Assembly: GCF_022014595.1 (NCBI RefSeq)
Contig: NZ_CP091740.1
Coordinates: 1,426,001-1,490,000, forward strand
Length of the DNA stretch: 64,000 nucleotides
Origin: Solitalea lacus
GTDB taxonomy: Bacteria; Bacteroidota; Bacteroidia; Sphingobacteriales; Sphingobacteriaceae
Direction: 5' to 3'
The notes beneath the pieces were generated by a model. It saw only the letters and a list, made by a program, of their open reading frames with translations. It ran no database searches and was not told where the DNA came from. Shown piece after piece: positions 1 through 64,000 of the stretch. Position numbers and translations under genes: made by a program. Positions within the stretch are counted from its first letter, which is position 1. Each line of letters begins with the position of its first letter.

Positions 1-1
1 T

Positions 2-829
2 GTGGACGATACTCCGGAAGCGATTATTCTTTCATGTTTTGATCCTGTTCGTCGTGAAATTGCCCGTTTGTCGTTACATCGTTTGGTTACTGATGGACGA
101 ATTCACCCTGCCCGTATTGAGGAGGTGGTTTCCAAAACTAAAAAGCAACTTGAAGATGAAATTGTTGAAATTGGTGAACGGACAGTAATTGATCTAGGTA
201 TTCATGGTCTGCACCCGGAATTGATTCGTATGGTTGGACGTATGCGTTACCGTTCGTCATATGGTCAAAACCTGTTGCAACACTCGCGTGAGGTAGCGAA
301 TTTATGTGCTACGATGGCTTCTGAGTTAGGGTTGAATGTAAAATTGGCTAAACGCGCCGGATTATTACACGATATTGGTAAAGTGCCAGATGATAACCCT
401 GAAGTACCACACGCTTTATTGGGTATGCAATTGGCTGAAAAATATAAAGAGCATCCTGAAGTATGCAATGCAATTGGAGCTCACCATGATGAAATTGAGA
501 TGACCAGCTTGTTATCACCAATTATTCAGGTATGTGATGCTATTTCAGGCGCGCGCCCTGGAGCCCGTCGTGAGGTGGTTGAAAGTTATATTAAGCGTTT
601 GCAAGACTTAGAAAATTTAGCACTTTCATATCCTGGCGTTGAAAAGACGTTTGCTATCCAGGCTGGTCGTGAGTTACGTGTTGTAGTTGATTGTGATAAA
701 ATCTCAGATCAACAGGCTGAAACTTTAGCATTTGATCTCTCAACCCGTATTCAAACAGAAATGACATATCCTGGACAAATTAAAGTTACTGTAATCAGGG
801 AAAGCCGTTCGGTAGCTTACGCAAAATAG
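2..829 (+). CDS. rny: Ribonuclease Y, C-terminal part (5' end outside window)
   Basis: Membrane-anchored endoribonuclease that starts mRNA decay. Only the last 275 codons are present. The window opens inside the end of the KH domain (VDDTPEAI at the first codons), so the N-terminal membrane anchor and coiled coil lie upstream. The HD metal-dependent phosphohydrolase domain is clear: QHSREVA around residue 93, the metal-binding LLHDIGK pair H123/D124 (fragment numbering), then AHHDE and the conserved ARPGARRE. The C-terminal section, ending near [16 protein letters not shown], is typical of the family. The GTG at position 2 is a valine codon inside the gene, not a start. An intrinsic terminator follows at 858-885. 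Identification is firm. Confidence 0.96.
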
Positions 830-857
830 AAGCTGAATATAAAATAGAAAGAATAAA

Positions 858-885
858 GAAGGCTCGACAACTGTTGGGCCTTTTT
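858..885 (+). terminator. Intrinsic terminator after rny
   Basis: AAGGCTC pairs with GGGCCTT (one G-T pair) around a 10-base loop and is followed by a T run. Confidence 0.75.
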
Positions 886-941
886 CATATTTATGTTTTT
901 GTTTTAAATTAGAATTTTTCAATTAAAATAAACCTTTAACC

Positions 942-1442
942 ATGAGTGCCGTTTCAAAATCAAAAACAACAGCTAAGGCCCCTAAATTGGTTGATCAGTA
1001 TTTTGCCAAATACGCCGAAAGTCATCAAAATAAAACGAATAAACTTATACATTGGATTTGCGTACCTGCTATTGTGTTTAGTTTGATTGGTCTGATGTGG
1101 AGTATTCCGGTTCCCTGGAGTTATCAGTTTTTGAACTGGGCCAGTTTTGGCATTGCTTTTTCCTTGTATTATTATTGGCGTTTATCTCAACCTTTGGCAC
1201 TTGTAATGTTGATTATTATAGGACTCTTTTCTGCCATTTATGTATTAATTGAACAGCAAATTGGTTTATCAGGATTGGCTATTTTATGTGCTGTTGTGTT
1301 TGTAATATCGTGGGTGTTTCAGTTTATTGGACATAAAATTGAGGGCAAAAAGCCATCTTTTTTAGATGATGTTAAGTTTTTATTGATTGGGCCTATATGG
1401 TTATTGCATTTTCTTTTTAAAAAATTAGGAATAAGCTACTAA
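942..1442 (+). CDS. Mpo1-like (DUF962/YGL010w family) membrane protein
   Basis: A 166-residue integral membrane protein of the DUF962 family. The yeast member Mpo1 is an iron-dependent dioxygenase that alpha-oxidises 2-hydroxy fatty acids. Diagnostic features are the N-terminal YAESHQNKTNKLIHWICVP block (residues about 24-42), which carries candidate metal-binding histidines, about four hydrophobic spans, and a second histidine block FQFIGHKIEGKKPSF near residues 126-140 followed by a last hydrophobic segment. It stands alone between two terminators. Lipid oxidation is inferred from the family; the substrate here is unknown. Confidence 0.85.
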   Translation: MSAVSKSKTTAKAPKLVDQYFAKYAESHQNKTNKLIHWICVPAIVFSLIGLMWSIPVPWSYQFLNWASFGIAFSLYYYWRLSQPLALVMLIIIGLFSAIYVLIEQQIGLSGLAILCAVVFVISWVFQFIGHKIEGKKPSFLDDVKFLLIGPIWLLHFLFKKLGISY

Positions 1443-1460
1443 GTAGTAAAAACTATGTTG

Positions 1461-1506
1461 AGGCATAAAGACGCCAAAAAAAATCGGCGACTTTATGCCT
1501 TTTTTA
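1461..1506 (+). terminator. Strong intrinsic terminator
   Basis: AGGCATAAAG (1461-1470) pairs perfectly with CTTTATGCCT (1491-1500). An inner CGCC/GGCG stem lies within, and a T run follows. Confidence 0.9.
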
Positions 1507-1780
1507 TTGCTCGAGATACAACAATGATAACTCAACTAGCGGTTTTATTTTACTCAAACGTTAACTTAAAATGTAGTGTTAATCCATGTAATGCTTTTTG
1601 TATTAATATTAACTTTTGAAGTTTATATTAATTAAGTTATTGATATTTAGTCTTTTGTTTTGTTTTCAGACTTGTCGCTTAACAAATTAATAACCGATAG
1701 ATAAACTAAGGTTAATTGATTGTTAATATACGCTTAATCTACTCAGTCTACTTTTGCCCTAAACAAAAATTAAGGTAAAA
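1507..1780. other. AT-rich intergenic region upstream of the TonB receptor
   Basis: No open frame of note. The stretch is very AT-rich and ends in a promoter-like TACTTTTG about 25 bases before the receptor start. Nothing else was recognised. Confidence 0.6.
1749..1756 (+). promoter_or_regulatory. Bacteroidota -7 element (TACTTTTG) for the TonB receptor
   Basis: Exact match to TAnnTTTG, placed so that transcription would begin some 18 bases before the GTG start. No TTTG sits at the usual -33 spacing; the nearest TTG is about 26 bases upstream, so the promoter may be weak or activator-dependent. Confidence 0.5.
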
Positions 1781-4579
1781 GTGAAAAATTTCTCCATTTC
1801 AAAGGTTTTCTTTTCGTTGACTGTAATGCTGCTCATGGTAAGTTCTGCTTGGGCGCAAAACGGTAAAATTGTTGGTAAAATAACCGATAAAGCCTTTAAC
1901 GAGCCAATTGTAGGCCTGCCAGTTTTGGTAAAAGGAACATCTAAGGTTACTCCATCTAATATTGACGGTCGTTACGAATTAAACCTTGCTCCAGGTACTT
2001 ATACCTTGGAGTTTAAATATATCAGTTTTAAAACAAAAACAGTTTCCGAAGTAGTAGTTCGTGCCGGAAAGGTTACCGAATTAAACGTAGTAATGGATGA
2101 TGCCGCCACCGAATTAGGTGAGGTTGTGGTAACTTCTACTTATAAAAAAGAGACAGTTAACGCTTTGTATTCTTTGCAGAAGAGCAATATTCGCGTTTCG
2201 GATGGCATTTCGGCGGAAATTATAAAGCGCTCTCCTGATAAAAATACTAGTGAAGTATTAAAACGGGTAAGTGGCGCAAGTATCCAGGATAATAAGTTTG
2301 TTATTGTTAGGGGGTTGGCGGACCGTTATAACACATCATTAATGAATAATGCTTCGCTTCCAAGTACAGAAAGCGATAAACGCGCATTTAATTTTGATAT
2401 TATTCCTTCTAATTTAATTGATAATATAGTTGTTAATAAAACTGCTTCTCCTGATTTACCTGGTGATTTTTCAGGTGGCGCGGTTCAAATTACAACAAGA
2501 GATTTTCCTGCCGAACCAGTTTTTGTATTCACAATAGGTAGCGGTGTTAATACACAAAGTACCTTCAAAGATTATCGTTCAGCTAATACAGGAAAACTTG
2601 ATTTCTTAGGATTTCTTGATCAATCAAGGGCGCTTCCCTCGGCTTATGAGTCAACTCGTAATCAGTATCCTTCACTGCCAATAGCAGAGAGCCAACAGAT
2701 TTCTTATGCATTTCCTAATACTTACGGGGCTGCTAAAACAGGTACTACATTGCCAAATGCTAACATGCAGTTGTCAATTGGTAATAATAAAACCTACGAA
2801 TCAGGTAGTCGCTTTGGATATATCGCTTCGTTTAGTTACAGAACACAGCGTGATATTTTGATGCGCGAACGTTCTGACTATAATCTGCAGAAAATAGAGG
2901 TGATTAGAAATGACGATAAGTTATTTAACTACTCAAATAACTTAGGTGGTTTGTTAAATTTTGCCTACTCAAAAGGGAATAACAAGTTTGCTTTAAAAAA
3001 CTTCTATAACAACACCTTTAAAAATAGCTACGTAGACCGTGTAGGAAAAATTTCAGATGAGTCAAACTCAAATAACCTAAATAACATTGGTTCGTTTAAT
3101 GATGTTTATCAAAACTCGTTATTCAACTCAGTTTTAGAAGGACAACATGCTTTACCAAAAGCAAATATAAATATTGATTGGAATGCAGGTTTTTCAAATA
3201 CATTCAAAGATCAACCTGATCAAAAAATTGTTGAAGCAATTAAACCTGTTGATAGCACAGATCCTTATTATGTAACACTTTCTAACTACAATAGTCCGGC
3301 TGTTCAAAATGCAGGTAGGGTTTATAGTAAGTTGAATGAAAATGTTTTTAACAGTAATCTGAATCTTTCGATTCCATTTAAGCTGTTTAAGCAAAGCCAA
3401 AAGTTAAAATTTGGAGGATCAACCGTAAACAGGTTTAGGGATTTCAGAATTGATGCATTAGGTTACGCCTCAGCTTCTTATGCGCCGGTGAAAATTGATC
3501 TGGCCAATGGAGTGAACTTCGATAATATTTTCTCTACACAATCAATGCAATCTAACAATTTAATGTTAAGTGTTATCTCAACTAATTCACTTGATTATGA
3601 GGGAAAAGCGCAAACACATTCTGGTTATGTAATGTTGGATACAAAGTTTAGCGAAGCCTTAAGAATAGTTTGGGGAGCAAGACTTGAAGCTTTCAATATG
3701 GATCTTACTCCGGCTGGAAAGGCATACTTAAAGCAAACTTATAAGCAAACGGATATCCTTCCATCAGCCAATCTTATCTATAGTTTGAATACAAAATCAA
3801 ATTTAAGAGCTTCTGCTTCTCAAACAGTTAACCGACCAGAATTTAGAGAGATTGCGGCTTACCAATATTTTGACTTCGAAACTGATTTTAACATTGTAGG
3901 AGAAAAAAACCTGAAAATTGCCAAAGTAACTAATGCCGATTTACGTTATGAGTTTTATCCGGCAGCAGGAGAGATTATATCCTTTAGTGCATTTTATAAG
4001 AAGTTTAAGAACCCGATTGAGCAAATAAATAATGGAAGTCGTGTTTTTACATTCAAAAACGCTGAAAGTGCCAATGATTATGGTGTAGAGGTTGAGTTGC
4101 GTAAGAAGCTTAATTTCTTTGGTGATGCCGCCTTCTGGAATAACACAACATTCTATACTAATGCATCATACATCAAATCGGATGTGGTTTTAGATGGTTC
4201 ATCTCGTCAAAGACCACTACAAGGACAATCTCCGTACCTAATCAATACTGGTTTACAATACAACAATGGCAAACTAGGGGTAAATGCAATGTTTAATCGT
4301 GTTGGACAGCGCATGCTTTATGTAGGAACCAGCGGTGGGGCCGATATTTATGAAGCTCCTCGTAATGTAATTGATTTCCAAATTAGCCATAAGCTTCTAA
4401 AGGATAACGCAGAATTGCGCTTTACAGCTGGCGATTTATTAGCTCAAAAGACTAAATACTACTATAACTTCGGAGGAAGCACAGGTTACCAATCAAATGA
4501 AGATAGAGTAATCAACAGTATTCAGCCAGGCCGTACATTCTCATTAAGCTTTTCTTATAATCTTCCATATAATAAATAG
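1781..4579 (+). CDS. TonB-dependent outer-membrane receptor
   Basis: Outer-membrane active-uptake channel of 932 residues. A signal peptide ends at AWA/Q (residues 23-26). A carboxypeptidase-regulatory-like beta domain follows (about 28-108), then the plug (about 115-236, with VIVRGLADRYN and DLPGDFSGGAVQIT), and a 22-strand-type barrel ending in an aromatic-rich FSLSFSYNLPYNK. The start is GTG with a weak AAGG upstream. No SusD gene follows, so this is not a classical Sus pair; instead a surface lipoprotein gene lies 81 bases downstream, probably its partner. The substrate cannot be told from sequence. Confidence 0.93.
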   Translation: MKNFSISKVFFSLTVMLLMVSSAWAQNGKIVGKITDKAFNEPIVGLPVLVKGTSKVTPSNIDGRYELNLAPGTYTLEFKYISFKTKTVSEVVVRAGKVTELNVVMDDAATELGEVVVTSTYKKETVNALYSLQKSNIRVSDGISAEIIKRSPDKNTSEVLKRVSGASIQDNKFVIVRGLADRYNTSLMNNASLPSTESDKRAFNFDIIPSNLIDNIVVNKTASPDLPGDFSGGAVQITTRDFPAEPVFVFTIGSGVNTQSTFKDYRSANTGKLDFLGFLDQSRALPSAYESTRNQYPSLPIAESQQISYAFPNTYGAAKTGTTLPNANMQLSIGNNKTYESGSRFGYIASFSYRTQRDILMRERSDYNLQKIEVIRNDDKLFNYSNNLGGLLNFAYSKGNNKFALKNFYNNTFKNSYVDRVGKISDESNSNNLNNIGSFNDVYQNSLFNSVLEGQHALPKANINIDWNAGFSNTFKDQPDQKIVEAIKPVDSTDPYYVTLSNYNSPAVQNAGRVYSKLNENVFNSNLNLSIPFKLFKQSQKLKFGGSTVNRFRDFRIDALGYASASYAPVKIDLANGVNFDNIFSTQSMQSNNLMLSVISTNSLDYEGKAQTHSGYVMLDTKFSEALRIVWGARLEAFNMDLTPAGKAYLKQTYKQTDILPSANLIYSLNTKSNLRASASQTVNRPEFREIAAYQYFDFETDFNIVGEKNLKIAKVTNADLRYEFYPAAGEIISFSAFYKKFKNPIEQINNGSRVFTFKNAESANDYGVEVELRKKLNFFGDAAFWNNTTFYTNASYIKSDVVLDGSSRQRPLQGQSPYLINTGLQYNNGKLGVNAMFNRVGQRMLYVGTSGGADIYEAPRNVIDFQISHKLLKDNAELRFTAGDLLAQKTKYYYNFGGSTGYQSNEDRVINSIQPGRTFSLSFSYNLPYNK

Positions 4580-4660
4580 GTTAATTTGATAACGCTTAGT
4601 TTTCAATTACTTAACATTTGAATTAAATATTTGCAACATAAAATTTAAGCAAAATCAAAA

Positions 4661-6043
4661 ATGAAAAAATTATTAGGTCTTTCAGTTTTATTTACTGCAA
4701 CATTACTTGCAAGCTGTAGCAAAGAAGATGATACAAAACCTACTCCTGTTAATGTAGAAACAAACATTCGTGGAGTGATCAGCAAGAATATCACCCTTAC
4801 TAAAGACAAAATATGGACTCTTCGCGGGCCTGTTTATGTAACTGCTGGAGCTACAATAACAATTGAGGCCGGTACAAAAATTATCAGCAAGAAGGATTCT
4901 GCAGGTATACTTGTTATAACTCCAGGTAGTAAAATCAATGCCGCAGGAACTGCTTCGGCTCCAATTGTATTCACTTCTGGTGAAGCTGCTCCAGCGGCAG
5001 GTGACTTTGGAGGAGTTGTTATTTCGGGGAAAGCAACCGTAAATGGTAACCATAAAACTATGGAAGGGGGGCTTGATCCTCAATATTCAGCTATTTGGGG
5101 TGCTACTGAGGTGACCAAATCTCAAACCAGTGATTCAGATAATTCAGGTGTATTGCAATATGTTCGGATTGAATATGCTGGAAAAGCAGTAGCTCCAGAA
5201 GTTGAGCTAAACGGCTTAAGTTTATATGGTGTAGGTAATGGAACAACATTTGATCATATTCAAATTACAAGGGGACTTGATGATGCGTTCGAATTCTTTG
5301 GAGGTACATTCAATGCCAAGTATCTGATTGCATATGGAAATGGTGATGATGACTTCGATTTTGATGATGGTTTCCGAGGTAATCTGCAATATATCATCTC
5401 TATCAAAGATCCAAATGTTACTGATGCTAAAGGTACAACTGGAGATGTTTCAAATAATATTGAGTGTGATAATACGGATGGTAAAACAGCTCCCTATGCT
5501 ACAACTCCTGTAACGAAGATTAATATTGCTAATGCAACTTTAGTTGGTCCGGGAAATACTCCTAATTCTCCAGTATGGAATAACTACGGGTATGGTGCTC
5601 GTTGGAGAAGAGGTTCTACTTTCAATGTAGCTAACTCAATTATTATTGGTGTTAAGTTGAATGGTGTTTCTATTGAATCCAATGAAGCAGCTCAATCATT
5701 CAATGATGGCGTAAGTTCATTCAAAAACAATATTTTAAATACCTTGGCATCGGCTCCATATCGCGTAGGTTCTGATGTGACAACTGTAGTTGGCTTTAAT
5801 GCTGCTAAAGTACAAGAGTTAGCTTTAACAACTTCATATGCTGCAACAGCTGATGATGTGAAGTTAACTGATCCATTCAACTTTGCTAAGCCAAATGTTG
5901 CTCCTAAAGCAGATTCTCAAGCTTTAACTATGGGAACTAAATTTGAAGGAGTTTTTGCAACTGGTTTTGATAAACCTGCTTATGTAGGTGCATTAACTAC
6001 TGCTGCAGACTGGACTGCAGGTTGGGCTGCTTGGGGTAAATAA
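4661..6043 (+). CDS. Surface-exposed lipoprotein with beta-helix-like repeats, partner of the TonB receptor
   Basis: A 460-residue lipoprotein. Its signal peptide ends at the lipobox LLASC, with C19 lipidated. The residues right after it (SKEDD) fit the Bacteroidota surface-export signal, a lysine followed by acidic residues near the cysteine. The body is rich in short beta repeats (VTAGATITIEAGTKI, INAAGTASAPIVFTSG), suggesting a right-handed beta-helix. Around residues 225-240 is a dense acidic stretch, DDDFDFDDG, resembling a calcium site. Homologues in this phylum often sit beside such receptors and are sometimes misnamed multidrug transporter; nothing here supports transport by itself. 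Function is unknown; substrate capture for the upstream receptor is inference. Confidence 0.75.
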   Translation: MKKLLGLSVLFTATLLASCSKEDDTKPTPVNVETNIRGVISKNITLTKDKIWTLRGPVYVTAGATITIEAGTKIISKKDSAGILVITPGSKINAAGTASAPIVFTSGEAAPAAGDFGGVVISGKATVNGNHKTMEGGLDPQYSAIWGATEVTKSQTSDSDNSGVLQYVRIEYAGKAVAPEVELNGLSLYGVGNGTTFDHIQITRGLDDAFEFFGGTFNAKYLIAYGNGDDDFDFDDGFRGNLQYIISIKDPNVTDAKGTTGDVSNNIECDNTDGKTAPYATTPVTKINIANATLVGPGNTPNSPVWNNYGYGARWRRGSTFNVANSIIIGVKLNGVSIESNEAAQSFNDGVSSFKNNILNTLASAPYRVGSDVTTVVGFNAAKVQELALTTSYAATADDVKLTDPFNFAKPNVAPKADSQALTMGTKFEGVFATGFDKPAYVGALTTAADWTAGWAAWGK

Positions 6044-6112
6044 TTATAATAAATGAGATGAATACAGTTTGTTTCATAATCAACTATTAATTTTCACTTT
6101 TTTATCAAATAT

Positions 6113-6148
6113 GAAGGGCCTAGTGTAATTACTGGGCTTCTTCTTTTT
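6113..6148 (+). terminator. Intrinsic terminator
   Basis: GGGCCTAGT pairs with ACTGGGCTT (with G-T pairs) around a short AT loop, followed by CTTCTTTTT. Confidence 0.65.
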
Positions 6149-6209
6149 AAGATAATTCTAGTTTTGGCTATTAACACCTAACTCTTTCATATAAATAAAG
6201 GAAAAGTTC

Positions 6210-6240
6210 TTGTTTTCTTAATATTTTCCTTATACATCTG
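6210..6240 (+). promoter_or_regulatory. Promoter of the metalloprotease gene
   Basis: TTG (6210-6212), 20 bases, then TACATCTG (6233-6240), one mismatch from TAnnTTTG. It lies 35 bases before the start codon. Confidence 0.5.
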
Positions 6241-6274
6241 TCGTATAACTAAAAATACTGAAACATTATATTTT

Positions 6275-7423
6275 ATGAAAAAAACAAAACTTGTGATTAA
6301 ACCAGTTAAATTTTTGATTTTATCTATCTCGCTGTTGTCAACCATGTGTTGCAAAAAAAACATTGATACAGAAGTTCAAAATGAGGGGAATAGGCAGATT
6401 GTAAAACTTTCATCAGATCAAATAAATGAGTTGAAAAGATTAGGATTTGCGGATTCAAACGTTTTTGATTATGGTAATTATTATTTAGTGGAAGGAGATG
6501 TATTAGTCTCTAAGAAAGAATTGGAATCTAATATTTCACGATTTAAACAATTAACTATAGTTGAACAGCATAAAAGTCCTGCTAGCATTACCAATTCTAC
6601 CCAGCATAATTTTACTTTATATGTTGATGAAACAATCTGGGGGAATTATACATGGAATGCCGGCCTGCTAAGTGCCGTTGAAACATGGAATTCATTCTAT
6701 AATAGCGATGTGAAACTTCATCTTTCCTATGATAGTCCTCAAAGTGCAAATATAATTGTTAAAACAGATCGAAACTTGTCAGCTAGTGAAAAGTTGGCTT
6801 CCAATGTTGCCGCCGTTGGAGCAGTGCCAATGGGTAGTACTGTAGGGACAATTATCATAGCTAATGATGATTTTAAGCCAGGTGGTGGTTCTAGTCTGCT
6901 TAGCGTTTCGCAAGCTACGTGGAATATGATTCATGAAATTGGTCATACTTTAGGCCTTCAGCATACAAATTGGATAACGGTAGATGGTACAGTGAATCCT
7001 AATAATTTTATCCTTATCCCCGGAACTCCAAATAATAACGATGGAAGTTCCGTAATGAATGGTGGAACGGCCTCGTATTCTTGCCCAAATGCTACTTGCT
7101 TCTCTAATTATGATCAAATAGCCATAAATTATCTGTTTCCCTTAGTGCCTAACAGTACACTAAATGCTTTAATTAACGGCCAATCCCAAATTGCAAGATC
7201 TTCACAATGGACATACACATGCAGTTATAGATCAGTTGAAACAGGAATTAATTATTATTGGGAAGTAATAGGCATAAATGGAACTAACTTTTATCAAAAT
7301 GATTATGATCCTTATCCTGGTGCGGAAATAAGTTTGCCGATGGGTAATTACAAAATAAGATGTACAATATCAGGCGGGAAATACCCAACAAAGGTTGCTG
7401 AGAAAACAATAGTTGTAAATTAA
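6275..7423 (+). CDS. Secreted zinc metalloprotease (M57/dual-action HEIGH type)
   Basis: Predicted exported metallopeptidase of 382 residues. The zinc motif HEIGHTLGLQH occupies residues 220-230 (H220, E221, H224, H230), with a Met-turn candidate SSVMNGG around M261, as in M57-like metzincins. The N terminus is a hydrophobic export signal followed by two cysteines (C25, C26). The lipobox has Met before the Cys, so lipidation is doubtful. About residues 40-110 look like a propeptide-like region, and the last 90 residues are a beta-rich C-terminal domain. It has its own promoter and is not obviously co-transcribed with the gene before. Substrate unknown. Confidence 0.85.
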   Translation: MKKTKLVIKPVKFLILSISLLSTMCCKKNIDTEVQNEGNRQIVKLSSDQINELKRLGFADSNVFDYGNYYLVEGDVLVSKKELESNISRFKQLTIVEQHKSPASITNSTQHNFTLYVDETIWGNYTWNAGLLSAVETWNSFYNSDVKLHLSYDSPQSANIIVKTDRNLSASEKLASNVAAVGAVPMGSTVGTIIIANDDFKPGGGSSLLSVSQATWNMIHEIGHTLGLQHTNWITVDGTVNPNNFILIPGTPNNNDGSSVMNGGTASYSCPNATCFSNYDQIAINYLFPLVPNSTLNALINGQSQIARSSQWTYTCSYRSVETGINYYWEVIGINGTNFYQNDYDPYPGAEISLPMGNYKIRCTISGGKYPTKVAEKTIVVN

Positions 7424-7729
7424 GCAAAGACAATTATTTTCCTCTGAAAATGAGAATAGCCTCGTTTAGCTCTCTCGTAGAGGCTTTTGGGTGTAAAGCC
7501 GAACCTATTGCGGTGAAAGGATGGCTTATGCTTCGATATTATTCCTAATAGCTTTAAAGATGAAGTCCAAAAGCCTGTGATAGCAGATTTTAGATAGGTA
7601 ATATTGATTGATTTATAATAAGAAAGCGGGACTCTTGGGAAATTCCGAAGAAAGCGGCAGTTTGAGTAGGCCAGCACGACCAACTTGTGGATAACTGGGC
7701 AGGATTTGTGGAAAAGGGTCGAAATTTTG
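7424..7729. other. Intergenic junction between metalloprotease and IS element
   Basis: No convincing gene. A 110-codon minus-strand frame (7420-7752) has no recognisable domain and crosses the probable IS edge. Composition shifts from AT-rich to GC-richer near 7620-7645, probably marking the left end of the inserted element. Confidence 0.5.
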
Positions 7730-7765
7730 AAAAAAACGATGCAACAGGGCACACTTTGCCCTTGC
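7730..7765 (-). terminator. Transposase gene terminator
   Basis: On the minus strand GCAAGGGC pairs with GCCCTGTTGC (small bulge), followed by ATCG and a seven-base T run. Confidence 0.7.
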
Positions 7766-7796
7766 GGGATTGCTTGGGCAGCTGTGGCAGGAGGTT

Positions 7797-9128
7797 TTAG
7801 GCGGCTAAATCGGGAGCTTGGGCCTTCTCCCGCTTAGTGACCATGCGCACGACCGCGGTCATCACCCCAAAGAACATCCAAAGGGTTTCATTAGCCTGGT
7901 TACGTGCCTTGATGCGCCGCAGATCGTAGTGATTCTTTTCCGTTCCAAAGCTACCCTCCAGCCGGGTGGAACGTTCTTTATTCAACAGGGCTCTCAGGGT
8001 TTTCTTTTCCGGCGTATCGCCTCTGCCTTTTTGCACAAAGCCGGTAGCAATCTTCCGCTCGTTCAGGTATTTTCGATTGGCATTGGTGGCATAAATCCGG
8101 TCGCCTGCAAATTGATGACAGGTACCGAACAGGCGCCCATGTAGGGCTAGCGAAGCTTCTACTCGCTTACATTCATTATAAGCCGCATAGCTGTAATGTT
8201 CAATGATATTGATCCCATCCACCTGCAGCATGTGCACTTTGGCCCCAAATTCACAGGGTTTGTTTTCCTTGCCCCGTACAATGGAACGCACAAAAGGCTT
8301 GTACAGGGACAATACCCTGTCGGGTAGTTTCTTACCGGGATTTTCCAACAAGAACCGCTGCTCCTTTAACACTTGCTCCACCAAGTCAAAGCGTTCCCGG
8401 AGCCGCCCGGCCAGTTGCAGCCTGTCGCCCATTAAGCGAAAAACATCCTTAATCAGGCCATTCAAGCGGGTGAGTAACTTGATTAACTGCTGGCAGCGAC
8501 GACGTGACTTGCGCTGGCTTTTCTTACGGAGTAAATTGAAAGTCGATTGTTTGAGTTGTTGTTCATTAAAAGCGTTTTTAGCCCGCTTTAGCTTACAGGA
8601 TTTCAACAAATCTTCGTATAACTCATGACTGAACAGGCAGCAATCCCACAGCAGTTTCACGCTGGTAGGGTATTTCATGTCGCTTTCATACACGGTGGCA
8701 TCGCAGAGCAAAACCTGCGTTTCCTTCAGCTGCGGCTTCCAATAACGAATCAGTTCTTCCTGAAACAGCTGCAGATCCAGGTGTTTGGCCACATAACTGC
8801 GGATTCTGGAGACCAGGGTGACATCCTTGATTTGTTCATTATCGGCCAGGCGCATGCCGCAAAACAACTGCATTTGCCAATTCCCGTTCAGGTGTTCAAT
8901 CAACTGCTCATCACTCAGACCAGTATAGGACTTCAAAAACAACAAGGCCAACATGCCCTCTGGAGCCAGCCAGGCTTTAGCGCCACGTGCACTGCCCTTA
9001 GCCGGTAAGAGGGCTGCCAAGCGGTCCAGTGGAAGTACCTGGCGGAGTTTGCCCAAGCTGGTCGTCTGAAAAATAATTTCGCGGGGACTTTGCAGTTCGT
9101 TGACAGGAAATAAGTAGTTTTGCAGCAT
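7797..9128 (-). CDS. DDE transposase, IS1182/IS5 superfamily
   Basis: A 443-residue transposase that appears complete. The N-terminal helical DUF772-like domain (about 35-125, with LFLKSYTGLSDEQLIEHL) is followed by an RNase-H-fold DDE domain. Candidate catalytic residues are D143 (LLCDATVYESD), D343 (FAGDRIYAT) and E391 (RLEGSFGTEKNHYDLRR, the YREK-like block). A long basic coiled insertion (about 175-275) separates the first and second acidic residues, as in IS1182-type enzymes. Base composition differs from the neighbours, pointing to recent transfer. An inverted repeat sits directly upstream of the start codon (9129-9160) and could limit translation. Subfamily placement is by pattern, not database search. 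Confidence 0.9.
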   Translation of the reverse strand: MLQNYLFPVNELQSPREIIFQTTSLGKLRQVLPLDRLAALLPAKGSARGAKAWLAPEGMLALLFLKSYTGLSDEQLIEHLNGNWQMQLFCGMRLADNEQIKDVTLVSRIRSYVAKHLDLQLFQEELIRYWKPQLKETQVLLCDATVYESDMKYPTSVKLLWDCCLFSHELYEDLLKSCKLKRAKNAFNEQQLKQSTFNLLRKKSQRKSRRRCQQLIKLLTRLNGLIKDVFRLMGDRLQLAGRLRERFDLVEQVLKEQRFLLENPGKKLPDRVLSLYKPFVRSIVRGKENKPCEFGAKVHMLQVDGINIIEHYSYAAYNECKRVEASLALHGRLFGTCHQFAGDRIYATNANRKYLNERKIATGFVQKGRGDTPEKKTLRALLNKERSTRLEGSFGTEKNHYDLRRIKARNQANETLWMFFGVMTAVVRMVTKREKAQAPDLAA

Positions 9129-9160
9129 ATTATTTTGTTGTTTCGCAAAACCAAAATAAT
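9129..9160 (-). repeat. Inverted repeat abutting the transposase start codon
   Basis: ATTATTTTG (9129-9137) and CAAAATAAT (9152-9160) form a perfect 9-bp stem with a 14-base loop in the transposase mRNA leader, ending immediately before ATG. Confidence 0.6.
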
Positions 9161-9164
9161 GAAA

Positions 9165-9202
9165 AACCCCGATTTGGCCTCATTTGAGACTTTTTCGGGG
9201 TT
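9165..9202. terminator. Bidirectional terminator-like hairpin at the IS right end
   Basis: AACCCCGA (9165-9172) pairs with TCGGGGTT (9195-9202). T-rich tails occur on both strands. It may shield the transposase from outside transcription, or belong to the IS end itself. Confidence 0.55.
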
Positions 9203-9266
9203 ATTTTTTTGAATTCAACACAATTAATAGCTGTGTTTCAGGGAATTGTAATTTTCAAAGACTCCC

Positions 9267-9293
9267 GAAAGCAGTCGAGTAACGACTGCTTTC
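9267..9293. repeat. Perfect 11-bp hairpin downstream of the acyltransferase gene
   Basis: GAAAGCAGTCG (9267-9277) pairs with CGACTGCTTTC (9283-9293) around AGTAA. It lies 38 bases past the acyltransferase stop codon; the T tail is weak on both strands. Probably a terminator or 3' end stabiliser for that gene. Confidence 0.55.
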
Positions 9294-9330
9294 TTAAATC
9301 TTGTTTTATTTCTAAAATCTCACATATCCT

Positions 9331-11085
9331 CTAAACACCCTGTGATAGTTTATCCATTTTATCTTCAGGAATATCTTTCAGATTTAATACCAAAAAACCA
9401 TCCAATGAATTTTCAAACTTCGGATCAATATTGAAACAGATAATTTTAGCATTCAATTGAATGTATTGCCGTAATAAAACCGGCATTTTACTGTTGCTAA
9501 TCTCAATTTCAGAAATTAGTGCGTCTAATGATTTTAGCGAGTTGAATTGCTCAATTAATAAATCTGTATCAACATTAGTGTGCGTTACTTTAAACTTGGT
9601 TTTAGGAGTAACGTGTTTCGCTAATTCGTGATCATAAAAGTTTTTGGTAATGAAATCAATAATTAGCGACTGTGATAGGTTTGAGAAATTATTGCTAATA
9701 CTTACCGGTCCGATTAGGTATTTAAACTCGGGATGCTTGAGAACATAAGCACTGATGCCTTTCCATAGTAAAAATAATGGCAGTGGTTTTTGTTGGTATT
9801 CTTTAACAATAAACGAGCGTCCTAATTCCAATGAGTGCTTCAGCACGTTGTTCATCTGATCTTTGATGTTAAACAACGTGTTAATGTAAAAGCCTTTCTT
9901 GCCGTATGCGTAAAAAATGTCACTACCGCGACCAATACGATAAGCCCCTACAATTTTATAGGCTTCTTTATCCCAAATAAATAAATGACGATAATATAAG
10001 TCAAATTCATCAAGGTCAATTTTCTTATTCGTTCCTTCGCCTACTTCGCGGAAAGTGATTTCTCGTAAACGGCCAATTTCACGGATAATGTTAGGGATGC
10101 TCTGGGTTTTAGCAATATATACTTCATAATTTTTTTCGGTATACACTAACGCCTCTTCCCGAATCTGAGCAACATCCTGCATTAAAAGTTGTTGCGAAGT
10201 TGCCTCTACAACTTCTTCAGGTTTGCTTAATACTTTAAAAATATCCTTTACAAAGAAACGGCTTACATCTGTATCAAAACCCGAGCTTAAGGCATACGTA
10301 CGGGCTCTAAGGTATTTTAAAGCTTTTTCAGGGTTTGAAAACCGATTGTACTCAGCCGGCATTATTGGTTTGCCAATACGCAGTTTTATGGTGTTTCCCT
10401 TTTTGTTGAATAATTCAGACGGGAGTTTTGCTGTGCGTAATGAAGGATGTATTAGGCCTAAAAGATGAAACAGTATCCCATTATTACCGTGAAAGTAAAT
10501 AGGAACTACCGGTAGCTGAGCTTTTGTAATTAGTTTGCCTACAATTGGAGACCATTTTTTGTCAGTAACAGTTTGAGCTTCGGCATTGTAAGTAGAAACC
10601 TCTCCTGCCGGAAAAATACCTACCGGAACCCCTTTTTGTAACTGTTCCATTGTTAGTTTCATGCCTGCCAGGCTTGAAACGCTCTTAACATTTTCAAAAG
10701 GGTTAACGCCAATAAAATAATCAGAAATATTGGTGATTTTTTTTAACAGGAAATTGGCCATTACTTTTGCTTCCGGCCTAACACTGCAAAGTAATTTTAC
10801 TAAAATCAAGCCTTCAACACCACCATAAGGATGGTTGGCAATCGCTACAAACCCACCACTTTTCGGAATGTTTTTTAAATCGTCCTCGTCAAATTCAACA
10901 GTTATTCCTGTATCTTCTAAAACGCCATCTATAAAATCAAGGCCTTGTTTATCATAGTTATCGGCAAAAACCCTGTTTATTTTGTTAATCTTGGTCAGCT
11001 CCATCAAAAGTTCAGCAAGGCCCGGCATTTTCAACTTATCCAGCTTTGTTGCCTTTGCAAACTCATTTTTCGTGATTAACTTCAT
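9331..11085 (-). CDS. Two-domain acyltransferase (PlsC-like plus GNAT-like), OlsF/Gls type
   Basis: A 584-residue cytoplasmic or membrane-associated protein. The N-terminal half has the lysophospholipid acyltransferase pattern: NHPYGGVEG (H85, a variant of HX4D with one extra residue) and FPAGEVS (158-164, equivalent to FPEGTRS). The C-terminal half (about 330-530) resembles the hemolysin/OlsB-like N-acyltransferase, with REITFREVGEG and a WDKEAYKIVGAYRIGRG block. This domain order matches OlsF, a bifunctional maker of ornithine lipids, and related makers of amino-acid lipids in Bacteroidota. The product here is probably an ornithine- or glycine-type lipid; which amino acid is acylated cannot be read from sequence. 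Confidence 0.8.
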   Translation of the reverse strand: MKLITKNEFAKATKLDKLKMPGLAELLMELTKINKINRVFADNYDKQGLDFIDGVLEDTGITVEFDEDDLKNIPKSGGFVAIANHPYGGVEGLILVKLLCSVRPEAKVMANFLLKKITNISDYFIGVNPFENVKSVSSLAGMKLTMEQLQKGVPVGIFPAGEVSTYNAEAQTVTDKKWSPIVGKLITKAQLPVVPIYFHGNNGILFHLLGLIHPSLRTAKLPSELFNKKGNTIKLRIGKPIMPAEYNRFSNPEKALKYLRARTYALSSGFDTDVSRFFVKDIFKVLSKPEEVVEATSQQLLMQDVAQIREEALVYTEKNYEVYIAKTQSIPNIIREIGRLREITFREVGEGTNKKIDLDEFDLYYRHLFIWDKEAYKIVGAYRIGRGSDIFYAYGKKGFYINTLFNIKDQMNNVLKHSLELGRSFIVKEYQQKPLPLFLLWKGISAYVLKHPEFKYLIGPVSISNNFSNLSQSLIIDFITKNFYDHELAKHVTPKTKFKVTHTNVDTDLLIEQFNSLKSLDALISEIEISNSKMPVLLRQYIQLNAKIICFNIDPKFENSLDGFLVLNLKDIPEDKMDKLSQGV

Positions 11086-11679
11086 TTGTTCAGTCTAAGG
11101 TTTGTCAATTTGCAAAAATAAGATTTTGTGTTGTTAATTATGGAGAGCGGTTAAATATACTTATTTGTGACATTCTGCAAGTTTGATTTTTGTGAATTAT
11201 AATTTAATTTTTCACTATGAAAATCATCTACAATCTTTTGCTGTCTTTTTAAAAATGGGGTAAAATGGGCTATTGGTTTTAATAATTATTTGTTCAGTGT
11301 TTTTAACTCTAACGTATTTCATGAATGATTTATTAGATGAACCCGCTATTGATTTTTCAGTGTTCAAGAAAGAAATTGATGCGTTTGAACCTATTAAAAG
11401 ACCTTAACAGGGATTCATACTAAGTTAAGCTATGAAGAATCGAGCAGGAGGGAGTGAATTAAAACGATTTGGTCGTAAAACAAATTAATGCGTTTCTTTA
11501 TTATCGTAAGCAGATGGGGCTTGAGGATTTGAGCTTAGTACGAATGCTCGATAAAATCACTTTAATAAAAATCACTCCTTACCCTTCTGTCAGATAAATT
11601 GCATTTTGTAACTTTCGCAATCAATGTACTACTTGAAATTTAGGGTGTCCAAAACTAAATCTTTATAAAAACCAAAATC
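11086..11679. other. 594-base region with decayed coding fragments
   Basis: AT-rich region between divergent genes. It holds a 28-codon frame at 11321-11407 (starting MNDLLDEPAIDF) and, after it, a start-less 40-odd-codon frame ending at the TAA before 11600 (containing INAFLYYRKQMGLEDLS). Both read like protein but match no family I know; they may be pieces of one dead gene. A near-consensus TAACTTTC at 11609-11616 could be the apt -7 element. Confidence 0.45.
11321..11597 (+). pseudogene. Possible remnant of a small gene
   Basis: Two protein-like fragments in the same orientation: residues starting MNDLLDEPAIDFSVFKKEID up to the stop at 11405-11407, then a second frame from about 11469 reading DLVVKQINAFLYYRKQ onwards to a stop. 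No start codon exists for the second piece. The parent family is not recognised, and the fragments may be unrelated chance frames. Confidence 0.3.
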
Positions 11680-12213
11680 ATGACAATTGAACAACGTATC
11701 AAAGCATTAATCAGAGATGTAAAAGATTTTCCAAAACCGGGTATTGTTTTTAAAGACATAACTCCTGTTTTAAAAGATCCTGTGCTATGCAATGCTATCG
11801 TTGATGAATACGTTAAGCTTTTAAATGGAATTAAAATTGATGAAGTTGTAGCAATTGAAAGTCGTGGTTTTTTATTTGGCATGATGATAGCGCATAAGTT
11901 ACATGTGCCGTTTGTGCCAATTAGAAAGAAAGGTAAGTTGCCATACAATACCATTGAGCAATCTTACAATTTGGAATACGGTGAAGCTGTTTTAGAAGTA
12001 CATGCTGATGCAATTGATGCAGGCAAGACAGTACTAATTCATGATGATTTATTGGCTACAGGTGGAACCATTGATGCTGCAGCTAAATTGGTAGAAAAAC
12101 TGGGTGCTAAGGTAGGAGCTATTTCCTTTTTAGTTGAACTGGATTTTCTGAAGGGAAGGGAACGATTGGTGCCACATTCAAGTAAGATTATTTCTCTTGT
12201 GAATTATCAATAA
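11680..12213 (+). CDS. apt: Adenine phosphoribosyltransferase
   Basis: Converts adenine and PRPP to AMP in purine salvage, in the cytoplasm. The 177-residue length is normal for the family. Recognisable features are the N-terminal FPKPGIVFKDITPV (residues 17-30), AIESRGFLFG (58-67), the KKGKLPY loop (83-89) and the PRPP-binding motif VLIHDDLLATGGT (118-130). An acyl-CoA dehydrogenase gene follows after 18 bases and is probably co-transcribed, although the two functions are unrelated. Confidence 0.97.
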   Translation: MTIEQRIKALIRDVKDFPKPGIVFKDITPVLKDPVLCNAIVDEYVKLLNGIKIDEVVAIESRGFLFGMMIAHKLHVPFVPIRKKGKLPYNTIEQSYNLEYGEAVLEVHADAIDAGKTVLIHDDLLATGGTIDAAAKLVEKLGAKVGAISFLVELDFLKGRERLVPHSSKIISLVNYQ

Positions 12214-12231
12214 CCTTTTATAAATAACCTT

Positions 12232-13401
12232 ATGATGACCAATTTAATTTTTGATTCAACCATGAATTCTCCTTCCGAAAACCTGCGGATGGTGCATGAA
12301 ATGGCCCGTGATTTTGCTGAAAAGTACATTCGTCCACATGTTATGGAATGGGATGAAAGCCAATATTTTCCAATTGAGGTTTTTAAAAAACTTGGAGAAT
12401 TGGGGATGATGGGTGTTTTGGTTCCTGAGCAGTATGGAGGTGCTGGTTTTGGCTATTTTGAGTATGTGGCCATCATTGAAGAAATTGCTAAAGTTTGCGG
12501 ATCCATCGGTCTTTCTGTGGCTGCACATAATTCATTATGTACGGGACATATTTTACAATTCGGTAATGAAGAGCAAAAACAACGGTGGCTGCCTAAGCTT
12601 GCAACGGCCGAATGGATTGGCGCTTGGGGCTTAACGGAAGCTAATACTGGTTCTGATGCATTGCGAATGCATACCACAGCTGTTAAGGATGGGGACTACT
12701 ATATAATCAACGGTAGTAAAAACTGGATTACTCATGGCAAATCGAGCAGTGTTGCGGTAGTAATGGTTCGTACAGGTGAACAGGGTGATTCAAATGGGGT
12801 TTCAGCTTTTGTCATAGAAAAAGGAACTGAGGGTTTTTCGCATGGTAAAAAAGAAAATAAGTTGGGCATGCGTGCTTCAGAAACAACGGAATTGATTTTG
12901 GATAACGTACGTGTTCATAAAGATAACCTGCTTGGTTCTGAAGGAGACGGTTTTAAGCAAGCAATGAAGGTACTGGATGGCGGACGAATTTCGATTGCAG
13001 CATTATCTTTAGGAATAGCTAAAGGTGCTTTTGAGGCTGCAAAAGAATACTCAAAACAACGCCGGCAGTTTGGGAAGCCCATTTGTGACTTTCAAGCTAT
13101 AGCTTTTAAGCTGGCTGATATGGCAACTGAAATTGAGGCAGCTGAATTACTGATTCATCAAGCAGCTGATTTAAAGAATAGGGGCGAGAAGGTAACTAAA
13201 CAATCTGCAATAGCAAAGTACTATGCATCTGAAGTAGCAGTAAAAACTGCCAATGAAGCAGTTCAGATTTTTGGTGGCTACGGTTATACTAAAGATTTTC
13301 CTGCTGAAAAATTCTATCGCGACGCGAAGTTGTGTACGATAGGCGAGGGGACTTCTGAAATTCAGAAAATAGTAATAGCCAGAGAAATTTTGAAAGACTA
13401 G
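12232..13401 (+). CDS. Acyl-CoA dehydrogenase
   Basis: FAD-dependent dehydrogenase of 389 residues, inserting the alpha-beta double bond in acyl-CoA. It carries the family signatures GAWGLTEANTGSD (about residue 130) and the C-terminal IFGGYGYTKDFPAEKFYRD block. The catalytic base is expected at E372 in IGEGTSEIQ, the position used by short- and medium-chain enzymes. Two ATGs lie in tandem at 12232 and 12235, and a third at 12262 (MNSPSEN) is possible; alignment with relatives would decide. Chain-length preference cannot be read. Ends at a strong terminator. Confidence 0.93.
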   Translation: MMTNLIFDSTMNSPSENLRMVHEMARDFAEKYIRPHVMEWDESQYFPIEVFKKLGELGMMGVLVPEQYGGAGFGYFEYVAIIEEIAKVCGSIGLSVAAHNSLCTGHILQFGNEEQKQRWLPKLATAEWIGAWGLTEANTGSDALRMHTTAVKDGDYYIINGSKNWITHGKSSSVAVVMVRTGEQGDSNGVSAFVIEKGTEGFSHGKKENKLGMRASETTELILDNVRVHKDNLLGSEGDGFKQAMKVLDGGRISIAALSLGIAKGAFEAAKEYSKQRRQFGKPICDFQAIAFKLADMATEIEAAELLIHQAADLKNRGEKVTKQSAIAKYYASEVAVKTANEAVQIFGGYGYTKDFPAEKFYRDAKLCTIGEGTSEIQKIVIAREILKD

Positions 13402-13422
13402 TAATTTCACTTTGAAAATAGG

Positions 13423-13447
13423 GCCGGACTGAATAGTCCGGCTTTTT
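13423..13447 (+). terminator. Intrinsic terminator after acyl-CoA dehydrogenase
   Basis: GCCGGACT pairs with AGTCCGGC around GAAT, then TTTTT. Confidence 0.92.
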
Positions 13448-13478
13448 AGTTTATTTTAGGCCTACTAATCTAAAACTA

Positions 13479-14195
13479 ATGAAGAAACTGCTTACGTTTT
13501 TATTCTTTTTATCAGTGGCATCAACCATTGTGGGTAATTACTACCAATTACCTGAGTTACGCTTTTTGGCTAAACCTTTAATTATGGTATTTCTAGCCTG
13601 GTTATTTTCGATGTCTGTAAATAATCTTACTCAATCAAAAAAAATATGGGTTTTGTTGGCATTTATGTTTTCATGGGTGGGTGATATAGCTCTTATGTTT
13701 GCAGATGATACAACAAAGGCACCTGGCTTTTATTTTTTCATTGCCGGATTGGTTAGTTTTTTAACAGCTCATGTATGTTATATTGTTGTGTTCAGGAAGA
13801 TTGCTGCGCAGTTTGGTTCAAGTGGCTTTAATACTCTCAAATTGATGTTGGCAACTCCTGTAGCTCTTGTTGTAGGTATTTTGATTTTTAAAATTTTGCC
13901 ATCTTTAGGTTCAATGACTATTCCTGTTGTGGTATATGCCATAATTATTTCAACAATGGCAATGGCGGCTATTGCTTTGTATGGAGTATTGACAAAGCAA
14001 AGCTTTATAGCAATTTACTTTGGAGCAATATTGTTTTTAGTTTCTGATACAACGTTAGCTGTGAATCAATTTGTGTCATCAAGTCCGCTTCTTGGTATAG
14101 TTGTAATGTTAACTTATGGCTCGGCACAGTATTACATTATGCAGGGGGTAGTAAGTTTAAACAGCAGGCCAAAGGCTGTTGAGAAAGTAATTTAA
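13479..14195 (+). CDS. YhhN family membrane protein (lysoplasmalogenase-like)
   Basis: A 238-residue protein with about eight hydrophobic segments. It shows the YhhN/TMEM86 family pattern: LAKPLIM (residues about 30-36), the acidic FSWVGDIALMF block near 62-73, FLTAHVCYIVVF (about 93-104), SDTTLAVNQF near 188-197, and the final TYGSAQYYI. Animal TMEM86B hydrolyses the vinyl-ether bond of lysoplasmalogens; the bacterial role is less settled. It precedes rpsU with its own stop 69 bases before the rpsU start and shares no obvious function with it. Confidence 0.85.
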   Translation: MKKLLTFLFFLSVASTIVGNYYQLPELRFLAKPLIMVFLAWLFSMSVNNLTQSKKIWVLLAFMFSWVGDIALMFADDTTKAPGFYFFIAGLVSFLTAHVCYIVVFRKIAAQFGSSGFNTLKLMLATPVALVVGILIFKILPSLGSMTIPVVVYAIIISTMAMAAIALYGVLTKQSFIAIYFGAILFLVSDTTLAVNQFVSSSPLLGIVVMLTYGSAQYYIMQGVVSLNSRPKAVEKVI

Positions 14196-14201
14196 AAATT
14201 G

Positions 14202-14232
14202 TTTGATAATCAGCTTATTTGTTTTAACTTTG
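14202..14232 (+). promoter_or_regulatory. Consensus Bacteroidota promoter of rpsU
   Basis: TTTG (14202-14205), exactly 19 bases, then TAACTTTG (14225-14232), a full match to the group consensus. Transcription would start near 14239, giving a leader of about 25 bases that holds the Shine-Dalgarno sequence. Confidence 0.85.
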
Positions 14233-14243
14233 TCGTCCCACTG

Positions 14244-14252
14244 AAAGGAGGT
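14244..14252 (+). promoter_or_regulatory. Strong Shine-Dalgarno sequence of rpsU
   Basis: AAAGGAGGT, nearly fully complementary to the 16S 3' end, 12 bases before the start codon measured from GGAGG. Such sequences are rare in this phylum because bS21, bS18 and bS6 hide the anti-Shine-Dalgarno. In Flavobacterium this arrangement has been tied to autoregulation of bS21. Confidence 0.85.
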
Positions 14253-14263
14253 ATATCAAGGGT

Positions 14264-14455
14264 ATGATTATCATTAACGTAAAAGAAAACGAAGCAATTG
14301 ATAAGGCGCTTAAGCGTTTTAAAAAGAAATTTGAGAAGACTGGTGTATTACGCGAACTTAGAAGCCGCCAAGCCTTTGAAAAGCATTCTGTAGCACGTCG
14401 TAACGTTGTTAAGAAAGCTATTTACAAGCAATCACTACAGCAAGAGAATCTGTAA
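14264..14455 (+). CDS. rpsU: 30S ribosomal protein bS21
   Basis: Small basic ribosomal protein of the 30S platform, 63 residues, with the family core VKENEAIDKALKRFKKKFEK and EKHSVARRNVVKKA. In Bacteroidota bS21, together with bS18 and bS6, covers the 16S 3' tail. The gene has a full-consensus promoter, a very strong Shine-Dalgarno sequence and its own perfect terminator, so it forms a monocistronic, probably autoregulated unit. It heads the conserved rpsU, Xer recombinase, hpf order seen in this phylum. Confidence 0.98.
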   Translation: MIIINVKENEAIDKALKRFKKKFEKTGVLRELRSRQAFEKHSVARRNVVKKAIYKQSLQQENL

Positions 14456-14477
14456 TTCTTTTTGCAATTACATAACA

Positions 14478-14517
14478 ATGGTCGTATATTCATCTGTAAT
14501 ATACGACCATTTTTTTT
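14478..14517 (+). terminator. Perfect terminator between rpsU and xerC
   Basis: ATGGTCGTATATT (14478-14490) pairs over 13 bp with AATATACGACCAT (14498-14510), then a seven-T run (14511-14517) that ends one base before the xerC start codon. Confidence 0.93.
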
Positions 14518-14518
14518 G

Positions 14519-15400
14519 ATGCATTTAGAGTCATTCTTTCAATATCTTGAGTTTGAAAAACGTTATTCTGCACACACGTTAATATCCTACCGAAATGATA
14601 TGAGTATGTTTTGTGCTTTTCTTACCCAATTTGATATTGCTTCGCCGCAACATATTACTCATTCTATTATAAGAAACTGGTTAGTTGAGTTGTTTGAAGA
14701 TCAAAATTCAGCAGCAACCATTAATAGAAAGTTGTCAACGTTACGAACATACTTTCGTTTTCTACATAAAGAGAGTATTATCCTAACAAATCCTGTACAT
14801 AAAGTTCAACCACCTAAAAAAGAAAAACGATTACCAGTTGTAGTTGAGCAAATAGCCATTGAGCATTTATTGAATAATATTGACTTTGGGGAAGGCTTTG
14901 AAGGTGCTCGTGATAAGCTGATTGTTGAAATGTTTTATCAAACAGGAATACGCTTATCAGAGTTAATTAATTTGAAAGAAAAAGACATTAATTTTTTTGA
15001 CCTCACAGTTAAGGTGTTAGGAAAACGAAACAAAGAACGCCTTATTCCAATTACAAAAGCATTTGGAAGTTTAATTTCAGATTACGTAATTGTTAAAAAA
15101 ACAGCAGGGATGAATAACAATGAAGGATATTTGTTCGTTACCAATAAAGGAGAATGTCTATATCCTAAGTTTGTTTACAACTTAATTAACAACAGCCTAA
15201 GCAAAGTAGCAACAATAGAGAAAAAAAGTCCGCATATTCTGCGACATTCATTTGCAACCCATTTATTAAACAAAGGAGCCAATTTAAACGCAATTAAAGA
15301 ACTTTTAGGCCATGCAAGTCTGGCCGCAACGCAGGTATATACACATAATACCACTGAACGATTAAAATCTATTTATAAACAAGCCCATCCCAGGGCCTAA
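14519..15400 (+). CDS. xerC: Tyrosine recombinase, XerC/XerD family
   Basis: Site-specific recombinase of 293 residues from this start, probably resolving chromosome dimers. The N-terminal SAM-like DNA-binding domain begins at once (FFQYLEFEKRYSAHTL), and the catalytic domain carries R145 (TGIRLSEL), K169 (LGKRNKER), H239 and R242 (HILRHSFATH), H265 (LGHAS) and nucleophile Y274 (QVYTHN). An upstream in-frame extension to 14462 is rejected because it runs through the rpsU terminator. The start codon lies one base after the T run, so translation needs read-through of that terminator or an unusual leader. Located 18 bases before hpf. XerC versus XerD cannot be settled from one gene. Confidence 0.93.
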   Translation: MHLESFFQYLEFEKRYSAHTLISYRNDMSMFCAFLTQFDIASPQHITHSIIRNWLVELFEDQNSAATINRKLSTLRTYFRFLHKESIILTNPVHKVQPPKKEKRLPVVVEQIAIEHLLNNIDFGEGFEGARDKLIVEMFYQTGIRLSELINLKEKDINFFDLTVKVLGKRNKERLIPITKAFGSLISDYVIVKKTAGMNNNEGYLFVTNKGECLYPKFVYNLINNSLSKVATIEKKSPHILRHSFATHLLNKGANLNAIKELLGHASLAATQVYTHNTTERLKSIYKQAHPRA

Positions 15401-15409
15401 CAAAAAAAA

Positions 15410-15414
15410 GGAGG
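15410..15414 (+). promoter_or_regulatory. Strong Shine-Dalgarno sequence of hpf
   Basis: GGAGG within AAAAGGAGGATTTATG, four bases before the start codon. Unusual for the phylum; compare rpsU and nusG. Confidence 0.75.
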
Positions 15415-15418
15415 ATTT

Positions 15419-15760
15419 ATGAAAATTCGTGTGCAATCCATTCGTTTCACTGCCGACATCAAATTAATTGACTTTATTCAACGCAAATTGGATAAACTCG
15501 ATTCGTTTTTTGATCATGTGATAGACGGAGATGTTTTTCTGAGGCTTGATAAGGCTGAAGATGATGCGAACAAGATTGTAGAGATTAAAATTAATATTCC
15601 TGGGAAAGATCTATTTGTTAAAGAACAGCGACAAACATTTGAAGAAGCAACAGACATTGCGGTAGAATCATTGGCAAAACAATTAAAAAAACATAAAGAA
15701 AAACTAAAAACACATTCGGGGAAGGCAGATTCTCCGGTAGAATTAGAGCCTGAATTTTAA
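15419..15760 (+). CDS. hpf: Ribosome hibernation promoting factor (HPF/RaiA family)
   Basis: A 113-residue protein of the short HPF class, which binds the 30S decoding region and silences ribosomes in slow growth. The family pattern is visible: MKIRVQSIRFTADIKLIDFI at the start, a central beta strand pair (VFLRLDKAED, KIVEIKINIPG), and the basic C-terminal helix AIDVA-like DIAVESLAKQLKKHKEK. It follows the recombinase gene by 18 bases and ends at its own terminator. A strong Shine-Dalgarno precedes it, so its translation may respond to the state of the ribosomal anti-Shine-Dalgarno; that link is inference. Confidence 0.95.
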   Translation: MKIRVQSIRFTADIKLIDFIQRKLDKLDSFFDHVIDGDVFLRLDKAEDDANKIVEIKINIPGKDLFVKEQRQTFEEATDIAVESLAKQLKKHKEKLKTHSGKADSPVELEPEF

Positions 15761-15783
15761 TTTTGGGTTACAAAATGAAATAA

Positions 15784-15821
15784 AAAGAGGTCGGTAACCT
15801 TAGTTGCCGACCTTCTTTTTT
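15784..15821 (+). terminator. Terminator after hpf
   Basis: GGTCGGTAAC pairs with GTTGCCGACC around CTTA, followed by TTCTTTTTT. Confidence 0.92.
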
Positions 15822-15961
15822 GAAGTTTTTTAGATTTTAAACTTTGTCTATTTGGGGCAAAAGTGAGCGGATTGATCAACACTCAAAAAGTTCCGTGCAT
15901 TTTTTTCTCCCTGACTATCAAATGCAAACGAAATTTGATTGAAAAAAAGATGAAAATATTC

Positions 15962-15990
15962 TTGCTATTTAGGTTAAAGTATTACTTTTG
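15962..15990 (+). promoter_or_regulatory. Upstream promoter of the tRNA-tuf operon
   Basis: TTG (15962-15964), 18 bases, then TACTTTTG (15983-15990), a full match to TAnnTTTG. Confidence 0.7.
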
Positions 15991-16096
15991 CAGCCGCTTC
16001 GGCAATGTTCTTTGAAGGTACAAAAAGTAGATTATAAGGTGTTTTAACGCCGATTTTTATGGTCTGCACTCAAACAAAAAATATTTTAAAATAAAT

Positions 16097-16126
16097 TTTG
16101 ATAGAGAATAAAAATTTGTACATTTG
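16097..16126 (+). promoter_or_regulatory. Proximal promoter of the tRNA-tuf operon
   Basis: TTTG (16097-16100), 18 bases, then TACATTTG (16119-16126), a full consensus match 71 bases before the first tRNA. Confidence 0.8.
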
Positions 16127-16197
16127 CAATCCCTTAACAAAACAGAAAGTGAAAGGGAAAAGAAAAAGAGAAAAGTTCTTTAAAATAATAAAATAAA

Positions 16198-16270
<73 letters not shown>

Positions 16271-16296
16271 CAATAGACGGTGAAAACTGTCGGTCT

Positions 16297-16377
16297 GGGG
16301 AGGTTCCAGAGCGGTCAAATGGGACGGACTGTAAATCCGTTGCTTCGGCTTCGAAGGTTCGAATCCTTCCCTCCCCA
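16297..16377 (+). tRNA. tRNA-Tyr (anticodon GTA)
   Basis: Acceptor GGGGAGG/CCTCCCC, anticodon stem ACGGA/TCCGT with loop CTGTAAA, a long class II variable arm (TTGCTTCGGCTTC region), T arm GAAGG/CCTTC and discriminator A. 81 bases. Confidence 0.97.
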
Positions 16378-16447
16378 CACTAACAATGTTAAATGGTTGA
16401 TTTTAGAAAACAAGGTTGACCATTTAATTTCTAAAAACAAATTACAA

Positions 16448-16520
16448 GCGGGAGTAGCTCAGTTGGTAGAGCGACAGCCTTCCAAGCTGTAGGTCGCGGG
16501 TTCGAGCCTCGTCTCCCGCT
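16448..16520 (+). tRNA. tRNA-Gly (anticodon TCC)
   Basis: Acceptor GCGGGAG/CTCCCGC, anticodon stem ACAGC/GCTGT with loop CTTCCAA, T loop TTCGAGC. The next three bases are CCA, so the 3' end may be encoded, unlike the other tRNAs here. Confidence 0.97.
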
Positions 16521-16606
16521 CCATTGTAATCCAGAGAGTTAACAGTTAGACGTTCTTTGTGTAAAGAAAGATACTCCTAGCGGTTAACCTTTGATTGTTA
16601 GATGAA

Positions 16607-16678
16607 GCCTTTGTAGCTCAGGGGTAGAGTACATCCTTGGTAAGGATGAGGTCATGGGTTCAAATCCCATCAAAGGCT
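16607..16678 (+). tRNA. tRNA-Thr (anticodon GGT)
   Basis: Acceptor GCCTTTG/CAAAGGC, anticodon stem CATCC/GGATG with loop TTGGTAA, T loop TTCAAAT. 72 bases; CCA not encoded. Lies 58 bases before tuf and is probably co-transcribed with it. Confidence 0.97.
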
Positions 16679-16736
16679 CAGAATTAGTTCAGCTAATTTT
16701 TAATCAATTTATAAAACTACATTAAGTAAAAATAAA

Positions 16737-17924
16737 ATGGCAAAAGAAAAATTTGACCGTTCCAAGGAACACTTGAACATTGGAACAATTGGTCACGTTG
16801 ACCACGGTAAAACTACCTTGACTGCCGCTATCACTAAAGTATTAGCAGATGCAGGTTTGTCAGAAGCTCGTTCATTCGATTCTATCGACTCTGCTCCTGA
16901 AGAAAAAGAGCGTGGTATTACCATTAACACTGCTCACGTTGAGTACTCTACTGCTACTCGTCACTATGCACACGTTGACTGTCCAGGTCACGCTGACTAT
17001 GTGAAAAACATGGTTACTGGTGCTGCTCAGATGGACGGAGCTATCTTGGTAGTAGCTGCTACTGATGGTCCTATGCCACAAACTCGTGAGCACATCCTTC
17101 TTGCTCGTCAGGTAGGTGTACCTAAAATTGTTGTATTCATGAACAAAGTAGACATGGTTGACGATCCAGAATTGTTAGACCTAGTTGAAATGGAAATTCG
17201 TGAATTATTATCATTCTACGAATTCGACGGTGATAATACCCCAGTTATCCGCGGTTCAGCTCTTGGTGGTTTGAACGGTGACGCTAAATGGGTTGCTACT
17301 ATCATGGAATTGATGAATGCTGTTGATACTTTCATTCCTGTTCCACCACGTTTGAAAGATCTTCCTTTCTTGATGCCTGTTGAAGACGTATTCTCGATCA
17401 CTGGTCGTGGTACTGTTGCAACTGGTCGTATCGAGCGCGGTGTAATCAACTCAGGTGATCCAGTACAAATCATTGGTATGGGTGCAGAAGATTTGAAATC
17501 AACTGTAACTGGTGTTGAGATGTTCCGTAAGATCTTAGATTATGGTGAAGCTGGTGATAACGTAGGTTTGTTATTACGTGGTATTGAGAAAACTGATATC
17601 CGTCGTGGTATGGTTATCGTGAAACCTAACTCAGTAACTCCTCACGCTGACTTTAAAGCTGAGATCTACGTATTGAGCAAAGCTGAAGGTGGTCGTCACA
17701 CTCCATTCTTTAACAAATACCGTCCTCAGTTCTATTTCCGTACAACTGACGTAACAGGTGAGATTACACTTGAGCCAGGAGTAGAAATGGTAATGCCAGG
17801 TGATAACGTTACTATCAACGTAAAACTAATCAGCGCAATCGCTATGGAAAAAGGTCTTCGTTTCGCTATCCGCGAAGGTGGTCGTACCGTAGGTGCTGGT
17901 CAGGTAACTGAAATTGTTAAGTAA
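16737..17924 (+). CDS. tuf: Elongation factor Tu
   Basis: GTPase that brings aminoacyl-tRNA to the ribosome; 395 residues, the usual length. GTP-binding motifs are GHVDHGKT (19-26), DCPGH (81-85) and NKVD (136-139), with the switch region [10 protein letters not shown] (58-67). Domains 2 and 3 follow, ending AGQVTEIVK. No Shine-Dalgarno precedes the ATG; the leader is A-rich, typical of the phylum. It sits in the conserved order of four tRNAs, tuf, tRNA-Trp, secE, nusG. Confidence 0.99.
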
Positions 17925-17942
17925 TTAACAAAATATATTAAT

Positions 17943-17972
17943 CAGCAGCGATTGGCTCGCTAGTCGCTGCTG
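17943..17972 (+). terminator. Hairpin between tuf and tRNA-Trp
   Basis: CAGCAGCGA (17943-17951) pairs perfectly with TCGCTGCTG (17964-17972). The tail TTATTTTA is a weak T run, so this may be a partial terminator or processing site within the operon. Confidence 0.5.
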
Positions 17973-17980
17973 TTATTTTA

Positions 17981-18051
17981 ACGAGTGTAGTTCAAGGGTA
18001 GAATAGCGGTCTCCAAAACCGTTGATGGGAGTTCGAATCTCTCCACTCGTG
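17981..18051 (+). tRNA. tRNA-Trp (anticodon CCA)
   Basis: Acceptor ACGAGTG/CACTCGT, anticodon stem GCGGT/ACCGT (one G-T pair) with loop CTCCAAA, T loop TTCGAAT, discriminator G as expected for Trp. 71 bases. Confidence 0.96.
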
Positions 18052-18154
18052 CAAGATGTAAGGTTAATAGTTTTTGTATTGGTTTCTTTAACTTTGTTAA
18101 GAAACCGGTAAATTGCTATTAACCATTCATTGTATCTATATTAATGTAGTTAGC

Positions 18155-18352
18155 ATGAGCAAAGTAATAGAATACATCAAAGAATCTAAAAACGAGTTAG
18201 TAAATCATGTAACATGGCCTACTACCAGTGAGCTGTTTAACAGTGCAATGGTTGTTCTTGTTGCTTCAGGAATTATGGCAGCCGTAGTATTTGCTATGGA
18301 TGAAGCTTTTGGCCAATTGGTACTTGGTTCGTTTTATGATTTATTCTCTTAA
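18155..18352 (+). CDS. secE: Preprotein translocase subunit SecE
   Basis: A 65-residue subunit of the SecYEG channel in the inner membrane, of the short single-span type. The amphipathic N-terminal helix contains the conserved [16 protein letters not shown] pattern (residues 12-27), followed by one membrane span (about 30-47). The start is ATG at 18155; an in-frame TTG at 18113 would add 14 residues not found in the family. nusG starts 14 bases after the stop. Confidence 0.95.
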
Positions 18353-18355
18353 TTC

Positions 18356-18360
18356 GGAGG
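18356..18360 (+). promoter_or_regulatory. Strong Shine-Dalgarno sequence of nusG
   Basis: GGAGG within TTCGGAGGGTTGGAATG, six bases before the nusG start. One of only three clear cases in this window. Confidence 0.75.
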
Positions 18361-18366
18361 GTTGGA

Positions 18367-18909
18367 ATGAGTGATCAATTAAAATGGTACGTCGTAAGAG
18401 CTGTCAGCGGTAAAGAGAAAAAAGTAAAGCAGTACATTGAATCTGAAATTAACCGCTTAGGCATTAATCACCTAGTTCCGCAGGTACTTATTCCTATGGA
18501 GAAGGTGTACCAGATGCGTAATGGCAAAAAAATTGCTAAAGAACGTAATTTTTTCCCAGGCTATGTGTTAATTGAAGCTCAGCTTGATGGTGAATTAGAA
18601 CACGTTATTAAAAATATTAACAGTGTAATTGGCTTCTTGGGTGACAAAGATGGAACTGCTATTCCTTTGCGTCAGTCTGAAGTGAACCGTATCTTAGGTA
18701 CTGTTGACGAAATTACTACACAGGGTGAAACAACTGGTGTTCCGTATTATGTTGGTGAAAATGTGAAAGTGATGGACGGACCGTTTAATGGCTTTACCGG
18801 TGTTATTGAAGAGGTTAACGAAGAGAAGAAAAAACTTAAGGTAATGGTTAAAATCTTCGGCAGAAGAACGCCTCTTGAGCTTAATTACATGCAAGTAGAA
18901 AAAGAATAA
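18367..18909 (+). CDS. nusG: Transcription termination/antitermination factor NusG
   Basis: RNA polymerase elongation factor of 180 residues. The NGN domain starts with [20 protein letters not shown] (residues 6-25) and contains [12 protein letters not shown]; the C-terminal KOW domain shows [20 protein letters not shown] (about 129-148) and ends [11 protein letters not shown]. It follows secE closely and is separated from rplK by a hairpin. Apart from a strong Shine-Dalgarno there is nothing unusual. Confidence 0.98.
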
Positions 18910-18923
18910 TGTAAATATTTGAT

Positions 18924-18965
18924 AATGTGGCGCAAAAGAATTACTTTTGCGCCTCATTAATTTTT
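18924..18965 (+). terminator. Hairpin between nusG and rplK
   Basis: AATG plus GGCGCAAAAG (18924-18938) pairs with CTTTTGCGCC plus CATT (18944-18958) with one mismatch, then TAATTTTT. Probably a terminator separating secE-nusG from the L11 operon, possibly leaky. Confidence 0.75.
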
Positions 18966-19037
18966 ACATTAATGAAAATACAAATGTTACTTATTGCTTC
19001 CACAATTGTTTAACATTTATTAACTAACAAACGAGAC

Positions 19038-19475
19038 ATGGCAAAAGAAGTTAGTGCGCTTGTTAAATTGCAAATCAAAGGTGGTGCAGCCAACCCTTCA
19101 CCTCCAGTAGGACCTGCTTTAGGTGCTAAAGGGGTGAATATCATGGAGTTCTGTAAGCAATTCAATGCTAGAACCCAAGATAAACCGGGCAAAGTACTTC
19201 CTGTTGTAATTACAGTTTATGCCGACAAGTCGTTTGATTTTATCATTAAAACTCCTCCAGTAGCTATTCAGTTATTGGATGCGACTAAACTTAAAAGCGG
19301 ATCGGCTGAGCCTAACCGTAAAAAAGTAGCTAACGTTACCTGGGATCAGGTTCGTGCTATCGCAGAGGATAAAATGCCTGACTTGAACGCGTTTACTATT
19401 GAATCAGCAATGTCAATGGTTGCTGGTACAGCACGCAGTATGGGTATCACCGTATCAGGTGAGCGTCCATTTTAA
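19038..19475 (+). CDS. rplK: 50S ribosomal protein uL11
   Basis: Ribosomal stalk-base protein, 145 residues. It has the proline-rich N-terminal block [20 protein letters not shown] (residues 20-39) that binds GTPase factors, and the C-terminal rRNA-binding domain with [11 protein letters not shown]. First gene of the rplK-rplA-rplJ-rplL-rpoB-rpoC series. The start is ATG without a Shine-Dalgarno. Confidence 0.98.
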
Positions 19476-19505
19476 TTAAATTATTAAATTATTAAGGGTA
19501 AAACA

Positions 19506-20204
19506 GTGGCAAGATTAACAAAAAATCGTAAAAAAGTATTATCCCTGATTGAGAAGGATAAAGCTTACTCTTTACAGGAAGCCTCTGCCTTAGTAAAACA
19601 GATCACCACTACCAAGTTCGATGCTTCGGTTGATTTAGATATTCGTTTGGGTGTTGACCCTCGTAAAGCTAATCAAATGGTAAGAGGTATCGCCGTGTTA
19701 CCACACGGTACCGGTAAAACTGTTCGTGTATTGGTACTTTGTACCCCAGACAAAGAACAGGAAGCTAAAGATGCTGGTGCTGACTATGTTGGCTTGGATG
19801 ATTATATTACTAAGATTGAGCAAGGTTGGACTGATGTAGATATCATCATTACCACTCCTGCTTGTATGGCTAAAGTAGGTAAGTTAGGCCGTGTTTTAGG
19901 TCCACGTAACTTGATGCCAAATCCTAAATCAGGTACTGTAACTAACGAAGTTGGTAAAGCAGTAACTGATGTTAAAGGTGGTAAAATTGATTTCAAAGTA
20001 GATAAAACAGGTATTATCCACACTTCAGTTGGTAAAGCTTCGTTTTCTCCTGAAAAAATCTACGAAAATGCGTTAGAAGTAATTCAAACCATTGCTCGTT
20101 TAAAACCATCGGCAGCAAAAGGTACTTACTTTAAGAGTATTCACATGTCGAGCACAATGAGTGCAGGCATTCATGTTGAAACTAAATCTGTAGCGGGAAT
20201 CTAA
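19506..20204 (+). CDS. rplA: 50S ribosomal protein uL1
   Basis: L1-stalk protein of 232 residues, with the signature blocks [30 protein letters not shown] and [16 protein letters not shown]. In many bacteria L1 represses the L11-L1 mRNA; no leader site was recognised here. The start codon is GTG at 19506, and no in-frame ATG fits. It lies 30 bases after rplK and 3 bases before rplJ. Confidence 0.98.
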
Positions 20205-20207
20205 GAC

Positions 20208-20735
20208 ATGAACAGAGAAGAAAAAAATGTAATCGTTCTCGATCTTAAGGAAAAGATGGAGGCGTACGGTAGTTTTTACATTACCGATACTTCAAATCTA
20301 ACTGTTGCTAAGATTAACGCGATCAGAAGAAAATGTTTCGAGAGAGGCATCACATTCCAAGTAGCTAAAAATACCTTGATTCAAAAGGCAATGGAAGCTA
20401 CCGGAGTTGATTACAGTCCTTTATTCGCAGCATTGAAAGGTACTTCTGGTGTTATGTTTTCTAATACAGGAAACGTTCCAGCAAAACTGATCAAAGAATT
20501 GCGTAGCGAAAAGGGTGCTGAGAAACCAATCTTGAAAGGTGCTTCAATTGAACAAGCTTTCTTCGTTGGTGACAATCAGTTAGATACGCTTACTGCTATT
20601 AAATCTAAGCAAGAGCTTATCGGTGATATTATCGGCTTATTACAATCACCTGCTAAAAATGTGGTTTCTGCATTACAATCTAGCGGTGGCAAGTTAGCTG
20701 GTATTCTTAAAACATTATCAGAGAAAGGTGAGTAA
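20208..20735 (+). CDS. rplJ: 50S ribosomal protein uL10
   Basis: Stalk protein that anchors L7/L12 dimers, 175 residues. The N-terminal rRNA-binding domain has YITDTSNLTVAKINAIRRK and VAKNTLIQKAME, and the C-terminal helix (SALQSSGGKLAGILKTLSEK) binds L7/L12. It begins 3 bases after rplA, implying translational coupling. The L10-L12 complex commonly autoregulates its own mRNA; no such site was identified. Confidence 0.98.
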   Translation: MNREEKNVIVLDLKEKMEAYGSFYITDTSNLTVAKINAIRRKCFERGITFQVAKNTLIQKAMEATGVDYSPLFAALKGTSGVMFSNTGNVPAKLIKELRSEKGAEKPILKGASIEQAFFVGDNQLDTLTAIKSKQELIGDIIGLLQSPAKNVVSALQSSGGKLAGILKTLSEKGE

Positions 20736-20799
20736 GCTACCTGTTTAGTGCTTACAGAGTAATTTTAATTAGTATTTAAACTATCAAATTTTTATAAAA

Positions 20800-21177
20800 A
20801 TGGCAGATTTGAAAGCGTTTGCTGAACAATTAGTAAACTTAACAGTTAAAGAAGTTAACGAGTTAGCTCAAATTTTAAAAGACGAGTACGGTATTGAGCC
20901 TGCTGCTGCTGCTCCTGTAATGGTAGCTGGTGCTGCTGGTGCTGCTGCTGCTGTTGAAGAAGAAAAAACTTCTTTTGATGTAATTCTTGCTGACGCAGGA
21001 GGTCAAAAATTAGCAGTTGTTAAGTTAGTTAAAGATCTTACTGGTCTTGGTTTGAAAGAAGCTAAAGACTTAGTAGACGGCGCTCCAAAACCTTTAAAAG
21101 AAGGTGTTGCTAAAGACGAAGCTGAAGCTTTGAAAAAGCAATTAGAAGAAGCTGGAGCTAAAGTTGAAATTAAGTAA
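20800..21177 (+). CDS. rplL: 50S ribosomal protein bL12 (L7/L12)
   Basis: Acidic stalk protein of 125 residues. Its N-terminal dimerisation helices ([20 protein letters not shown]) lead to an alanine-rich hinge (about 30-50) and a C-terminal factor-binding domain with [20 protein letters not shown] and [13 protein letters not shown] 10-bp hairpin follows before rpoB. Confidence 0.98.
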
Positions 21178-21203
21178 TAACTTAGTTCACATATTATAGG
21201 ATA

Positions 21204-21240
21204 AGACTCTTCCCAAAAGGAAGAGTCTATTCCTGTTTTT
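21204..21240 (+). terminator. Attenuator-like hairpin between rplL and rpoB
   Basis: AGACTCTTCC (21204-21213) pairs perfectly with GGAAGAGTCT (21219-21228) around CAAAA; the T run is displaced (ATTCCTGTTTTT). Placement matches the partial terminator that lowers rpoBC relative to ribosomal protein genes in other bacteria. Confidence 0.65.
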
Positions 21241-21345
21241 ATTAGTTTTATTAAATTTACGCAAACTCATTGATAATGAGTACGTTATCAATGCTTAAAC
21301 GATGTTTGAAACCTTTAATAGTTTTCACTCTCAAAATTTATTCCC

Positions 21346-24300
21346 TTGGCAAACAACACTAATAATTCGCAAAGAGTAAGTTTCGCTACAAGTAAGCACG
21401 TATTGGATTATCCTGATTTTCTGGATGTACAATTGGAATCATTCCAACAGTTTTTCCAGTTAGATACCACAGCCGATGATCGTCATACAGAAGGCTTGTT
21501 TAAAGTATTTAGCGAAAACTTCCCAATTTCCGATTCTCGAGGCATCTTTGTTCTTGAGTTTTTGGATTATTTCATTGATCCGCCTCGTTACGATATACAA
21601 GAGTGTATTGAGCGTGGCTTGACTTACAGCGTACCATTAAAGGCCAAGCTGAGGTTATATTGTACCGATCCGGAGCATGAGGATTTTGAAACAATTGTAC
21701 AGGATGTGTATTTAGGTACCATACCGTACATGACGCCAAAAGGTACATTTGTGATCAATGGTGCTGAGCGTGTTATTGTATCTCAGCTTCACCGTTCACC
21801 GGGTGTTTTCTTTGGTCAAAGTCGCCATACCAACGGTACTAAATTATATTCAGCCCGTGTAATTCCATTTAAGGGTTCATGGATTGAGTTTGCTACCGAC
21901 GTAAACAACGTAATGTATGCTTACATTGACCGTAAGAAGAAGTTTCCGGTAACCACGTTGCTACGTGCCATTGGATATGATTCAGATAAAGACATTCTTG
22001 AATTGTTCGACCTTGCTGATGAAGTTAAGGTTAGCAAATCAGGTTTGAAAAAATATGTTGGCCGTCGTTTAGCGGCTAGGGTTTTACGTAAATGGGTAGA
22101 AGATTTCGTAGACGAAGATACCGGTGAAGTGGTATCGATTGATCGTAACGAAGTAATTCTAGAACGTGAAACTATTCTTGAAGAAGATCATATCGACTTG
22201 ATCATAGATGCTGGCGTTAAGTCAATTATTTTGACTAAAGACGACGTTACAACTGCTGATCATGCTATTATATACAATACGCTTCAAAAAGATACTTCAA
22301 ACTCTGAAAAAGAAGCTGTTGAGCACATTTATCGTGCATTACGTAACGCCGAACCACCTGATGAAGAAACTGCTCGTGGTATTATTGAGCGTTTATTCTT
22401 CTCAGATAAGCGTTATGATTTAGGTGATGTAGGTCGTTACCGTATTAACCGTAAATTAGGTTTAACAACAGATGAAGAAACCAAAGTATTAACGAAGGTG
22501 GATATCATCGAAATTGTTAAATATCTGATTCGTCTGATCAATGCTAAAGCTGAGGTTGATGATATCGACCACTTGTCAAATCGTCGTGTTCGTACTGTTG
22601 GAGAGCAATTGTACGCACAATTTGGTGTTGGTTTAGCTCGTATGGCCCGTACCATTCGTGAGCGTATGAACATTCGTGATAATGAGGTGTTTACGCCTAC
22701 CGATTTGATCAATGCTCGTACCCTTTCGTCAGTGATCAACTCATTCTTCGGAACTAATCAGTTATCACAGTTCATGGATCAAACCAATCCTTTGGCTGAA
22801 ATTACGCATAAGCGTCGTTTGTCAGCTTTAGGTCCTGGTGGTCTTTCTCGTGAGCGCGCTGGTTTCGAGGTTCGTGACGTTCACTATACACACTACGGTC
22901 GTTTATGTACTATTGAGACTCCTGAGGGTCCGAACATCGGTCTTATCTCGTCTCTTTGTGTTCACGCAAAGATCAATAACTTAGGTTTCATCGAAACTCC
23001 TTACCGTAAAGTAGTTGAAGGTAAAGTGGTTGTTGATGAACCTGTTGTTTACATGAGTGCTGAAGATGAGGATGGTAAAACCATTGCACAGGCTAATGCA
23101 CAGTATGATGATAAAGGTAATTTCTTAACTCCTAAAGTGAAATCACGTTTTGAAGGTGACTTCCCTGTAATCGAGCCGGAGAAAATTGACCTTATTGATA
23201 TTGCACCTAACCAGATCACCTCAATTGCTGCTTCGTTAATTCCATTCCTTGAGCATGATGACGCCAACCGTGCATTGATGGGATCGAACATGCAACGTCA
23301 GGCCGTTCCATTGTTACGTCCTGAATCTCCAATTGTAGGTACTGGTCTTGAGGGACGCGTTGCTTCAGACTCTCGTACTTTGATGAATGCTGAAGGTGAC
23401 GGTGAAGTTGTTTACGTTGATGCAAACAAAATTACCATTCGTTATGATCGTACTGAAGATGACCGTTTGGTTTCTTTTGATGGTGACGAAAAAACTTATT
23501 CGTTGACCAAATTCAAGAAAACCAACCAGAGTACTTGTATCAACTTGAAACCAATTGTTAAAAAAGGTCAGAAAGTTAAAAAAGGACAGGTACTTACTGA
23601 AGGTTATGCAACTCAAAATGGTGAGTTAGCATTAGGACGCAACTTAAAAGTAGCGTTCATGCCTTGGCAAGGTTTCAACTTCGAGGATGCGATTGTAATT
23701 TCTGAGCGTATTGCTCGCGAAGACATCTTTACTTCATTACACATTGAAGAATTCGAATTAGAAGTTCGTGATACAAAACGTGGTGAAGAAGAATTAACTC
23801 CGGATATTCCTAACGTTTCAGAAGAGGCTACTAAAGACCTTGATGAAAACGGTATCATCCGAATTGGTGCTGAAGTTAAAGAAGGCGATATCCTTATTGG
23901 TAAAATCACTCCAAAAGGTGAGTCTGATCCTTCCCCAGAAGAAAAATTATTACGTGCAATCTTTGGTGATAAAGCCGGCGATGTGAAAGACGCTTCATTG
24001 AAAGCATCCCCTTCTATCAGCGGTGTTGTTATCGATACTAAACTATTCTCTCGTGCTAAAAAAACATCTAAAAATGATGAGAAAGCACAGTTAGAGAAAT
24101 TAGATGCACGTCATAATAATAACAACGCGAAGTTAAAAGATACGTTAGTAGAGAAATTATTTGAATTAGTTAACGGCAAAACATCACAAGGCGTTTACGA
24201 CAATTACAAAGAGTTGTTAATTGCTAAAGGAGTGAAATTCACTCAGAAAATGTTGGTTGAGCTTAACTATGAGAATATCAACCCTAACAAGTGGACAACT

Positions 24301-25152
24301 GATAAGGATAAAAATGACCAGATCAAGTTGTTGCTTCATAACTACGGTATTAAAGTGAACGAAGAGCTTGGAGATTACCGTCGTCAGAAATTCGCTATCA
24401 GCGTTGGTGATGAGTTACCTTCAGGTATTGTTCAAATGGCTAAGGTTTACGTGGCTAAGAAACGTAAATTGAAAGTAGGAGATAAGATGGCAGGTCGTCA
24501 CGGTAACAAGGGTATCGTTGCCCGTATTGTTCGTGATGAAGATATGCCATTCCTTGAGGATGGAACTCCGGTTGACATAGTGTTGAACCCACTTGGTGTA
24601 CCTTCTCGTATGAACTTGGGTCAGATTTATGAAACCATCTTAGGATGGGCTGGTAAAGAGTTGGGCATTAAGTTTGCCACCCCAATTTTCGACGGTGCAA
24701 CTCATTCAGAAGTTGAAGATTGGATTAAGAAAGCTGGCATTCCAGAATCAGGTAGAACTTACTTGTACGATGGTTTAACAGGTGATCGTTTCCACCAACC
24801 AACTACAGTAGGTATTATCTACATGCTGAAATTGGGTCACATGGTTGACGATAAGATGCACGCTCGTTCTATCGGTCCTTACTCACTTATTACTCAACAA
24901 CCATTGGGTGGTAAAGCGCAGTTTGGTGGTCAGCGTTTCGGTGAGATGGAGGTTTGGGCACTTGAAGCATTCGGTGCAGCAAACATTCTTCAAGAGATCC
25001 TTACCGTTAAGTCTGATGATGTTATTGGCCGTGCTAAAACTTACGAAGCCATTGTTAAAGGTGAAAACCTTCCAACGCCAGGTGTGCCTGAGTCATTTAA
25101 TGTATTGGTACATGAGTTACGCGGCTTAGGTCTAGACGTAACACTTGAATAA
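21346..25152 (+). CDS. rpoB: RNA polymerase subunit beta
   Basis: Core RNA polymerase subunit of 1268 residues. Conserved blocks include the N-terminal [16 protein letters not shown], the rifampicin-pocket block [20 protein letters not shown] followed by ALGPGGL, the [20 protein letters not shown] region, and the C-terminal [20 protein letters not shown] with [13 protein letters not shown]. The start is TTG at 21346 (MANNTNN); an in-frame stop lies 27 bases upstream with no ATG between, so the rare start is well supported. The rifampicin pocket shows the ordinary residues. rpoC begins 83 bases later. Confidence 0.98.
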
Positions 25153-25164
25153 TATTGAATGAAT

Positions 25165-25219
25165 GAATGATAGAATGGGTTAATTCTCATTCTATCATTC
25201 TCTAATTCTATCATTCTCT
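25165..25219 (+). repeat. Competing inverted and direct repeats between rpoB and rpoC
   Basis: GAATGATAGAATG (25165-25177) is perfectly complementary to CATTCTATCATTC (25188-25200) and, over 12 bases, to a second copy starting ATTCTATCATTC at 25205. The two right-hand copies form a 15-base direct repeat (25189-25203 and 25205-25219). Two mutually exclusive hairpins can form just before the rpoC start. Confidence 0.8.
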
Positions 25220-25235
25220 CATTCAAAAAAAGAAT

Positions 25236-28200
25236 ATGTCGTACAAAAAAGAAAATAAGATCAAAAGTAATTTTACCAAAATTACGATCAGCCTTGCTTC
25301 GCCTGAGAACATCTTAGAACGTTCAAGTGGTGAGGTATTAAAGCCGGAAACGATCAACTACCGTACATACAAACCTGAACGTGATGGTTTGTTCTGCGAA
25401 CGCATTTTCGGTCCTGTGAAGGATTATGAGTGTGCCTGCGGAAAGTATAAGCGTATCCGTTATAAAGGTATTGTGTGTGACCGTTGTGGGGTTGAAGTTA
25501 CCGAGAAGAAAGTACGTCGCGAGCGCATGGGCCATATCAATTTGGTTGTGCCTGTAGCTCACATTTGGTACTTCCGCTCATTGCCAAATAAAATCGGTTA
25601 TTTGTTAGGTCTTCCTACCAAAAAACTTGATTTAATTATTTACTATGAGCGTTACGTGGTAATTCAACCAGGTATTAAAGCTCAAGATGGTATTCAATAT
25701 CTTGATTTCTTAACTGAAGAAGAATATTTAGATATTTTAGATACTCTTCCGAAAGAAAATCAATATTTAGACGATAAAGATCCGAATAAATTTGTCGCTA
25801 AAATGGGTGCTGAAGCTCTTCAGGACTTATTGGGCCGTTTACAATTGGATCAATTATCATATGATTTGCGTCACCAGGCGGCAAACGAAACTTCTCAGCA
25901 ACGTAAAAATGAAGCGTTAAAACGTCTTCAAGTTGTTGAAGCGTTCCGTGGAGCACAAGCTAACATTGAGAACCGTCCGGAATGGATGATCGTTAAGATT
26001 GTTCCTGTAATTCCTCCTGAATTACGTCCATTGGTTCCATTGGATGGTGGTCGTTTTGCAACTTCAGACTTGAACGATTTATATCGTCGTGTAATCATTC
26101 GTAACAACCGTTTGAAACGTTTGATCGAGATTAAAGCTCCTGAGGTGATTTTACGTAACGAAAAACGTATGTTGCAGGAAGCTGTTGACTCGTTATTCGA
26201 TAACTCACGTAAAGTGAACGCTGTTAAAACTGAAGGTAATCGTGCTTTAAAATCTCTTTCAGATATTTTGAAAGGTAAGCAAGGTCGTTTCCGTCAGAAC
26301 TTATTAGGTAAACGTGTTGACTATTCTGCTCGTTCAGTAATTGTTGTAGGTCCGACCTTGAAATTACACGAATGTGGTTTACCTAAAGACATGGCTGCTG
26401 AGCTATTCAAACCATTTATCATTCGTAAAATGATTGAGCGTGGTGTGGTAAAAACAGTAAAATCAGCCAAGAAAATTGTTGACCGTAAAGATCCATTGGT
26501 GTGGGATATCCTTGAGAATGTATTGAAGGGTCACCCTGTATTACTAAACCGTGCTCCTACACTTCACCGTTTGGGTATTCAGGCATTCCAACCAAAATTA
26601 GTAGAAGGTAAAGCAATTCAGTTACACCCATTAGTGTGTACCGCATTCAACGCCGACTTTGACGGTGACCAGATGGCCGTGCACTTACCATTAGGTAATG
26701 CGGCAATTTTGGAAGCCCAAATTTTGATGCTGGCGGCACACAACATTTTGAACCCTGCAAACGGTACTCCTATTACGGTACCTTCGCAGGACATGGTGTT
26801 GGGTCTGTACTATATTACAAAAGGAAGAAGATCTACACCTGATCGTAAAGTTCGTGGTGAAGGTTCGATATTCTATAGCCCAGAAGAAGTTCGTATTGCA
26901 TTAAACGAAAATCGTATTGATTTGCATGCTTGGATTAAGGTAAAAGTTAATCATAAGGATGAAAATGGCGAGATCGTTAACGGGCTTCTTGAAACTACTG
27001 TAGGCCGTGTAATTGTTAATGAATTTACTCCTGAAGAGACAGGATTCATTAACGAGTTATTAACCAAAAAATCACTTCGTGATATCATTGGTAATATCGT
27101 AAAAGTTACCGGTATGGCTCGTGCTGCTAAATTCCTTGATGATATTAAGGAACTAGGATTCCAAATGGCATTTAAAGGTGGTTTATCGTTTAATTTGAAA
27201 GATGTAACCATTCCTGAAGAAAAAGCTATTTTGTTGAATCAGGCACAAGAAGAGGTAGATGAGGTAATGAACAACTATAACATGGGTTTCATTACCAACA
27301 ATGAACGTTATAACCAGATCATCGATATTTGGACCCGTATCAACTCGCGCTTAACTGATCACTTGATGAAGCAATTAGCTGCGGATAACCAAGGTTTCAA
27401 CTCTGTTTACATGATGTTGGACTCAGGAGCCCGTGGTTCTAAAGAGCAGATTCGTCAGTTGTGTGGTATGAGGGGTCTGATGGCAAAACCACAAAAATCG
27501 GGTTCAGGTGGTGAGATTATCGAAAACCCAATTCTTTCAAACTTTAAAGAAGGTTTGTCGGTATTGGAATACTTTATCTCTACCCACGGTGCTCGTAAAG
27601 GTTTGGCCGATACGGCGTTAAAAACTGCCGATGCTGGTTATTTGACTCGTCGTTTACATGACGTAGCTCAAGACATGGTTGTTTCAGAGCCTGATTGTGG
27701 TACTTTACGTGGTGTACTTACTTCTGCATTGAAAGATAATGAAGAAGTAGTGGAGCCATTATATGACCGTATTTTGGGTCGTGTATCTCTGAATGATGTT
27801 ATTGATCCAATGTCAGGGGAAACTTTGGCATATGCTGGTGAAGAACTCACTGAAGATGTTTCTCAACGTATTGAAGACTCAGCTGTTGATGCTGTTGAGA
27901 TTCGTTCAGTACTTACATGTGAATCTAAGCGCGGAACATGTGCTAAGTGTTACGGCCGAAATCTGGCAACCGGTAAACTGGTTCAAATTGGTGAGGCTGT
28001 AGGTGTAATTGCTGCTCAATCAATCGGCGAGCCTGGTACACAGCTTACACTTCGTACCTTCCACGTGGGTGGTACTGCTTCTAACATTGCTGCTGAATCA
28101 CAAATTACTGCTAAGTTCCCAGGTAAATTGGAGTTCGAAAACATTCGTACTGTTACCTTAAAATCTGATGATGGCGAAATTGAAGTAGTATTAGGCCGTT

Positions 28201-29510
28201 CAGGTGAGGTTCGTTTAGTTGAAGAACACTCTGGCAAAGTGATTATGACCAATAACATTCCTTATGGTGCTCACTTGTTTGTTCAAGATGGCCAAAAGGT
28301 AGAAAAAGGTAGTGTAATCTGTAGCTGGGACCCTTATAACGCAGTAATCGTTTCTGAATATACTGGTAAGGTTGAGTTCGAAGCAATCGTTGAAGGTGTT
28401 ACCTTCCGTGAAGAGTCAGACGAGCAAACTGGTCACAAAGAGAAAGTTATCATTGATAGCCGTGATAAAACCAAAAACCCTGTTATCCGCATTGTAGGAA
28501 AAGATGGTGAAAAAGGTTACAGTATCCCAGTGGGTGCTCACATTGCGGTTGAAGAGGGTGATAAAGTATCTTCGGGACAAGTTCTTGTTAAGATTCCTCG
28601 TTCAGCAGGTAAAACCCGAGATATTACCGGTGGTCTTCCTCGTGTTACTGAATTGTTTGAGGCTCGTAACCCTTCTAACCCTGCTATCGTTACTGAAATT
28701 GACGGTGTGGTTACGTTGGGAGGTGTTAAACGTGGTAACCGTGAGATTATTATCGAATCTAAAGACGGTGAAATTAAGAAATACCTGGTATCATTATCTA
28801 AGCACATCCTTGTTCAGGATAATGACTTTATTAAAGCGGGTATGCCATTGTCAGACGGGTCGATCAGTCCTACCGATATCCTTGCAATCAAAGGTCCTGG
28901 TGCTGTACAAGAATACCTTGTAAATGGTGTTCAGGAGGTTTACCGCTTACAGGGTGTGAAAATCAACGATAAGCACTTTGAGGTTATCGTTCACCAAATG
29001 ATGCAGAAGGTGTTCATTGAAGATCCGGGAGATACTCGTTTCTTAGAGAAAGAAGCTGTTGATAAACTTGACTTTATGGACGAGAATGATAGCATGTTCG
29101 ATAAGAAAGTGGTTGTTGATCCGGGAGAATCAACTTCAGTGAAAAAAGGCCAGATCATTACTGTTCGTAAACTGCGTGATGAGAACTCGATCTTGAAACG
29201 TCGTGATATGAAGTTAGTTGAAGCTCGCGATGCAGTTGCGGCTACATCAAGCCCTGTGCTTCAAGGTATCACTCGCTCTTCATTAGGTACTAAGAGCTGG
29301 ATTTCAGCGGCTTCCTTCCAGGAAACTACTAAAGTACTAAACGAAGCAGCCATTGCAGGTAAGACTGACTACATGTTAGGCTTGAAAGAAAACGTGATCG
29401 TTGGTCACTTAATTCCTTCAGGTACAGGTATGCGTGATTACGACCGTATGATTGTAGGTTCTCGTGAGGAATACGAAAAATTACTTGCTTCTAAAGAAGA
29501 TGAAGACTAG
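25236..29510 (+). CDS. rpoC: RNA polymerase subunit beta'
   Basis: Catalytic core subunit of 1424 residues. The N-terminal zinc finger uses C66, C68, C81 and C84 ([15 protein letters not shown]). The active-centre magnesium motif NADFDGDQM lies at residues 472-480. The second zinc site contains [13 protein letters not shown], and the trigger-loop region shows [20 protein letters not shown]. The C terminus has [20 protein letters not shown]. It has the undivided architecture usual in Bacteroidota. Ends at a strong terminator. Confidence 0.99.
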
Positions 29511-29534
29511 TCTTTAACAAGTAATTGATAATAT

Positions 29535-29570
29535 AAAGCGCGATTTCGAAAGAAGTCGCGCTTTGTTTTT
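29535..29570 (+). terminator. Terminator of the rpoBC operon
   Basis: AAAGCGCGA pairs with TCGCGCTTT around a TTC/GAA inner stem, then GTTTTT. Confidence 0.92.
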
Positions 29571-29580
29571 AGCAACTGAT

Positions 29581-29588
29581 TACCTTTG
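29581..29588 (+). promoter_or_regulatory. -7 element TACCTTTG of the DUF2027/Smr gene
   Basis: Exact TAnnTTTG match 19 bases before the ATG; no TTTG at the preferred distance upstream. Confidence 0.5.
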
Positions 29589-29607
29589 CATTTCAATATT
29601 CAAACTA

Positions 29608-30561
29608 ATGAAATTTAAACTCGGTGACTTTGTTCGTTTTGTTGATGAACGAAGAGAAGGATATATTACTAAAATTATTGACGGTCAAACGGTAGGTGTA
29701 ACAGGCGATGATGATTTCGAAATACCAGTTTTGGTAACGAAAATTACCCCAGTACATGGTACTCACTTAGATGACGAGGAAAAGCCTGCATCAACTTTTA
29801 TTGCTGAACCGATTGCAATAAAAGACTTTGTAAAGCGTGGGATTTACTGGGCCATAGTGGATGATGCAAAAGCAAAATCGGTTGTCCATTTACACATTAT
29901 AAATGATACTTCTTACCAGCTTTTGATAAGTGTTGTTGGTGAACAAAAACAACAGTTTAGAGGTGTTTTTTCAGGGATGATTGATTCGAATTCAATTGAT
30001 AAAATTTGTTCTCTTTCTCTGACAGAGCTTGATTCATGGCCCAAACTGATTGTTCAGGTTATTTTGCATACCTCAACTAATTTTAAACCTGAGTTACCAA
30101 TAAATAAAGAGTTCAAGTTTAAAGCCAAAGATTTTAGTGGTACAAAAAAGGCAATCTTGTCATTAAATAATGTTAATGGATGGTTATTTCAGATCGATGA
30201 CCCTGAGTTAGTTATTGATGCAGTTAAATTGAAAGAGAGCTTTTTTAAAGCTTCAGAGGAGAAGCCTAAAATAGAGAAAGCTTCGTCAGAAGTTGATTTG
30301 CATATTGAAAAGCTACGTGATGATTTTCATTTTCTGAAGAATGCTGAAATTTTGAATATCCAGCTTGAACGTTTTCATAAGAGTTTAGACGCTGCAATAG
30401 TTGATCGATTACCCGCCATTGTTTTTATTCACGGAATTGGGAACGGTACATTAAAGCATGAATTGTACAAAGTTTTAAGTAAGCATCCGCAAGTAAAAAC
30501 ATTTATGGATGCCGGAAGGGATAAATATGGCTATGGAGCCACCAAAGTAATTCTGAAATAA
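29608..30561 (+). CDS. DUF2027 and Smr domain protein
   Basis: A 317-residue cytoplasmic protein with two parts. The N-terminal DUF2027-type region begins KLGDFVRFVDERREGYITKI, an SH3-like beta barrel seen in Bacteroidota. The C-terminal Smr domain (about 228-317) contains VDLHIEKLRD, IVFIHGIGNGTLKHEL and a final GYGATKVILK. Smr domains, as in MutS2, bind or nick nucleic acids and have been linked to ribosome rescue. The start is ATG at 29608, after a promoter element; the longer frame from 29563 begins inside the rpoC terminator. The role is unknown. Confidence 0.85.
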   Translation: MKFKLGDFVRFVDERREGYITKIIDGQTVGVTGDDDFEIPVLVTKITPVHGTHLDDEEKPASTFIAEPIAIKDFVKRGIYWAIVDDAKAKSVVHLHIINDTSYQLLISVVGEQKQQFRGVFSGMIDSNSIDKICSLSLTELDSWPKLIVQVILHTSTNFKPELPINKEFKFKAKDFSGTKKAILSLNNVNGWLFQIDDPELVIDAVKLKESFFKASEEKPKIEKASSEVDLHIEKLRDDFHFLKNAEILNIQLERFHKSLDAAIVDRLPAIVFIHGIGNGTLKHELYKVLSKHPQVKTFMDAGRDKYGYGATKVILK

Positions 30562-30597
30562 AGTCTAAACGCTGGTAGTTTCAATGGGACATATACT

Positions 30598-30605
30598 TAT
30601 ATTTG
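30598..30605 (+). promoter_or_regulatory. -7 element TATATTTG of the DUF3467 gene
   Basis: Full TAnnTTTG match 19 bases before the start codon; the -33 region is poor. Confidence 0.45.
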
Positions 30606-30624
30606 ATCGTTAAAGATTACTATC

Positions 30625-30936
30625 ATGGAAGAAAATAACGAAAATCAATTAAATATCGAATTATCAGAAGAAATTGCAGAAGGTATTTATTCTAATCTTG
30701 CTATTATAACTCATTCGTCAACAGAGTTTGTTGTTGATTTTGTTCGTATTATGCCTGGTGTGCCAAAGGCTAAAGTAAAATCACGTGTTGTGCTTACTCC
30801 CGAACATGCTAAGCGTTTAATGCATGCGCTCGAAGATAATATTCAGAAATATGAAAGTGTCCACGGTAAAATAAAAACCCATGAAGGGCAACATGCTTTA
30901 CCAATGAATTTTGGCGGGCCAACTGCACAGGCTTAA
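30625..30936 (+). CDS. DUF3467 family protein
   Basis: A 103-residue acidic protein of the DUF3467 family, with NLAIITHSSTEFVVDFVRI (residues 24-42), VLTPEHAKRLMHALEDNI and the glycine/proline tail NFGGPTAQA. Members are found widely in bacteria, have no assigned reaction, and lack catalytic-looking residues. It is probably monocistronic, with its own -7 element and a hairpin terminator right after. Confidence 0.88.
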   Translation: MEENNENQLNIELSEEIAEGIYSNLAIITHSSTEFVVDFVRIMPGVPKAKVKSRVVLTPEHAKRLMHALEDNIQKYESVHGKIKTHEGQHALPMNFGGPTAQA

Positions 30937-30962
30937 TAATCAATTGGTTATGATTATTATAT

Positions 30963-30995
30963 AAAATGACACAAATTATGATTTGTGTCATTTTT
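30963..30995 (+). terminator. Terminator after the DUF3467 gene
   Basis: AAAATGACACAAAT pairs with ATTTGTGTCATTTTT around TATG. Confidence 0.85.
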
Positions 30996-31043
30996 GTTTG
31001 GTGATGTAACAACGACCTTGTGGCAGTTAGTAAAAATCAAATT

Positions 31044-31661
31044 ATGGAAAATAAAGAACTCTTAAGATCTGAATACTCGCAGTCTATTAGTTACAATGAT
31101 TACCGCAAGTTAATCGATGATTTACTTCAGCAAAACTTAACTACCGGTGATAATAATTCGCCGGATATGCTTGAGTACGCTCGAATGAATGTGCAACGAA
31201 TGAACAGGTGGGATAAAAGCTATGAGCCTTCCGATGAGCTTGTTGCTTTGGCTAAGGAATACAAACGCAAAGAAATTTGGTTGGTATTAGCTGAAGGATG
31301 GTGTGGTGATGCTGCTCAGAATATTCCGCTAATTAAGAAAATTGCTGATTTAAATGAGAATATAGAAATCCGCTTTTTGTTAAGAGATCAACACTTGGAT
31401 TTGATGGATCAATATCTTACAAATGGAGGAAGAAGTATTCCGAAGTTGATTCGTATAGATGCGGAAACATTTGAGGAACTGGGTACCTGGGGGCCGCGCC
31501 CTGTTCAATTGCAAGAGAAAGTGGTGCACTTGAAGAATGAAATTGGCATGCCAAAGGAAGAAATGGCAATTGAAATTCATTTATGGTACGCCAAAAATAA
31601 AGGAGCTGCATTGGAACAGGAATTTAAATCAATGCTTGAGCCATCGGTGAAGATCTATTAA
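31044..31661 (+). CDS. Thioredoxin-fold protein with single-cysteine motif
   Basis: A 205-residue cytoplasmic protein of a thioredoxin-like family common in Bacteroidota. The strand-turn-helix site reads LAEGWCGDAAQ, so the second redox cysteine of CxxC is replaced by Ala, and a cis-Pro-like SIPKLIRID follows. This suggests a monothiol or binding role rather than classic disulfide reduction. The chosen start is ATG at 31044 (MENKELLRSEY); a GTG at 31020 lies almost on the preceding promoter region. The partner and substrate are unknown. Confidence 0.8.
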   Translation: MENKELLRSEYSQSISYNDYRKLIDDLLQQNLTTGDNNSPDMLEYARMNVQRMNRWDKSYEPSDELVALAKEYKRKEIWLVLAEGWCGDAAQNIPLIKKIADLNENIEIRFLLRDQHLDLMDQYLTNGGRSIPKLIRIDAETFEELGTWGPRPVQLQEKVVHLKNEIGMPKEEMAIEIHLWYAKNKGAALEQEFKSMLEPSVKIY

Positions 31662-31682
31662 TTTCCAATACCAATCATCAAA

Positions 31683-31727
31683 ACAACCCCAATTTAAATC
31701 ACATAATATGATTTAAATTGGGGTTGT
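31683..31727. terminator. Perfect 18-bp hairpin, probable bidirectional terminator
   Basis: The 18 bases of 31683-31700 (ACAACCCCAATTTAAATC) are perfectly complementary to 31710-31727. T runs are short on both strands. It separates the thioredoxin gene from minus-strand genes. Confidence 0.65.
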
Positions 31728-32230
31728 CTTATTCAATTGATTGAAGCACTTTTTTTGTTCGGTTACCAATAATAATAGTATTGGTAACTTGTATATATCG
31801 ATGAGAGTTAGAATGCAACTACTCTAACCATTCCATCTTTAATCGTATCCATTAACTTAACTATCCTTATTATTCGACCACAATTCGGTCCATTAAGTGG
31901 ACTGTTGTTTCTGGACCCGCTACCTATCATTTTGAAAATGTAACTACATTAACCCTAAATTAAGTACATTCAACGACATAATAATCAACAGTGGATCGAA
32001 GTAAAACAAGCTTCGCTTGAATACAATGCATCGATAATTTATGATTATTTTGTTGAAAGTAGACCGGAAGGGGCAGGGATGTATTTATACAACAGTTTAG
32101 TTATCAGTTACTATGGCACTGATCTAAGTGATAGGCCTTCTGTTAAGGTATTGTATTAAGTTAATTGCTCAAAAGGTTTCCGTTTTAACTTTATTGGTAT
32201 CATTTTAAAATGCAGCATAAAACCTGCATT
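31728..32230. other. 503-base stretch with hairpin and gene remnants
   Basis: A hairpin at 31762-31788 (GTTACCAATA/TATTGGTAAC) is followed by two protein-like fragments, listed separately as a pseudogene. No intact gene is seen. Confidence 0.5.
31856..32159 (+). pseudogene. Remnants of a secreted-type protein gene
   Basis: One fragment (31856-31948 area) reads IRSIKWTVVSGPATYHFENV, like an immunoglobulin- or PKD-like beta domain of surface proteins. A second frame, open from about 31959 to the TAA at 32157-32159, contains IEVKQASLEYNASIIYDYF, then VESRPEGAGMYLYN, and ends in SYYGTDLSDRPSVKVLY. Neither has a start codon and they are in different frames. They look like the tail of a decayed extracellular protein gene. 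The parent is not identified. Confidence 0.4.
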
Positions 32231-33217
32231 TTACTGAACCAATAAGTTGCAGCCTCTTATGTCGCTGTTGTCAAATCGACCTAAAATCTCAAACGATCCA
32301 TCATAATATGTTCTACCTAAATCCTGTGTGGCAATAAATGAACATGAATTGATATTAGCCAGATCAATAATGTTTACTCCGCCTGTATGGTTATTCTCAA
32401 CAATGCTTAAAGGATCATTTGCATCTCTGGTTAGAACTCTCATCCATGGAGGACATTGGAAAACTCCCTTTCCAGTTGAGTATGCTTGTGATAGAAGTTC
32501 TGTCATTCCATACTCTGAATGAATGTGATCAACACCAAAGCCTCTTTTCAGTTGATCGTGAAGTTCAGCTCTAACCATTTCTTTTCGTTTGCCCTTCATT
32601 CCACCGGTTTCCATAACAATGGTGTGCTTTAGTTCGATGGAATACTTTTCAATAAAATCAAGCAAGGCATATGTAACTCCGATAAGAATTGTTTTTTGAC
32701 CGGTTGACTCTAATTGAAGCAATTTAGCATATAGCTCATCATGATTGTGAAGAAAAAATCCACTTTCCGGATGATTAGATAAACTAATTAAATCTTCTAC
32801 CATCAGTATTAATGATGAACCTTCGCGCTCCAAATAAGAAGGCAACAGGGCTAAAAAACAATAATCTTTTGGCAAGCCATAGAAATGCTCAAATGCTTTT
32901 ACAAAGCTCTCTTTGTAAACCGACACCTGACTCACCAAATGCTTACTCTGTATCATACCGGTAGTTCCCGAACTAGAAAATATAACTTCTGGCTTCTGCT
33001 GTTCAGTAATTACGTCGTGAGTTTTGAAAAAACCGATTGGCAAAAACGGAATGGTATTAATCGAATTTATTGCTTCAATATTAATCTTTAAAAGTCTTAA
33101 ATACTCATTATAAACTGGGCTGGTCGCAGCTTGGTATCGGAAAATACGTAAGCTAAGCTCTTCAAAGTTTTGGTTAGTGGAAATAGAGAAAATCTCAGAG
33201 TTTGTAGGTTTATTCAC
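32231..33217 (-). CDS. LuxE-like acyl-protein synthetase / AMP-forming ligase family protein
   Basis: A 328-residue member of the LuxE (PF04443-type) branch of adenylate-forming enzymes, which activate fatty acids as acyl-AMP and pass them to a protein. The phosphate-binding motif SSSGTTG is near residue 82 and a later HSEYGMTELLSQAY block is conserved. A full promoter lies over the first codons of the longer open frame (TTTG at 33248-33251 and TACCTTTG at 33222-33229 on the minus strand), so the start is set at GTG 33217, giving a very short or absent leader. No luxC/D genes are nearby; a role in bioluminescence is unlikely. Confidence 0.8.
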   Translation of the reverse strand: MNKPTNSEIFSISTNQNFEELSLRIFRYQAATSPVYNEYLRLLKINIEAINSINTIPFLPIGFFKTHDVITEQQKPEVIFSSSGTTGMIQSKHLVSQVSVYKESFVKAFEHFYGLPKDYCFLALLPSYLEREGSSLILMVEDLISLSNHPESGFFLHNHDELYAKLLQLESTGQKTILIGVTYALLDFIEKYSIELKHTIVMETGGMKGKRKEMVRAELHDQLKRGFGVDHIHSEYGMTELLSQAYSTGKGVFQCPPWMRVLTRDANDPLSIVENNHTGGVNIIDLANINSCSFIATQDLGRTYYDGSFEILGRFDNSDIRGCNLLVQ

Positions 33218-33221
33218 AAGG

Positions 33222-33251
33222 CAAAGGTAAGCAACAGGCACGGTTCTCAAA
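33222..33251 (-). promoter_or_regulatory. Consensus promoter of the LuxE-like gene
   Basis: On the minus strand TTTG, 18 bases, TACCTTTG. Its position rules out starts upstream of 33222. Confidence 0.75.
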
Positions 33252-33302
33252 AATTAAGCCCCTGCGGTTAATCACAGAGGCTTTGTTTTATGAATTGATA
33301 GG

Positions 33303-33662
33303 CTAAGCTTGTTTAGCTTCGGCCGAATTACTCAAAAAAGCTTTCTTACAAAAATATCCGGTCAGGGCGGCTAAGCCTGCTGATAGTCCTCCGATTATTG
33401 CTGTAACGGCGATTAAAACCATTGATGATTTTACCATTAGCATTTCGGCAACTTTACTTGTGAGAATGCCCGCTGTTTTGAAATGGATGAAAAAAGAATA
33501 GACCAACCAACATAAAAAGATGGCACCAAAAGCCTCTAGAAATGTTCTTCCAGCCTTTTCACTTTTCCATAAAGCTAATAGAAAGGGAACCAACATTACT
33601 ACCCACCATGGAGTAAAGAATTGTAGTATCGTGCAAATGATCAATATTAAGATAAATAACAT
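33303..33662 (-). CDS. Small integral membrane protein, unknown function
   Basis: A 119-residue protein with about four hydrophobic spans (residues 2-15, 18-32, 44-60 and 78-100) and a short basic, alanine-rich tail. No family recognised. It starts 4 bases after the penicillin-acylase stop codon, so the two form an operon, and it may assist or be exported with that enzyme; that is inference from spacing only. Confidence 0.65.
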   Translation of the reverse strand: MLFILILIICTILQFFTPWWVVMLVPFLLALWKSEKAGRTFLEAFGAIFLCWLVYSFFIHFKTAGILTSKVAEMLMVKSSMVLIAVTAIIGGLSAGLAALTGYFCKKAFLSNSAEAKQA

Positions 33663-33666
33663 GGTT

Positions 33667-36093
33667 CTATTTTTTTAGTTTAACTGTTGAAATAATGCGC
33701 TTGTCAGGGGTTGGATTTAGCAAGTAGACCAACTCATTTAATTTTCCATCACTCCAGGTATCAATCATGTTGTCATAATACCAGCTTCCAGGGTTACCAG
33801 ACTGTCCACCCGGATAAACACCAAAGGCTTTCACTTTTTGTCCTAACTGTACCACCATACGCCATGATGGGCCATTATTGTGGTTTAGTGCATTTACCGA
33901 ACCTTTACTACCGCCGCTAAAGAGGTGTTTACTATTAAATCCTGGTATTTTGGCTAAGTGAGCAATCTGAGTGTCTTTTACATATCCCCATTGCCATTTT
34001 TCTCCCAATGGGCCTTGTTTTTTGGTGAGGCTATCAATTGTAGAAATGAAACTTATTGTTGCCAGATCAGCTAGTGTTTCTTTTTGTGGAGTAGATAAGT
34101 TATCAACCCATTTTGAATTTTGTTCAAATAGAATGATCTGGGTGGTTCTGTCGCGTGACGGAAAGCGCATAATACTGCCCTTGTCGGTAAAATCATCTGC
34201 CCAGATAGAATTGTTTAGTTGATTATACCACAAATCAAATATAGATGCGGCTATTTCTTTGGCATTATAAAAGTTGTTCCATTGGTTCATTATGCGGAAG
34301 CCTTCTATTTCCTCTTTTTTCTTTAATTGGCCTTGGTCAACTAGAGAAAGCATAGTTGTTCTTAAGTTTTCAGCTTGAACGCTGAAGTTGTCATTTTGAA
34401 GATTACGAAGTGAATCAACAGTGATATGATTCATTTGTGTTAACCTACGATTTATTCGGGCAGCACGCTCATAAGGAGCAAATTCCCAATTGAGGTAATA
34501 TGGGTAAGTTGGGTCTGTACTTGATTGATTAGCCGAGCTTACGAAACCACGTTCGGGATTTTTGATAGTTGGGTTTTGTTCAGCTGGAATCCAACCTTGC
34601 CAGTCGTTATTCGGATCAGAACCATCCAACACAAACTTGCCTTGTTCTTTCCATTTTAATGGGTATTTACCATTTGGAGTAATAGCTATATTGTTATGAT
34701 TATCGGCAAAAACAAAGTTTTGGGCCGGAGCGGTATAAGCTTTTAAGGCCTCCCGGTAGTCTTCATAATTTTTTGCACGATTTAATTTGTAAAAGGTTGC
34801 AAGTTCATCAGACTGATCATGTGCAATCCAGCGCATTGCTGTTCCCACCGGAACGTTATCCTTAAATGGTTTTTGTTCATCAATATAAACAATAGGACCG
34901 TGGTGCGTAAATAGTATCGTATCAACTAAGGTTTTACCACCTCTTATAGAAATGGTTTCAATGCGTTTAGTCACCTTGTTCCATTTGTTGTTCCACCAGT
35001 ATTCCTCCTTCTTATTGTCTTTAAATTTAATTTGATACCAGTCTAATACATCCGCGTCAACATTGGTTACACCCCAACTTACATTTTTGTTAAATCCAAT
35101 GATTACATGAGGGGCTCCTGGTAATGAAACACCATAAACATTCATAGTTGGTGTAATCAACTGAATTTGATACCAGATTGATGGTAAGGTAAGGTCAAGG
35201 TGTGGATCGTTTGCAAGTATTGGCATTCCAGTCGCTGTTTTATTCCCAGCAACAGCCCAATTATTACTGCCTATGCCTTCAATTTTTTCTTGAGGACGAA
35301 TAGAATCAGTCATCATCGCGATAAAGCTTGATGGAGTAGGAGGAACCTTTAGTGGGGTAAAGGTCCATTTTGTGCCTGCCGGAATAATTGGGTCTTCACG
35401 GAAAGGATAATCACGAAACAGATCTTTAACTACAGATGGGCCGTAAGTTTTTAAAATATTGGTCATGTAAAAATCATCCGAACCGCCGGCCAAGGTTGAA
35501 GTCATTTGCTTTAACAGCAAAGCACATTTCAACAAAGTCCACTGCTCTGGTTTGTAATCCAATATTTTAAATTCAATAGGGAAGTCTTTAGGTTTTAAGG
35601 AGGCAATGTAAGCATTGATACCAGCAGTATAAGCTTCAACCACCATTTTACTTTTTGGATTTGCCATCATACCCTTTAAGGATTGTTCAGCTCCCAAAAG
35701 CATACCGGTTCGACGTTTATACCGATCAAGTTCAAGAGCTCTTTCTCCCACTACTTCTGATATTCTTCCTGCTGCGAAGCGTGTTTGGAAGTCCATTTGC
35801 CATAACCGGTCTTTAGCAGTTACATAGCCTTGAGTAAAATAAGCGTCGTAATCGTTCTTAGCGAAAATATGAGGGACACGATTTTCATCGTACAAAATAC
35901 TAACCTCATCCTTTAAGCCAGGTAAGGATAAAGATAGGTCCTTTTCAATTTGTCTATTCTCGGCATTTTGCCAAAAACCAGTATACGGACTTGAAAAACT
36001 ACCTAGTGGCGGCAATGGGCCTGTTTTGTTATTAAATACAAAAAACACAGCGCCAGACACTACCAAAAGGGTAATTGCCTTAAAAATCTTCAT
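33667..36093 (-). CDS. Penicillin acylase family (Ntn) amidase
   Basis: An 808-residue N-terminal-nucleophile hydrolase of the penicillin/acyl-homoserine-lactone acylase family, acting outside the cytoplasm. One N-terminal membrane or signal segment (about 4-21) is followed by the alpha-chain (DENRVPHIFAKNDYDAYFTQ, AKDRLWQMDF) and a linker. The autocatalytic cleavage site precedes S276 in GIGSNNWAVAG, which becomes the catalytic N-terminal serine. NDPHLDLTLPSIWYQIQL and the VTNVDADVLDWYQI block follow. Such enzymes hydrolyse amide bonds in penicillins, N-acyl homoserine lactones or other N-acyl compounds; the natural substrate is not predictable. First gene of a two-gene operon. Confidence 0.92.
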   Translation of the reverse strand: MKIFKAITLLVVSGAVFFVFNNKTGPLPPLGSFSSPYTGFWQNAENRQIEKDLSLSLPGLKDEVSILYDENRVPHIFAKNDYDAYFTQGYVTAKDRLWQMDFQTRFAAGRISEVVGERALELDRYKRRTGMLLGAEQSLKGMMANPKSKMVVEAYTAGINAYIASLKPKDFPIEFKILDYKPEQWTLLKCALLLKQMTSTLAGGSDDFYMTNILKTYGPSVVKDLFRDYPFREDPIIPAGTKWTFTPLKVPPTPSSFIAMMTDSIRPQEKIEGIGSNNWAVAGNKTATGMPILANDPHLDLTLPSIWYQIQLITPTMNVYGVSLPGAPHVIIGFNKNVSWGVTNVDADVLDWYQIKFKDNKKEEYWWNNKWNKVTKRIETISIRGGKTLVDTILFTHHGPIVYIDEQKPFKDNVPVGTAMRWIAHDQSDELATFYKLNRAKNYEDYREALKAYTAPAQNFVFADNHNNIAITPNGKYPLKWKEQGKFVLDGSDPNNDWQGWIPAEQNPTIKNPERGFVSSANQSSTDPTYPYYLNWEFAPYERAARINRRLTQMNHITVDSLRNLQNDNFSVQAENLRTTMLSLVDQGQLKKKEEIEGFRIMNQWNNFYNAKEIAASIFDLWYNQLNNSIWADDFTDKGSIMRFPSRDRTTQIILFEQNSKWVDNLSTPQKETLADLATISFISTIDSLTKKQGPLGEKWQWGYVKDTQIAHLAKIPGFNSKHLFSGGSKGSVNALNHNNGPSWRMVVQLGQKVKAFGVYPGGQSGNPGSWYYDNMIDTWSDGKLNELVYLLNPTPDKRIISTVKLKK

Positions 36094-36208
36094 TTGTTAA
36101 ATAATTGGTTTAAGGAAATAATATCATAAACTTATTTTGATACTCAAAACAATATATTGAATTTGTTTAGATGTTAATAAAATAATTCTTCTGCAAGCAT
36201 AAAAAAAA

Positions 36209-36238
36209 TTTGCTTTTTCTCTTTTTTTGATAATTTAG
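36209..36238 (+). promoter_or_regulatory. Promoter of the second TonB receptor gene
   Basis: TTTG (36209-36212), 18 bases, TAATTTAG (36231-36238), one mismatch in the -7 element. Confidence 0.6.
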
Positions 36239-36279
36239 GGCCCCAAGACCAATTTGTAACCAACTTATCTAAATAATTT

Positions 36280-39186
36280 ATGAAACACAATTACCAGAGA
36301 TTTTGGCTTTTAACAGCCTTTTTTCTGCTATTGCAAACTGTGGCCTTTGCCCAAAATGTAATAACAGTGAGCGGAACAGTGAAGGATAAGGCCACCAGAG
36401 AAACCTTGCCTGCAGTAAGTATTACCCTGAAAGGTAAAAACACGGGTACATCAACTGATAACAAAGGTAACTTCACCCTAAAAACAAATACCCCGCCTCC
36501 ATTTGTATTAATAGTAAACTCAATAGGTTTCAAAAGTCAGGAGATGACTGTTTCGGGGGCAACCAACAGCTTAATAATTGAATTAGAAACCCAAACAATT
36601 TTAGGACAAGAAGTTGTTGTCGCTGCATCTCGTGTTGAAGAGAAAATACTTGAATCACCTGTTTCAATTGAAAAGATGGGAGTTCAAGCTATTAAGAATG
36701 CTCCAGCTCCTTCTTTTTACGATGCCCTGGCAAACTTAAAAGGGGTTGAGATGAGTGCTCAGTCGTTAACTTTTAAATCTGTTAACACTAGAGGTTTTAA
36801 TGCCAATGGTAATACACGTATGGTTCAATTAATTGACGGTATGGATAACCAAGCTCCAGGCTTAAACTTCTCAGTTGGTAATATTGTTGGAATTACCGAG
36901 CTTGATCTTGAAAACGCCGAATTACTGCCAGGTGCTTCATCTGCATTATACGGTCCAAACGCGATTAATGGTATTGTTCTTTTAAATAGCAAGAGTCCAT
37001 TTAATTATCAAGGATTTAGTGCTTTACTTAAAGGTGGCATGTTAAGTGAGTCAAACCGTAGCAAAACCAACACTCCATACTATGATGTTGCTTTACGTTA
37101 CGCAAAAGCTTTCAATAATAAATTCGCTTTCAAAGTGAACTTTGCAATGCTAAATGCAGACGATTGGCAAGCTAGTGATATGCGTGACCAAAGTTTATTG
37201 AATGGCTTCACACTTGAAAATGGAGCTCAATTTGCAAATCCTGCGTATAACGGAGTGAATACTTATGGTGACGAACTTAATTTCAATATGTATGATCGTC
37301 TATTGCCAGCAGCATTAACTACTGGAAATCCACTGGGTGATAATATTAAGCAATTGTCTAATGCTACTGGCGGTGTCCTTACTCCTCAAGCTATTTTTGA
37401 TGGAATGATGCCATCAAGAAATAATTCTTACGTATCTCGTACAGGTTATAATGAAAGAGATCTGACCGATTACGATACTAAAAATATTAAGGTTAATGGT
37501 GCATTACATTATCGCATTAATGAGAATATAGAAGCTTTTGTTCAAGGAAGTTATGGATATGGAACAACCGTTTATACTGGTGCCGACCGTTACTCAATTA
37601 AAAACTTCAGCATGGGTCAATATAAGGCAGAGATAAAAGGAAGTAACTTCTATGTTCGTGCATATACAACTCAGGAGCGCGCTGGAGATAGCTATGCCTC
37701 AGGAACTTTAGGAGCAGGTATTAATGAAGCTTGGAAACCAAGTCAATCATGGTTCCAGCAATATTTTGGAGCTTATGCCTTAGGTGCATTAACAACATAT
37801 TCTTCTACATTTCAAGCTAAATATCAGGAAGGGATGTTAGGCGGTAAACCTCAACCCGTGGCATTTGCTGAGGCTGTTCAGGCTGCAACAATTGCTTCAA
37901 AAGGAGGATATCCGACCTATAGTACACAGGCACGTAATGCTGCTGATAACGGAAGATTAATTCCTGGTACTGCTGCGTTTGATGCTGCTGCTAAAACTGT
38001 TCGCGAGAAAGCTATCCCTGGTGATGCAAGTGGGGTAGGAGCTCGCTTTGCAGACAGAACTAACCTTTACCAAGTGGAAGGTATGTACAATTTCATGAAC
38101 GAAATTAAGTTTATGGAAATGTTAGTTGGCGGTAACTACAGAATTTATGATTTGAACTCTGAGAAAACCTTATTTGCTTTAGATGAGAACGGCCAAGAGT
38201 TTGATATTAAAGAATGGGGTGCTTACCTTCAGTTAGGTAAAAAAGTATTGGATGATCAATTGAAACTTTCAGGTTCATTGCGTTACGATAAGAATATGAA
38301 CTTTAAGGGTCAATTCTCTCCTCGTCTTTCTGCTGTTTTGACTGTTGCGAAAGATCATAATATCAGAGCTTCATACCAAACAGGTTTCCGCATTCCAACT
38401 ACTCAAAATCAATACATTGATTTATTAACTCCTCAGGCGCGTTTAATTGGAGGTTTGCCGTTTTTACGTGAGCGTTATGGTTTAAATAGCGGTCCATTAT
38501 ATTCACTCGAGTCAGTTCAGGCCGGATCACCTAAACAATACCAGTTTAGAGACTTCAACCCAGAGAAAGTCGTTTCTTATGAGTTAGGATACAAGGCATT
38601 GGTAAACAGAAAACTGTTGGTTGATGCTTATGTATACAAAAGTGATTATAAAAACTTTATCGGTACGCAAGTTGTAATTCAACCAGTAAGTTCAACACAA
38701 CAAAATGTTTTCTCTTTCCCGGTTAATAACACTAAAACAATAAACACTTGGGGCTGGGCATTAGGATTAGATTATTCATTACCTTCTAATTTTGTAGTTG
38801 GAGGTAATGTTTCATTTAATAAGCTTACTAATGAAAAAGATTTAGGTGGATTATATGCTGAGTATAACACTCCTGAATACCGTTTCAACGTTTATGCTGG
38901 TAACCGTAATATTGCAAATTCAAACTTTGGATTTAATGTTACTTACAGATGGCAGGATGAATTTATCTGGCAATCAACTTTTGTTGGTGTAAACTTACAA
39001 GCAGCAAATGGAGCCTTAATTCCTTCATATGGCAGTTTAGATGCTCAAGTTACCAAAGCATTCCCGAAAGCTAAGACTACTATTAAATTGGGTAGCTCTA
39101 ACTTGTTGAATAAATCATACAGACAGGCTTGGGGTAACCCATTAGTAGGAACTACTGGTTATATTTCAATAGGTTATAATTTATAA
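36280..39186 (+). CDS. TonB-dependent outer-membrane receptor
   Basis: A 968-residue outer-membrane uptake channel. A signal peptide is cleaved at AFA/Q (residues 22-25). The carboxypeptidase-regulatory-like domain covers about 28-105 (VSGTVKDKATRETLPAVSIT), the plug about 115-235 (SVNTRGFNANGNTRMVQLID, ALYGPNAINGIVLLNSK), and the rest is the barrel, ending GYISIGYNL. No SusD-like gene follows. Downstream are beta-phosphoglucomutase and a GH31 glucosidase, so an alpha-glucan or maltooligosaccharide substrate is possible, but a strong terminator lies between and the link is inference. Confidence 0.93.
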   Translation: MKHNYQRFWLLTAFFLLLQTVAFAQNVITVSGTVKDKATRETLPAVSITLKGKNTGTSTDNKGNFTLKTNTPPPFVLIVNSIGFKSQEMTVSGATNSLIIELETQTILGQEVVVAASRVEEKILESPVSIEKMGVQAIKNAPAPSFYDALANLKGVEMSAQSLTFKSVNTRGFNANGNTRMVQLIDGMDNQAPGLNFSVGNIVGITELDLENAELLPGASSALYGPNAINGIVLLNSKSPFNYQGFSALLKGGMLSESNRSKTNTPYYDVALRYAKAFNNKFAFKVNFAMLNADDWQASDMRDQSLLNGFTLENGAQFANPAYNGVNTYGDELNFNMYDRLLPAALTTGNPLGDNIKQLSNATGGVLTPQAIFDGMMPSRNNSYVSRTGYNERDLTDYDTKNIKVNGALHYRINENIEAFVQGSYGYGTTVYTGADRYSIKNFSMGQYKAEIKGSNFYVRAYTTQERAGDSYASGTLGAGINEAWKPSQSWFQQYFGAYALGALTTYSSTFQAKYQEGMLGGKPQPVAFAEAVQAATIASKGGYPTYSTQARNAADNGRLIPGTAAFDAAAKTVREKAIPGDASGVGARFADRTNLYQVEGMYNFMNEIKFMEMLVGGNYRIYDLNSEKTLFALDENGQEFDIKEWGAYLQLGKKVLDDQLKLSGSLRYDKNMNFKGQFSPRLSAVLTVAKDHNIRASYQTGFRIPTTQNQYIDLLTPQARLIGGLPFLRERYGLNSGPLYSLESVQAGSPKQYQFRDFNPEKVVSYELGYKALVNRKLLVDAYVYKSDYKNFIGTQVVIQPVSSTQQNVFSFPVNNTKTINTWGWALGLDYSLPSNFVVGGNVSFNKLTNEKDLGGLYAEYNTPEYRFNVYAGNRNIANSNFGFNVTYRWQDEFIWQSTFVGVNLQAANGALIPSYGSLDAQVTKAFPKAKTTIKLGSSNLLNKSYRQAWGNPLVGTTGYISIGYNL

Positions 39187-39209
39187 TATTTACTTATAGA
39201 AAAGTTGAG

Positions 39210-39249
39210 GATGGCATTACTAAGAAATTGGTAATGCCATCTGTTTTTT
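39210..39249 (+). terminator. Terminator after the TonB receptor
   Basis: GATGGCATTAC (39210-39220) pairs with GTAATGCCATC (39231-39241), then TGTTTTTT. Confidence 0.92.
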
Positions 39250-39314
39250 AGCGTTTCAGGAATGAAACCGTTTGTAAATCAGAGATTTCTTGCCGATATT
39301 CAATAAAGCTTAAA

Positions 39315-39989
39315 ATGTATATGATTATGTCACCCATCAAAGCCTGTATTTTTGACCTTGACGGGGTTATTGTTGATACTTCAATTTATCATTATTTATC
39401 ATGGAGGCGTTTAGCCAATGAGCTGGGCTTCGATATTACCCGCGAAGATAATGAGCAGCTTAAAGGTATTAGTCGCATGGAATGTTTGCGTATAATTTTA
39501 AGCATTGGAGGTGTCTCAACATCAGCCGATCAGCTTTATGAGTTGGCTGAAAAAAAGAACCTATGGTATCTGGAGCATGTTCAAACCATGACCCCAAATG
39601 AGGTGCTGCCAGGGGTTGTTGAGTTTATGGATTATGTTAAACAAGCCGGAATCAGGATTGCAATTGCTTCAGCTAGTAAAAATGCAGGTAAAATTTTAGA
39701 AAAGGTTGGCTTGATGGATCGGTACGAGGTACTGGTTGATGGAAATGTGGTTTCTAAAGCTAAACCTAATCCGGAAATTTTTCTCCGTTCTGCCAGAGAA
39801 CTGGGAGTTGCTCCGGTAAATTGCATTGTGTTTGAAGACGCGATTTCGGGAATTCAAGCTGCTCATAATGCCGGAATGCGTTCGGTAGGTGTTGGCGATG
39901 AGAAAATACTTAAGAATGCTCATTTGGTTGTTCCTACTTTAGGAGCAATGAGTATGGATGAGTTGCTTGCACTGCAAAATTTTGCGTAA
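39315..39989 (+). CDS. pgmB: Beta-phosphoglucomutase (HAD superfamily)
   Basis: Interconverts beta-glucose 1-phosphate and glucose 6-phosphate. 224 residues with the HAD motifs FDLDGVIVD (nucleophile D14, acid/base D16), IASASKN, SKAKPNPEIF and VFEDAISGI; the cap helix LKGISRMECLRIIL is typical of beta-PGM. Three in-frame ATGs occur at 39315, 39321 and 39327; the last (MSPIKACIF) is nearest to usual family length. The usual supplier of its substrate, a GH65 maltose phosphorylase, is not in the window. It lies 109 bases before a GH31 glucosidase gene. Confidence 0.9.
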   Translation: MYMIMSPIKACIFDLDGVIVDTSIYHYLSWRRLANELGFDITREDNEQLKGISRMECLRIILSIGGVSTSADQLYELAEKKNLWYLEHVQTMTPNEVLPGVVEFMDYVKQAGIRIAIASASKNAGKILEKVGLMDRYEVLVDGNVVSKAKPNPEIFLRSARELGVAPVNCIVFEDAISGIQAAHNAGMRSVGVGDEKILKNAHLVVPTLGAMSMDELLALQNFA

Positions 39990-40098
39990 AACAGCTGTGT
40001 TTTTGGTATCAGTTTTAAATCTATATTGATTTAAAATTCGATTAATTTTCAAAGTGTTATATTTACACTTATTGACTTTATCAAGATTGATAATTGTA

Positions 40099-42573
40099 AT
40101 GATGGAAAACCTAACAAACATCAATAACCTTATTGACCCGGATTTAAAATTGAAAGAGAATCAGCATACAGAAGAAGGGGAAAAGTTTTTAAACAACCCT
40201 ATTGTTACAGTTGGTCCTGTTACCAAGCAATACCTGAGATCTGTTAAAAGCTATGTTACAGATGGTAATCGCTTTGTGTTTTCTGATGGGGTATCTAAAG
40301 TTCAGATTTCAGTAATTAGTGACGAAATTATTAGGGTACGTATGGCGCCCCAAGGTACTTTCTTGGCCGATTTTTCTTATGCCATAAATGGATATCCGCA
40401 TAAAATTACTCTGGTAAAGTTTGCTGAAGATGAAAATATCTATAAGATTTCAACTCCCAAAGTTAATTGCATAATAACCAAGGCTGATTTTCTGATAAGC
40501 TTTACTGATAGCAATAACCACATGATGAATGCTGATGCCAAAGCAATGCACTTTGAAGAAAATGTGCAATTTGGAGGTTACTACGTGTATTGCAGTAAGG
40601 TTTGTACCAATACGGAGGATTTTTATGCTTTAGGAGATAAACCAACAGAGTTTAACCTTAGAGGCAAGCGACTGGTACTATGGAATACTGATACATATGC
40701 ATTTGCCAAAAATCAGGATCCTTTATATCGCAGTATTCCGTTTTATATTGGCCTTAATGAAGGAAAGAGTTATGGTATTTTTTTTGATAACACTTTTAAA
40801 ACTCATTTTGACTTTGCCGTTGAACTGAAAGATCGCAGCAGCTTTTGGTCTGATGGAGGAGAGTTAAATTACTACTATATCCACGGTCCCGAAATGATGG
40901 ATGTTGTAAAACGATATTCTCAGCTAACCGGTACGCATCAAATGCCGCCTATGTGGGCATTAGGCTTTCATCAGTGTCGCTGGAGTTATTATCCCGATAG
41001 TAAGGTGAAAGAGATTGCACAAACGTTTAGGGATAAGAAAATTCCGTGTGACGCAATTTATCTTGATATTGATTACATGAATGGTTACCGCTGTTTTACC
41101 TGGAACCAACGTTATTTTCCTGAACCTAAAAAGTTGCTGGGTGATTTGAAGGACATCGGTTTTAAAACAGTAGTAATTATTGATCCGGGAATAAAGGTGG
41201 ATGATAACTACTGGGTATTTAAGGAAGGCAAGTCGAACAATTATTTCTGTCGCCGGAGTGATGACTATTTTATGGAGGGGAATGTGTGGCCGGGCCGCTG
41301 TCAGTTTCCTGATTTTACCAACCCGAAAGTTCGTGATTGGTGGGGTTGGTTATTCAAAGAATTGCTAGAAACTGGTGTTGACGGAATTTGGAATGACATG
41401 AATGAGCCTGCGGTATTTGGATCGGGTACATTTCCTGATGATGTTCGTCATAATTTTGACCATCATCGGGGCTCTCATCGTAAGGCCCATAATGTTTACG
41501 GAATGCAAATGGTACGGGCGACTTACGAAGGTTTGAAAAAGCTTCAGAAAAATAAACGACCCTTTACCATAACTCGTGCCGGTTATTCAGGTGTGCAACG
41601 CTATTCATCTGTTTGGACCGGTGATAACGTGGCTACTTGGGAGCATCTGAAGCTGGCTAATATTATGTGTCAACGTTTAAGTATTTCCGGAATATCCTTT
41701 TGTGGAACAGATATTGGAGGATTTACTGGTGAGCCAGATGGTGAATTATTCACTCGGTGGATTCAGTTAGGCGTATTTACACCGTTAATGAGAGCGCACT
41801 CGGCAGGAGATACCCGCGAGCGGGAACCATGGTCGTTTGGTGAGCCATTTGAAGGTATCTGTCGTAAGTTTATAGAGCTACGTTATAAATTGATGCCTTA
41901 TTTGTATTCGGCATTTTGGCAACATTATAAATATCAGCTTCCCGTTGTTCGTCCGATTGTAATGTTAGAATCTCATGAACATATTAATCACTATCGGGAG
42001 GACGAGTTTTCATTTGGAGATAATATTTTAGTTTGCCCTGTTTTGCAACCTTCAATACACAACCGGAAGGTTTATTTACCCCAAGGTGCCTGGTATGATT
42101 ACTGGACGAATCAAAAATATTCAGGTGGAAAGGAATTTGTTATAAGTACCCCACTTGACAGTATGCCGATTTTTGTAAAGGCTGGCGCTGTTATACCTGA
42201 AATGGAAGTGATGCAATACACTGACGAGTTTGAGCTCGAGGAGCTCTTCCTGAAAACCTGGTTTTCTGTGCATCCAGTTAAATCAGTTTTGTACGAAGAT
42301 CATGGGGATACGTTTGCTTATCAACAGGATATTTTTCTTGAAAAAACATTCAATGTGTTTGGAAGTAATGGCTCTTTAATAATAGAACAAGTAATGGACG
42401 GCTTGTATACTCCACGTTACGAAAAATACAGACATATCATATACGGATTGCCATTTAAAGTAAGTAAAGTTTTGATAGATGGTAAGGAGCAGAAAAAATA
42501 TAGTTTAGATACAAGAAATGTATTGGAATTTTCAAGTTCTAAAAAGTTTAAAAAGATCGAGATTTTGGCATAA
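40099..42573 (+). CDS. Glycoside hydrolase family 31 alpha-glucosidase
   Basis: An 824-residue GH31 enzyme from this start, with no clear signal peptide, so probably cytoplasmic. An N-terminal beta-sandwich (RFVFSDGVSKVQISVISDE) leads into the catalytic barrel with PPMWALGFHQCRWSYYPD, the nucleophile D433 in GIWNDMNEPA and the acid/base D509 in SVWTGDNVATWEHL. The final beta domains carry GAWYDYWTNQKYSGG. It releases glucose from alpha-linked oligosaccharides. The start is one of two tandem ATGs (40099, 40102), because the longer frame from 40054 adds an atypical hydrophobic lead. Probably works with the upstream pgmB in maltodextrin use. Confidence 0.93.
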   Translation: MMENLTNINNLIDPDLKLKENQHTEEGEKFLNNPIVTVGPVTKQYLRSVKSYVTDGNRFVFSDGVSKVQISVISDEIIRVRMAPQGTFLADFSYAINGYPHKITLVKFAEDENIYKISTPKVNCIITKADFLISFTDSNNHMMNADAKAMHFEENVQFGGYYVYCSKVCTNTEDFYALGDKPTEFNLRGKRLVLWNTDTYAFAKNQDPLYRSIPFYIGLNEGKSYGIFFDNTFKTHFDFAVELKDRSSFWSDGGELNYYYIHGPEMMDVVKRYSQLTGTHQMPPMWALGFHQCRWSYYPDSKVKEIAQTFRDKKIPCDAIYLDIDYMNGYRCFTWNQRYFPEPKKLLGDLKDIGFKTVVIIDPGIKVDDNYWVFKEGKSNNYFCRRSDDYFMEGNVWPGRCQFPDFTNPKVRDWWGWLFKELLETGVDGIWNDMNEPAVFGSGTFPDDVRHNFDHHRGSHRKAHNVYGMQMVRATYEGLKKLQKNKRPFTITRAGYSGVQRYSSVWTGDNVATWEHLKLANIMCQRLSISGISFCGTDIGGFTGEPDGELFTRWIQLGVFTPLMRAHSAGDTREREPWSFGEPFEGICRKFIELRYKLMPYLYSAFWQHYKYQLPVVRPIVMLESHEHINHYREDEFSFGDNILVCPVLQPSIHNRKVYLPQGAWYDYWTNQKYSGGKEFVISTPLDSMPIFVKAGAVIPEMEVMQYTDEFELEELFLKTWFSVHPVKSVLYEDHGDTFAYQQDIFLEKTFNVFGSNGSLIIEQVMDGLYTPRYEKYRHIIYGLPFKVSKVLIDGKEQKKYSLDTRNVLEFSSSKKFKKIEILA

Positions 42574-42587
42574 ACAAGCTTCAATAT

Positions 42588-42618
42588 AAGCCGATGGATA
42601 AAGTTCATCGGCTTTTTT
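42588..42618 (+). terminator. Terminator after the GH31 gene
   Basis: AAGCCGATG pairs with CATCGGCTT, followed by a T run. Confidence 0.9.
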
Positions 42619-42636
42619 ATTCGATTCGAGCAAGAA

Positions 42637-42999
42637 CTAACAATCTTCCATAACAAAAATTGCATTCTTGTTTAGATCGAAAAAGCCAAATTCATGGGTT
42701 TGCCAAGGTGTATTACGCCTCAGCAGTTCGGGAGTAACGGTTCCGCGTTGTACAAATTCGTTAAATAATGGTTCAATATTTTCAGTATGAATTCTAATTA
42801 CAGAACCACCAAATAAAGGATCATCATCCGTATCAGCATGCCATTGCAAATGCAAAACAAGCTGTTCTCTGTAAAGTACGGCATACATAGTATCTGCGTA
42901 ATAGGTTTCAAAACCAGTCTTTTCTTTATACTAGGCAATGTCTCTATCAATATTAGCGGAAGGTAATACCGGAATTATTTTTAGGAGTTCGGTGTTCAT
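42637..42999 (-). pseudogene. VOC (glyoxalase/bleomycin-resistance fold) protein gene broken by an amber codon
   Basis: The frame from ATG 42999 reads MNTELLKIIPVLPSANIDRD, then IA, TAG (42931-42933), then YKEKTGFETYYADTMYAVLY and on, without shift, to the natural stop at 42637. In relatives the interrupted position is a Trp (IAWYKE), so one G-to-A change (TGG to TAG) explains the break. The downstream part contains LHLQWHAD and EFGFFDLNKNAIFVMED, typical of vicinal-oxygen-chelate proteins. The remaining frame from 42888 lacks the first beta unit. Probably a recent pseudogene; a sequencing error is possible. Confidence 0.85.
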
Positions 43000-43029
43000 G
43001 TGATAGGCGTTTTGACCTTCTTCGAGTAT

Positions 43030-43248
43030 CTACTTTCGGCTTTTGGGATTTTCGTTTCTCATCTTTGAGATCCACATGGATACGGATACAATAACGGTGA
43101 TCCCAAATAATATAAAAAATGCAAGATGATAGTTACGGACAAAACTCGAAAAATAACTACCAATTAGGAGGTAAGCACTTGCAATGCAAAGCTTTAACGG
43201 AATTAACTCAGTATTGGTCCAAGTGGTTTTACGATTGAAAAAGTTCAT
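43030..43248 (-). CDS. Small membrane protein, unknown
   Basis: 72 residues with two hydrophobic segments (about 16-36 and 41-59) and a charged C terminus (MRNENPKSRK). No known family. It lies between the flavodoxin-like gene and the broken VOC gene on the same strand, spaced by about 30 bases on each side, and is perhaps in one transcript. Confidence 0.55.
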   Translation of the reverse strand: MNFFNRKTTWTNTELIPLKLCIASAYLLIGSYFSSFVRNYHLAFFILFGITVIVSVSMWISKMRNENPKSRK

Positions 43249-43281
43249 TTTTTAAGCTTTCAATTTTATTATTAAATTTTT

Positions 43282-43800
43282 CTATACAGCTTCATTCGTT
43301 ACAATGCTTTTTTTATTAATTAAGTCTACAAATTTCATTAACTCCTCTGTAGGATCTTGGTCCGTAATCGTATGAACGTTTCCAATATAATTCATACCTA
43401 AATATTTCGCAGTCTCAATAAACGGAAGCCAAAAGTTTTCTCCTAAGTGGTCGCCAATGGAGGAACTCAAAACAGCCATGTTTTTATTTCTTAATTTTCT
43501 GCCCAACTCTTTCTCATTATCAAGTAAGTCTGTAAATCGATCAAAAAATACTTTCATTACTCCACTCATAGAATACCAATAAACGGGTGTTGCAAAAACT
43601 AAAGTGTCATAATTGTCTATGATCCTATGCATTAGTTTTAAATAATCATCCTTATTGTTTTTATGTTCATAGTCATATTGACTAATGTTAAAATCACCTA
43701 AGTCTAGAATGTCAAAGCCGGATAGTGAATTTAATATATCTACTGCTTTTTGGGTATTACCGTTTTTTCTTGAACTTCCGAGTATAATTAGCTTTTTCAA
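43282..43800 (-). CDS. Flavodoxin-fold NAD(P)H-dependent oxidoreductase
   Basis: A 172-residue FMN reductase-type protein. The phosphate-binding loop of FMN is LGSSRKNGNTQKA (residues 7-19), and the flavin-stacking region is FATPVYWYSMSGVMKVFFDR (about 69-88). Such enzymes reduce quinones, flavins or nitro compounds with NAD(P)H. It is preceded by an antibiotic-monooxygenase-like gene 28 bases upstream on the same strand, so an operon for handling reactive aromatics or quinones is plausible. Confidence 0.85.
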   Translation of the reverse strand: MKKLIILGSSRKNGNTQKAVDILNSLSGFDILDLGDFNISQYDYEHKNNKDDYLKLMHRIIDNYDTLVFATPVYWYSMSGVMKVFFDRFTDLLDNEKELGRKLRNKNMAVLSSSIGDHLGENFWLPFIETAKYLGMNYIGNVHTITDQDPTEELMKFVDLINKKSIVTNEAV

Positions 43801-43828
43801 TATAAGTTTTGTTGAAATTAATTGGTTA

Positions 43829-44146
43829 TTAGCTTATGTCTGGAATCCCAGCAAATACTTCAAAATGCTGCACTTTTTCTTCAAATTCTAAAAGAAAGTC
43901 GGCATCTTCCGGATAATACTTTGCTTTTTCAATATCGTCCCCCGCAAAGTTTCTAATCACATCAAGATTTTTCCAATAAGTTATGAGTTGAAAATGTCCT
44001 TCATTATCCTTAATATTTCTTAAAAAAGATAATCCTTTAAAGCCTTTAGTGTTTTGGTAGTCAGGAATAGCAACCCGTTTCAAAAAGTACGTGTAACGTT
44101 CAAAGTTTGCTATGCTTGTCTTACCATGCCAAATTCTTGCAATCAT
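43829..44146 (-). CDS. Antibiotic biosynthesis monooxygenase (ABM) domain protein
   Basis: A small dimeric ferredoxin-like fold protein, 105 residues from MIARIWHGKT; an alternative ATG at 44167 adds seven residues. ABM features are the first strand TMIARIWHGKT, the central KGFKGLSFLRN and ITYWKNLDVIRNFAGDD, and the acidic end FEEKVQHFEVF. Family members oxidise quinones or degrade heme, or have no known activity. It is the first gene of the minus-strand set here, with a 10-bp palindrome upstream (44181-44212) that could be an operator. Confidence 0.8.
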   Translation of the reverse strand: MIARIWHGKTSIANFERYTYFLKRVAIPDYQNTKGFKGLSFLRNIKDNEGHFQLITYWKNLDVIRNFAGDDIEKAKYYPEDADFLLEFEEKVQHFEVFAGIPDIS

Positions 44147-44180
44147 TGTTTTGTTTTTAAAGTTCATTTACATTGCTTCC

Positions 44181-44212
44181 TTAGATACTTTTTGTCAAGA
44201 ATAAGTATCTAA
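44181..44212. promoter_or_regulatory. Operator-like inverted repeat in a divergent promoter region
   Basis: TTAGATACTT (44181-44190) and AAGTATCTAA (44203-44212) are perfect inverted half-sites about two helical turns apart, between the ABM gene and the metal-efflux genes. Possible binding site of a dimeric regulator; no regulator gene is adjacent. Confidence 0.5.
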
Positions 44213-44330
44213 GCTAACGGCCGACTATCAGAACCTTAATTTAGTTAATTATCTTTTTGAATTAAATTAATAGATGTAATGCAATTTTGTAACGTTTTAA
44301 AAGCATTTTCTTCAATTCAATTCTAATAAT

Positions 44331-44338
44331 TACATTTG
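44331..44338 (+). promoter_or_regulatory. -7 element TACATTTG of the metal-efflux locus
   Basis: Full TAnnTTTG match 11 bases before the start codon of the first gene. The leader would be only a few bases long. Confidence 0.5.
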
Positions 44339-44349
44339 AAACGCAACAT

Positions 44350-44730
44350 ATGAGAAAAAAAGTAATCATACCGCTGCTTTCATTTGTCATTTTCCTGGGC
44401 GCCATTTCTCCAGGGTTTGATCTTTGTTGCTTTATTCCAACCTATATTAAAACCATTCAGGATTTCCTAAACCATCACCAAGATCAGGGAATGTCATTGG
44501 TGGAGTATGTTGATCATATCAATACCGATAAGGAACATACCGGAAAAGCATGCAATCAAGAAGCGTTAAAGTGCAGTTTTTGTACTCAAGTACATATTCT
44601 GATTATTAATGAGTTTAACTCTCATGCTATTTCTTGCCGCGTAAGCCCTATTGAAAAAACGGAGTTAGGCTATCAATCGAATTATTCTTCATTATTCTCC
44701 AAATACATCTTTCAGCCCCCTCGGGTTTAA
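44350..44730 (+). CDS. Cys/His-rich exported small protein of the metal-efflux locus
   Basis: 126 residues with an N-terminal hydrophobic export segment (about 5-22) and a periplasmic part rich in potential metal ligands: a CC pair at residues 26-27, HH near 42, EHTGKAC around 69 and CSFCTQVH near 78. No domain recognised. Comparable proteins often precede CzcA-type pump genes in this phylum. Its position suggests metal binding or sensing in the periplasm. The C-terminal YIFQPPRV is characteristic in look but of unknown use. Confidence 0.65.
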   Translation: MRKKVIIPLLSFVIFLGAISPGFDLCCFIPTYIKTIQDFLNHHQDQGMSLVEYVDHINTDKEHTGKACNQEALKCSFCTQVHILIINEFNSHAISCRVSPIEKTELGYQSNYSSLFSKYIFQPPRV

Positions 44731-44914
44731 ATCACTAATCCTTATTTTTTGTCGATACGCTGAGCCTGCTCAGAGTTTATAATTATGTATTAGCGATTTA
44801 CAAGAAAGGTAAATTCGGTAATTAGTCAATGCCTTAAACTTGTCCGGATTTTTTAATTCGAACGCTTTCAGCATTAGCTAATGATCATTTACCAATAACC
44901 TAATAACCCAAAAT

Positions 44915-47900
44915 ATGTTAGATAAGATTATTCATTTTTCAATAAATAATAAGCTGATCATCGGATTATTTACCTTGGCACTTATTGCTGTAGGTATTTA
45001 TTCGTTGAGTAAGTTGCCAATTGATGCTGTGCCTGATATTACCAATAATCAGGTACAAATAATTACCAATGCCCCATCGCAGTCGGCCCCCGATATAGAA
45101 CGACTGGTTACCTTTCCAGTTGAACAAACCATGGCAACCATTCCGGGTATAGAAGAGATACGTTCATTTTCACGTTTCGGACTTTCTGTGGTAACGGTGG
45201 TATTTAAAGAAGATATTGAGGTGTACTGGGCGCGTCAGCAGGTAAACGAACGTTTGGTGCAGGCCAAAGAGCTAATTCCAGCAGGTGTTGGTTCTCCGGA
45301 AATGGCTCCGGTAACTACCGGCTTAGGCGAAATTTATCAGTATGTTCTGCATCCTAAAAAAGGTTATGAAAACAAGTATGATGCTATGGAACTGCGAACC
45401 ATTCAGGATTGGATTGTTCGCCGGCAGCTGTTAGGAACCGAAGGAGTTGCTGATGTAAGCAGTTTCGGCGGTAATGTCAAGCAATATGAAATCGCTATTA
45501 ACTCTGATAAGCTAAGAAGCTTAAATATCAGCATTAATGAATTATTTACAGCTCTTGAAAAAAATAACCAAAATACGGGTGGAGCTTATATTGATCGTAA
45601 ACCTAATGCCTATTTTATTCGATCTGAAGGTTTAATCAATTCTACTGATGATATAAAAAAGATTGTAGTTCGTAATGTCAGCAATGGATTGCCGGTGTTG
45701 ATTGGCGATATTGCCGAAGTTCGTTTTGGTTCGCCAGTGCGTTATGGTGCTATGACCCGCAATGCCAATGGTGAAGTAGTGGGTGGTATTGTGATGATGC
45801 TTAAAGGAGCCAACTCGTCAAAGGTAATTGCAAGCGTAAAAGCCCGGGTTGAACAAATTGAAAAAAACTTACCCGAAGGGGTGACCATTGAGCCTTACCT
45901 TGATAGAACCAAACTGGTAGATAAGGCTATTGGAACAGTAACTAAAAACCTAGCCGAAGGGGCCCTGATTGTAATCTTTGTGCTGGTGCTCTTGCTGGGC
46001 AATATGCGTGCAGGATTGATTGTAGCTTCGGTAATACCACTGGCTATGCTTTTTGCCGTTTTCATGATGAATATGTTTGGCGTTTCAGGTAACCTTATGA
46101 GCTTAGGCGCTATTGATTTCGGATTGATAGTTGACGGAGCCGTAATTATTGTGGAGGCTACTATGCATCATTTAGGCTTACGCAATGTCGATCGGCAACT
46201 GACACAGTACGAAATGGATGAGGAGGTGTACCGATCAGCACGAAAAATACGTAACAGTGCAGCCTTTGGCGAAATCATTATCCTAATCGTTTACTTACCG
46301 ATACTTGCCTTGGTAGGGATAGAGGGTAAAATGTTTAAGCCGATGGCACAAACTATATCATTTGCCATTTTGGGAGCTTTTATTTTGTCCCTCACCTATA
46401 TTCCCATGATGAGTGCTCTGTTTCTCAGTAAAAAGATAATAAAGAAACGCACCATTTCTGACCGAATTATGGACGTATGTCATAAAATTTATCAACCAAT
46501 AATAAACTGGGCTTTAAGTAAAAAAGCTGTGGTGGTTGGTGTTGCTTTGGTGCTTTTCGCTGTGACTCTATTTGTATTTAATCGTTTAGGAGGAGAGTTT
46601 ATCCCAACTTTAGATGAAGGAGATTTTGCAGTTGAAACTCGTGTTATGACCGGAAGTAGCATTTCGCAAACGGTAGAAGCTGCACAAAAATCAGCAAAAG
46701 TGTTATTGGCCAATTTTCCTGAGATAAAAGTAGTTGTGGGTAAAGTTGGTTCGAGTGAAATTCCTACCGACCCAATGCCGGTTGAGGCATGTGACCTAAT
46801 GGTGATTTTGAAGGATAAATCAGAATGGATAAGTGCGAACGATAGGGACGAATTAGCCGAAAAGATGCAGAAGACACTTGAAGAAAATATTCCGGGAGTA
46901 TCTTACGGCTTCCAGCAACCAATTCAAATGCGTTTTAATGAATTAATGACAGGGGCTCGACAAGATGTGGTGCTTAAAATTTACGGTGAGGATTTAACCA
47001 AGTTAGCTGACTATGCAAAACAAATAGGTAAACTGATTCCGGGTATTGAAGGTGCTAAGGACCTTTATGTTGAGAAGGTAAGTGGTTTACCGCAAATTGT
47101 TGTGAAGTACAACCGCGACCGTATGGCTCAATACGGGCTAAATATTGAAGATGTAAACCAAACCATCAATACAGCATTTGCAGGACAAGTGGCGGGAATG
47201 GTGTTTGAAGGTGAAAAACGCTTTGATTTAGTCCTGCGACTTGATCGCCAAAATCGTCAGAGTATTGAAGATGTGGCCAATCTGTATGTTTCTGCACCTA
47301 ATGGCAATCAGGTTCCATTGAATCAACTGGCCGATGTGGAGATGATTGTTGGACCTAACCAAATACAACGCGACGATGCCAAGCGACGTATCACTGTAGG
47401 TTTTAACGTTAGGGGGCGAGATGTTGAAAGTATTGTAAACGAAGTAAAGGGAAAGATTGAAAGTAATGTCAAACTGGGTCCCGGGTATTATGTTACTTAT
47501 GGAGGCACTTTCAAAAATCTTGAAGAAGCGCAGAAACGCTTGAGTATTGCCGTTCCTGCTGCACTCTTTTTAATTTTTGTTTTGCTGTATTTCACCTTTA
47601 GGTCGGTAAAATACAGTTTGTTAATCTTCACAGCAATTCCGCTTTCGGCAATTGGTGGAGTATTTGCCCTTTGGGTACGTAACATGCCATTCAGTATTTC
47701 AGCTGGAGTTGGTTTTATTGCCCTTTTTGGAGTAGCCGTATTAAATGGTATTGTACTCATTTCCGAATTTAATCATCTCAAAAAAGCAGGACAGACGAAC
47801 TTAAAGGAAATTATATTACAAGGCACTTATAATAGATTGCGTCCTGTAATTATGACGGCAGCGGTAGCTTCATTGGGTTTTTTGCCAATGGCTTTGTCGG

Positions 47901-49270
47901 GTTCGGAAGGGGCTGAAGTGCAGCGTCCGTTGGCAACGGTGGTAATAGGTGGTTTGATTACGGCAACTTTGCTAACGCTGGTGGTACTGCCGGTTTTGTA
48001 TACGTATTTTGAGAAAATTAAAAGCAAAATATCTAATTACGCAGTAGAGATTTCAGTGCTGGCGTTGTTGCTTTCTATTCCTGCAGTTGGCACTGCGCAA
48101 CAAAAGCCTTTGTCTCTGGATTCGGCAATAAAAACCGCTGTTGTGAGAAACCAGGGAGTGAATAGCGCAAGTTTAACAGTCGATTATCAAAAGTATCTGA
48201 AAGGAGTTTCCTCGGAAATTGGTAAAACGGATATCAGTTTATTGAATGGGCAAATCAACTCAAATAAGCGGGATAAAAATATTACCATTTCTCAGACCAT
48301 CCCATTTCCAACAGTATTTGCTGCCAATGCCTCGCTTGCTACAGCGCGTGTGAAAAGCAGCGAGTTTAAAAAGGCTGCAACAGTTAATGCCTTAACTTTG
48401 CAAGTAAAGCAGGTGTATTACAATCTTCAATATTTGAATGATAAAAAGCAGTTGCTGGGTCAGCAGGATAGTATCTATGCATTGTTTTTAAAAGCCGCTA
48501 ATCTCCGTTACAAAACCGGAGAAAGCAGCTTGCTTGAGAAATCGGCTGCTGAAACACAACGTAACGAGATCAATAATCTTCTTAATCAAAATGAAGAAGA
48601 GATTGCTATTGAGCAAAGCCGGCTTAATGTATTGTTGAATGGAACCGGGTTTACTATGCTTCATAACTCAAATGAAGAGCGTTCTTGGAACTTGCAATCC
48701 GATACAACGTCAGTTACCTACAATCCTGATTTAGCATACTACAAACAAGAGATAGAGGTTGCCGATAAGCTAAAGAAAACAGAAAAGAATAAGCTGTTTC
48801 CTGATTTGTCGTTCGGTTATTTTAACCAGTCGTTAATTGGGTATCATGATGTAAACGGACAAGCGCAATACTTTGGTCCGTCTGATAGATTTCAGGGTTT
48901 CCAGGTTGGTATAGCCTTGCCAATTTGGTTTAAGCCTTATGGTGCTCGCATAAAGGCTGCGGATGTTCAGAAACAGATTGCCCAAAGTGATTACAGTCTT
49001 TATCAGAAAAACTTGACCGGATCGTTTCAACAAACATATCGTGAATATGTAAAAAACAGGAAAAGTGTTGATTATTACCGTCAAAGTGCACTACCTAATG
49101 CCGAATTGATCATAAAACAATCACAAGAGGCATTCAGGTTGGGCGAAATCGGCTATGCCGAATATTTGTTGAACATGCGCCAGGGATTAGGTATCAAGGA
49201 AGGGTATTTACAAGCCCTAAATCAATTAAATCAAAGTATTATCATTCTAGAATATTTAACCGGAAAATAA
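44915..49270 (+). CDS. CzcA/CusA-type heavy-metal RND pump fused to a TolC-like outer-membrane channel
   Basis: A 1451-residue fusion. Residues 1 to about 1035 are a complete HME-RND pump: an N-terminal span (IIGLFTLALIAVGIYSL), two large periplasmic loops, and the membrane motif AIDFGLIVDGAVI with D401 and D407 as candidate proton-relay residues. The second half ends near VVLPVLYTYFEK. Residues 1042-1061 form a signal-peptide-like segment (NYAVEISVLALLLSIPAVGT then A/Q), followed by about 390 residues of outer-membrane efflux protein (SLDSAIKTAVVRNQGVNSAS, LRYKTGESSLLEKSAAETQ). Similar fusions occur elsewhere in Bacteroidota. It should export divalent or monovalent metals with the adaptor encoded 3 bases later. 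The metal is not predictable with certainty. Confidence 0.93.
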   Translation: MLDKIIHFSINNKLIIGLFTLALIAVGIYSLSKLPIDAVPDITNNQVQIITNAPSQSAPDIERLVTFPVEQTMATIPGIEEIRSFSRFGLSVVTVVFKEDIEVYWARQQVNERLVQAKELIPAGVGSPEMAPVTTGLGEIYQYVLHPKKGYENKYDAMELRTIQDWIVRRQLLGTEGVADVSSFGGNVKQYEIAINSDKLRSLNISINELFTALEKNNQNTGGAYIDRKPNAYFIRSEGLINSTDDIKKIVVRNVSNGLPVLIGDIAEVRFGSPVRYGAMTRNANGEVVGGIVMMLKGANSSKVIASVKARVEQIEKNLPEGVTIEPYLDRTKLVDKAIGTVTKNLAEGALIVIFVLVLLLGNMRAGLIVASVIPLAMLFAVFMMNMFGVSGNLMSLGAIDFGLIVDGAVIIVEATMHHLGLRNVDRQLTQYEMDEEVYRSARKIRNSAAFGEIIILIVYLPILALVGIEGKMFKPMAQTISFAILGAFILSLTYIPMMSALFLSKKIIKKRTISDRIMDVCHKIYQPIINWALSKKAVVVGVALVLFAVTLFVFNRLGGEFIPTLDEGDFAVETRVMTGSSISQTVEAAQKSAKVLLANFPEIKVVVGKVGSSEIPTDPMPVEACDLMVILKDKSEWISANDRDELAEKMQKTLEENIPGVSYGFQQPIQMRFNELMTGARQDVVLKIYGEDLTKLADYAKQIGKLIPGIEGAKDLYVEKVSGLPQIVVKYNRDRMAQYGLNIEDVNQTINTAFAGQVAGMVFEGEKRFDLVLRLDRQNRQSIEDVANLYVSAPNGNQVPLNQLADVEMIVGPNQIQRDDAKRRITVGFNVRGRDVESIVNEVKGKIESNVKLGPGYYVTYGGTFKNLEEAQKRLSIAVPAALFLIFVLLYFTFRSVKYSLLIFTAIPLSAIGGVFALWVRNMPFSISAGVGFIALFGVAVLNGIVLISEFNHLKKAGQTNLKEIILQGTYNRLRPVIMTAAVASLGFLPMALSGSEGAEVQRPLATVVIGGLITATLLTLVVLPVLYTYFEKIKSKISNYAVEISVLALLLSIPAVGTAQQKPLSLDSAIKTAVVRNQGVNSASLTVDYQKYLKGVSSEIGKTDISLLNGQINSNKRDKNITISQTIPFPTVFAANASLATARVKSSEFKKAATVNALTLQVKQVYYNLQYLNDKKQLLGQQDSIYALFLKAANLRYKTGESSLLEKSAAETQRNEINNLLNQNEEEIAIEQSRLNVLLNGTGFTMLHNSNEERSWNLQSDTTSVTYNPDLAYYKQEIEVADKLKKTEKNKLFPDLSFGYFNQSLIGYHDVNGQAQYFGPSDRFQGFQVGIALPIWFKPYGARIKAADVQKQIAQSDYSLYQKNLTGSFQQTYREYVKNRKSVDYYRQSALPNAELIIKQSQEAFRLGEIGYAEYLLNMRQGLGIKEGYLQALNQLNQSIIILEYLTGK

Positions 49271-49273
49271 ACC

Positions 49274-50485
49274 ATGAATAATGTTTTTAAAAATATATTA
49301 CCTGCTATCATTCTACTGTTTTTAGCTTCTTCATGTGGAAGTAAAAGTGATGGCAATGACAAAGCTGGAGCTCACAATCATGATGCAGAAACGAAAGAAA
49401 AACAGGATGCAGTAACAGGGGTAGAGCTTACCGATAATCAATACAATACTGTTGGTGTTGTTTTAGGGGCTGTTGAACAAAAACAGTTAAGCGGAACTGT
49501 AAAGGCAAGCGGCTTGCTAGATGTACCGCCTCAAAACTTGGTCAGTATTTCTGTTCCTTTTGGTGGTTTTCTAAAGTCAACTAATTTGTTGCAAGGCAGC
49601 TTTGTAAATAAAGGACAGCAAATAGCTGTAATTGAAAATCCAGAATATATTCAAATTCAACAGGATTACTTGGAAAGTAAAAGCCATTTGGAGTTTTTGG
49701 AATCAGAATACAAACGTCAGGAAGAACTGATGACCGCCAATGTAAACGCAAAAAAGACTTTTCAAAAAGCCAAAGCCGATTTTATGGCAATGAAAGCAAG
49801 AGTACAAGGTTTAAGATCAAAATTACAGTTGCTTAATATTTCTCCGGCATCCATTGAAAATGGTAATCTGAAAAACTCCATTGCTATCTACTCACCAATT
49901 AACGGATATGTAACGCAGGTGAATGTAAACATTGGCTCTTTTGCCAATCCCACTGACGTATTGTTTCGAATTGTAGATACTGAACATTTGCATGCAGAGC
50001 TTACCATTTTTGAAAAGGATATTCCTAAACTAAAAATTGGTCAGCGTGTACGTTTTAATCTTTCAAATGATAACCAAGAGCGTACTGCGAAAGTTCATTT
50101 AATTGGAAGGGAAATTAGCAAGGAGCGTACTATTAATGTACATTGCCATTTAGATAAAGAAGAAACTACCTTGATTCCAGGAACTTTTTTAAGCGCTGTG
50201 GTTGAAACCGGATTAAATGCTGTTTCAGCCTTACCCGACGAAGCAGTAGTTCTGAATGGTGATAAAAAGATAATCTTCCTATCTGAAGGAACCAAGAAAG
50301 AAGGCAATGAAATAAAGCATGTCTTTATCCCGCTGGAAGTACAAACCGGTGTTTCTGAAAAAGGTTTTACAGAGGTGTTGTTACCTGGAGGTTTTGAAAG
50401 TAAGAAAGGAAATATAGTTATAAAAGGAGCATATGACTTATTAGCCAAAATGAACAGTGGTGAAGAAGAAGGACACGCGCATTAA
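49274..50485 (+). CDS. CusB/CzcB-type periplasmic adaptor lipoprotein
   Basis: Membrane fusion protein of 403 residues linking pump and channel. The signal peptide ends in a lipobox LASSC (C21). A histidine-containing N terminus (AHNHDAE) and C terminus (EEEGHAH) may bind metal. The lipoyl-like halves (VSISVPFGGFLKS, SIAIYSPINGYVTQVNVN) flank a coiled-coil hairpin (about 125-180), and the beta-barrel domain follows (AELTIFEKDIPKLKIGQRV). It starts 3 bases after the fusion gene, so the two are translationally coupled. Confidence 0.92.
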   Translation: MNNVFKNILPAIILLFLASSCGSKSDGNDKAGAHNHDAETKEKQDAVTGVELTDNQYNTVGVVLGAVEQKQLSGTVKASGLLDVPPQNLVSISVPFGGFLKSTNLLQGSFVNKGQQIAVIENPEYIQIQQDYLESKSHLEFLESEYKRQEELMTANVNAKKTFQKAKADFMAMKARVQGLRSKLQLLNISPASIENGNLKNSIAIYSPINGYVTQVNVNIGSFANPTDVLFRIVDTEHLHAELTIFEKDIPKLKIGQRVRFNLSNDNQERTAKVHLIGREISKERTINVHCHLDKEETTLIPGTFLSAVVETGLNAVSALPDEAVVLNGDKKIIFLSEGTKKEGNEIKHVFIPLEVQTGVSEKGFTEVLLPGGFESKKGNIVIKGAYDLLAKMNSGEEEGHAH

Positions 50486-50678
50486 TGAAGCAGAAATATG
50501 ATTGCAGTTAATTAAAAGTGAGGTAAAGCGTATCTTTAAATAAAGATAAAAAAGAAGTTTTAATATATTAATATTCATAGGGAGTTAAAAAGCTTCTTTT
50601 GGTAACTAGATAGATGTATGCCTTGTAGTTTTCGGCATAGAGAAATCTTGAGCGGATACTGTTCCAAACGTTTAATAA

Positions 50679-52649
50679 ATGCAATTCAATAATAAATACT
50701 TTCACTCTGAATGTGAAACCTGTGCAACCGTTGAACAGGTTTCACAAAGTCCTAGTACTGCAGTTGAGCAACCCGAAACAAGTTTTATTAAGCAATATGG
50801 GATTGAGGTAATCAGTTTTATGCTGCTTGCTGTAGGTTTAGTACTTGATAATTATATAAAACCTGATTTTTTTAAAGGGGCTGTTCGGTTGATTTGGTAC
50901 CTGATAGCTTATTTTCCTGTGGCATGGCCTGTCATTTTTAAAGGTCTTAAGCTAATAGGTAAAGGCGAAATGTTTACTGAGTTCTTCTTAATGAGCATTG
51001 CTACCATTGGCGCTTTTGCTATCGGCGAATATCCCGAGGGTGTCGCAGTAATGTTATTTTACGCTATTGGAGAATTGTTTCAGGCAGCAGCTGTAAGAAG
51101 AGCAAAGGGGAATATAAAGGCCCTGTTAGATGTTCGACCTAATACGGCAACCGTTCTGCACAATGGTAGCGAAAATATTATTCGACCTGAGGGTGTTAAG
51201 GTGGGAGATTTAATCAGGTTGAAACCCGGAGAGCGTGCGTCTGTGGATGGTATTTTGGTTGATGGTTACAGTTCTTTTAATACGGCTGCTTTAACCGGTG
51301 AAACTAAACCTTTAACCATCATGGCAACTGAGCAAGTTTTGGCCGGTATGATTAATATTGACCGTGTAGTAGATGTAAAAGTGACAAAAAAATATTCCGA
51401 AAGTTCACTTGCCCGCATTTTGGAAATGGTACAGAACGCCTCAGCTCACAAAGCTCCTACGGAATTGTTCATTCGCAAATTTGCTAAAATTTACACGCCT
51501 ATCGTTGTTTATATGGCTTTGGGAGTAATTTTTCTTCCTTATTTTTTTGTTGATACCTATGTATTTGATGAATGGTTGTATCGTGGATTGATCTTTCTTG
51601 TAATTTCCTGCCCTTGTGCATTGGTGATTTCCATTCCCTTGGGTTACTTTGGAGGTATAGGTGCTGGTTCTCGCAATGGTATTTTGTTCAAAGGTTCCAA
51701 CTATCTTGACCAGCTTGCTAAGCTTACCACCGTCGTGATGGACAAAACAGGAACACTAACCAAAGGTGTTTTTAACGTTCAAGAGGTAAAGGCAGTTGGT
51801 GTTTCTGAAAATGATTTGGTTAATTATACAGCAGTACTTGAAGGTCACTCAACGCACCCGGTAGCAAAAGCCATTGTAAATTATGCTCAGGGGAAACACT
51901 TAAACAATAATTCTACTGCTGAAAATATTGAAGAAATTGCCGGACATGGCTTAAAAGGAGTAATAAATGGTAAAACAGTTTTAGCTGGTAATATTAAACT
52001 TCTGCAAAAATTCGACATCATCTTTCCCCACGAAATTAATACTATTGTAGATACGGTTGTGTTAGTAGCGATTGACAGAAACTATGCAGGTTATTTTATC
52101 ATTGCTGATGAGTTAAAGGAAGATGCTTTAATGTTGGTGAAAGAATTATATAATGAGGGGGTTAAAGATCTGGTCATGCTTTCGGGAGATAAGTCAAGTG
52201 TGGTGCAAAAGGTTACTAACATGTTAGGCATCCAAAAAGGTTTTGGCGATTTATTGCCTGAAGGCAAGGTGCAAAAGTTTGAGGAGATAAAATGCGATAA
52301 GTCTAAGGTGGTAGCTTTTGTAGGAGACGGGATTAATGATGCCCCTGTTTTAGCATTAAGCGATGTGGGGATTGCGATGGGAGGTTTGGGTAGCGACGCA
52401 GCTATTGAAACTGCAGATGTGGTTATTCAAACCGATCAACCATCTAAAATTGTCATGGCGATTAAAATCGGCCATGCGACCCGGAGAATTGTTTGGCAAA
52501 ATATCAGTTTGGCAATGGGTATTAAAGTAATTGTACTCGTTTTAGGAGCCGGTGGTGTAGCAACCATGTGGGAAGCTGTTTTTGCTGATGTAGGTGTTGC
52601 TTTGTTGGCTATCCTCAATGCTGTTCGGATCCAGCGGATGAAGTTTTAA
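50679..52649 (+). CDS. Heavy-metal P1B-type ATPase (Zn/Cd/Co/Pb class)
   Basis: A 656-residue inner-membrane metal exporter. The membrane metal site is CPC (C311, P312, C313) in ISCPCALVIS; phosphorylation occurs at D355 in DKTGTLT; the ATP-binding domain has GHSTHPVAKAI; and the hinge is GDGINDAPVLALSDVGIAMG. The usual N-terminal HMA domain is missing; only a short CETC motif (C12-C15) remains. CPC with this arrangement fits the ZntA/CadA class. It moves metal to the periplasm, where the RND system above could take it out of the cell. Starts 193 bases after the adaptor gene. Confidence 0.93.
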   Translation: MQFNNKYFHSECETCATVEQVSQSPSTAVEQPETSFIKQYGIEVISFMLLAVGLVLDNYIKPDFFKGAVRLIWYLIAYFPVAWPVIFKGLKLIGKGEMFTEFFLMSIATIGAFAIGEYPEGVAVMLFYAIGELFQAAAVRRAKGNIKALLDVRPNTATVLHNGSENIIRPEGVKVGDLIRLKPGERASVDGILVDGYSSFNTAALTGETKPLTIMATEQVLAGMINIDRVVDVKVTKKYSESSLARILEMVQNASAHKAPTELFIRKFAKIYTPIVVYMALGVIFLPYFFVDTYVFDEWLYRGLIFLVISCPCALVISIPLGYFGGIGAGSRNGILFKGSNYLDQLAKLTTVVMDKTGTLTKGVFNVQEVKAVGVSENDLVNYTAVLEGHSTHPVAKAIVNYAQGKHLNNNSTAENIEEIAGHGLKGVINGKTVLAGNIKLLQKFDIIFPHEINTIVDTVVLVAIDRNYAGYFIIADELKEDALMLVKELYNEGVKDLVMLSGDKSSVVQKVTNMLGIQKGFGDLLPEGKVQKFEEIKCDKSKVVAFVGDGINDAPVLALSDVGIAMGGLGSDAAIETADVVIQTDQPSKIVMAIKIGHATRRIVWQNISLAMGIKVIVLVLGAGGVATMWEAVFADVGVALLAILNAVRIQRMKF

Positions 52650-52790
52650 TATAATTGCTTAAGAAAACTATTCTAGAACCGAGCAGTTATTAAAGGAACC
52701 CTTTTACTCTCAGTCGTATTTACTTTATAAACGTGTTGTTTTCTTTTGGTTAAGAAATTGAGTTTTTAGGTATTGAAATGTTCATTCTTG

Positions 52791-52820
52791 TTTGTTCCCT
52801 TGAATAATTTTATATATTTA
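52791..52820 (+). promoter_or_regulatory. Promoter of glgB
   Basis: TTTG (52791-52794), 18 bases, TATATTTA (52813-52820), seven of eight -7 positions. Confidence 0.6.
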
Positions 52821-52846
52821 GAACATTAAAGCATTAATACCTTAGC

Positions 52847-54883
52847 ATGCAAGAAATAAGTTCATCCGTTCAGTCTTACAGTCGGTTTTCAGACTTTGAT
52901 ATTAATCTTTTTAAAGCAGGTAAGCACTTCAGATTATATGATAAGTTAGGTTCTCATGTTGTTGAACATAATGGTGTAACCGGAACCTATTTTGCCATTT
53001 GGGCCCCTAATGCTGTAGCCGTTTCGGTGATAGGTAATTTTAATGGATGGAACAATGAATTGCATTATTTGAATGTGAGGTGGGATGGTTCGGGTATTTG
53101 GGAAGGTTTTATTCCGAACATAGGCAGAGGAGAGATATATAAGTATTTCATACGCTCTACTTCGGGTGAATATTTTGAACGGGGAGACCCTTATGCCTTG
53201 TTTTGGGAAGAGCCGCCTCGAACCGCATCAGTTGTGTGGGATACTTGGTACGAATGGAATGACCAGGAATGGATGAGCCGTCGTTATCAGAAGAATGCAT
53301 TGGATAAGCCTATTTCAGTTTATGAGTTGCATTTGGGTTCATGGCGCCGCGATCCATCAAACCCCAATCGTTTTCTTTCCTATCGGGAACTGGCGCACGA
53401 TTTAGTAGAATACGTTAGTTACATGGGATTTACTCATGTAGAGTTTATGCCAGTGATGGAACATCCTTTCTCGGGTTCATGGGGTTACCAAGTTACTGGC
53501 TACTTTGCACCTACGGCACGATTTGGAACACCACAGGATTTTATGTTCCTAATTGAAAGTTTGCACAAAGCAGGTATTGGCGTTTATCTGGATTGGGTTC
53601 CTTCGCATTTTCCGGGTGATGAGCATGGTTTGTATAATTATGATGGTTCGCACCTTTACGAACATGGCGATCCACGTTTGGGTTATCATCCTGACTGGAA
53701 TAGCTATATTTTTAATTATGGAAGAAATGAAGTTCGTTCCTTCCTTATTAGCAATGCCTTATTCTGGTTGGATCGTTATCATGCAGATGGGTTACGGGTC
53801 GACGCGGTTGCTTCAATGCTGTACTTAGATTATTCACGGAAAGAAGGTGAATGGATTCCTAATCAACATGGTGGAAGGGAAAATTTGGATGCCGTTTCTT
53901 TTATGAAGGAATTAAATGAAGTTGTCTATGGCAATTATGGCGATATTCAAATGATTGCTGAAGAATCCACTTCCTGGCCAGGAGTGTCGCATCCAACATG
54001 GCAAGGAGGATTAGGCTTTGGTATGAAATGGATGATGGGATGGATGAATGATTCACTTCGATATTTTGCAAAAGAACCGGTTCACCGTAAATATCATCAA
54101 CAGGAACTTACTTTTAGTACTGTTTATGCCTTTACAGAAAATTTCATGTTGCCATTATCACATGATGAGGTAGTGCATGGTAAAGGTTCATTAGTAAGTA
54201 AAATGCCTGGAGATGAGTGGCAGCGCTTTGCCAACTTACGCTTGCTATTTGCTTATATGTTTACACATCCAGGAACAAAATTATTGTTTATGGGTGGAGA
54301 GTTCGGACAAACAGCAGAATGGAATCATGACTACTCACTCGATTGGCATCTGACCCAATACGATCCACATAAAGGAATGGAAAACCTGATGCGTGATTTG
54401 AATAATTTATATAGGAATGAACCTGCTTTATTCGAATTTAGTTTTGCCAGTTATGGTTTTGAATGGATCGATCAATCTGACTCGGAAAACAGTGTATTGG
54501 TTTATTGTCGTAAAGGACACAGTTGGCAAGAATATCTGGTTGTTGTGGCTAATCTGACACCGGTCGTTCGTCATGATTATCGTATCGGTTTACCTCATAA
54601 TGGTATTTGGATGGAGATATTTAATTCTGATCGGCATGAGTATTGGGGCAGTGGAATTATAAATCCGTATCCATTAGAAGCTGAAATGGAAAATTGGCAA
54701 GGCAAGGCTCAGTCTGTTTCAGTCAGTTTGCCGCCATTAGGTATCAGCGTTTGGAAACTTAAATCACATCCGGCGTTTACTGCAGCATCAGCTATAAAAG
54801 TAGCAAAGGAAAAGGTGGTTCCTAAGCAGACTACAATTAAGAAAGTGAAAACCGAAAAGAAGCCGAAAAGCAAAGAAGTTTAA
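52847..54883 (+). CDS. glgB: 1,4-alpha-glucan branching enzyme
   Basis: Makes alpha-1,6 branches in glycogen. 678 residues: N-terminal CBM48 (WAPNAVAVSVIGNFNGWN, about 40-65), then a GH13 barrel with YELHLGSWRR, EFMPVMEHPFSGSWGYQ, nucleophile D319 (GLRVDAVASM), acid/base E372 (MIAEEST) and LSHDEVVHGK. The C-terminal beta domain is followed by a lysine-rich tail of some 30 residues (KKVKTEKKPKSKEV end) that is beyond the usual family length and probably disordered. It has its own promoter. The next gene begins 2 bases after the stop. Confidence 0.96.
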   Translation: MQEISSSVQSYSRFSDFDINLFKAGKHFRLYDKLGSHVVEHNGVTGTYFAIWAPNAVAVSVIGNFNGWNNELHYLNVRWDGSGIWEGFIPNIGRGEIYKYFIRSTSGEYFERGDPYALFWEEPPRTASVVWDTWYEWNDQEWMSRRYQKNALDKPISVYELHLGSWRRDPSNPNRFLSYRELAHDLVEYVSYMGFTHVEFMPVMEHPFSGSWGYQVTGYFAPTARFGTPQDFMFLIESLHKAGIGVYLDWVPSHFPGDEHGLYNYDGSHLYEHGDPRLGYHPDWNSYIFNYGRNEVRSFLISNALFWLDRYHADGLRVDAVASMLYLDYSRKEGEWIPNQHGGRENLDAVSFMKELNEVVYGNYGDIQMIAEESTSWPGVSHPTWQGGLGFGMKWMMGWMNDSLRYFAKEPVHRKYHQQELTFSTVYAFTENFMLPLSHDEVVHGKGSLVSKMPGDEWQRFANLRLLFAYMFTHPGTKLLFMGGEFGQTAEWNHDYSLDWHLTQYDPHKGMENLMRDLNNLYRNEPALFEFSFASYGFEWIDQSDSENSVLVYCRKGHSWQEYLVVVANLTPVVRHDYRIGLPHNGIWMEIFNSDRHEYWGSGIINPYPLEAEMENWQGKAQSVSVSLPPLGISVWKLKSHPAFTAASAIKVAKEKVVPKQTTIKKVKTEKKPKSKEV

Positions 54884-54885
54884 AT

Positions 54886-55377
54886 ATGAAATTCAAGCTT
54901 CTAAGTCTGTTTTTTGTTATTACGCTTACCTCAAAGGCTCAAATAGCCAAATTTCCAGCTAGTGAAAAGGAGTTGTATCAAACGATTTCCACCTTAGACA
55001 GTAGTTTATTTTCCATTGCTTATAAGTGTAAGCCCGAGCAAACGGCAATGTATTTTACTGATGACTTAGAGTTTTATCATGATAAGGGTGGAATAACCAA
55101 AACATTAACTGTTTTTATTGAATCCTTGAGGCGTAATTTTTGCGATCCGAAACGTGAGGTTGGTTTAAAACGTATGCCAGTGCCAGGAACCATGCAGGTG
55201 TTTCCAATGGGCAATTATGGAGCTGTGCAAACTGGTGAGCATTATTTTTATGAGGTTTATAAAGGAGGAGAAGAAAAACGAGTTGGGATTGCCAGATATA
55301 CTCATTTATGGTTGTTAACGGACGGAGTTTGGAAAATTTCAAGGGTGTTAAGTTACGATCACCGTCCGGCACAATAA
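54886..55377 (+). CDS. Exported NTF2-like (DUF4440-type) protein
   Basis: 163 residues with an N-terminal signal peptide (LLSLFFVITLTSKAQ, cleavage near residue 18). The mature part has the SnoaL/DUF4440 cone fold pattern: TISTLDSSLFSIAYKCKPEQ, FTDDLEFYHDKGG and a final YTHLWLLTDGVWKISRVLSY. Activity is unknown. It starts 2 bases after glgB, so it is co-transcribed, though the relation to glycogen is unclear. Confidence 0.8.
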   Translation: MKFKLLSLFFVITLTSKAQIAKFPASEKELYQTISTLDSSLFSIAYKCKPEQTAMYFTDDLEFYHDKGGITKTLTVFIESLRRNFCDPKREVGLKRMPVPGTMQVFPMGNYGAVQTGEHYFYEVYKGGEEKRVGIARYTHLWLLTDGVWKISRVLSYDHRPAQ

Positions 55378-55419
55378 TGAATCTTTTTTAATAAGCAGAT
55401 TTGAACGAAATTTGCAGGC

Positions 55420-56382
55420 ATGAAGTCAACGCAAAGCTCCGCATCAACAGAAAAGAATAATCTGCATCAGAGAAATAAACACCGATCTCGTTATAATTTT
55501 CGTGAATTAGTTGAATCCTGTCCGGAGCTTAAGGCTTTTGTAGCTGTAAATAAGTTTGGTGACGAGTCGATAGACTTTGCCAATCCGTCCGCAGTCAAAA
55601 CCCTTAATAAAGCATTACTCAAACATTTTTATGGTGTATTCAACTGGGATATCCCTCGTAATTATTTGTGTCCACCAATTCCCGGTCGTGCAGATTACAT
55701 TCATTACGTAGCCGATCTGCTTTCTTCTGTAAATAATGGTGTAATTCCTACAGGGAAGAATGTTAGTGTATTGGATATTGGTGTGGGGGCCAATTGCATT
55801 TATCCTATAATTGGTGTAATAGAATATGACTGGCACTTTGTTGGTGCAGATATTGATAAAAAGGCCATACAATGTGCCAGGGAAATTGTGGCTTCAAATC
55901 CAACTCTTGAGAATAAAATTGAATGTAGATTGCAAAGCAATCCTCTGTCAATTTTTAAAGGCATTGTTCAATCTAATGAACGATTTCATTTGTCGGTTTG
56001 TAATCCGCCTTTTCATACTTCGGAAATTGAAGCTTCTGCAGGAACAAGGCGAAAGCTGACAAATTTGGGTAAGGGAGAACATCGTGTTCCTGTGTTAAAC
56101 TTTGGAGGCAAGCATAACGAGCTATGGTGTGAGGGTGGGGAATTTGAGTTTGTGAAGCGGATGATTAATGAAAGTGCTCAACTTTCCGAAAGCTGTCTTT
56201 GGTTCACCTCACTTGTTTCTAAAAGTGAGCATTTGAAAGGTTTTTACAAGCTACTGGAACGTGCAGAAGCACTTGAAGTGAAAACCATTAATATGGCGCA
56301 GGGTAATAAAATTAGCAGGATATTGGCCTGGACATTCACTCCTCGAAGCGAATATAAAAACTGGTTTAAGAAAAATAATTAA
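55420..56382 (+). CDS. rlmF: 23S rRNA (adenine(1618)-N6)-methyltransferase
   Basis: A 320-residue SAM-dependent methyltransferase acting on A1618 of 23S rRNA. Visible features are NKHRSRYNFRELVESCPEL at the start, CPPIPGRADYIHYVADLL, the SAM motif VLDIGVGANCIYPIIG (about residues 119-134) and the catalytic VCNPPFHTS motif, all characteristic of RlmF. The next conserved block is GTRRKLTNLG and a KISRILAWTF end. It follows the NTF2-like gene by 42 bases. Confidence 0.93.
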   Translation: MKSTQSSASTEKNNLHQRNKHRSRYNFRELVESCPELKAFVAVNKFGDESIDFANPSAVKTLNKALLKHFYGVFNWDIPRNYLCPPIPGRADYIHYVADLLSSVNNGVIPTGKNVSVLDIGVGANCIYPIIGVIEYDWHFVGADIDKKAIQCAREIVASNPTLENKIECRLQSNPLSIFKGIVQSNERFHLSVCNPPFHTSEIEASAGTRRKLTNLGKGEHRVPVLNFGGKHNELWCEGGEFEFVKRMINESAQLSESCLWFTSLVSKSEHLKGFYKLLERAEALEVKTINMAQGNKISRILAWTFTPRSEYKNWFKKNN

Positions 56383-56411
56383 TAGGCAATTCTGGTAATT
56401 TGAATATTATA

Positions 56412-56436
56412 AAAATACCTAAAAGTAGGTATTTTC
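56412..56436 (+). terminator. Hairpin terminator after rlmF
   Basis: AAAATACCTA pairs with TAGGTATTTT around AAAG. Confidence 0.65.
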
Positions 56437-56519
56437 TAATGGGAGGTCATAGGATAACTTGCAGACATTGTTTTGCATCACTCAGATGCATTATTGAAAA
56501 CCTGCTTTAATTGTTATCT

Positions 56520-56810
56520 ATGTACAAGAAATTTACAAAAATCATCTTCATGTTGGTGCTAGCCAATATGACTTTTGCCGGGTGCGAATTGTTAGATATG
56601 GAGGAAGAAGAAGAGGAAGAAACTTCAACAGACAATTCAACCTATACTTACAAGTACACTTGTCCGACCGGAAGAACAAACTCAATTCAAATTCCTAATC
56701 GTTTATCTTCAAGTTGTAAAAGGGCTTGGGAATACTACGCAAGAACAGTTGGCTGCAATGACATGGATAACTACGAGGATGCTGCTCGTGGATACAATGC
56801 TTGTAAATAA
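56520..56810 (+). CDS. Small lipoprotein, unknown function
   Basis: A 96-residue protein from ATG 56520 (the TTG at 56511 is less likely). The signal peptide ends in FAGC with C22 as the lipidated cysteine, and a very acidic run (DMEEEEEEE) starts five residues later, consistent with surface export in Bacteroidota. The mature part has four further cysteines (CPTG, SSCKRAW, VGCND, YNACK), probably two disulfides. No family recognised. Ends at a clean terminator. Confidence 0.7.
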   Translation: MYKKFTKIIFMLVLANMTFAGCELLDMEEEEEEETSTDNSTYTYKYTCPTGRTNSIQIPNRLSSSCKRAWEYYARTVGCNDMDNYEDAARGYNACK

Positions 56811-56829
56811 ACAATTATTCAAAAATCGG

Positions 56830-56852
56830 AGCCCGAGCAATCGGGCTTTTTT
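56830..56852 (+). terminator. Terminator after the small lipoprotein gene
   Basis: AGCCCGA pairs with TCGGGCT around GCAA, then TTTTT. Confidence 0.92.
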
Positions 56853-56865
56853 ATTCAATTTCAAC

Positions 56866-57462
56866 ATGAAAAAACTACTTTTTATATCGATTCTGTCTGC
56901 ATTTACGCTATCAGCTTTTGCACAAAAAATACCTGCTTTCGGTGTGTACACTACATCTGATGGTAATTACAGTATAAAAATTAGCTGGATGGCAAATGCC
57001 ATTATTGTTACCGAGCCTAATAAAGTTTCAGATTTTAAATCCGTTGGTAATAATATATATGCCTATACCAATCCGGTAAATGGTATTGCTTATCGAATTG
57101 AGGTGGTTGATGAGGCTACCCTTGCATTTTTTAAACCACAAACACCAACTAACCGTACCATTGTCCTTTACTCAAAAGATAAAAGTGAAATTGGTTATGC
57201 AAACAAGGAAGAATATAGCAAATACATAGAAAGAGCTAATTTTTATAAAGATCAAATGAGAATAGATAGCAAGGATGCGCAATCGTGGGCGTTTTGTGCT
57301 GCTGCAGCGTATGCAAGAGCTACCTATAGTAAAGAAGATTTTGAAAAATATGCTAAGAGTGCGCGGGACTCGGTAAAGTTGATTTTAATTAACAAAGAAA
57401 AATGCCCTTGTGCTGATGTGATCCCTCTTGAAGTTTGGGGAAAAAAGAAGGTTAGCAAATAG
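56866..57462 (+). CDS. Exported protein, unknown function
   Basis: 198 residues with a clear signal peptide (KKLLFISILSAFTLSAFAQ, cleavage after A19). The body starts with a beta-rich half (FGVYTTSDGNYSIKISW, VTEPNKVSDFKS) and ends with a helical half containing WAFCAAAAYARATY and a CPCADV motif near the C terminus. No domain recognised. The start at 56866 is chosen because the longer frame runs backwards through a terminator and the previous gene. Confidence 0.7.
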   Translation: MKKLLFISILSAFTLSAFAQKIPAFGVYTTSDGNYSIKISWMANAIIVTEPNKVSDFKSVGNNIYAYTNPVNGIAYRIEVVDEATLAFFKPQTPTNRTIVLYSKDKSEIGYANKEEYSKYIERANFYKDQMRIDSKDAQSWAFCAAAAYARATYSKEDFEKYAKSARDSVKLILINKEKCPCADVIPLEVWGKKKVSK

Positions 57463-57489
57463 ATTGATATATAGGGTAGATATGTAATC

Positions 57490-57522
57490 CCAAGTTTTCT
57501 AGATGAAGACTTGGTTTTTTTT
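57490..57522 (+). terminator. Intrinsic terminator
   Basis: CCAAGT (57490-57495) pairs with ACTTGG (57509-57514), followed by eight T. Confidence 0.75.
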
Positions 57523-57603
57523 GTGTTCAGTCCTTTGTGGAACCTTAGCTTGGTCCTTATTTCAAAACAGCTTAATTTCGTCTCGAGCGACAATTGTTAA
57601 CCT

Positions 57604-58182
57604 ATGGAAAATATTAAACAGCTTTTTAATAAACTTAATCTTCCAACAGATTTTCTAAATGAGTTTTTACAACACGCAGAAATTATTAATCTGAAAAGAA
57701 AAGGTTTTTTTGTAAAGGAAGGAGAAGTTTGTCAATATATTGGAATTGTTGAGGATGGAAATCTAATCGCTTACCTTGAAACTGAAAATGCAGATGTTTT
57801 GGTTAATGAATTGTACTCAACACAGTCATTGGTCTCATCATATAGGAGCTTTTTAACACAAACCCCTTCAATTGGCTCTATTCAGGCTATTAAAGACGTT
57901 AAAATCTATGCGATTTCTTACTGTAAGTACACATCATTGCAAACTTCGTTAAGTTGGTCGCAATTTTTTCGGTCTATAAGTGAAACATTATTTCTGAGGA
58001 AGTGTACCAAAGAAACTTCTTTGATTAAGTATTCAGCCAATGAGAGATACCAGCAACTGATAGATAATAATCCAAACATTGAACAGCAGTTTCCTCAATA
58101 TATAATTGCATCCTATCTTAAAATCCGGCCTGAAACTTTGTCGAGAATGAAAAGTCTTGACCTACATCAACACAAACGCTGA
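57604..58182 (+). CDS. Crp/Fnr family transcriptional regulator
   Basis: 192 residues, the usual length for Bacteroidota members. The N-terminal cyclic-nucleotide-binding-like beta roll (FFVKEGEVCQYIGIVEDGNL, residues 38-57, then SYRSFLTQTPS) is followed by the dimer helix (SLSWSQFFRSISETLFLRK) and a short winged-helix part with QYIIASYLKIRPETLSRMK. No FeS cysteine set is seen, so it probably senses a small molecule or acts constitutively. It lies just upstream of a cupin and a dienelactone hydrolase gene on the same strand, which it may control. Confidence 0.88.
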   Translation: MENIKQLFNKLNLPTDFLNEFLQHAEIINLKRKGFFVKEGEVCQYIGIVEDGNLIAYLETENADVLVNELYSTQSLVSSYRSFLTQTPSIGSIQAIKDVKIYAISYCKYTSLQTSLSWSQFFRSISETLFLRKCTKETSLIKYSANERYQQLIDNNPNIEQQFPQYIIASYLKIRPETLSRMKSLDLHQHKR

Positions 58183-58193
58183 AAGAGTGAAAG

Positions 58194-58201
58194 TACTTTT
58201 G
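58194..58201 (+). promoter_or_regulatory. -7 element TACTTTTG of the cupin gene
   Basis: Full TAnnTTTG match 15 bases before the start codon; the -33 element is not evident, so activation by the adjacent Crp/Fnr protein is conceivable. Confidence 0.5.
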
Positions 58202-58216
58202 TCGCAAACTTAATAT

Positions 58217-58615
58217 ATGAAAGCACTTTTTAAAATTGGGACAATAGTATTGTTAGCCTTTAGTTACACCACTTCCATGGGACAGCAAAAAAAGGTTTTG
58301 AGGAAAGAATTACTTAATGCTGTAATCAATCAAAAAATAACAATGGTTGATATTAAAGAAATCTCGATGGAGAGTGGTCAAGTTGCCCCGAAACATTTAC
58401 ATCCATGTCCGGTGGTTGGATATGTAAAGTCGGGTACGGTTATCTTCCAAGTAGAAGGAGAAGAAAAAGTTGTCTTAAACGAAGGAGATGCATTCTATGA
58501 ACCAAAGAATAAAAAAATACTGCATTTTGACAACGCATCCAAAGAGAAACCTTTAAGATTTGTAGCATTCTATCTTAAAGAAACTGATGAAGAAAACATC
58601 AAACTAATCAACTGA
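58217..58615 (+). CDS. Exported cupin-domain protein
   Basis: 132 residues with a signal peptide (LFKIGTIVLLAFSYTTSMGQ, cleavage near 22) and a single cupin barrel: PKHLHPCPVVGYVKSGTVIF (metal ligands likely H59 and H61) and LNEGDAFYEPKNKKILHF. It follows a Crp/Fnr gene by 34 bases but has its own -7 element. Single-domain exported cupins have varied or no known activity. Confidence 0.82.
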   Translation: MKALFKIGTIVLLAFSYTTSMGQQKKVLRKELLNAVINQKITMVDIKEISMESGQVAPKHLHPCPVVGYVKSGTVIFQVEGEEKVVLNEGDAFYEPKNKKILHFDNASKEKPLRFVAFYLKETDEENIKLIN

Positions 58616-58699
58616 TAATTTAGCACAATTGTTTCAGGGTTAACTAGTTGGTTGATGATCGTAAATGTTTACATTTAAGATAAATCGCAGACTAACTAT

Positions 58700-59587
58700 A
58701 TGAAGGAAATCAAGAAAGAAGACATTAAACAGGAAGTGTTTGATCTTTATGATGATTATGCGCACAATCGAGTTAACAGGCGCGAATTCATACAAAAGCT
58801 TTCCGCCTATGCAGTGGGAGGTATTACAGTAGCATCTTTGATGAGTTTTATGTTGCCCGATTACAATGGCGCTATCCAAATCAAATCAGACGATCCCCGC
58901 TTAATATCTGATTATATTACTTATTCATCGCCTAAGGGCGCAGGGACAATGAAAGCACTGCTTTCGAAACCTGTGGATGCAAAAAAGAAACTTGGAGGGA
59001 TCATCGTTGTTCATGAAAATCGCGGCTTGAATCCTTATATTGAAGATGTGGCCAGGAGGGCTGCTCTGGCAGGGTTTATTTCAATAGCTCCGGATGCCTT
59101 AACTCCCTTAGGCGGCTACCCAGGCAATGACGATAAAGGTAGGGAGTTGCAAAGTAAACGTGATAGAAATGAGATATTAGAAGATTTTATTGCTGCATTT
59201 GATTATTTAAAGAATCACCAGGATTGTAATGGTAAAGTTGGTGTTGTTGGTTTTTGCTTTGGCGGATGGATTGCCAATATGATGGCCGTTCGCGTACCTG
59301 ATTTGTCGGTATCTGTTCCGTTTTACGGAGGACAGCCTCCTGTTGAAGATGTGCCTAAAATAAAGGCTCCTCTTTTATTGCATTATGCTGAACTAGATAC
59401 ACGGGTCAATGAAGGATGGCCGGCTTACGAACAGGCATTAAAAGAATATAATAAAGAATACATGGCCTATATGTATGCTAATGCAAATCACGGCTTTCAT
59501 AATGATACAACACCTCGTTATGACAAAGCTGCAGCAGAACTCGCCTGGCAACGTACTATTGATTTTTTCAATAAGAAATTGATGTAA
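58700..59587 (+). CDS. Dienelactone hydrolase family protein with Tat-type signal
   Basis: 295-residue alpha/beta hydrolase. A twin-arginine-like motif NRREFIQKL (residues 26-34) precedes a hydrophobic stretch, suggesting Tat export. The catalytic triad is C186 in GFCFGGW, D233 in AELDTRV and H264 in NANHGFHND, as in carboxymethylenebutenolidase. [20 protein letters not shown] is also typical. It hydrolyses a lactone or related ester; the substrate is unknown. It lies in the Crp/Fnr-cupin neighbourhood. Confidence 0.9.
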
Positions 59588-59780
59588 AGATCGAACCAGT
59601 TCTCTTCTCACGTATTCCTTGTTGGTGCGAAAAGATTTTAATGAATAAACTTACGATGATGTCTTGCAAAATTCATTTTCTACTTTTTTAAAATATTTTT
59701 CATTTGATGTCCAATTTCATTGATCTCGATCATTATTGGGGTGTAATTAAAATTATCGAACAATATTAAGATCAATAAAA

Positions 59781-59954
59781 ATGGAATCACGTTTAAATTT
59801 CTACGAAAAAGGCCACAATGCCATGATTGGAGAACTATACAAGGGTTTCGATCATCAAAAAAGGATGCAGTACTTAAATAAAGCATTTTCTTTAGCAAAA
59901 ACGCCTATTGAAAAGCAGTTTATACAACAACAGATTAATGCATCTATGCATTAA
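59781..59954 (+). CDS. 57-residue protein, possible chimeric remnant
   Basis: Short frame starting MESRLNFYEKGHNAMIGELY and ending FIQQQINASMH. The first half recalls the N terminus of AhpD-like carboxymuconolactone decarboxylases; the second half (YLNKAFSLAKTPIEKQFI) recalls the C-terminal helix pair of DUF6596-type sigma factors. Both resemblances are by eye. It could be a genuine small protein or a deletion product joining two genes. Confidence 0.45.
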   Translation: MESRLNFYEKGHNAMIGELYKGFDHQKRMQYLNKAFSLAKTPIEKQFIQQQINASMH

Positions 59955-60101
59955 CAGTAAGGACTGAGGCTTCTTGATAGGAAAACTATTGAGGGTTGTT
60001 TCGACGTAGTTAGTCGCAAATATCTGTTTCTATGTCGTGCCAGGCCTCTTCTTATGAACTCTTGATAACCTATCTTTATTAAATGTTTAAATCTATTGAT
60101 C

Positions 60102-60509
60102 ATGAATGTAATTAATTTAATAGATGACATTAAGGTGTTTTATATTGAGGCAAAATCCTTTCCTGAAGGTATACTTGAGGCTCATCAAAAGTTGCACTCC
60201 TTAATTCCTTATTCCACTGAAAGAAAATATTTCGGTATTGCCCGACCTGAAAATGGGTCAATTGTATATCGAGCCGCAGCAGAAGAACTTAAGCGAGGTG
60301 ATGCGGAAGCTTTCGGATGTGATACTTTGATTTTGAAAAAAGGTAGGTATGTTAACCTAACTATAAATGACTACATGAAAAATATTCCTCAAATAGGTAA
60401 AGCATTCGAAGAATTATTAACCAATCCTGAAATTGGTCCACAAGGTTATTGTGTTGAATGGTATATTAATAATAAAGATGTAAAGTGCATGGTTAGGTTG
60501 AAGGATTAA
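60102..60509 (+). CDS. Effector-binding (GyrI-like) domain protein, tentative
   Basis: 135 residues, cytoplasmic. A repeat-like alpha/beta layout with strands near IKVFYIEAKSFPEG and YRAAAEELKRGDAEAFGC, then LKKGRYVNLTINDYMKNIPQ (expected ligand-pocket strand) and GYCVEWYINNKDVKCMVRLK at the end, matching the stand-alone small-molecule-binding domains found in AraC/BmrR-type regulators. Start ATG 60102; the upstream TTG at 60096 is not needed. No partner regulator adjoins. Assignment is by pattern only. Confidence 0.6.
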   Translation: MNVINLIDDIKVFYIEAKSFPEGILEAHQKLHSLIPYSTERKYFGIARPENGSIVYRAAAEELKRGDAEAFGCDTLILKKGRYVNLTINDYMKNIPQIGKAFEELLTNPEIGPQGYCVEWYINNKDVKCMVRLKD

Positions 60510-60567
60510 TTCTTAACTTCAGCTATCAATCTATTATTTACCTTATAGAAATTGCCTAAGACTATTT

Positions 60568-60999
60568 ATGTGGATTTGTCCTCTTTGTAACCAGAAATTT
60601 ATCCGATTAAACCAAACGCATTCTTGTAATGATAGAACCGTTGAAAGTTTTTTGGAGGGAAAATCGGAGCATACCATTCGGTTATTCAACGTTTTTATTG
60701 ATCAATATAAAACTATAGGGAATTTTGTATTACATCCCGCTAAATCTAAAATTGGTTTGGCGGCTAAAATCCGGTTTTGTTCGATTGTCGCATTTGGGAA
60801 AAACTTTATTGATGTGGTTTTTCATTTGGATAAATTATACGATGAAAATTTGGTGTTCAGGAAAATCGGGCAAATTCCAGGATCAGGCACTTTTAATCAT
60901 CATTGCAGAATTATGTTTGAAGACGATATTAATGATGAGCTAAAGTTATATATGCAAATTGCCTATGATTTAGGTAGCAAAAAACAGGAGGCAATATGA
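60568..60999 (+). CDS. DUF5655-type protein with N-terminal zinc-finger-like motif
   Basis: 143 residues. The N terminus has MWICPLCNQKF and NQTHSC, a likely CxxC...HxxC zinc site (C4, C7, H18, C20). The rest is a compact domain with TIGNFVLHPAKSKIGLAAKI, VAFGKNFIDVVFHLDK and FNHHCRIMFEDD, as in DUF5655 proteins. No activity is known. Its stop overlaps a tiny downstream frame preceded by GGAGG. Confidence 0.75.
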   Translation: MWICPLCNQKFIRLNQTHSCNDRTVESFLEGKSEHTIRLFNVFIDQYKTIGNFVLHPAKSKIGLAAKIRFCSIVAFGKNFIDVVFHLDKLYDENLVFRKIGQIPGSGTFNHHCRIMFEDDINDELKLYMQIAYDLGSKKQEAI

Positions 61000-61088
61000 G
61001 TGTGATTGATCAACGGCTCTGCATGCTATTACACAGGGAGCTTACTCAAATAATTCACGCTGCAGAGAAGGGTTCGGTGATTACATAA
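60996..61088 (+). CDS. Possible 30-codon ORF overlapping the DUF5655 gene
   Basis: ATG overlaps the upstream TGA (ATGA) and is preceded by ACAGGAGGCAAT, a good Shine-Dalgarno. The frame reads MSVIDQRLCMLLHRELTQII and ends EKGSVIT. No family; it may be a translational by-product or a gene remnant. Confidence 0.25.
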   Translation: MSVIDQRLCMLLHRELTQIIHAAEKGSVIT

Positions 61089-61220
61089 GAGTAAATTGAT
61101 CAAACTAAAAGGTATTTATTTTAATCAAAAGTATAAAACTATTACCCCAAAAAGGTTTGTATTAATTGAATTTTAAAATTGGTATTGTACAGTCAGTACC
61201 TTGCAAGTACTGGAGCAACA

Positions 61221-61257
61221 CTAACCCATCCCTGTAGCTTTTTCAGAGATGGATTAG
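61221..61257 (-). repeat. 14-bp hairpin after the Rnk-like gene
   Basis: CTAACCCATCCCTG (61221-61234) and CAGAGATGGATTAG (61244-61257) pair fully in the minus-strand RNA if two G-U pairs are allowed. There is no T run after it. Confidence 0.5.
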
Positions 61258-61270
61258 TAATTATGCTTGC

Positions 61271-61645
61271 TTATAAGTTTATTACTTTCAAAATTTCAAA
61301 CTGTTTAATTCCTGCAGGCATTTCCCATTCTACCATATCTCCGGTTTTGTAACCAATGAGAGCAATGCCAATTGGAGCAAAGACTGATACTTTTTGATGT
61401 TTCATATTGGCTTCCCCGGGCAATACTAATGTGATTTCCATTGTATTATTCTTTTCAGTGTCTTTCAGCTCAATTGTCGAATTAAGACAAATTACATCTG
61501 CCGGTAGTTTGTCATCTGTAAAAAGTTGAGCGCTATTTAACTCATCTTCCAGTTTAAGGCGGTTATGCTCAGGCATGGTACTTCTCTTAAGAGCATCTTG
61601 AAGTAACTTTCGATCTTTCTCTGTTAACGAAATGGTCTTTTTCAT
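61271..61645 (-). CDS. GreA/GreB C-terminal domain protein (Rnk-like)
   Basis: 124 residues from ATG 61645. A short N-terminal helical segment (TEKDRKLLQDALKRSTM, to about 45) takes the place of the long GreA coiled coil, as in Rnk, followed by the FKBP-like Gre domain (ICLNSTIELKDTEKN, VFAPIGIALIGYKTGDMVEW, KQFEILKVINL). Rnk-type proteins bind RNA polymerase but lack cleavage stimulation. A 58-residue extension in the open frame to 61819 overlaps an antisense-free small gene on the same strand and is rejected. Confidence 0.85.
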   Translation of the reverse strand: MKKTISLTEKDRKLLQDALKRSTMPEHNRLKLEDELNSAQLFTDDKLPADVICLNSTIELKDTEKNNTMEITLVLPGEANMKHQKVSVFAPIGIALIGYKTGDMVEWEMPAGIKQFEILKVINL

Positions 61646-61710
61646 AATTCTAAAAGCATTAATTACGGTTATAAGATTTATAATCTGTGTAGTGAATAAA
61701 ACAGGACTAG

Positions 61711-61884
61711 TTAGACTTTTCGCTTTTGGTAATAAAGCGTTAAGAGTATAAGCGACAGTATTATAGAGGCGGCAGCGAATAATTGATTTCCGCGAATAAC
61801 TGTAACGATAAGAATGCACAGGTTAATGCCAAAAACAATTATGAGAAAACTGAGCCCATTACGTAGTGGACGTTTTTTCTCCAT
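61711..61884 (-). CDS. 57-residue membrane protein upstream of the Rnk-like gene
   Basis: Short frame reading MEKKRPLRNGLSFLIIVFGI and then INLCILIVTVIRG, with a second hydrophobic part (AAASIILSLILLTLYY) and a basic end (QKRKV). Two membrane spans, with a positive-inside pattern at both ends. Its stop lies 66 bases before the Rnk-like start on the same strand. It is not related to a known family that I can name. The composition and spans argue for a real gene that length cut-offs would miss. Confidence 0.6.
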   Translation of the reverse strand: MEKKRPLRNGLSFLIIVFGINLCILIVTVIRGNQLFAAASIILSLILLTLYYQKRKV

Positions 61885-61930
61885 GAATACGGGATGATGA
61901 TAAATAAGACAATAAATGACAAATCGGAAG

Positions 61931-61977
61931 TAACCCCGAATCCGGCTTTATATTAGCTTTTAGTGGATTCGGGGTTA
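61931..61977. repeat. Perfect 13-bp hairpin
   Basis: TAACCCCGAATCC (61931-61943) pairs with GGATTCGGGGTTA (61965-61977) across a 21-base loop. The ACCCCG/CGGGGT core recurs at 9165-9202 and 62500-62519. Confidence 0.65.
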
Positions 61978-62126
61978 ATTATTAAAGTCTTTATTATTTG
62001 AAAAGAATGGAAGCTTGTTGATGAACGCTTTACGGGAGACAATTAAAGTTTTGTTGACACACACGAATTTCGACCCGTTTTGAACATTAAGTTGCGGGAA
62101 GTTAATACGGTTTATTATGCTTAGTT

Positions 62127-62483
62127 GTGTGCGCATGTAACAAATATAACAACTTTATTGAGATAGCTTTAAATGAGGTATGGAGTTTTAAAGAACTTAT
62201 GAATCATATTGCTTATTGCATCCAATGGATGGATGTGGATTATTTGAAGAGTGTTGAGGTAGGGTGGGAGCCACCGGCTTTGAAGAATAAGAAATCAGAT
62301 GTTATTAAATTGTTAGTAAAGGCTTATGCCGATGTAGAAAAAACGGTTTCTGGGTTCGATTAGCTTTCTGAAGCTCAGATAAATGGAGTATTTGCGATAT
62401 TGGACCATAGCTCTCATCATAGAGGGCAAGCTATTATATACTTACGTTGTATTAAAATAATACCTCCTGAGTATATATTTTAA
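62127..62483 (+). pseudogene. DinB family gene, truncated and interrupted by an amber codon
   Basis: The frame contains SFKELMNHIAYCIQWMDVDY and VGWEPPALKNKKSDVIKLLV up to a TAG at 62361-62363, then continues in the same frame with LSEAQINGVFAILDHSSHHR, then GQAIIYLRCIKIIPPEYIF and a TAA at 62481-62483. The His-rich metal site of DinB (NHIAY and HSSHHRGQ) is split by the stop. The N-terminal helix before LNEVWSF is also degraded. An intact DinB-like gene lies 140 bases downstream but differs in sequence, so this is not its duplicate. Confidence 0.8.
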
Positions 62484-62499
62484 CTGCAAAAAACAAGAG

Positions 62500-62529
62500 A
62501 CCCCGGAAATAATCGGGGTTTTGTTTTTT
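62500..62529 (+). terminator. Terminator after the DinB pseudogene
   Basis: ACCCCG pairs with CGGGGT, then TTTGTTTTTTG. Confidence 0.8.
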
Positions 62530-62624
62530 GACAAGTTTTAAAAGCTTACGGTTTAAAATGATAGAATAATGAATTTTTTAAATAAATATGTTTAAATTGA
62601 TTGAAAATCAACATGTTATTTATA

Positions 62625-63251
62625 ATGAAAAAACGCAGTTTTAACTATTTAATCCTTTGGTTTTTGATATTGATATCGGTGATTCCCAAAGGTAGTTCCG
62701 CTCAGCAAATGAGTAAATCCGAAAAGGAGTACTTGCTCAATTACCTTCATCAAACTAAAGAAAACTTTGTAAAATCCATTAAAGGGCTAAGTACTGCTCA
62801 GTGGACTTTTAAAAGTGATTCAAGTCGATGGTCACCTGCGGAGTGCTCTGAACATATTATTAAAGCAGAAGGAATGTTACGCGGTTATGTTACCGATTCT
62901 ATTTTAACAAAACCGGTTGATCCTGCAAATAAAGCTGAAATAAAAGTTAAGACCGAAGATATTGCCAAAATGATTGAGGATCGCTCTAAAAAGTTTAAGA
63001 CTTCGGAAATGTTAATGCCAACTAATGCTTACTCTACTCCTGACGATGCTATTAAAGCTTTTGATGCTGCTCGTCAGAAAACTATTGATTTTGTTAAGCA
63101 TACCGATGCTGATATGCATGGTCATGTTGGAGCTGCGCCTTTTGGCATGATGGACGCTTATCAATGGTTAGTTTTTCTAACGGCTCATAGCGCTCGGCAT
63201 ACCAAACAAATAATGGAGGTTGAAATGACCGCTGGTTATCCTAAGAAATAA
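62625..63251 (+). CDS. Exported DinB-like protein
   Basis: 208 residues from ATG 62625 (other in-frame starts lie at 62601 and 62613). A signal peptide (KKRSFNYLILWFLILISVI, cleavage near SSAQ) precedes a DinB four-helix bundle: YLHQTKENFVKSIKGLSTAQ, WSPAECSEHIIKAEGML and YQWLVFLTAHSARHTKQIME, which supply the metal-binding histidines. DinB/YfiT-like enzymes are thiol-dependent metalloenzymes in many bacteria; export of this one is unusual, and the function is unknown. Confidence 0.82.
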   Translation: MKKRSFNYLILWFLILISVIPKGSSAQQMSKSEKEYLLNYLHQTKENFVKSIKGLSTAQWTFKSDSSRWSPAECSEHIIKAEGMLRGYVTDSILTKPVDPANKAEIKVKTEDIAKMIEDRSKKFKTSEMLMPTNAYSTPDDAIKAFDAARQKTIDFVKHTDADMHGHVGAAPFGMMDAYQWLVFLTAHSARHTKQIMEVEMTAGYPKK

Positions 63252-63379
63252 AGTGTATAGTAGTGTAAGGGGGTATGGGAAATTTATCGGTTTGTGATAA
63301 TCAAATTGAAAACAATGCTACTGTTGCTTTGCATTAGCAAAGGTCAGTTCGTTCTTACATACGATTGGAAATATAGTGT

Positions 63380-63407
63380 CGACTTCGGCATTGAGTCGCC
63401 TTTTTTA
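63380..63407 (+). terminator. Possible terminator downstream of the DinB-like gene
   Basis: CGACT (63380-63384) pairs with AGTCG (63394-63398), followed by CC and a run of six T. Confidence 0.5.
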
Positions 63408-63471
63408 TTGTTTCATGTTTTAGCGTACTTGTTTATTCATAGAGAATAAAAAACGCCTTGCACAAAATTAG

Positions 63472-63508
63472 AATGCCCCCAAAAAGTTAGACACTTATTG
63501 GGGGCATT
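63472..63508. repeat. 10-bp inverted repeat with IS3-end-like sequence
   Basis: AATGCCCCCA (63472-63481) and TGGGGGCATT (63499-63508) flank AAAAGTTAGACACTTAT. CCCCCAAAAAGTTAGACA resembles the termini of some IS3-family elements. It may equally serve as a terminator; the plus strand has TTTTT-like bases after it. Confidence 0.4.
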
Positions 63509-63535
63509 TTTATGAGTGTTTTTTAATGATTCAAA

Positions 63536-64000
<465 letters not shown>

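Follow-up and report, generated by a model that had tools for sequence, protein, structure and literature searches.

The components of tripartite efflux pumps are commonly regarded as proteins made one by one, and the heavy-metal systems CusCBA and CzcCBA have their channel as an independent protein that bears an N-terminal signal of its own. In the window analyzed here, a stretch of 64,000 nucleotides from Solitalea lacus, one gene joins an RND pump to a TolC-like part, which raises the question of how two halves expected in different membranes could come from one chain. We consider it very likely, at roughly 88%, that the product is a polyprotein which signal peptidase I would cut at an internal signal peptide into pump and channel.

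One open reading frame encodes pump and channel

All features described here lie on the forward strand, with positions counted within the window. The fused gene (44915..49270) starts with ATG at 44915, ends with a stop codon at 49268-49270, and is open throughout, encoding 1451 amino acids (160.5 kDa uncut). The Pfam profile ACR_tran (943.7 bits) spans residues 5-1032, and residues 1-1032 (44915..48010) make up an RND permease part of the CusA/CzcA type. The protein belongs to TIGR00914, the CusA/CzcA heavy-metal RND family, with 1217.5 bits over residues 1-1038 against a cutoff of 701.45. In the C-terminal part, two stretches matched Pfam OEP, the better being residues 1267-1450 (97 bits versus 22). 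The original prediction of a pump and a TolC-like part in a single ORF was thus confirmed. The channel part falls below the cutoffs of both OMF subfamilies (TIGR01844, 33.6 versus 225.15 bits; TIGR01845, 33.2 versus 210.05 bits). OEP and ACR_tran were both present in all 48 members of a subset hand-picked from 112 distinct fused ORFs.

A separate ORF for a periplasmic adaptor (49274..50485) starts 3 bases past the stop codon of the fusion. It is a CzcB-like MFP (TIGR01730, 119.1 bits versus a cutoff of 94.9; HlyD_D23, 107.5 versus 30), and its N terminus (..LASSCGSK) reads as a lipoprotein signal. The ORF at 50679..52649, which we take to be a P-type ATPase from its motifs SCPCAL and DKTGTLT, is probably a metal-resistance neighbor. 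Upstream of the pump, an ORF of 126 amino acids (44350..44730) with a hydrophobic N terminus and several cysteines had no family match in Pfam and TIGR profile scans. In domain scores and fold match, the set of HME-RND pump, adaptor, and OMF resembles CusCBA and CzcCBA, except that here pump and channel form one chain with the signal in its middle.

The C-terminal 390 residues (48098..49267; 44.1 kDa) are the predicted released channel. Their AlphaFold2 model has a mean pLDDT of 92.1, and a fold search matched it to CusC (3pik; Z score of 28.1, rmsd of 4.3, 376 aligned residues) and TolC (1ek9; Z score of 26.7). The model is a confident prediction of a TolC/CusC-like OMF fold. A phmmer search of the channel part against the PDB returned a best E value of 0.26, a chance match, and relatives came from the fold search instead.

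A predicted internal signal peptide ahead of the channel

The last transmembrane helix of RND pumps (TM12) ends in the cytoplasm. Here it is followed by a basic tail, KIKSKISN (residues 1034-1041; 48014..48037), which forms an n-region with K1034, K1036, and K1038 as its basic residues. E1045 stands just before a short hydrophobic core, the h-region, at about residues 1046-1058 (48050..48088). Residues 1059-1063, GTA/QQ, contain a signal peptidase I-like site, GTA/Q (48089..48100), with the predicted cut between 48097 and 48098, that is, between A1061 and Q1062 (codon 48098-48100). The original prediction had placed basic stretch, core, and site together at residues 1042-1062; core and site stand, but the basic residues lie before 1042. 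The proposed 390-residue channel beginning at Q1062 agrees in length with the predicted cut.

We aligned the 112 fused ORFs, from this and other genomes, with unanchored MAFFT; the loci were the top of similarity-ranked lists, which biases the set towards fused, full-length matches. The column of A1061 holds Ala in 100 of 111 sequences and that of Q1062 holds Gln in 106 of 111, while no single residue occurs in more than 60 of the 112 in columns 1034-1060. Across the aligned sequences, the linker drifts, and conservation within it is highest at the A/Q site. Lysine is the commonest residue in columns 1034 and 1036, and the n-region is net positive in 109 of 112 linkers; it is acidic in L118 and L123 (net -3) and neutral in L121.

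A site picker, purpose-written for this analysis and run blinded on the 112 linkers, made a pick in all but one. Its picks had Q at +1 in 86 of the 111 linkers, versus 30 of 1186 hydrophobic peaks within the pumps. Shuffling the 25 residues that follow the core (200 shuffles) left Q at +1 in a mean of 12.6 picks (maximum, 22) of a mean of 106.9. The signal-peptide and site feature is far above chance. In the 25 linkers where the picker was off Q, it stopped short of an [AGSC]Q in 19, went beyond it in 2 (L043 and L047), and had none to find in 4.

According to the available text of a study of Bacteroidetes, signal peptidase I substrates in this group follow a "Q-rule," with Gln at +1 in a mean of 71% of predicted substrates across species (PMC5837995). 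The GTA/Q of the fused ORF, an A-x-A-like site with Gln at +1, conforms to this rule; the signal is internal here, whereas internal signals are not mentioned in that text. Two ORFs of the same genome exceed the cutoff of TIGR02227 (signal peptidase I), and the host thus encodes the enzyme. Could the chain be cut by another protease, or elsewhere than at A1061/Q1062? The exact motif is evidently not obligatory, [AGSC]Q being absent from 4 of the 112 linkers (L078, L106, L107, and L114), but the -3/-1/+1 pattern is that of signal peptidase I substrates of this phylum, and we regard this alternative as extremely unlikely.

Split homologues offer a comparison. Their pumps end after a similar tail, and in 19 of 20 the separate channels carry an ordinary N-terminal signal ending in [AGSC]Q, L064 being the one without the Q. 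Split L066 stands beside fused L190 and L195, and its signal sequence matches theirs. Pump-channel adjacency is not universal, since no channel adjoins the pump in the split loci L060, L063, and L076. At the sequence level, the fusion's internal signal is the counterpart of the signal peptide at the N terminus of the split channels.

This correspondence also bears on a different origin of the channel, namely, translation initiating or re-initiating before the core, which would yield a channel with an ordinary N-terminal signal and leave the full-length chain a minor product. Split homologues do begin there, and an ATG, GTG, or TTG is present between TM12 and the core in 64 of the 112 fused genes (ATG in 35). 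The other 48, the window's gene included, have no start codon in that stretch, and the in-frame GTG and TTG that come later in the window's gene, ahead of the site, fall within the core, so that no basic n-region would be left. Such internal initiation has a very slim chance of being correct.

Proposed processing of the fused chain

Under signal peptidase processing, residues 1-1061 would fold into an inner-membrane RND pump of the CzcA/CusA type that exports metal. The basic and then hydrophobic stretch would act as an internal Sec signal peptide that re-enters the membrane and carries the next 390 residues across to the periplasm. A cut after A1061 by signal peptidase I would free the channel, which would begin with Gln1062, a residue expected to cyclize to pyroglutamate. 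The channel would go to the outer membrane and form a TolC/CusC-like trimer, the pump would keep the used signal peptide on its C terminus, and the separately encoded adaptor would bridge pump and channel. The available text of PMC4446572 gives a tripartite assembly of 3:6:3, in which pump and channel would be the two 1:1 partners, and this would fit an equal supply from one chain. Cleavage by signal peptidase I, as originally predicted, finds support in site conservation, in Gln at +1, and in the signals of the split channels, all of which agree with it at the level of sequence.

Alternatively, the hydrophobic stretch might be a 13th transmembrane helix, a signal anchor, leaving the channel covalently tied in one chain across both membranes. 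The stretch is real, and all 112 distinct ORFs have an open, intact frame. However, a mere anchor would not keep Ala at -1 and Gln at +1, and the core is short, with a family median of 15 for its uncharged run versus 19 in pump hydrophobic peaks. Geometry also argues against an uncut chain. Residue 5 of the channel model aligns with residue 1 of TolC in 1ek9, placing the cut site 4 residues before that position, and the first channel helix in the AlphaFold2 model begins 6 residues after the site. In OMFs, the first helix belongs to the equatorial domain, halfway up a periplasmic barrel of ~100 Å and far from the inner membrane, according to the available text of PMC8277102; with only 6 residues between site and helix, an uncut chain could hardly reach. 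We therefore judge an uncleaved fusion very unlikely and retain signal peptidase processing.

The cytochrome b/c1 polyprotein FbcH of Bradyrhizobium japonicum has an internal signal peptide that is cut by signal peptidase, and its released partner stays in the inner membrane. Judged by its sequence, the window's protein has the same layout, a polytopic inner-membrane protein followed by an internal signal peptide and then an exported partner, but here the released partner would be expected to reach the outer membrane. Fusions involving pore proteins of the outer membrane are a known rare class, for which the available text of PMC4827864 names OMPP-OMPP and SLH fusions, not RND-OMF. Permeases of up to 1637 amino acids have been reported, with no fusion mentioned in the available text of PMC10872679. 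Across the full-text literature covered, including the available parts of these two papers, PMC8277102, PMC4446572, and PMC6281302, there was no account of this efflux-pump fusion or its cleavage; most subscription papers were outside this scope, and absence is not proven.

If processing occurs as proposed, a single message would yield both pump and channel in many Bacteroidota, as a polyprotein that separates itself. Their supply would be fixed at 1:1, assembly could be coupled, and the Q-rule would extend from protein starts to internal sites. The natural fused and split versions would be a clean system for testing whether it matters that pump and channel are produced together.

Distribution, origin, and other cargo

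We searched genome contigs with a profile of the 48-member alignment, TM12 included. By their titles, the best 80 of 586 loci are from Bacteroidota, with the exception of one from Ignavibacteriota, and 74 of these 80 titled loci have the fused architecture, which by these sequences is widespread in Bacteroidota. The site picker was off Q in 23 of 71 titled loci. A contig search with the channel part alone gave no match, and BLAST matched the window's channel part to all of 113 fused ORFs except L056. The fusion also occurs on plasmids, 37 plasmid records being covered to at least 80%; among the plasmid matches listed, all 19 from other phyla (H67-H85) end at residue 1009. Relatives with split operons might suggest that a sequencing or annotation error had joined two genes, but recurrence in independent genomes, with 112 distinct ORFs, 74 of 80 titled loci, and plasmids, refutes such an artifact, whose probability we put close to nil. 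The 37 plasmid records name a CusA/CzcA RND transporter (31), a CzcA-family pump (1), or nothing (5), leaving the channel half unnamed; database naming would have to be corrected if the proposed processing is true.

A tree of 211 pump domains needs 15 changes between fused and split states. For the ancestor of a 205-row clade, with outgroup rooting and equal costs, a fused state costs 13 and a split state 15; in this count, L075, whose ORF runs off the contig, was relabeled fused, and L154 and L167 were counted as fused. Given this narrow margin and the meeting of long branches, an ancient fusion with repeated re-splitting is only favored.

Other partners occur on pump C termini. In L230, the pump is fused to an adaptor through a lipobox; its nearest relative, L235, is split, and the lipobox fusion is thus a single case. 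The pumps of L154 and L167 appear to carry another secreted-type protein of ~170 amino acids, likewise via an A/Q site. It is conceivable, though we hold the idea only tentatively, that Bacteroidota RND pumps are polyprotein carriers that have repeatedly gained an internal signal peptide at the C terminus, by which an envelope partner from the same translation event is delivered: usually the channel via signal peptidase I, the ~170-residue protein via A/Q in L154 and L167, and the adaptor via lipobox and signal peptidase II in L230. Coupled delivery may seed pump assembly on the spot, with the spent signal peptide staying as a 13th hydrophobic segment.

The cargo of L154 and L167 had no Pfam match, and its structure model is unreliable (mean pLDDT of 39.4). 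In 395 genomes it gave two weak matches, each in a different genome: one with an E value of 1.2e-5 and 32% identity over 76 residues, the other with 5.4e-5 and 28% over 88. A neighborhood link between this cargo and adaptors is suggestive only: both weak relatives are small ORFs (159 and 151 amino acids) with a signal-like N terminus, and both adjoin a CzcB-like adaptor ORF.

The pump-channel gene and its linker

The pump-channel fusion is a single intact forward-strand frame (44915-49270) encoding 1,451 amino acids. Residues 1 to 1038 form a CusA/CzcA-family pump (TIGR00914, 1217.5 bits against a cutoff of 701.45), with Pfam ACR_tran spanning residues 5 to 1032, and the C-terminal part is a channel of the Pfam OEP family. 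The linker joining them reads ..TYFEKIKSKISNYAVEISVLALLLSIPAVGTA/QQKPLSLD.. (the slash marks the predicted cut). A1061 and Q1062 stand at the very positions given in the original prediction, which held that signal peptidase I (SPase I) cuts between them. A separate, lipoprotein-like adaptor open reading frame (ORF) (49274-50485, forward) begins 3 bases past the fusion stop codon, and a P-type ATPase gene identified from motifs (50679-52649, forward) lies downstream of it. Upstream of the pump, an ORF of 126 amino acids (44350-44730) is hydrophobic at its N terminus, contains several cysteines, and has no match in Pfam or NCBIfam.

In an unanchored alignment of 112 fused ORFs, the A1061 column holds Ala in 100 of 111 and the Q1062 column Gln in 106 of 111; across the remaining columns between 1034 and 1060, no single residue is shared by more than 60 of the 112. 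A site picker that used hydrophobicity and the -3 and -1 positions only, and was blind to +1, placed a site in 111 of the 112 linkers, 86 of them with Gln at +1. In control picks from the pump parts (1,346 hydrophobic peaks, 1,186 picks), Gln stood at +1 in 30; with the 25 residues past the core shuffled, the mean was 12.6 of 106.9 (maximum of 22 in 200 runs). Among loci from titled genomes, the blind picker gave +1 Gln in 48 of 71, and [AGSC]Q lies past the core in all 73 fused ones. In 109 of the 112 linkers, the n-region carries a net positive charge, and the uncharged run of the core is short (median of 15 versus 19 in pump hydrophobic peaks). Gln at +1 is given for 71% of predicted SPase I substrates as a mean over 334 Bacteroidetes species and for 77% in Ignavibacterium album (Bochtler et al., PMC5837995), and the latter figure fits the site ING/Q of an Ignavibacteriota fusion (L212).

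Two observations count against a signal peptide. [AGSC]Q is absent from the linkers of L078, L106, L107, and L114 among the 112 fused ORFs, and in L118 and L123 the hydrophobic core and A/Q site follow acidic, proline-containing n-regions with a net charge of -3. A signal of the latter type could hardly function at an N terminus, so its orientation may depend on the preceding TM12. Were the channel instead made by internal translation initiation ahead of the core, a start codon would be needed there; that route is closed to the gene in the window, in which 0 of the 15 codons from TM12 to the core are ATG, GTG, or TTG, and 48 of the 112 fused genes, this one included, have none of the three in this stretch.

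Split relatives, channel fold, and proposed processing

Split pumps end a few to about 25 residues past TM12. A channel ORF lies downstream in 20 split loci, including L154 and L167, whose pumps bear another cargo; the gap is at most about 0.5 kb in all of them but L171, where it is 1.3 kb. All 20 separate channels have a signal-like N terminus, ending in [AGSC]Q in 19 (the exception is L064). At the split loci L060, L063, and L076, no channel was seen, and an adaptor-like ORF follows the pump. Because split L066 adjoins fused L190 and L195 on the tree and its signal, MKNNHKNITAVFILLFSFAGFGLKAQTP, nearly matches the internal KMKKHNHKNFAAVLILIFCIMGIGIKSQTP of L190, the internal segment is, as judged from sequence, the same element as the N-terminal signal peptide, at least in this lineage.

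The model of the 390-residue channel (mean pLDDT of 92.1) aligns with CusC (3pik; Z of 28.1, rmsd of 4.3, 376 aligned) and TolC (1ek9; Z of 26.7, rmsd of 4.4, 379 aligned). Its residue 5 falls on residue 1 of 1ek9; if that numbering starts at the mature N terminus, as we assume, the predicted cut lies 4 residues ahead of its TolC counterpart. The first helix of the model comes only six residues past the predicted cut, and in TolC-type channels this helix lies in the equatorial domain, midway up the ~100-Å periplasmic barrel (PMC8277102), which argues strongly that a chain still tethered to the inner membrane could hardly position it there. An uncut fusion with the linker as a membrane anchor leaves the conserved A/Q site unexplained.

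Cleavage of the fusion protein at the predicted site is thus very likely on sequence grounds. Most likely, the pump part would insert first, the internal signal would then drive channel export, and SPase I would cut after A1061; the genome has two SPase I-like ORFs. The expected products would be a pump of ~116 kDa, still bearing the spent signal at its C-terminal end, and a channel of ~44 kDa, which would move to the outer membrane with an N-terminal pyroglutamate. FbcH is reportedly a precedent for a polyprotein processed by signal peptidase, as proposed here. The component parts are already known; the literature searched gave no description of such a polyprotein for efflux pumps. The tripartite assembly is given as 3:6:3 (PMC4446572), which would make pump and channel the 1:1 pair and hence these, not the adaptor, the sensible parts to fuse.

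Other fusions and a divided pump

Two Cyclobacteriaceae MAGs carry a CzcA-type RND pump in frame with a secreted protein of ~170 amino acids (L154, 1013-4771; L167, 1046-4774). This cargo, which has no Pfam family, sits behind an internal signal peptide ending AQA/Q, and the TolC-type channel is encoded downstream in an ORF of its own, complete with a signal. The L154 cargo is weakly similar (E values of 1.2e-5 and 5.4e-5) to small ORFs in two genomes, L223 (1324-1800 of the reverse complement, minus strand; 159 amino acids) and L224 (1369-1821; 151 amino acids). Both have a signal-like N terminus, stand alone, and directly adjoin a CzcB-like adaptor ORF; they are possibly an unnamed periplasmic partner of metal pumps. 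In L230 (758-4999), an RND pump is joined to an adaptor via an internal lipoprotein signal with the lipobox LLAS/C; in L235, 56% identical to it, pump and adaptor are separate genes. These fusions support reading the linkers as working signal peptides and suggest that the internal-signal design has been used more than once.

A second heavy-metal-type RND pump of the genome that contains the window (L231) consists of two adjacent ORFs (2465-3757 and 3747-5699; ~430 and ~650 amino acids), divided near query residue 430, which we take to lie between TM4 and TM5. Two-ORF pumps were read in four loci (L231, L232, L233, and L234), similar pairs occur in several relatives, and the two-piece form seems conserved.

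Distribution of the fused form

RND matches were found in all 41 genomes searched (that of the window and 40 relatives), many nearly full-length in a single frame, and at an E value of ≤1e-150 in 290 of 395 phylum-wide genomes, fused and nonfused together. Loci were drawn from among the matches listed in these searches and from further listed places, and the regions read include 20 chosen for splits or odd lengths and 60 for fused forms. They yielded 113 fused ORFs (112 distinct), of which 112 have a BLAST match to the window channel part; L056 has none. In the titled-genome scan, a script test placed the end of the pump and the channel in the same frame in 73 of the 80 best of 586 loci, and L206, missed by the script's anchor, is a 74th. 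They include Chryseobacterium, Flavobacterium, Pedobacter, Spirosoma, Hymenobacter, Dyadobacter, Chitinophaga, and Aquimarina, with L212 the one from Ignavibacteriota. As the locus and plasmid sets rank fused relatives first, their counts measure breadth and not prevalence. An assembly or annotation artifact is ruled out by the fusion in independent genomes.

Among 3,445 matching plasmid records, 37 span 80% or more of the query, and every one of these carries a Bacteroidota name. Those 37 are among records H26 to H65, in which pumps of the fusion type sit on Bacteroidota plasmids of Hymenobacter, Spirosoma, Fibrella, Adhaeribacter, Phocaeicola, and Parabacteroides.
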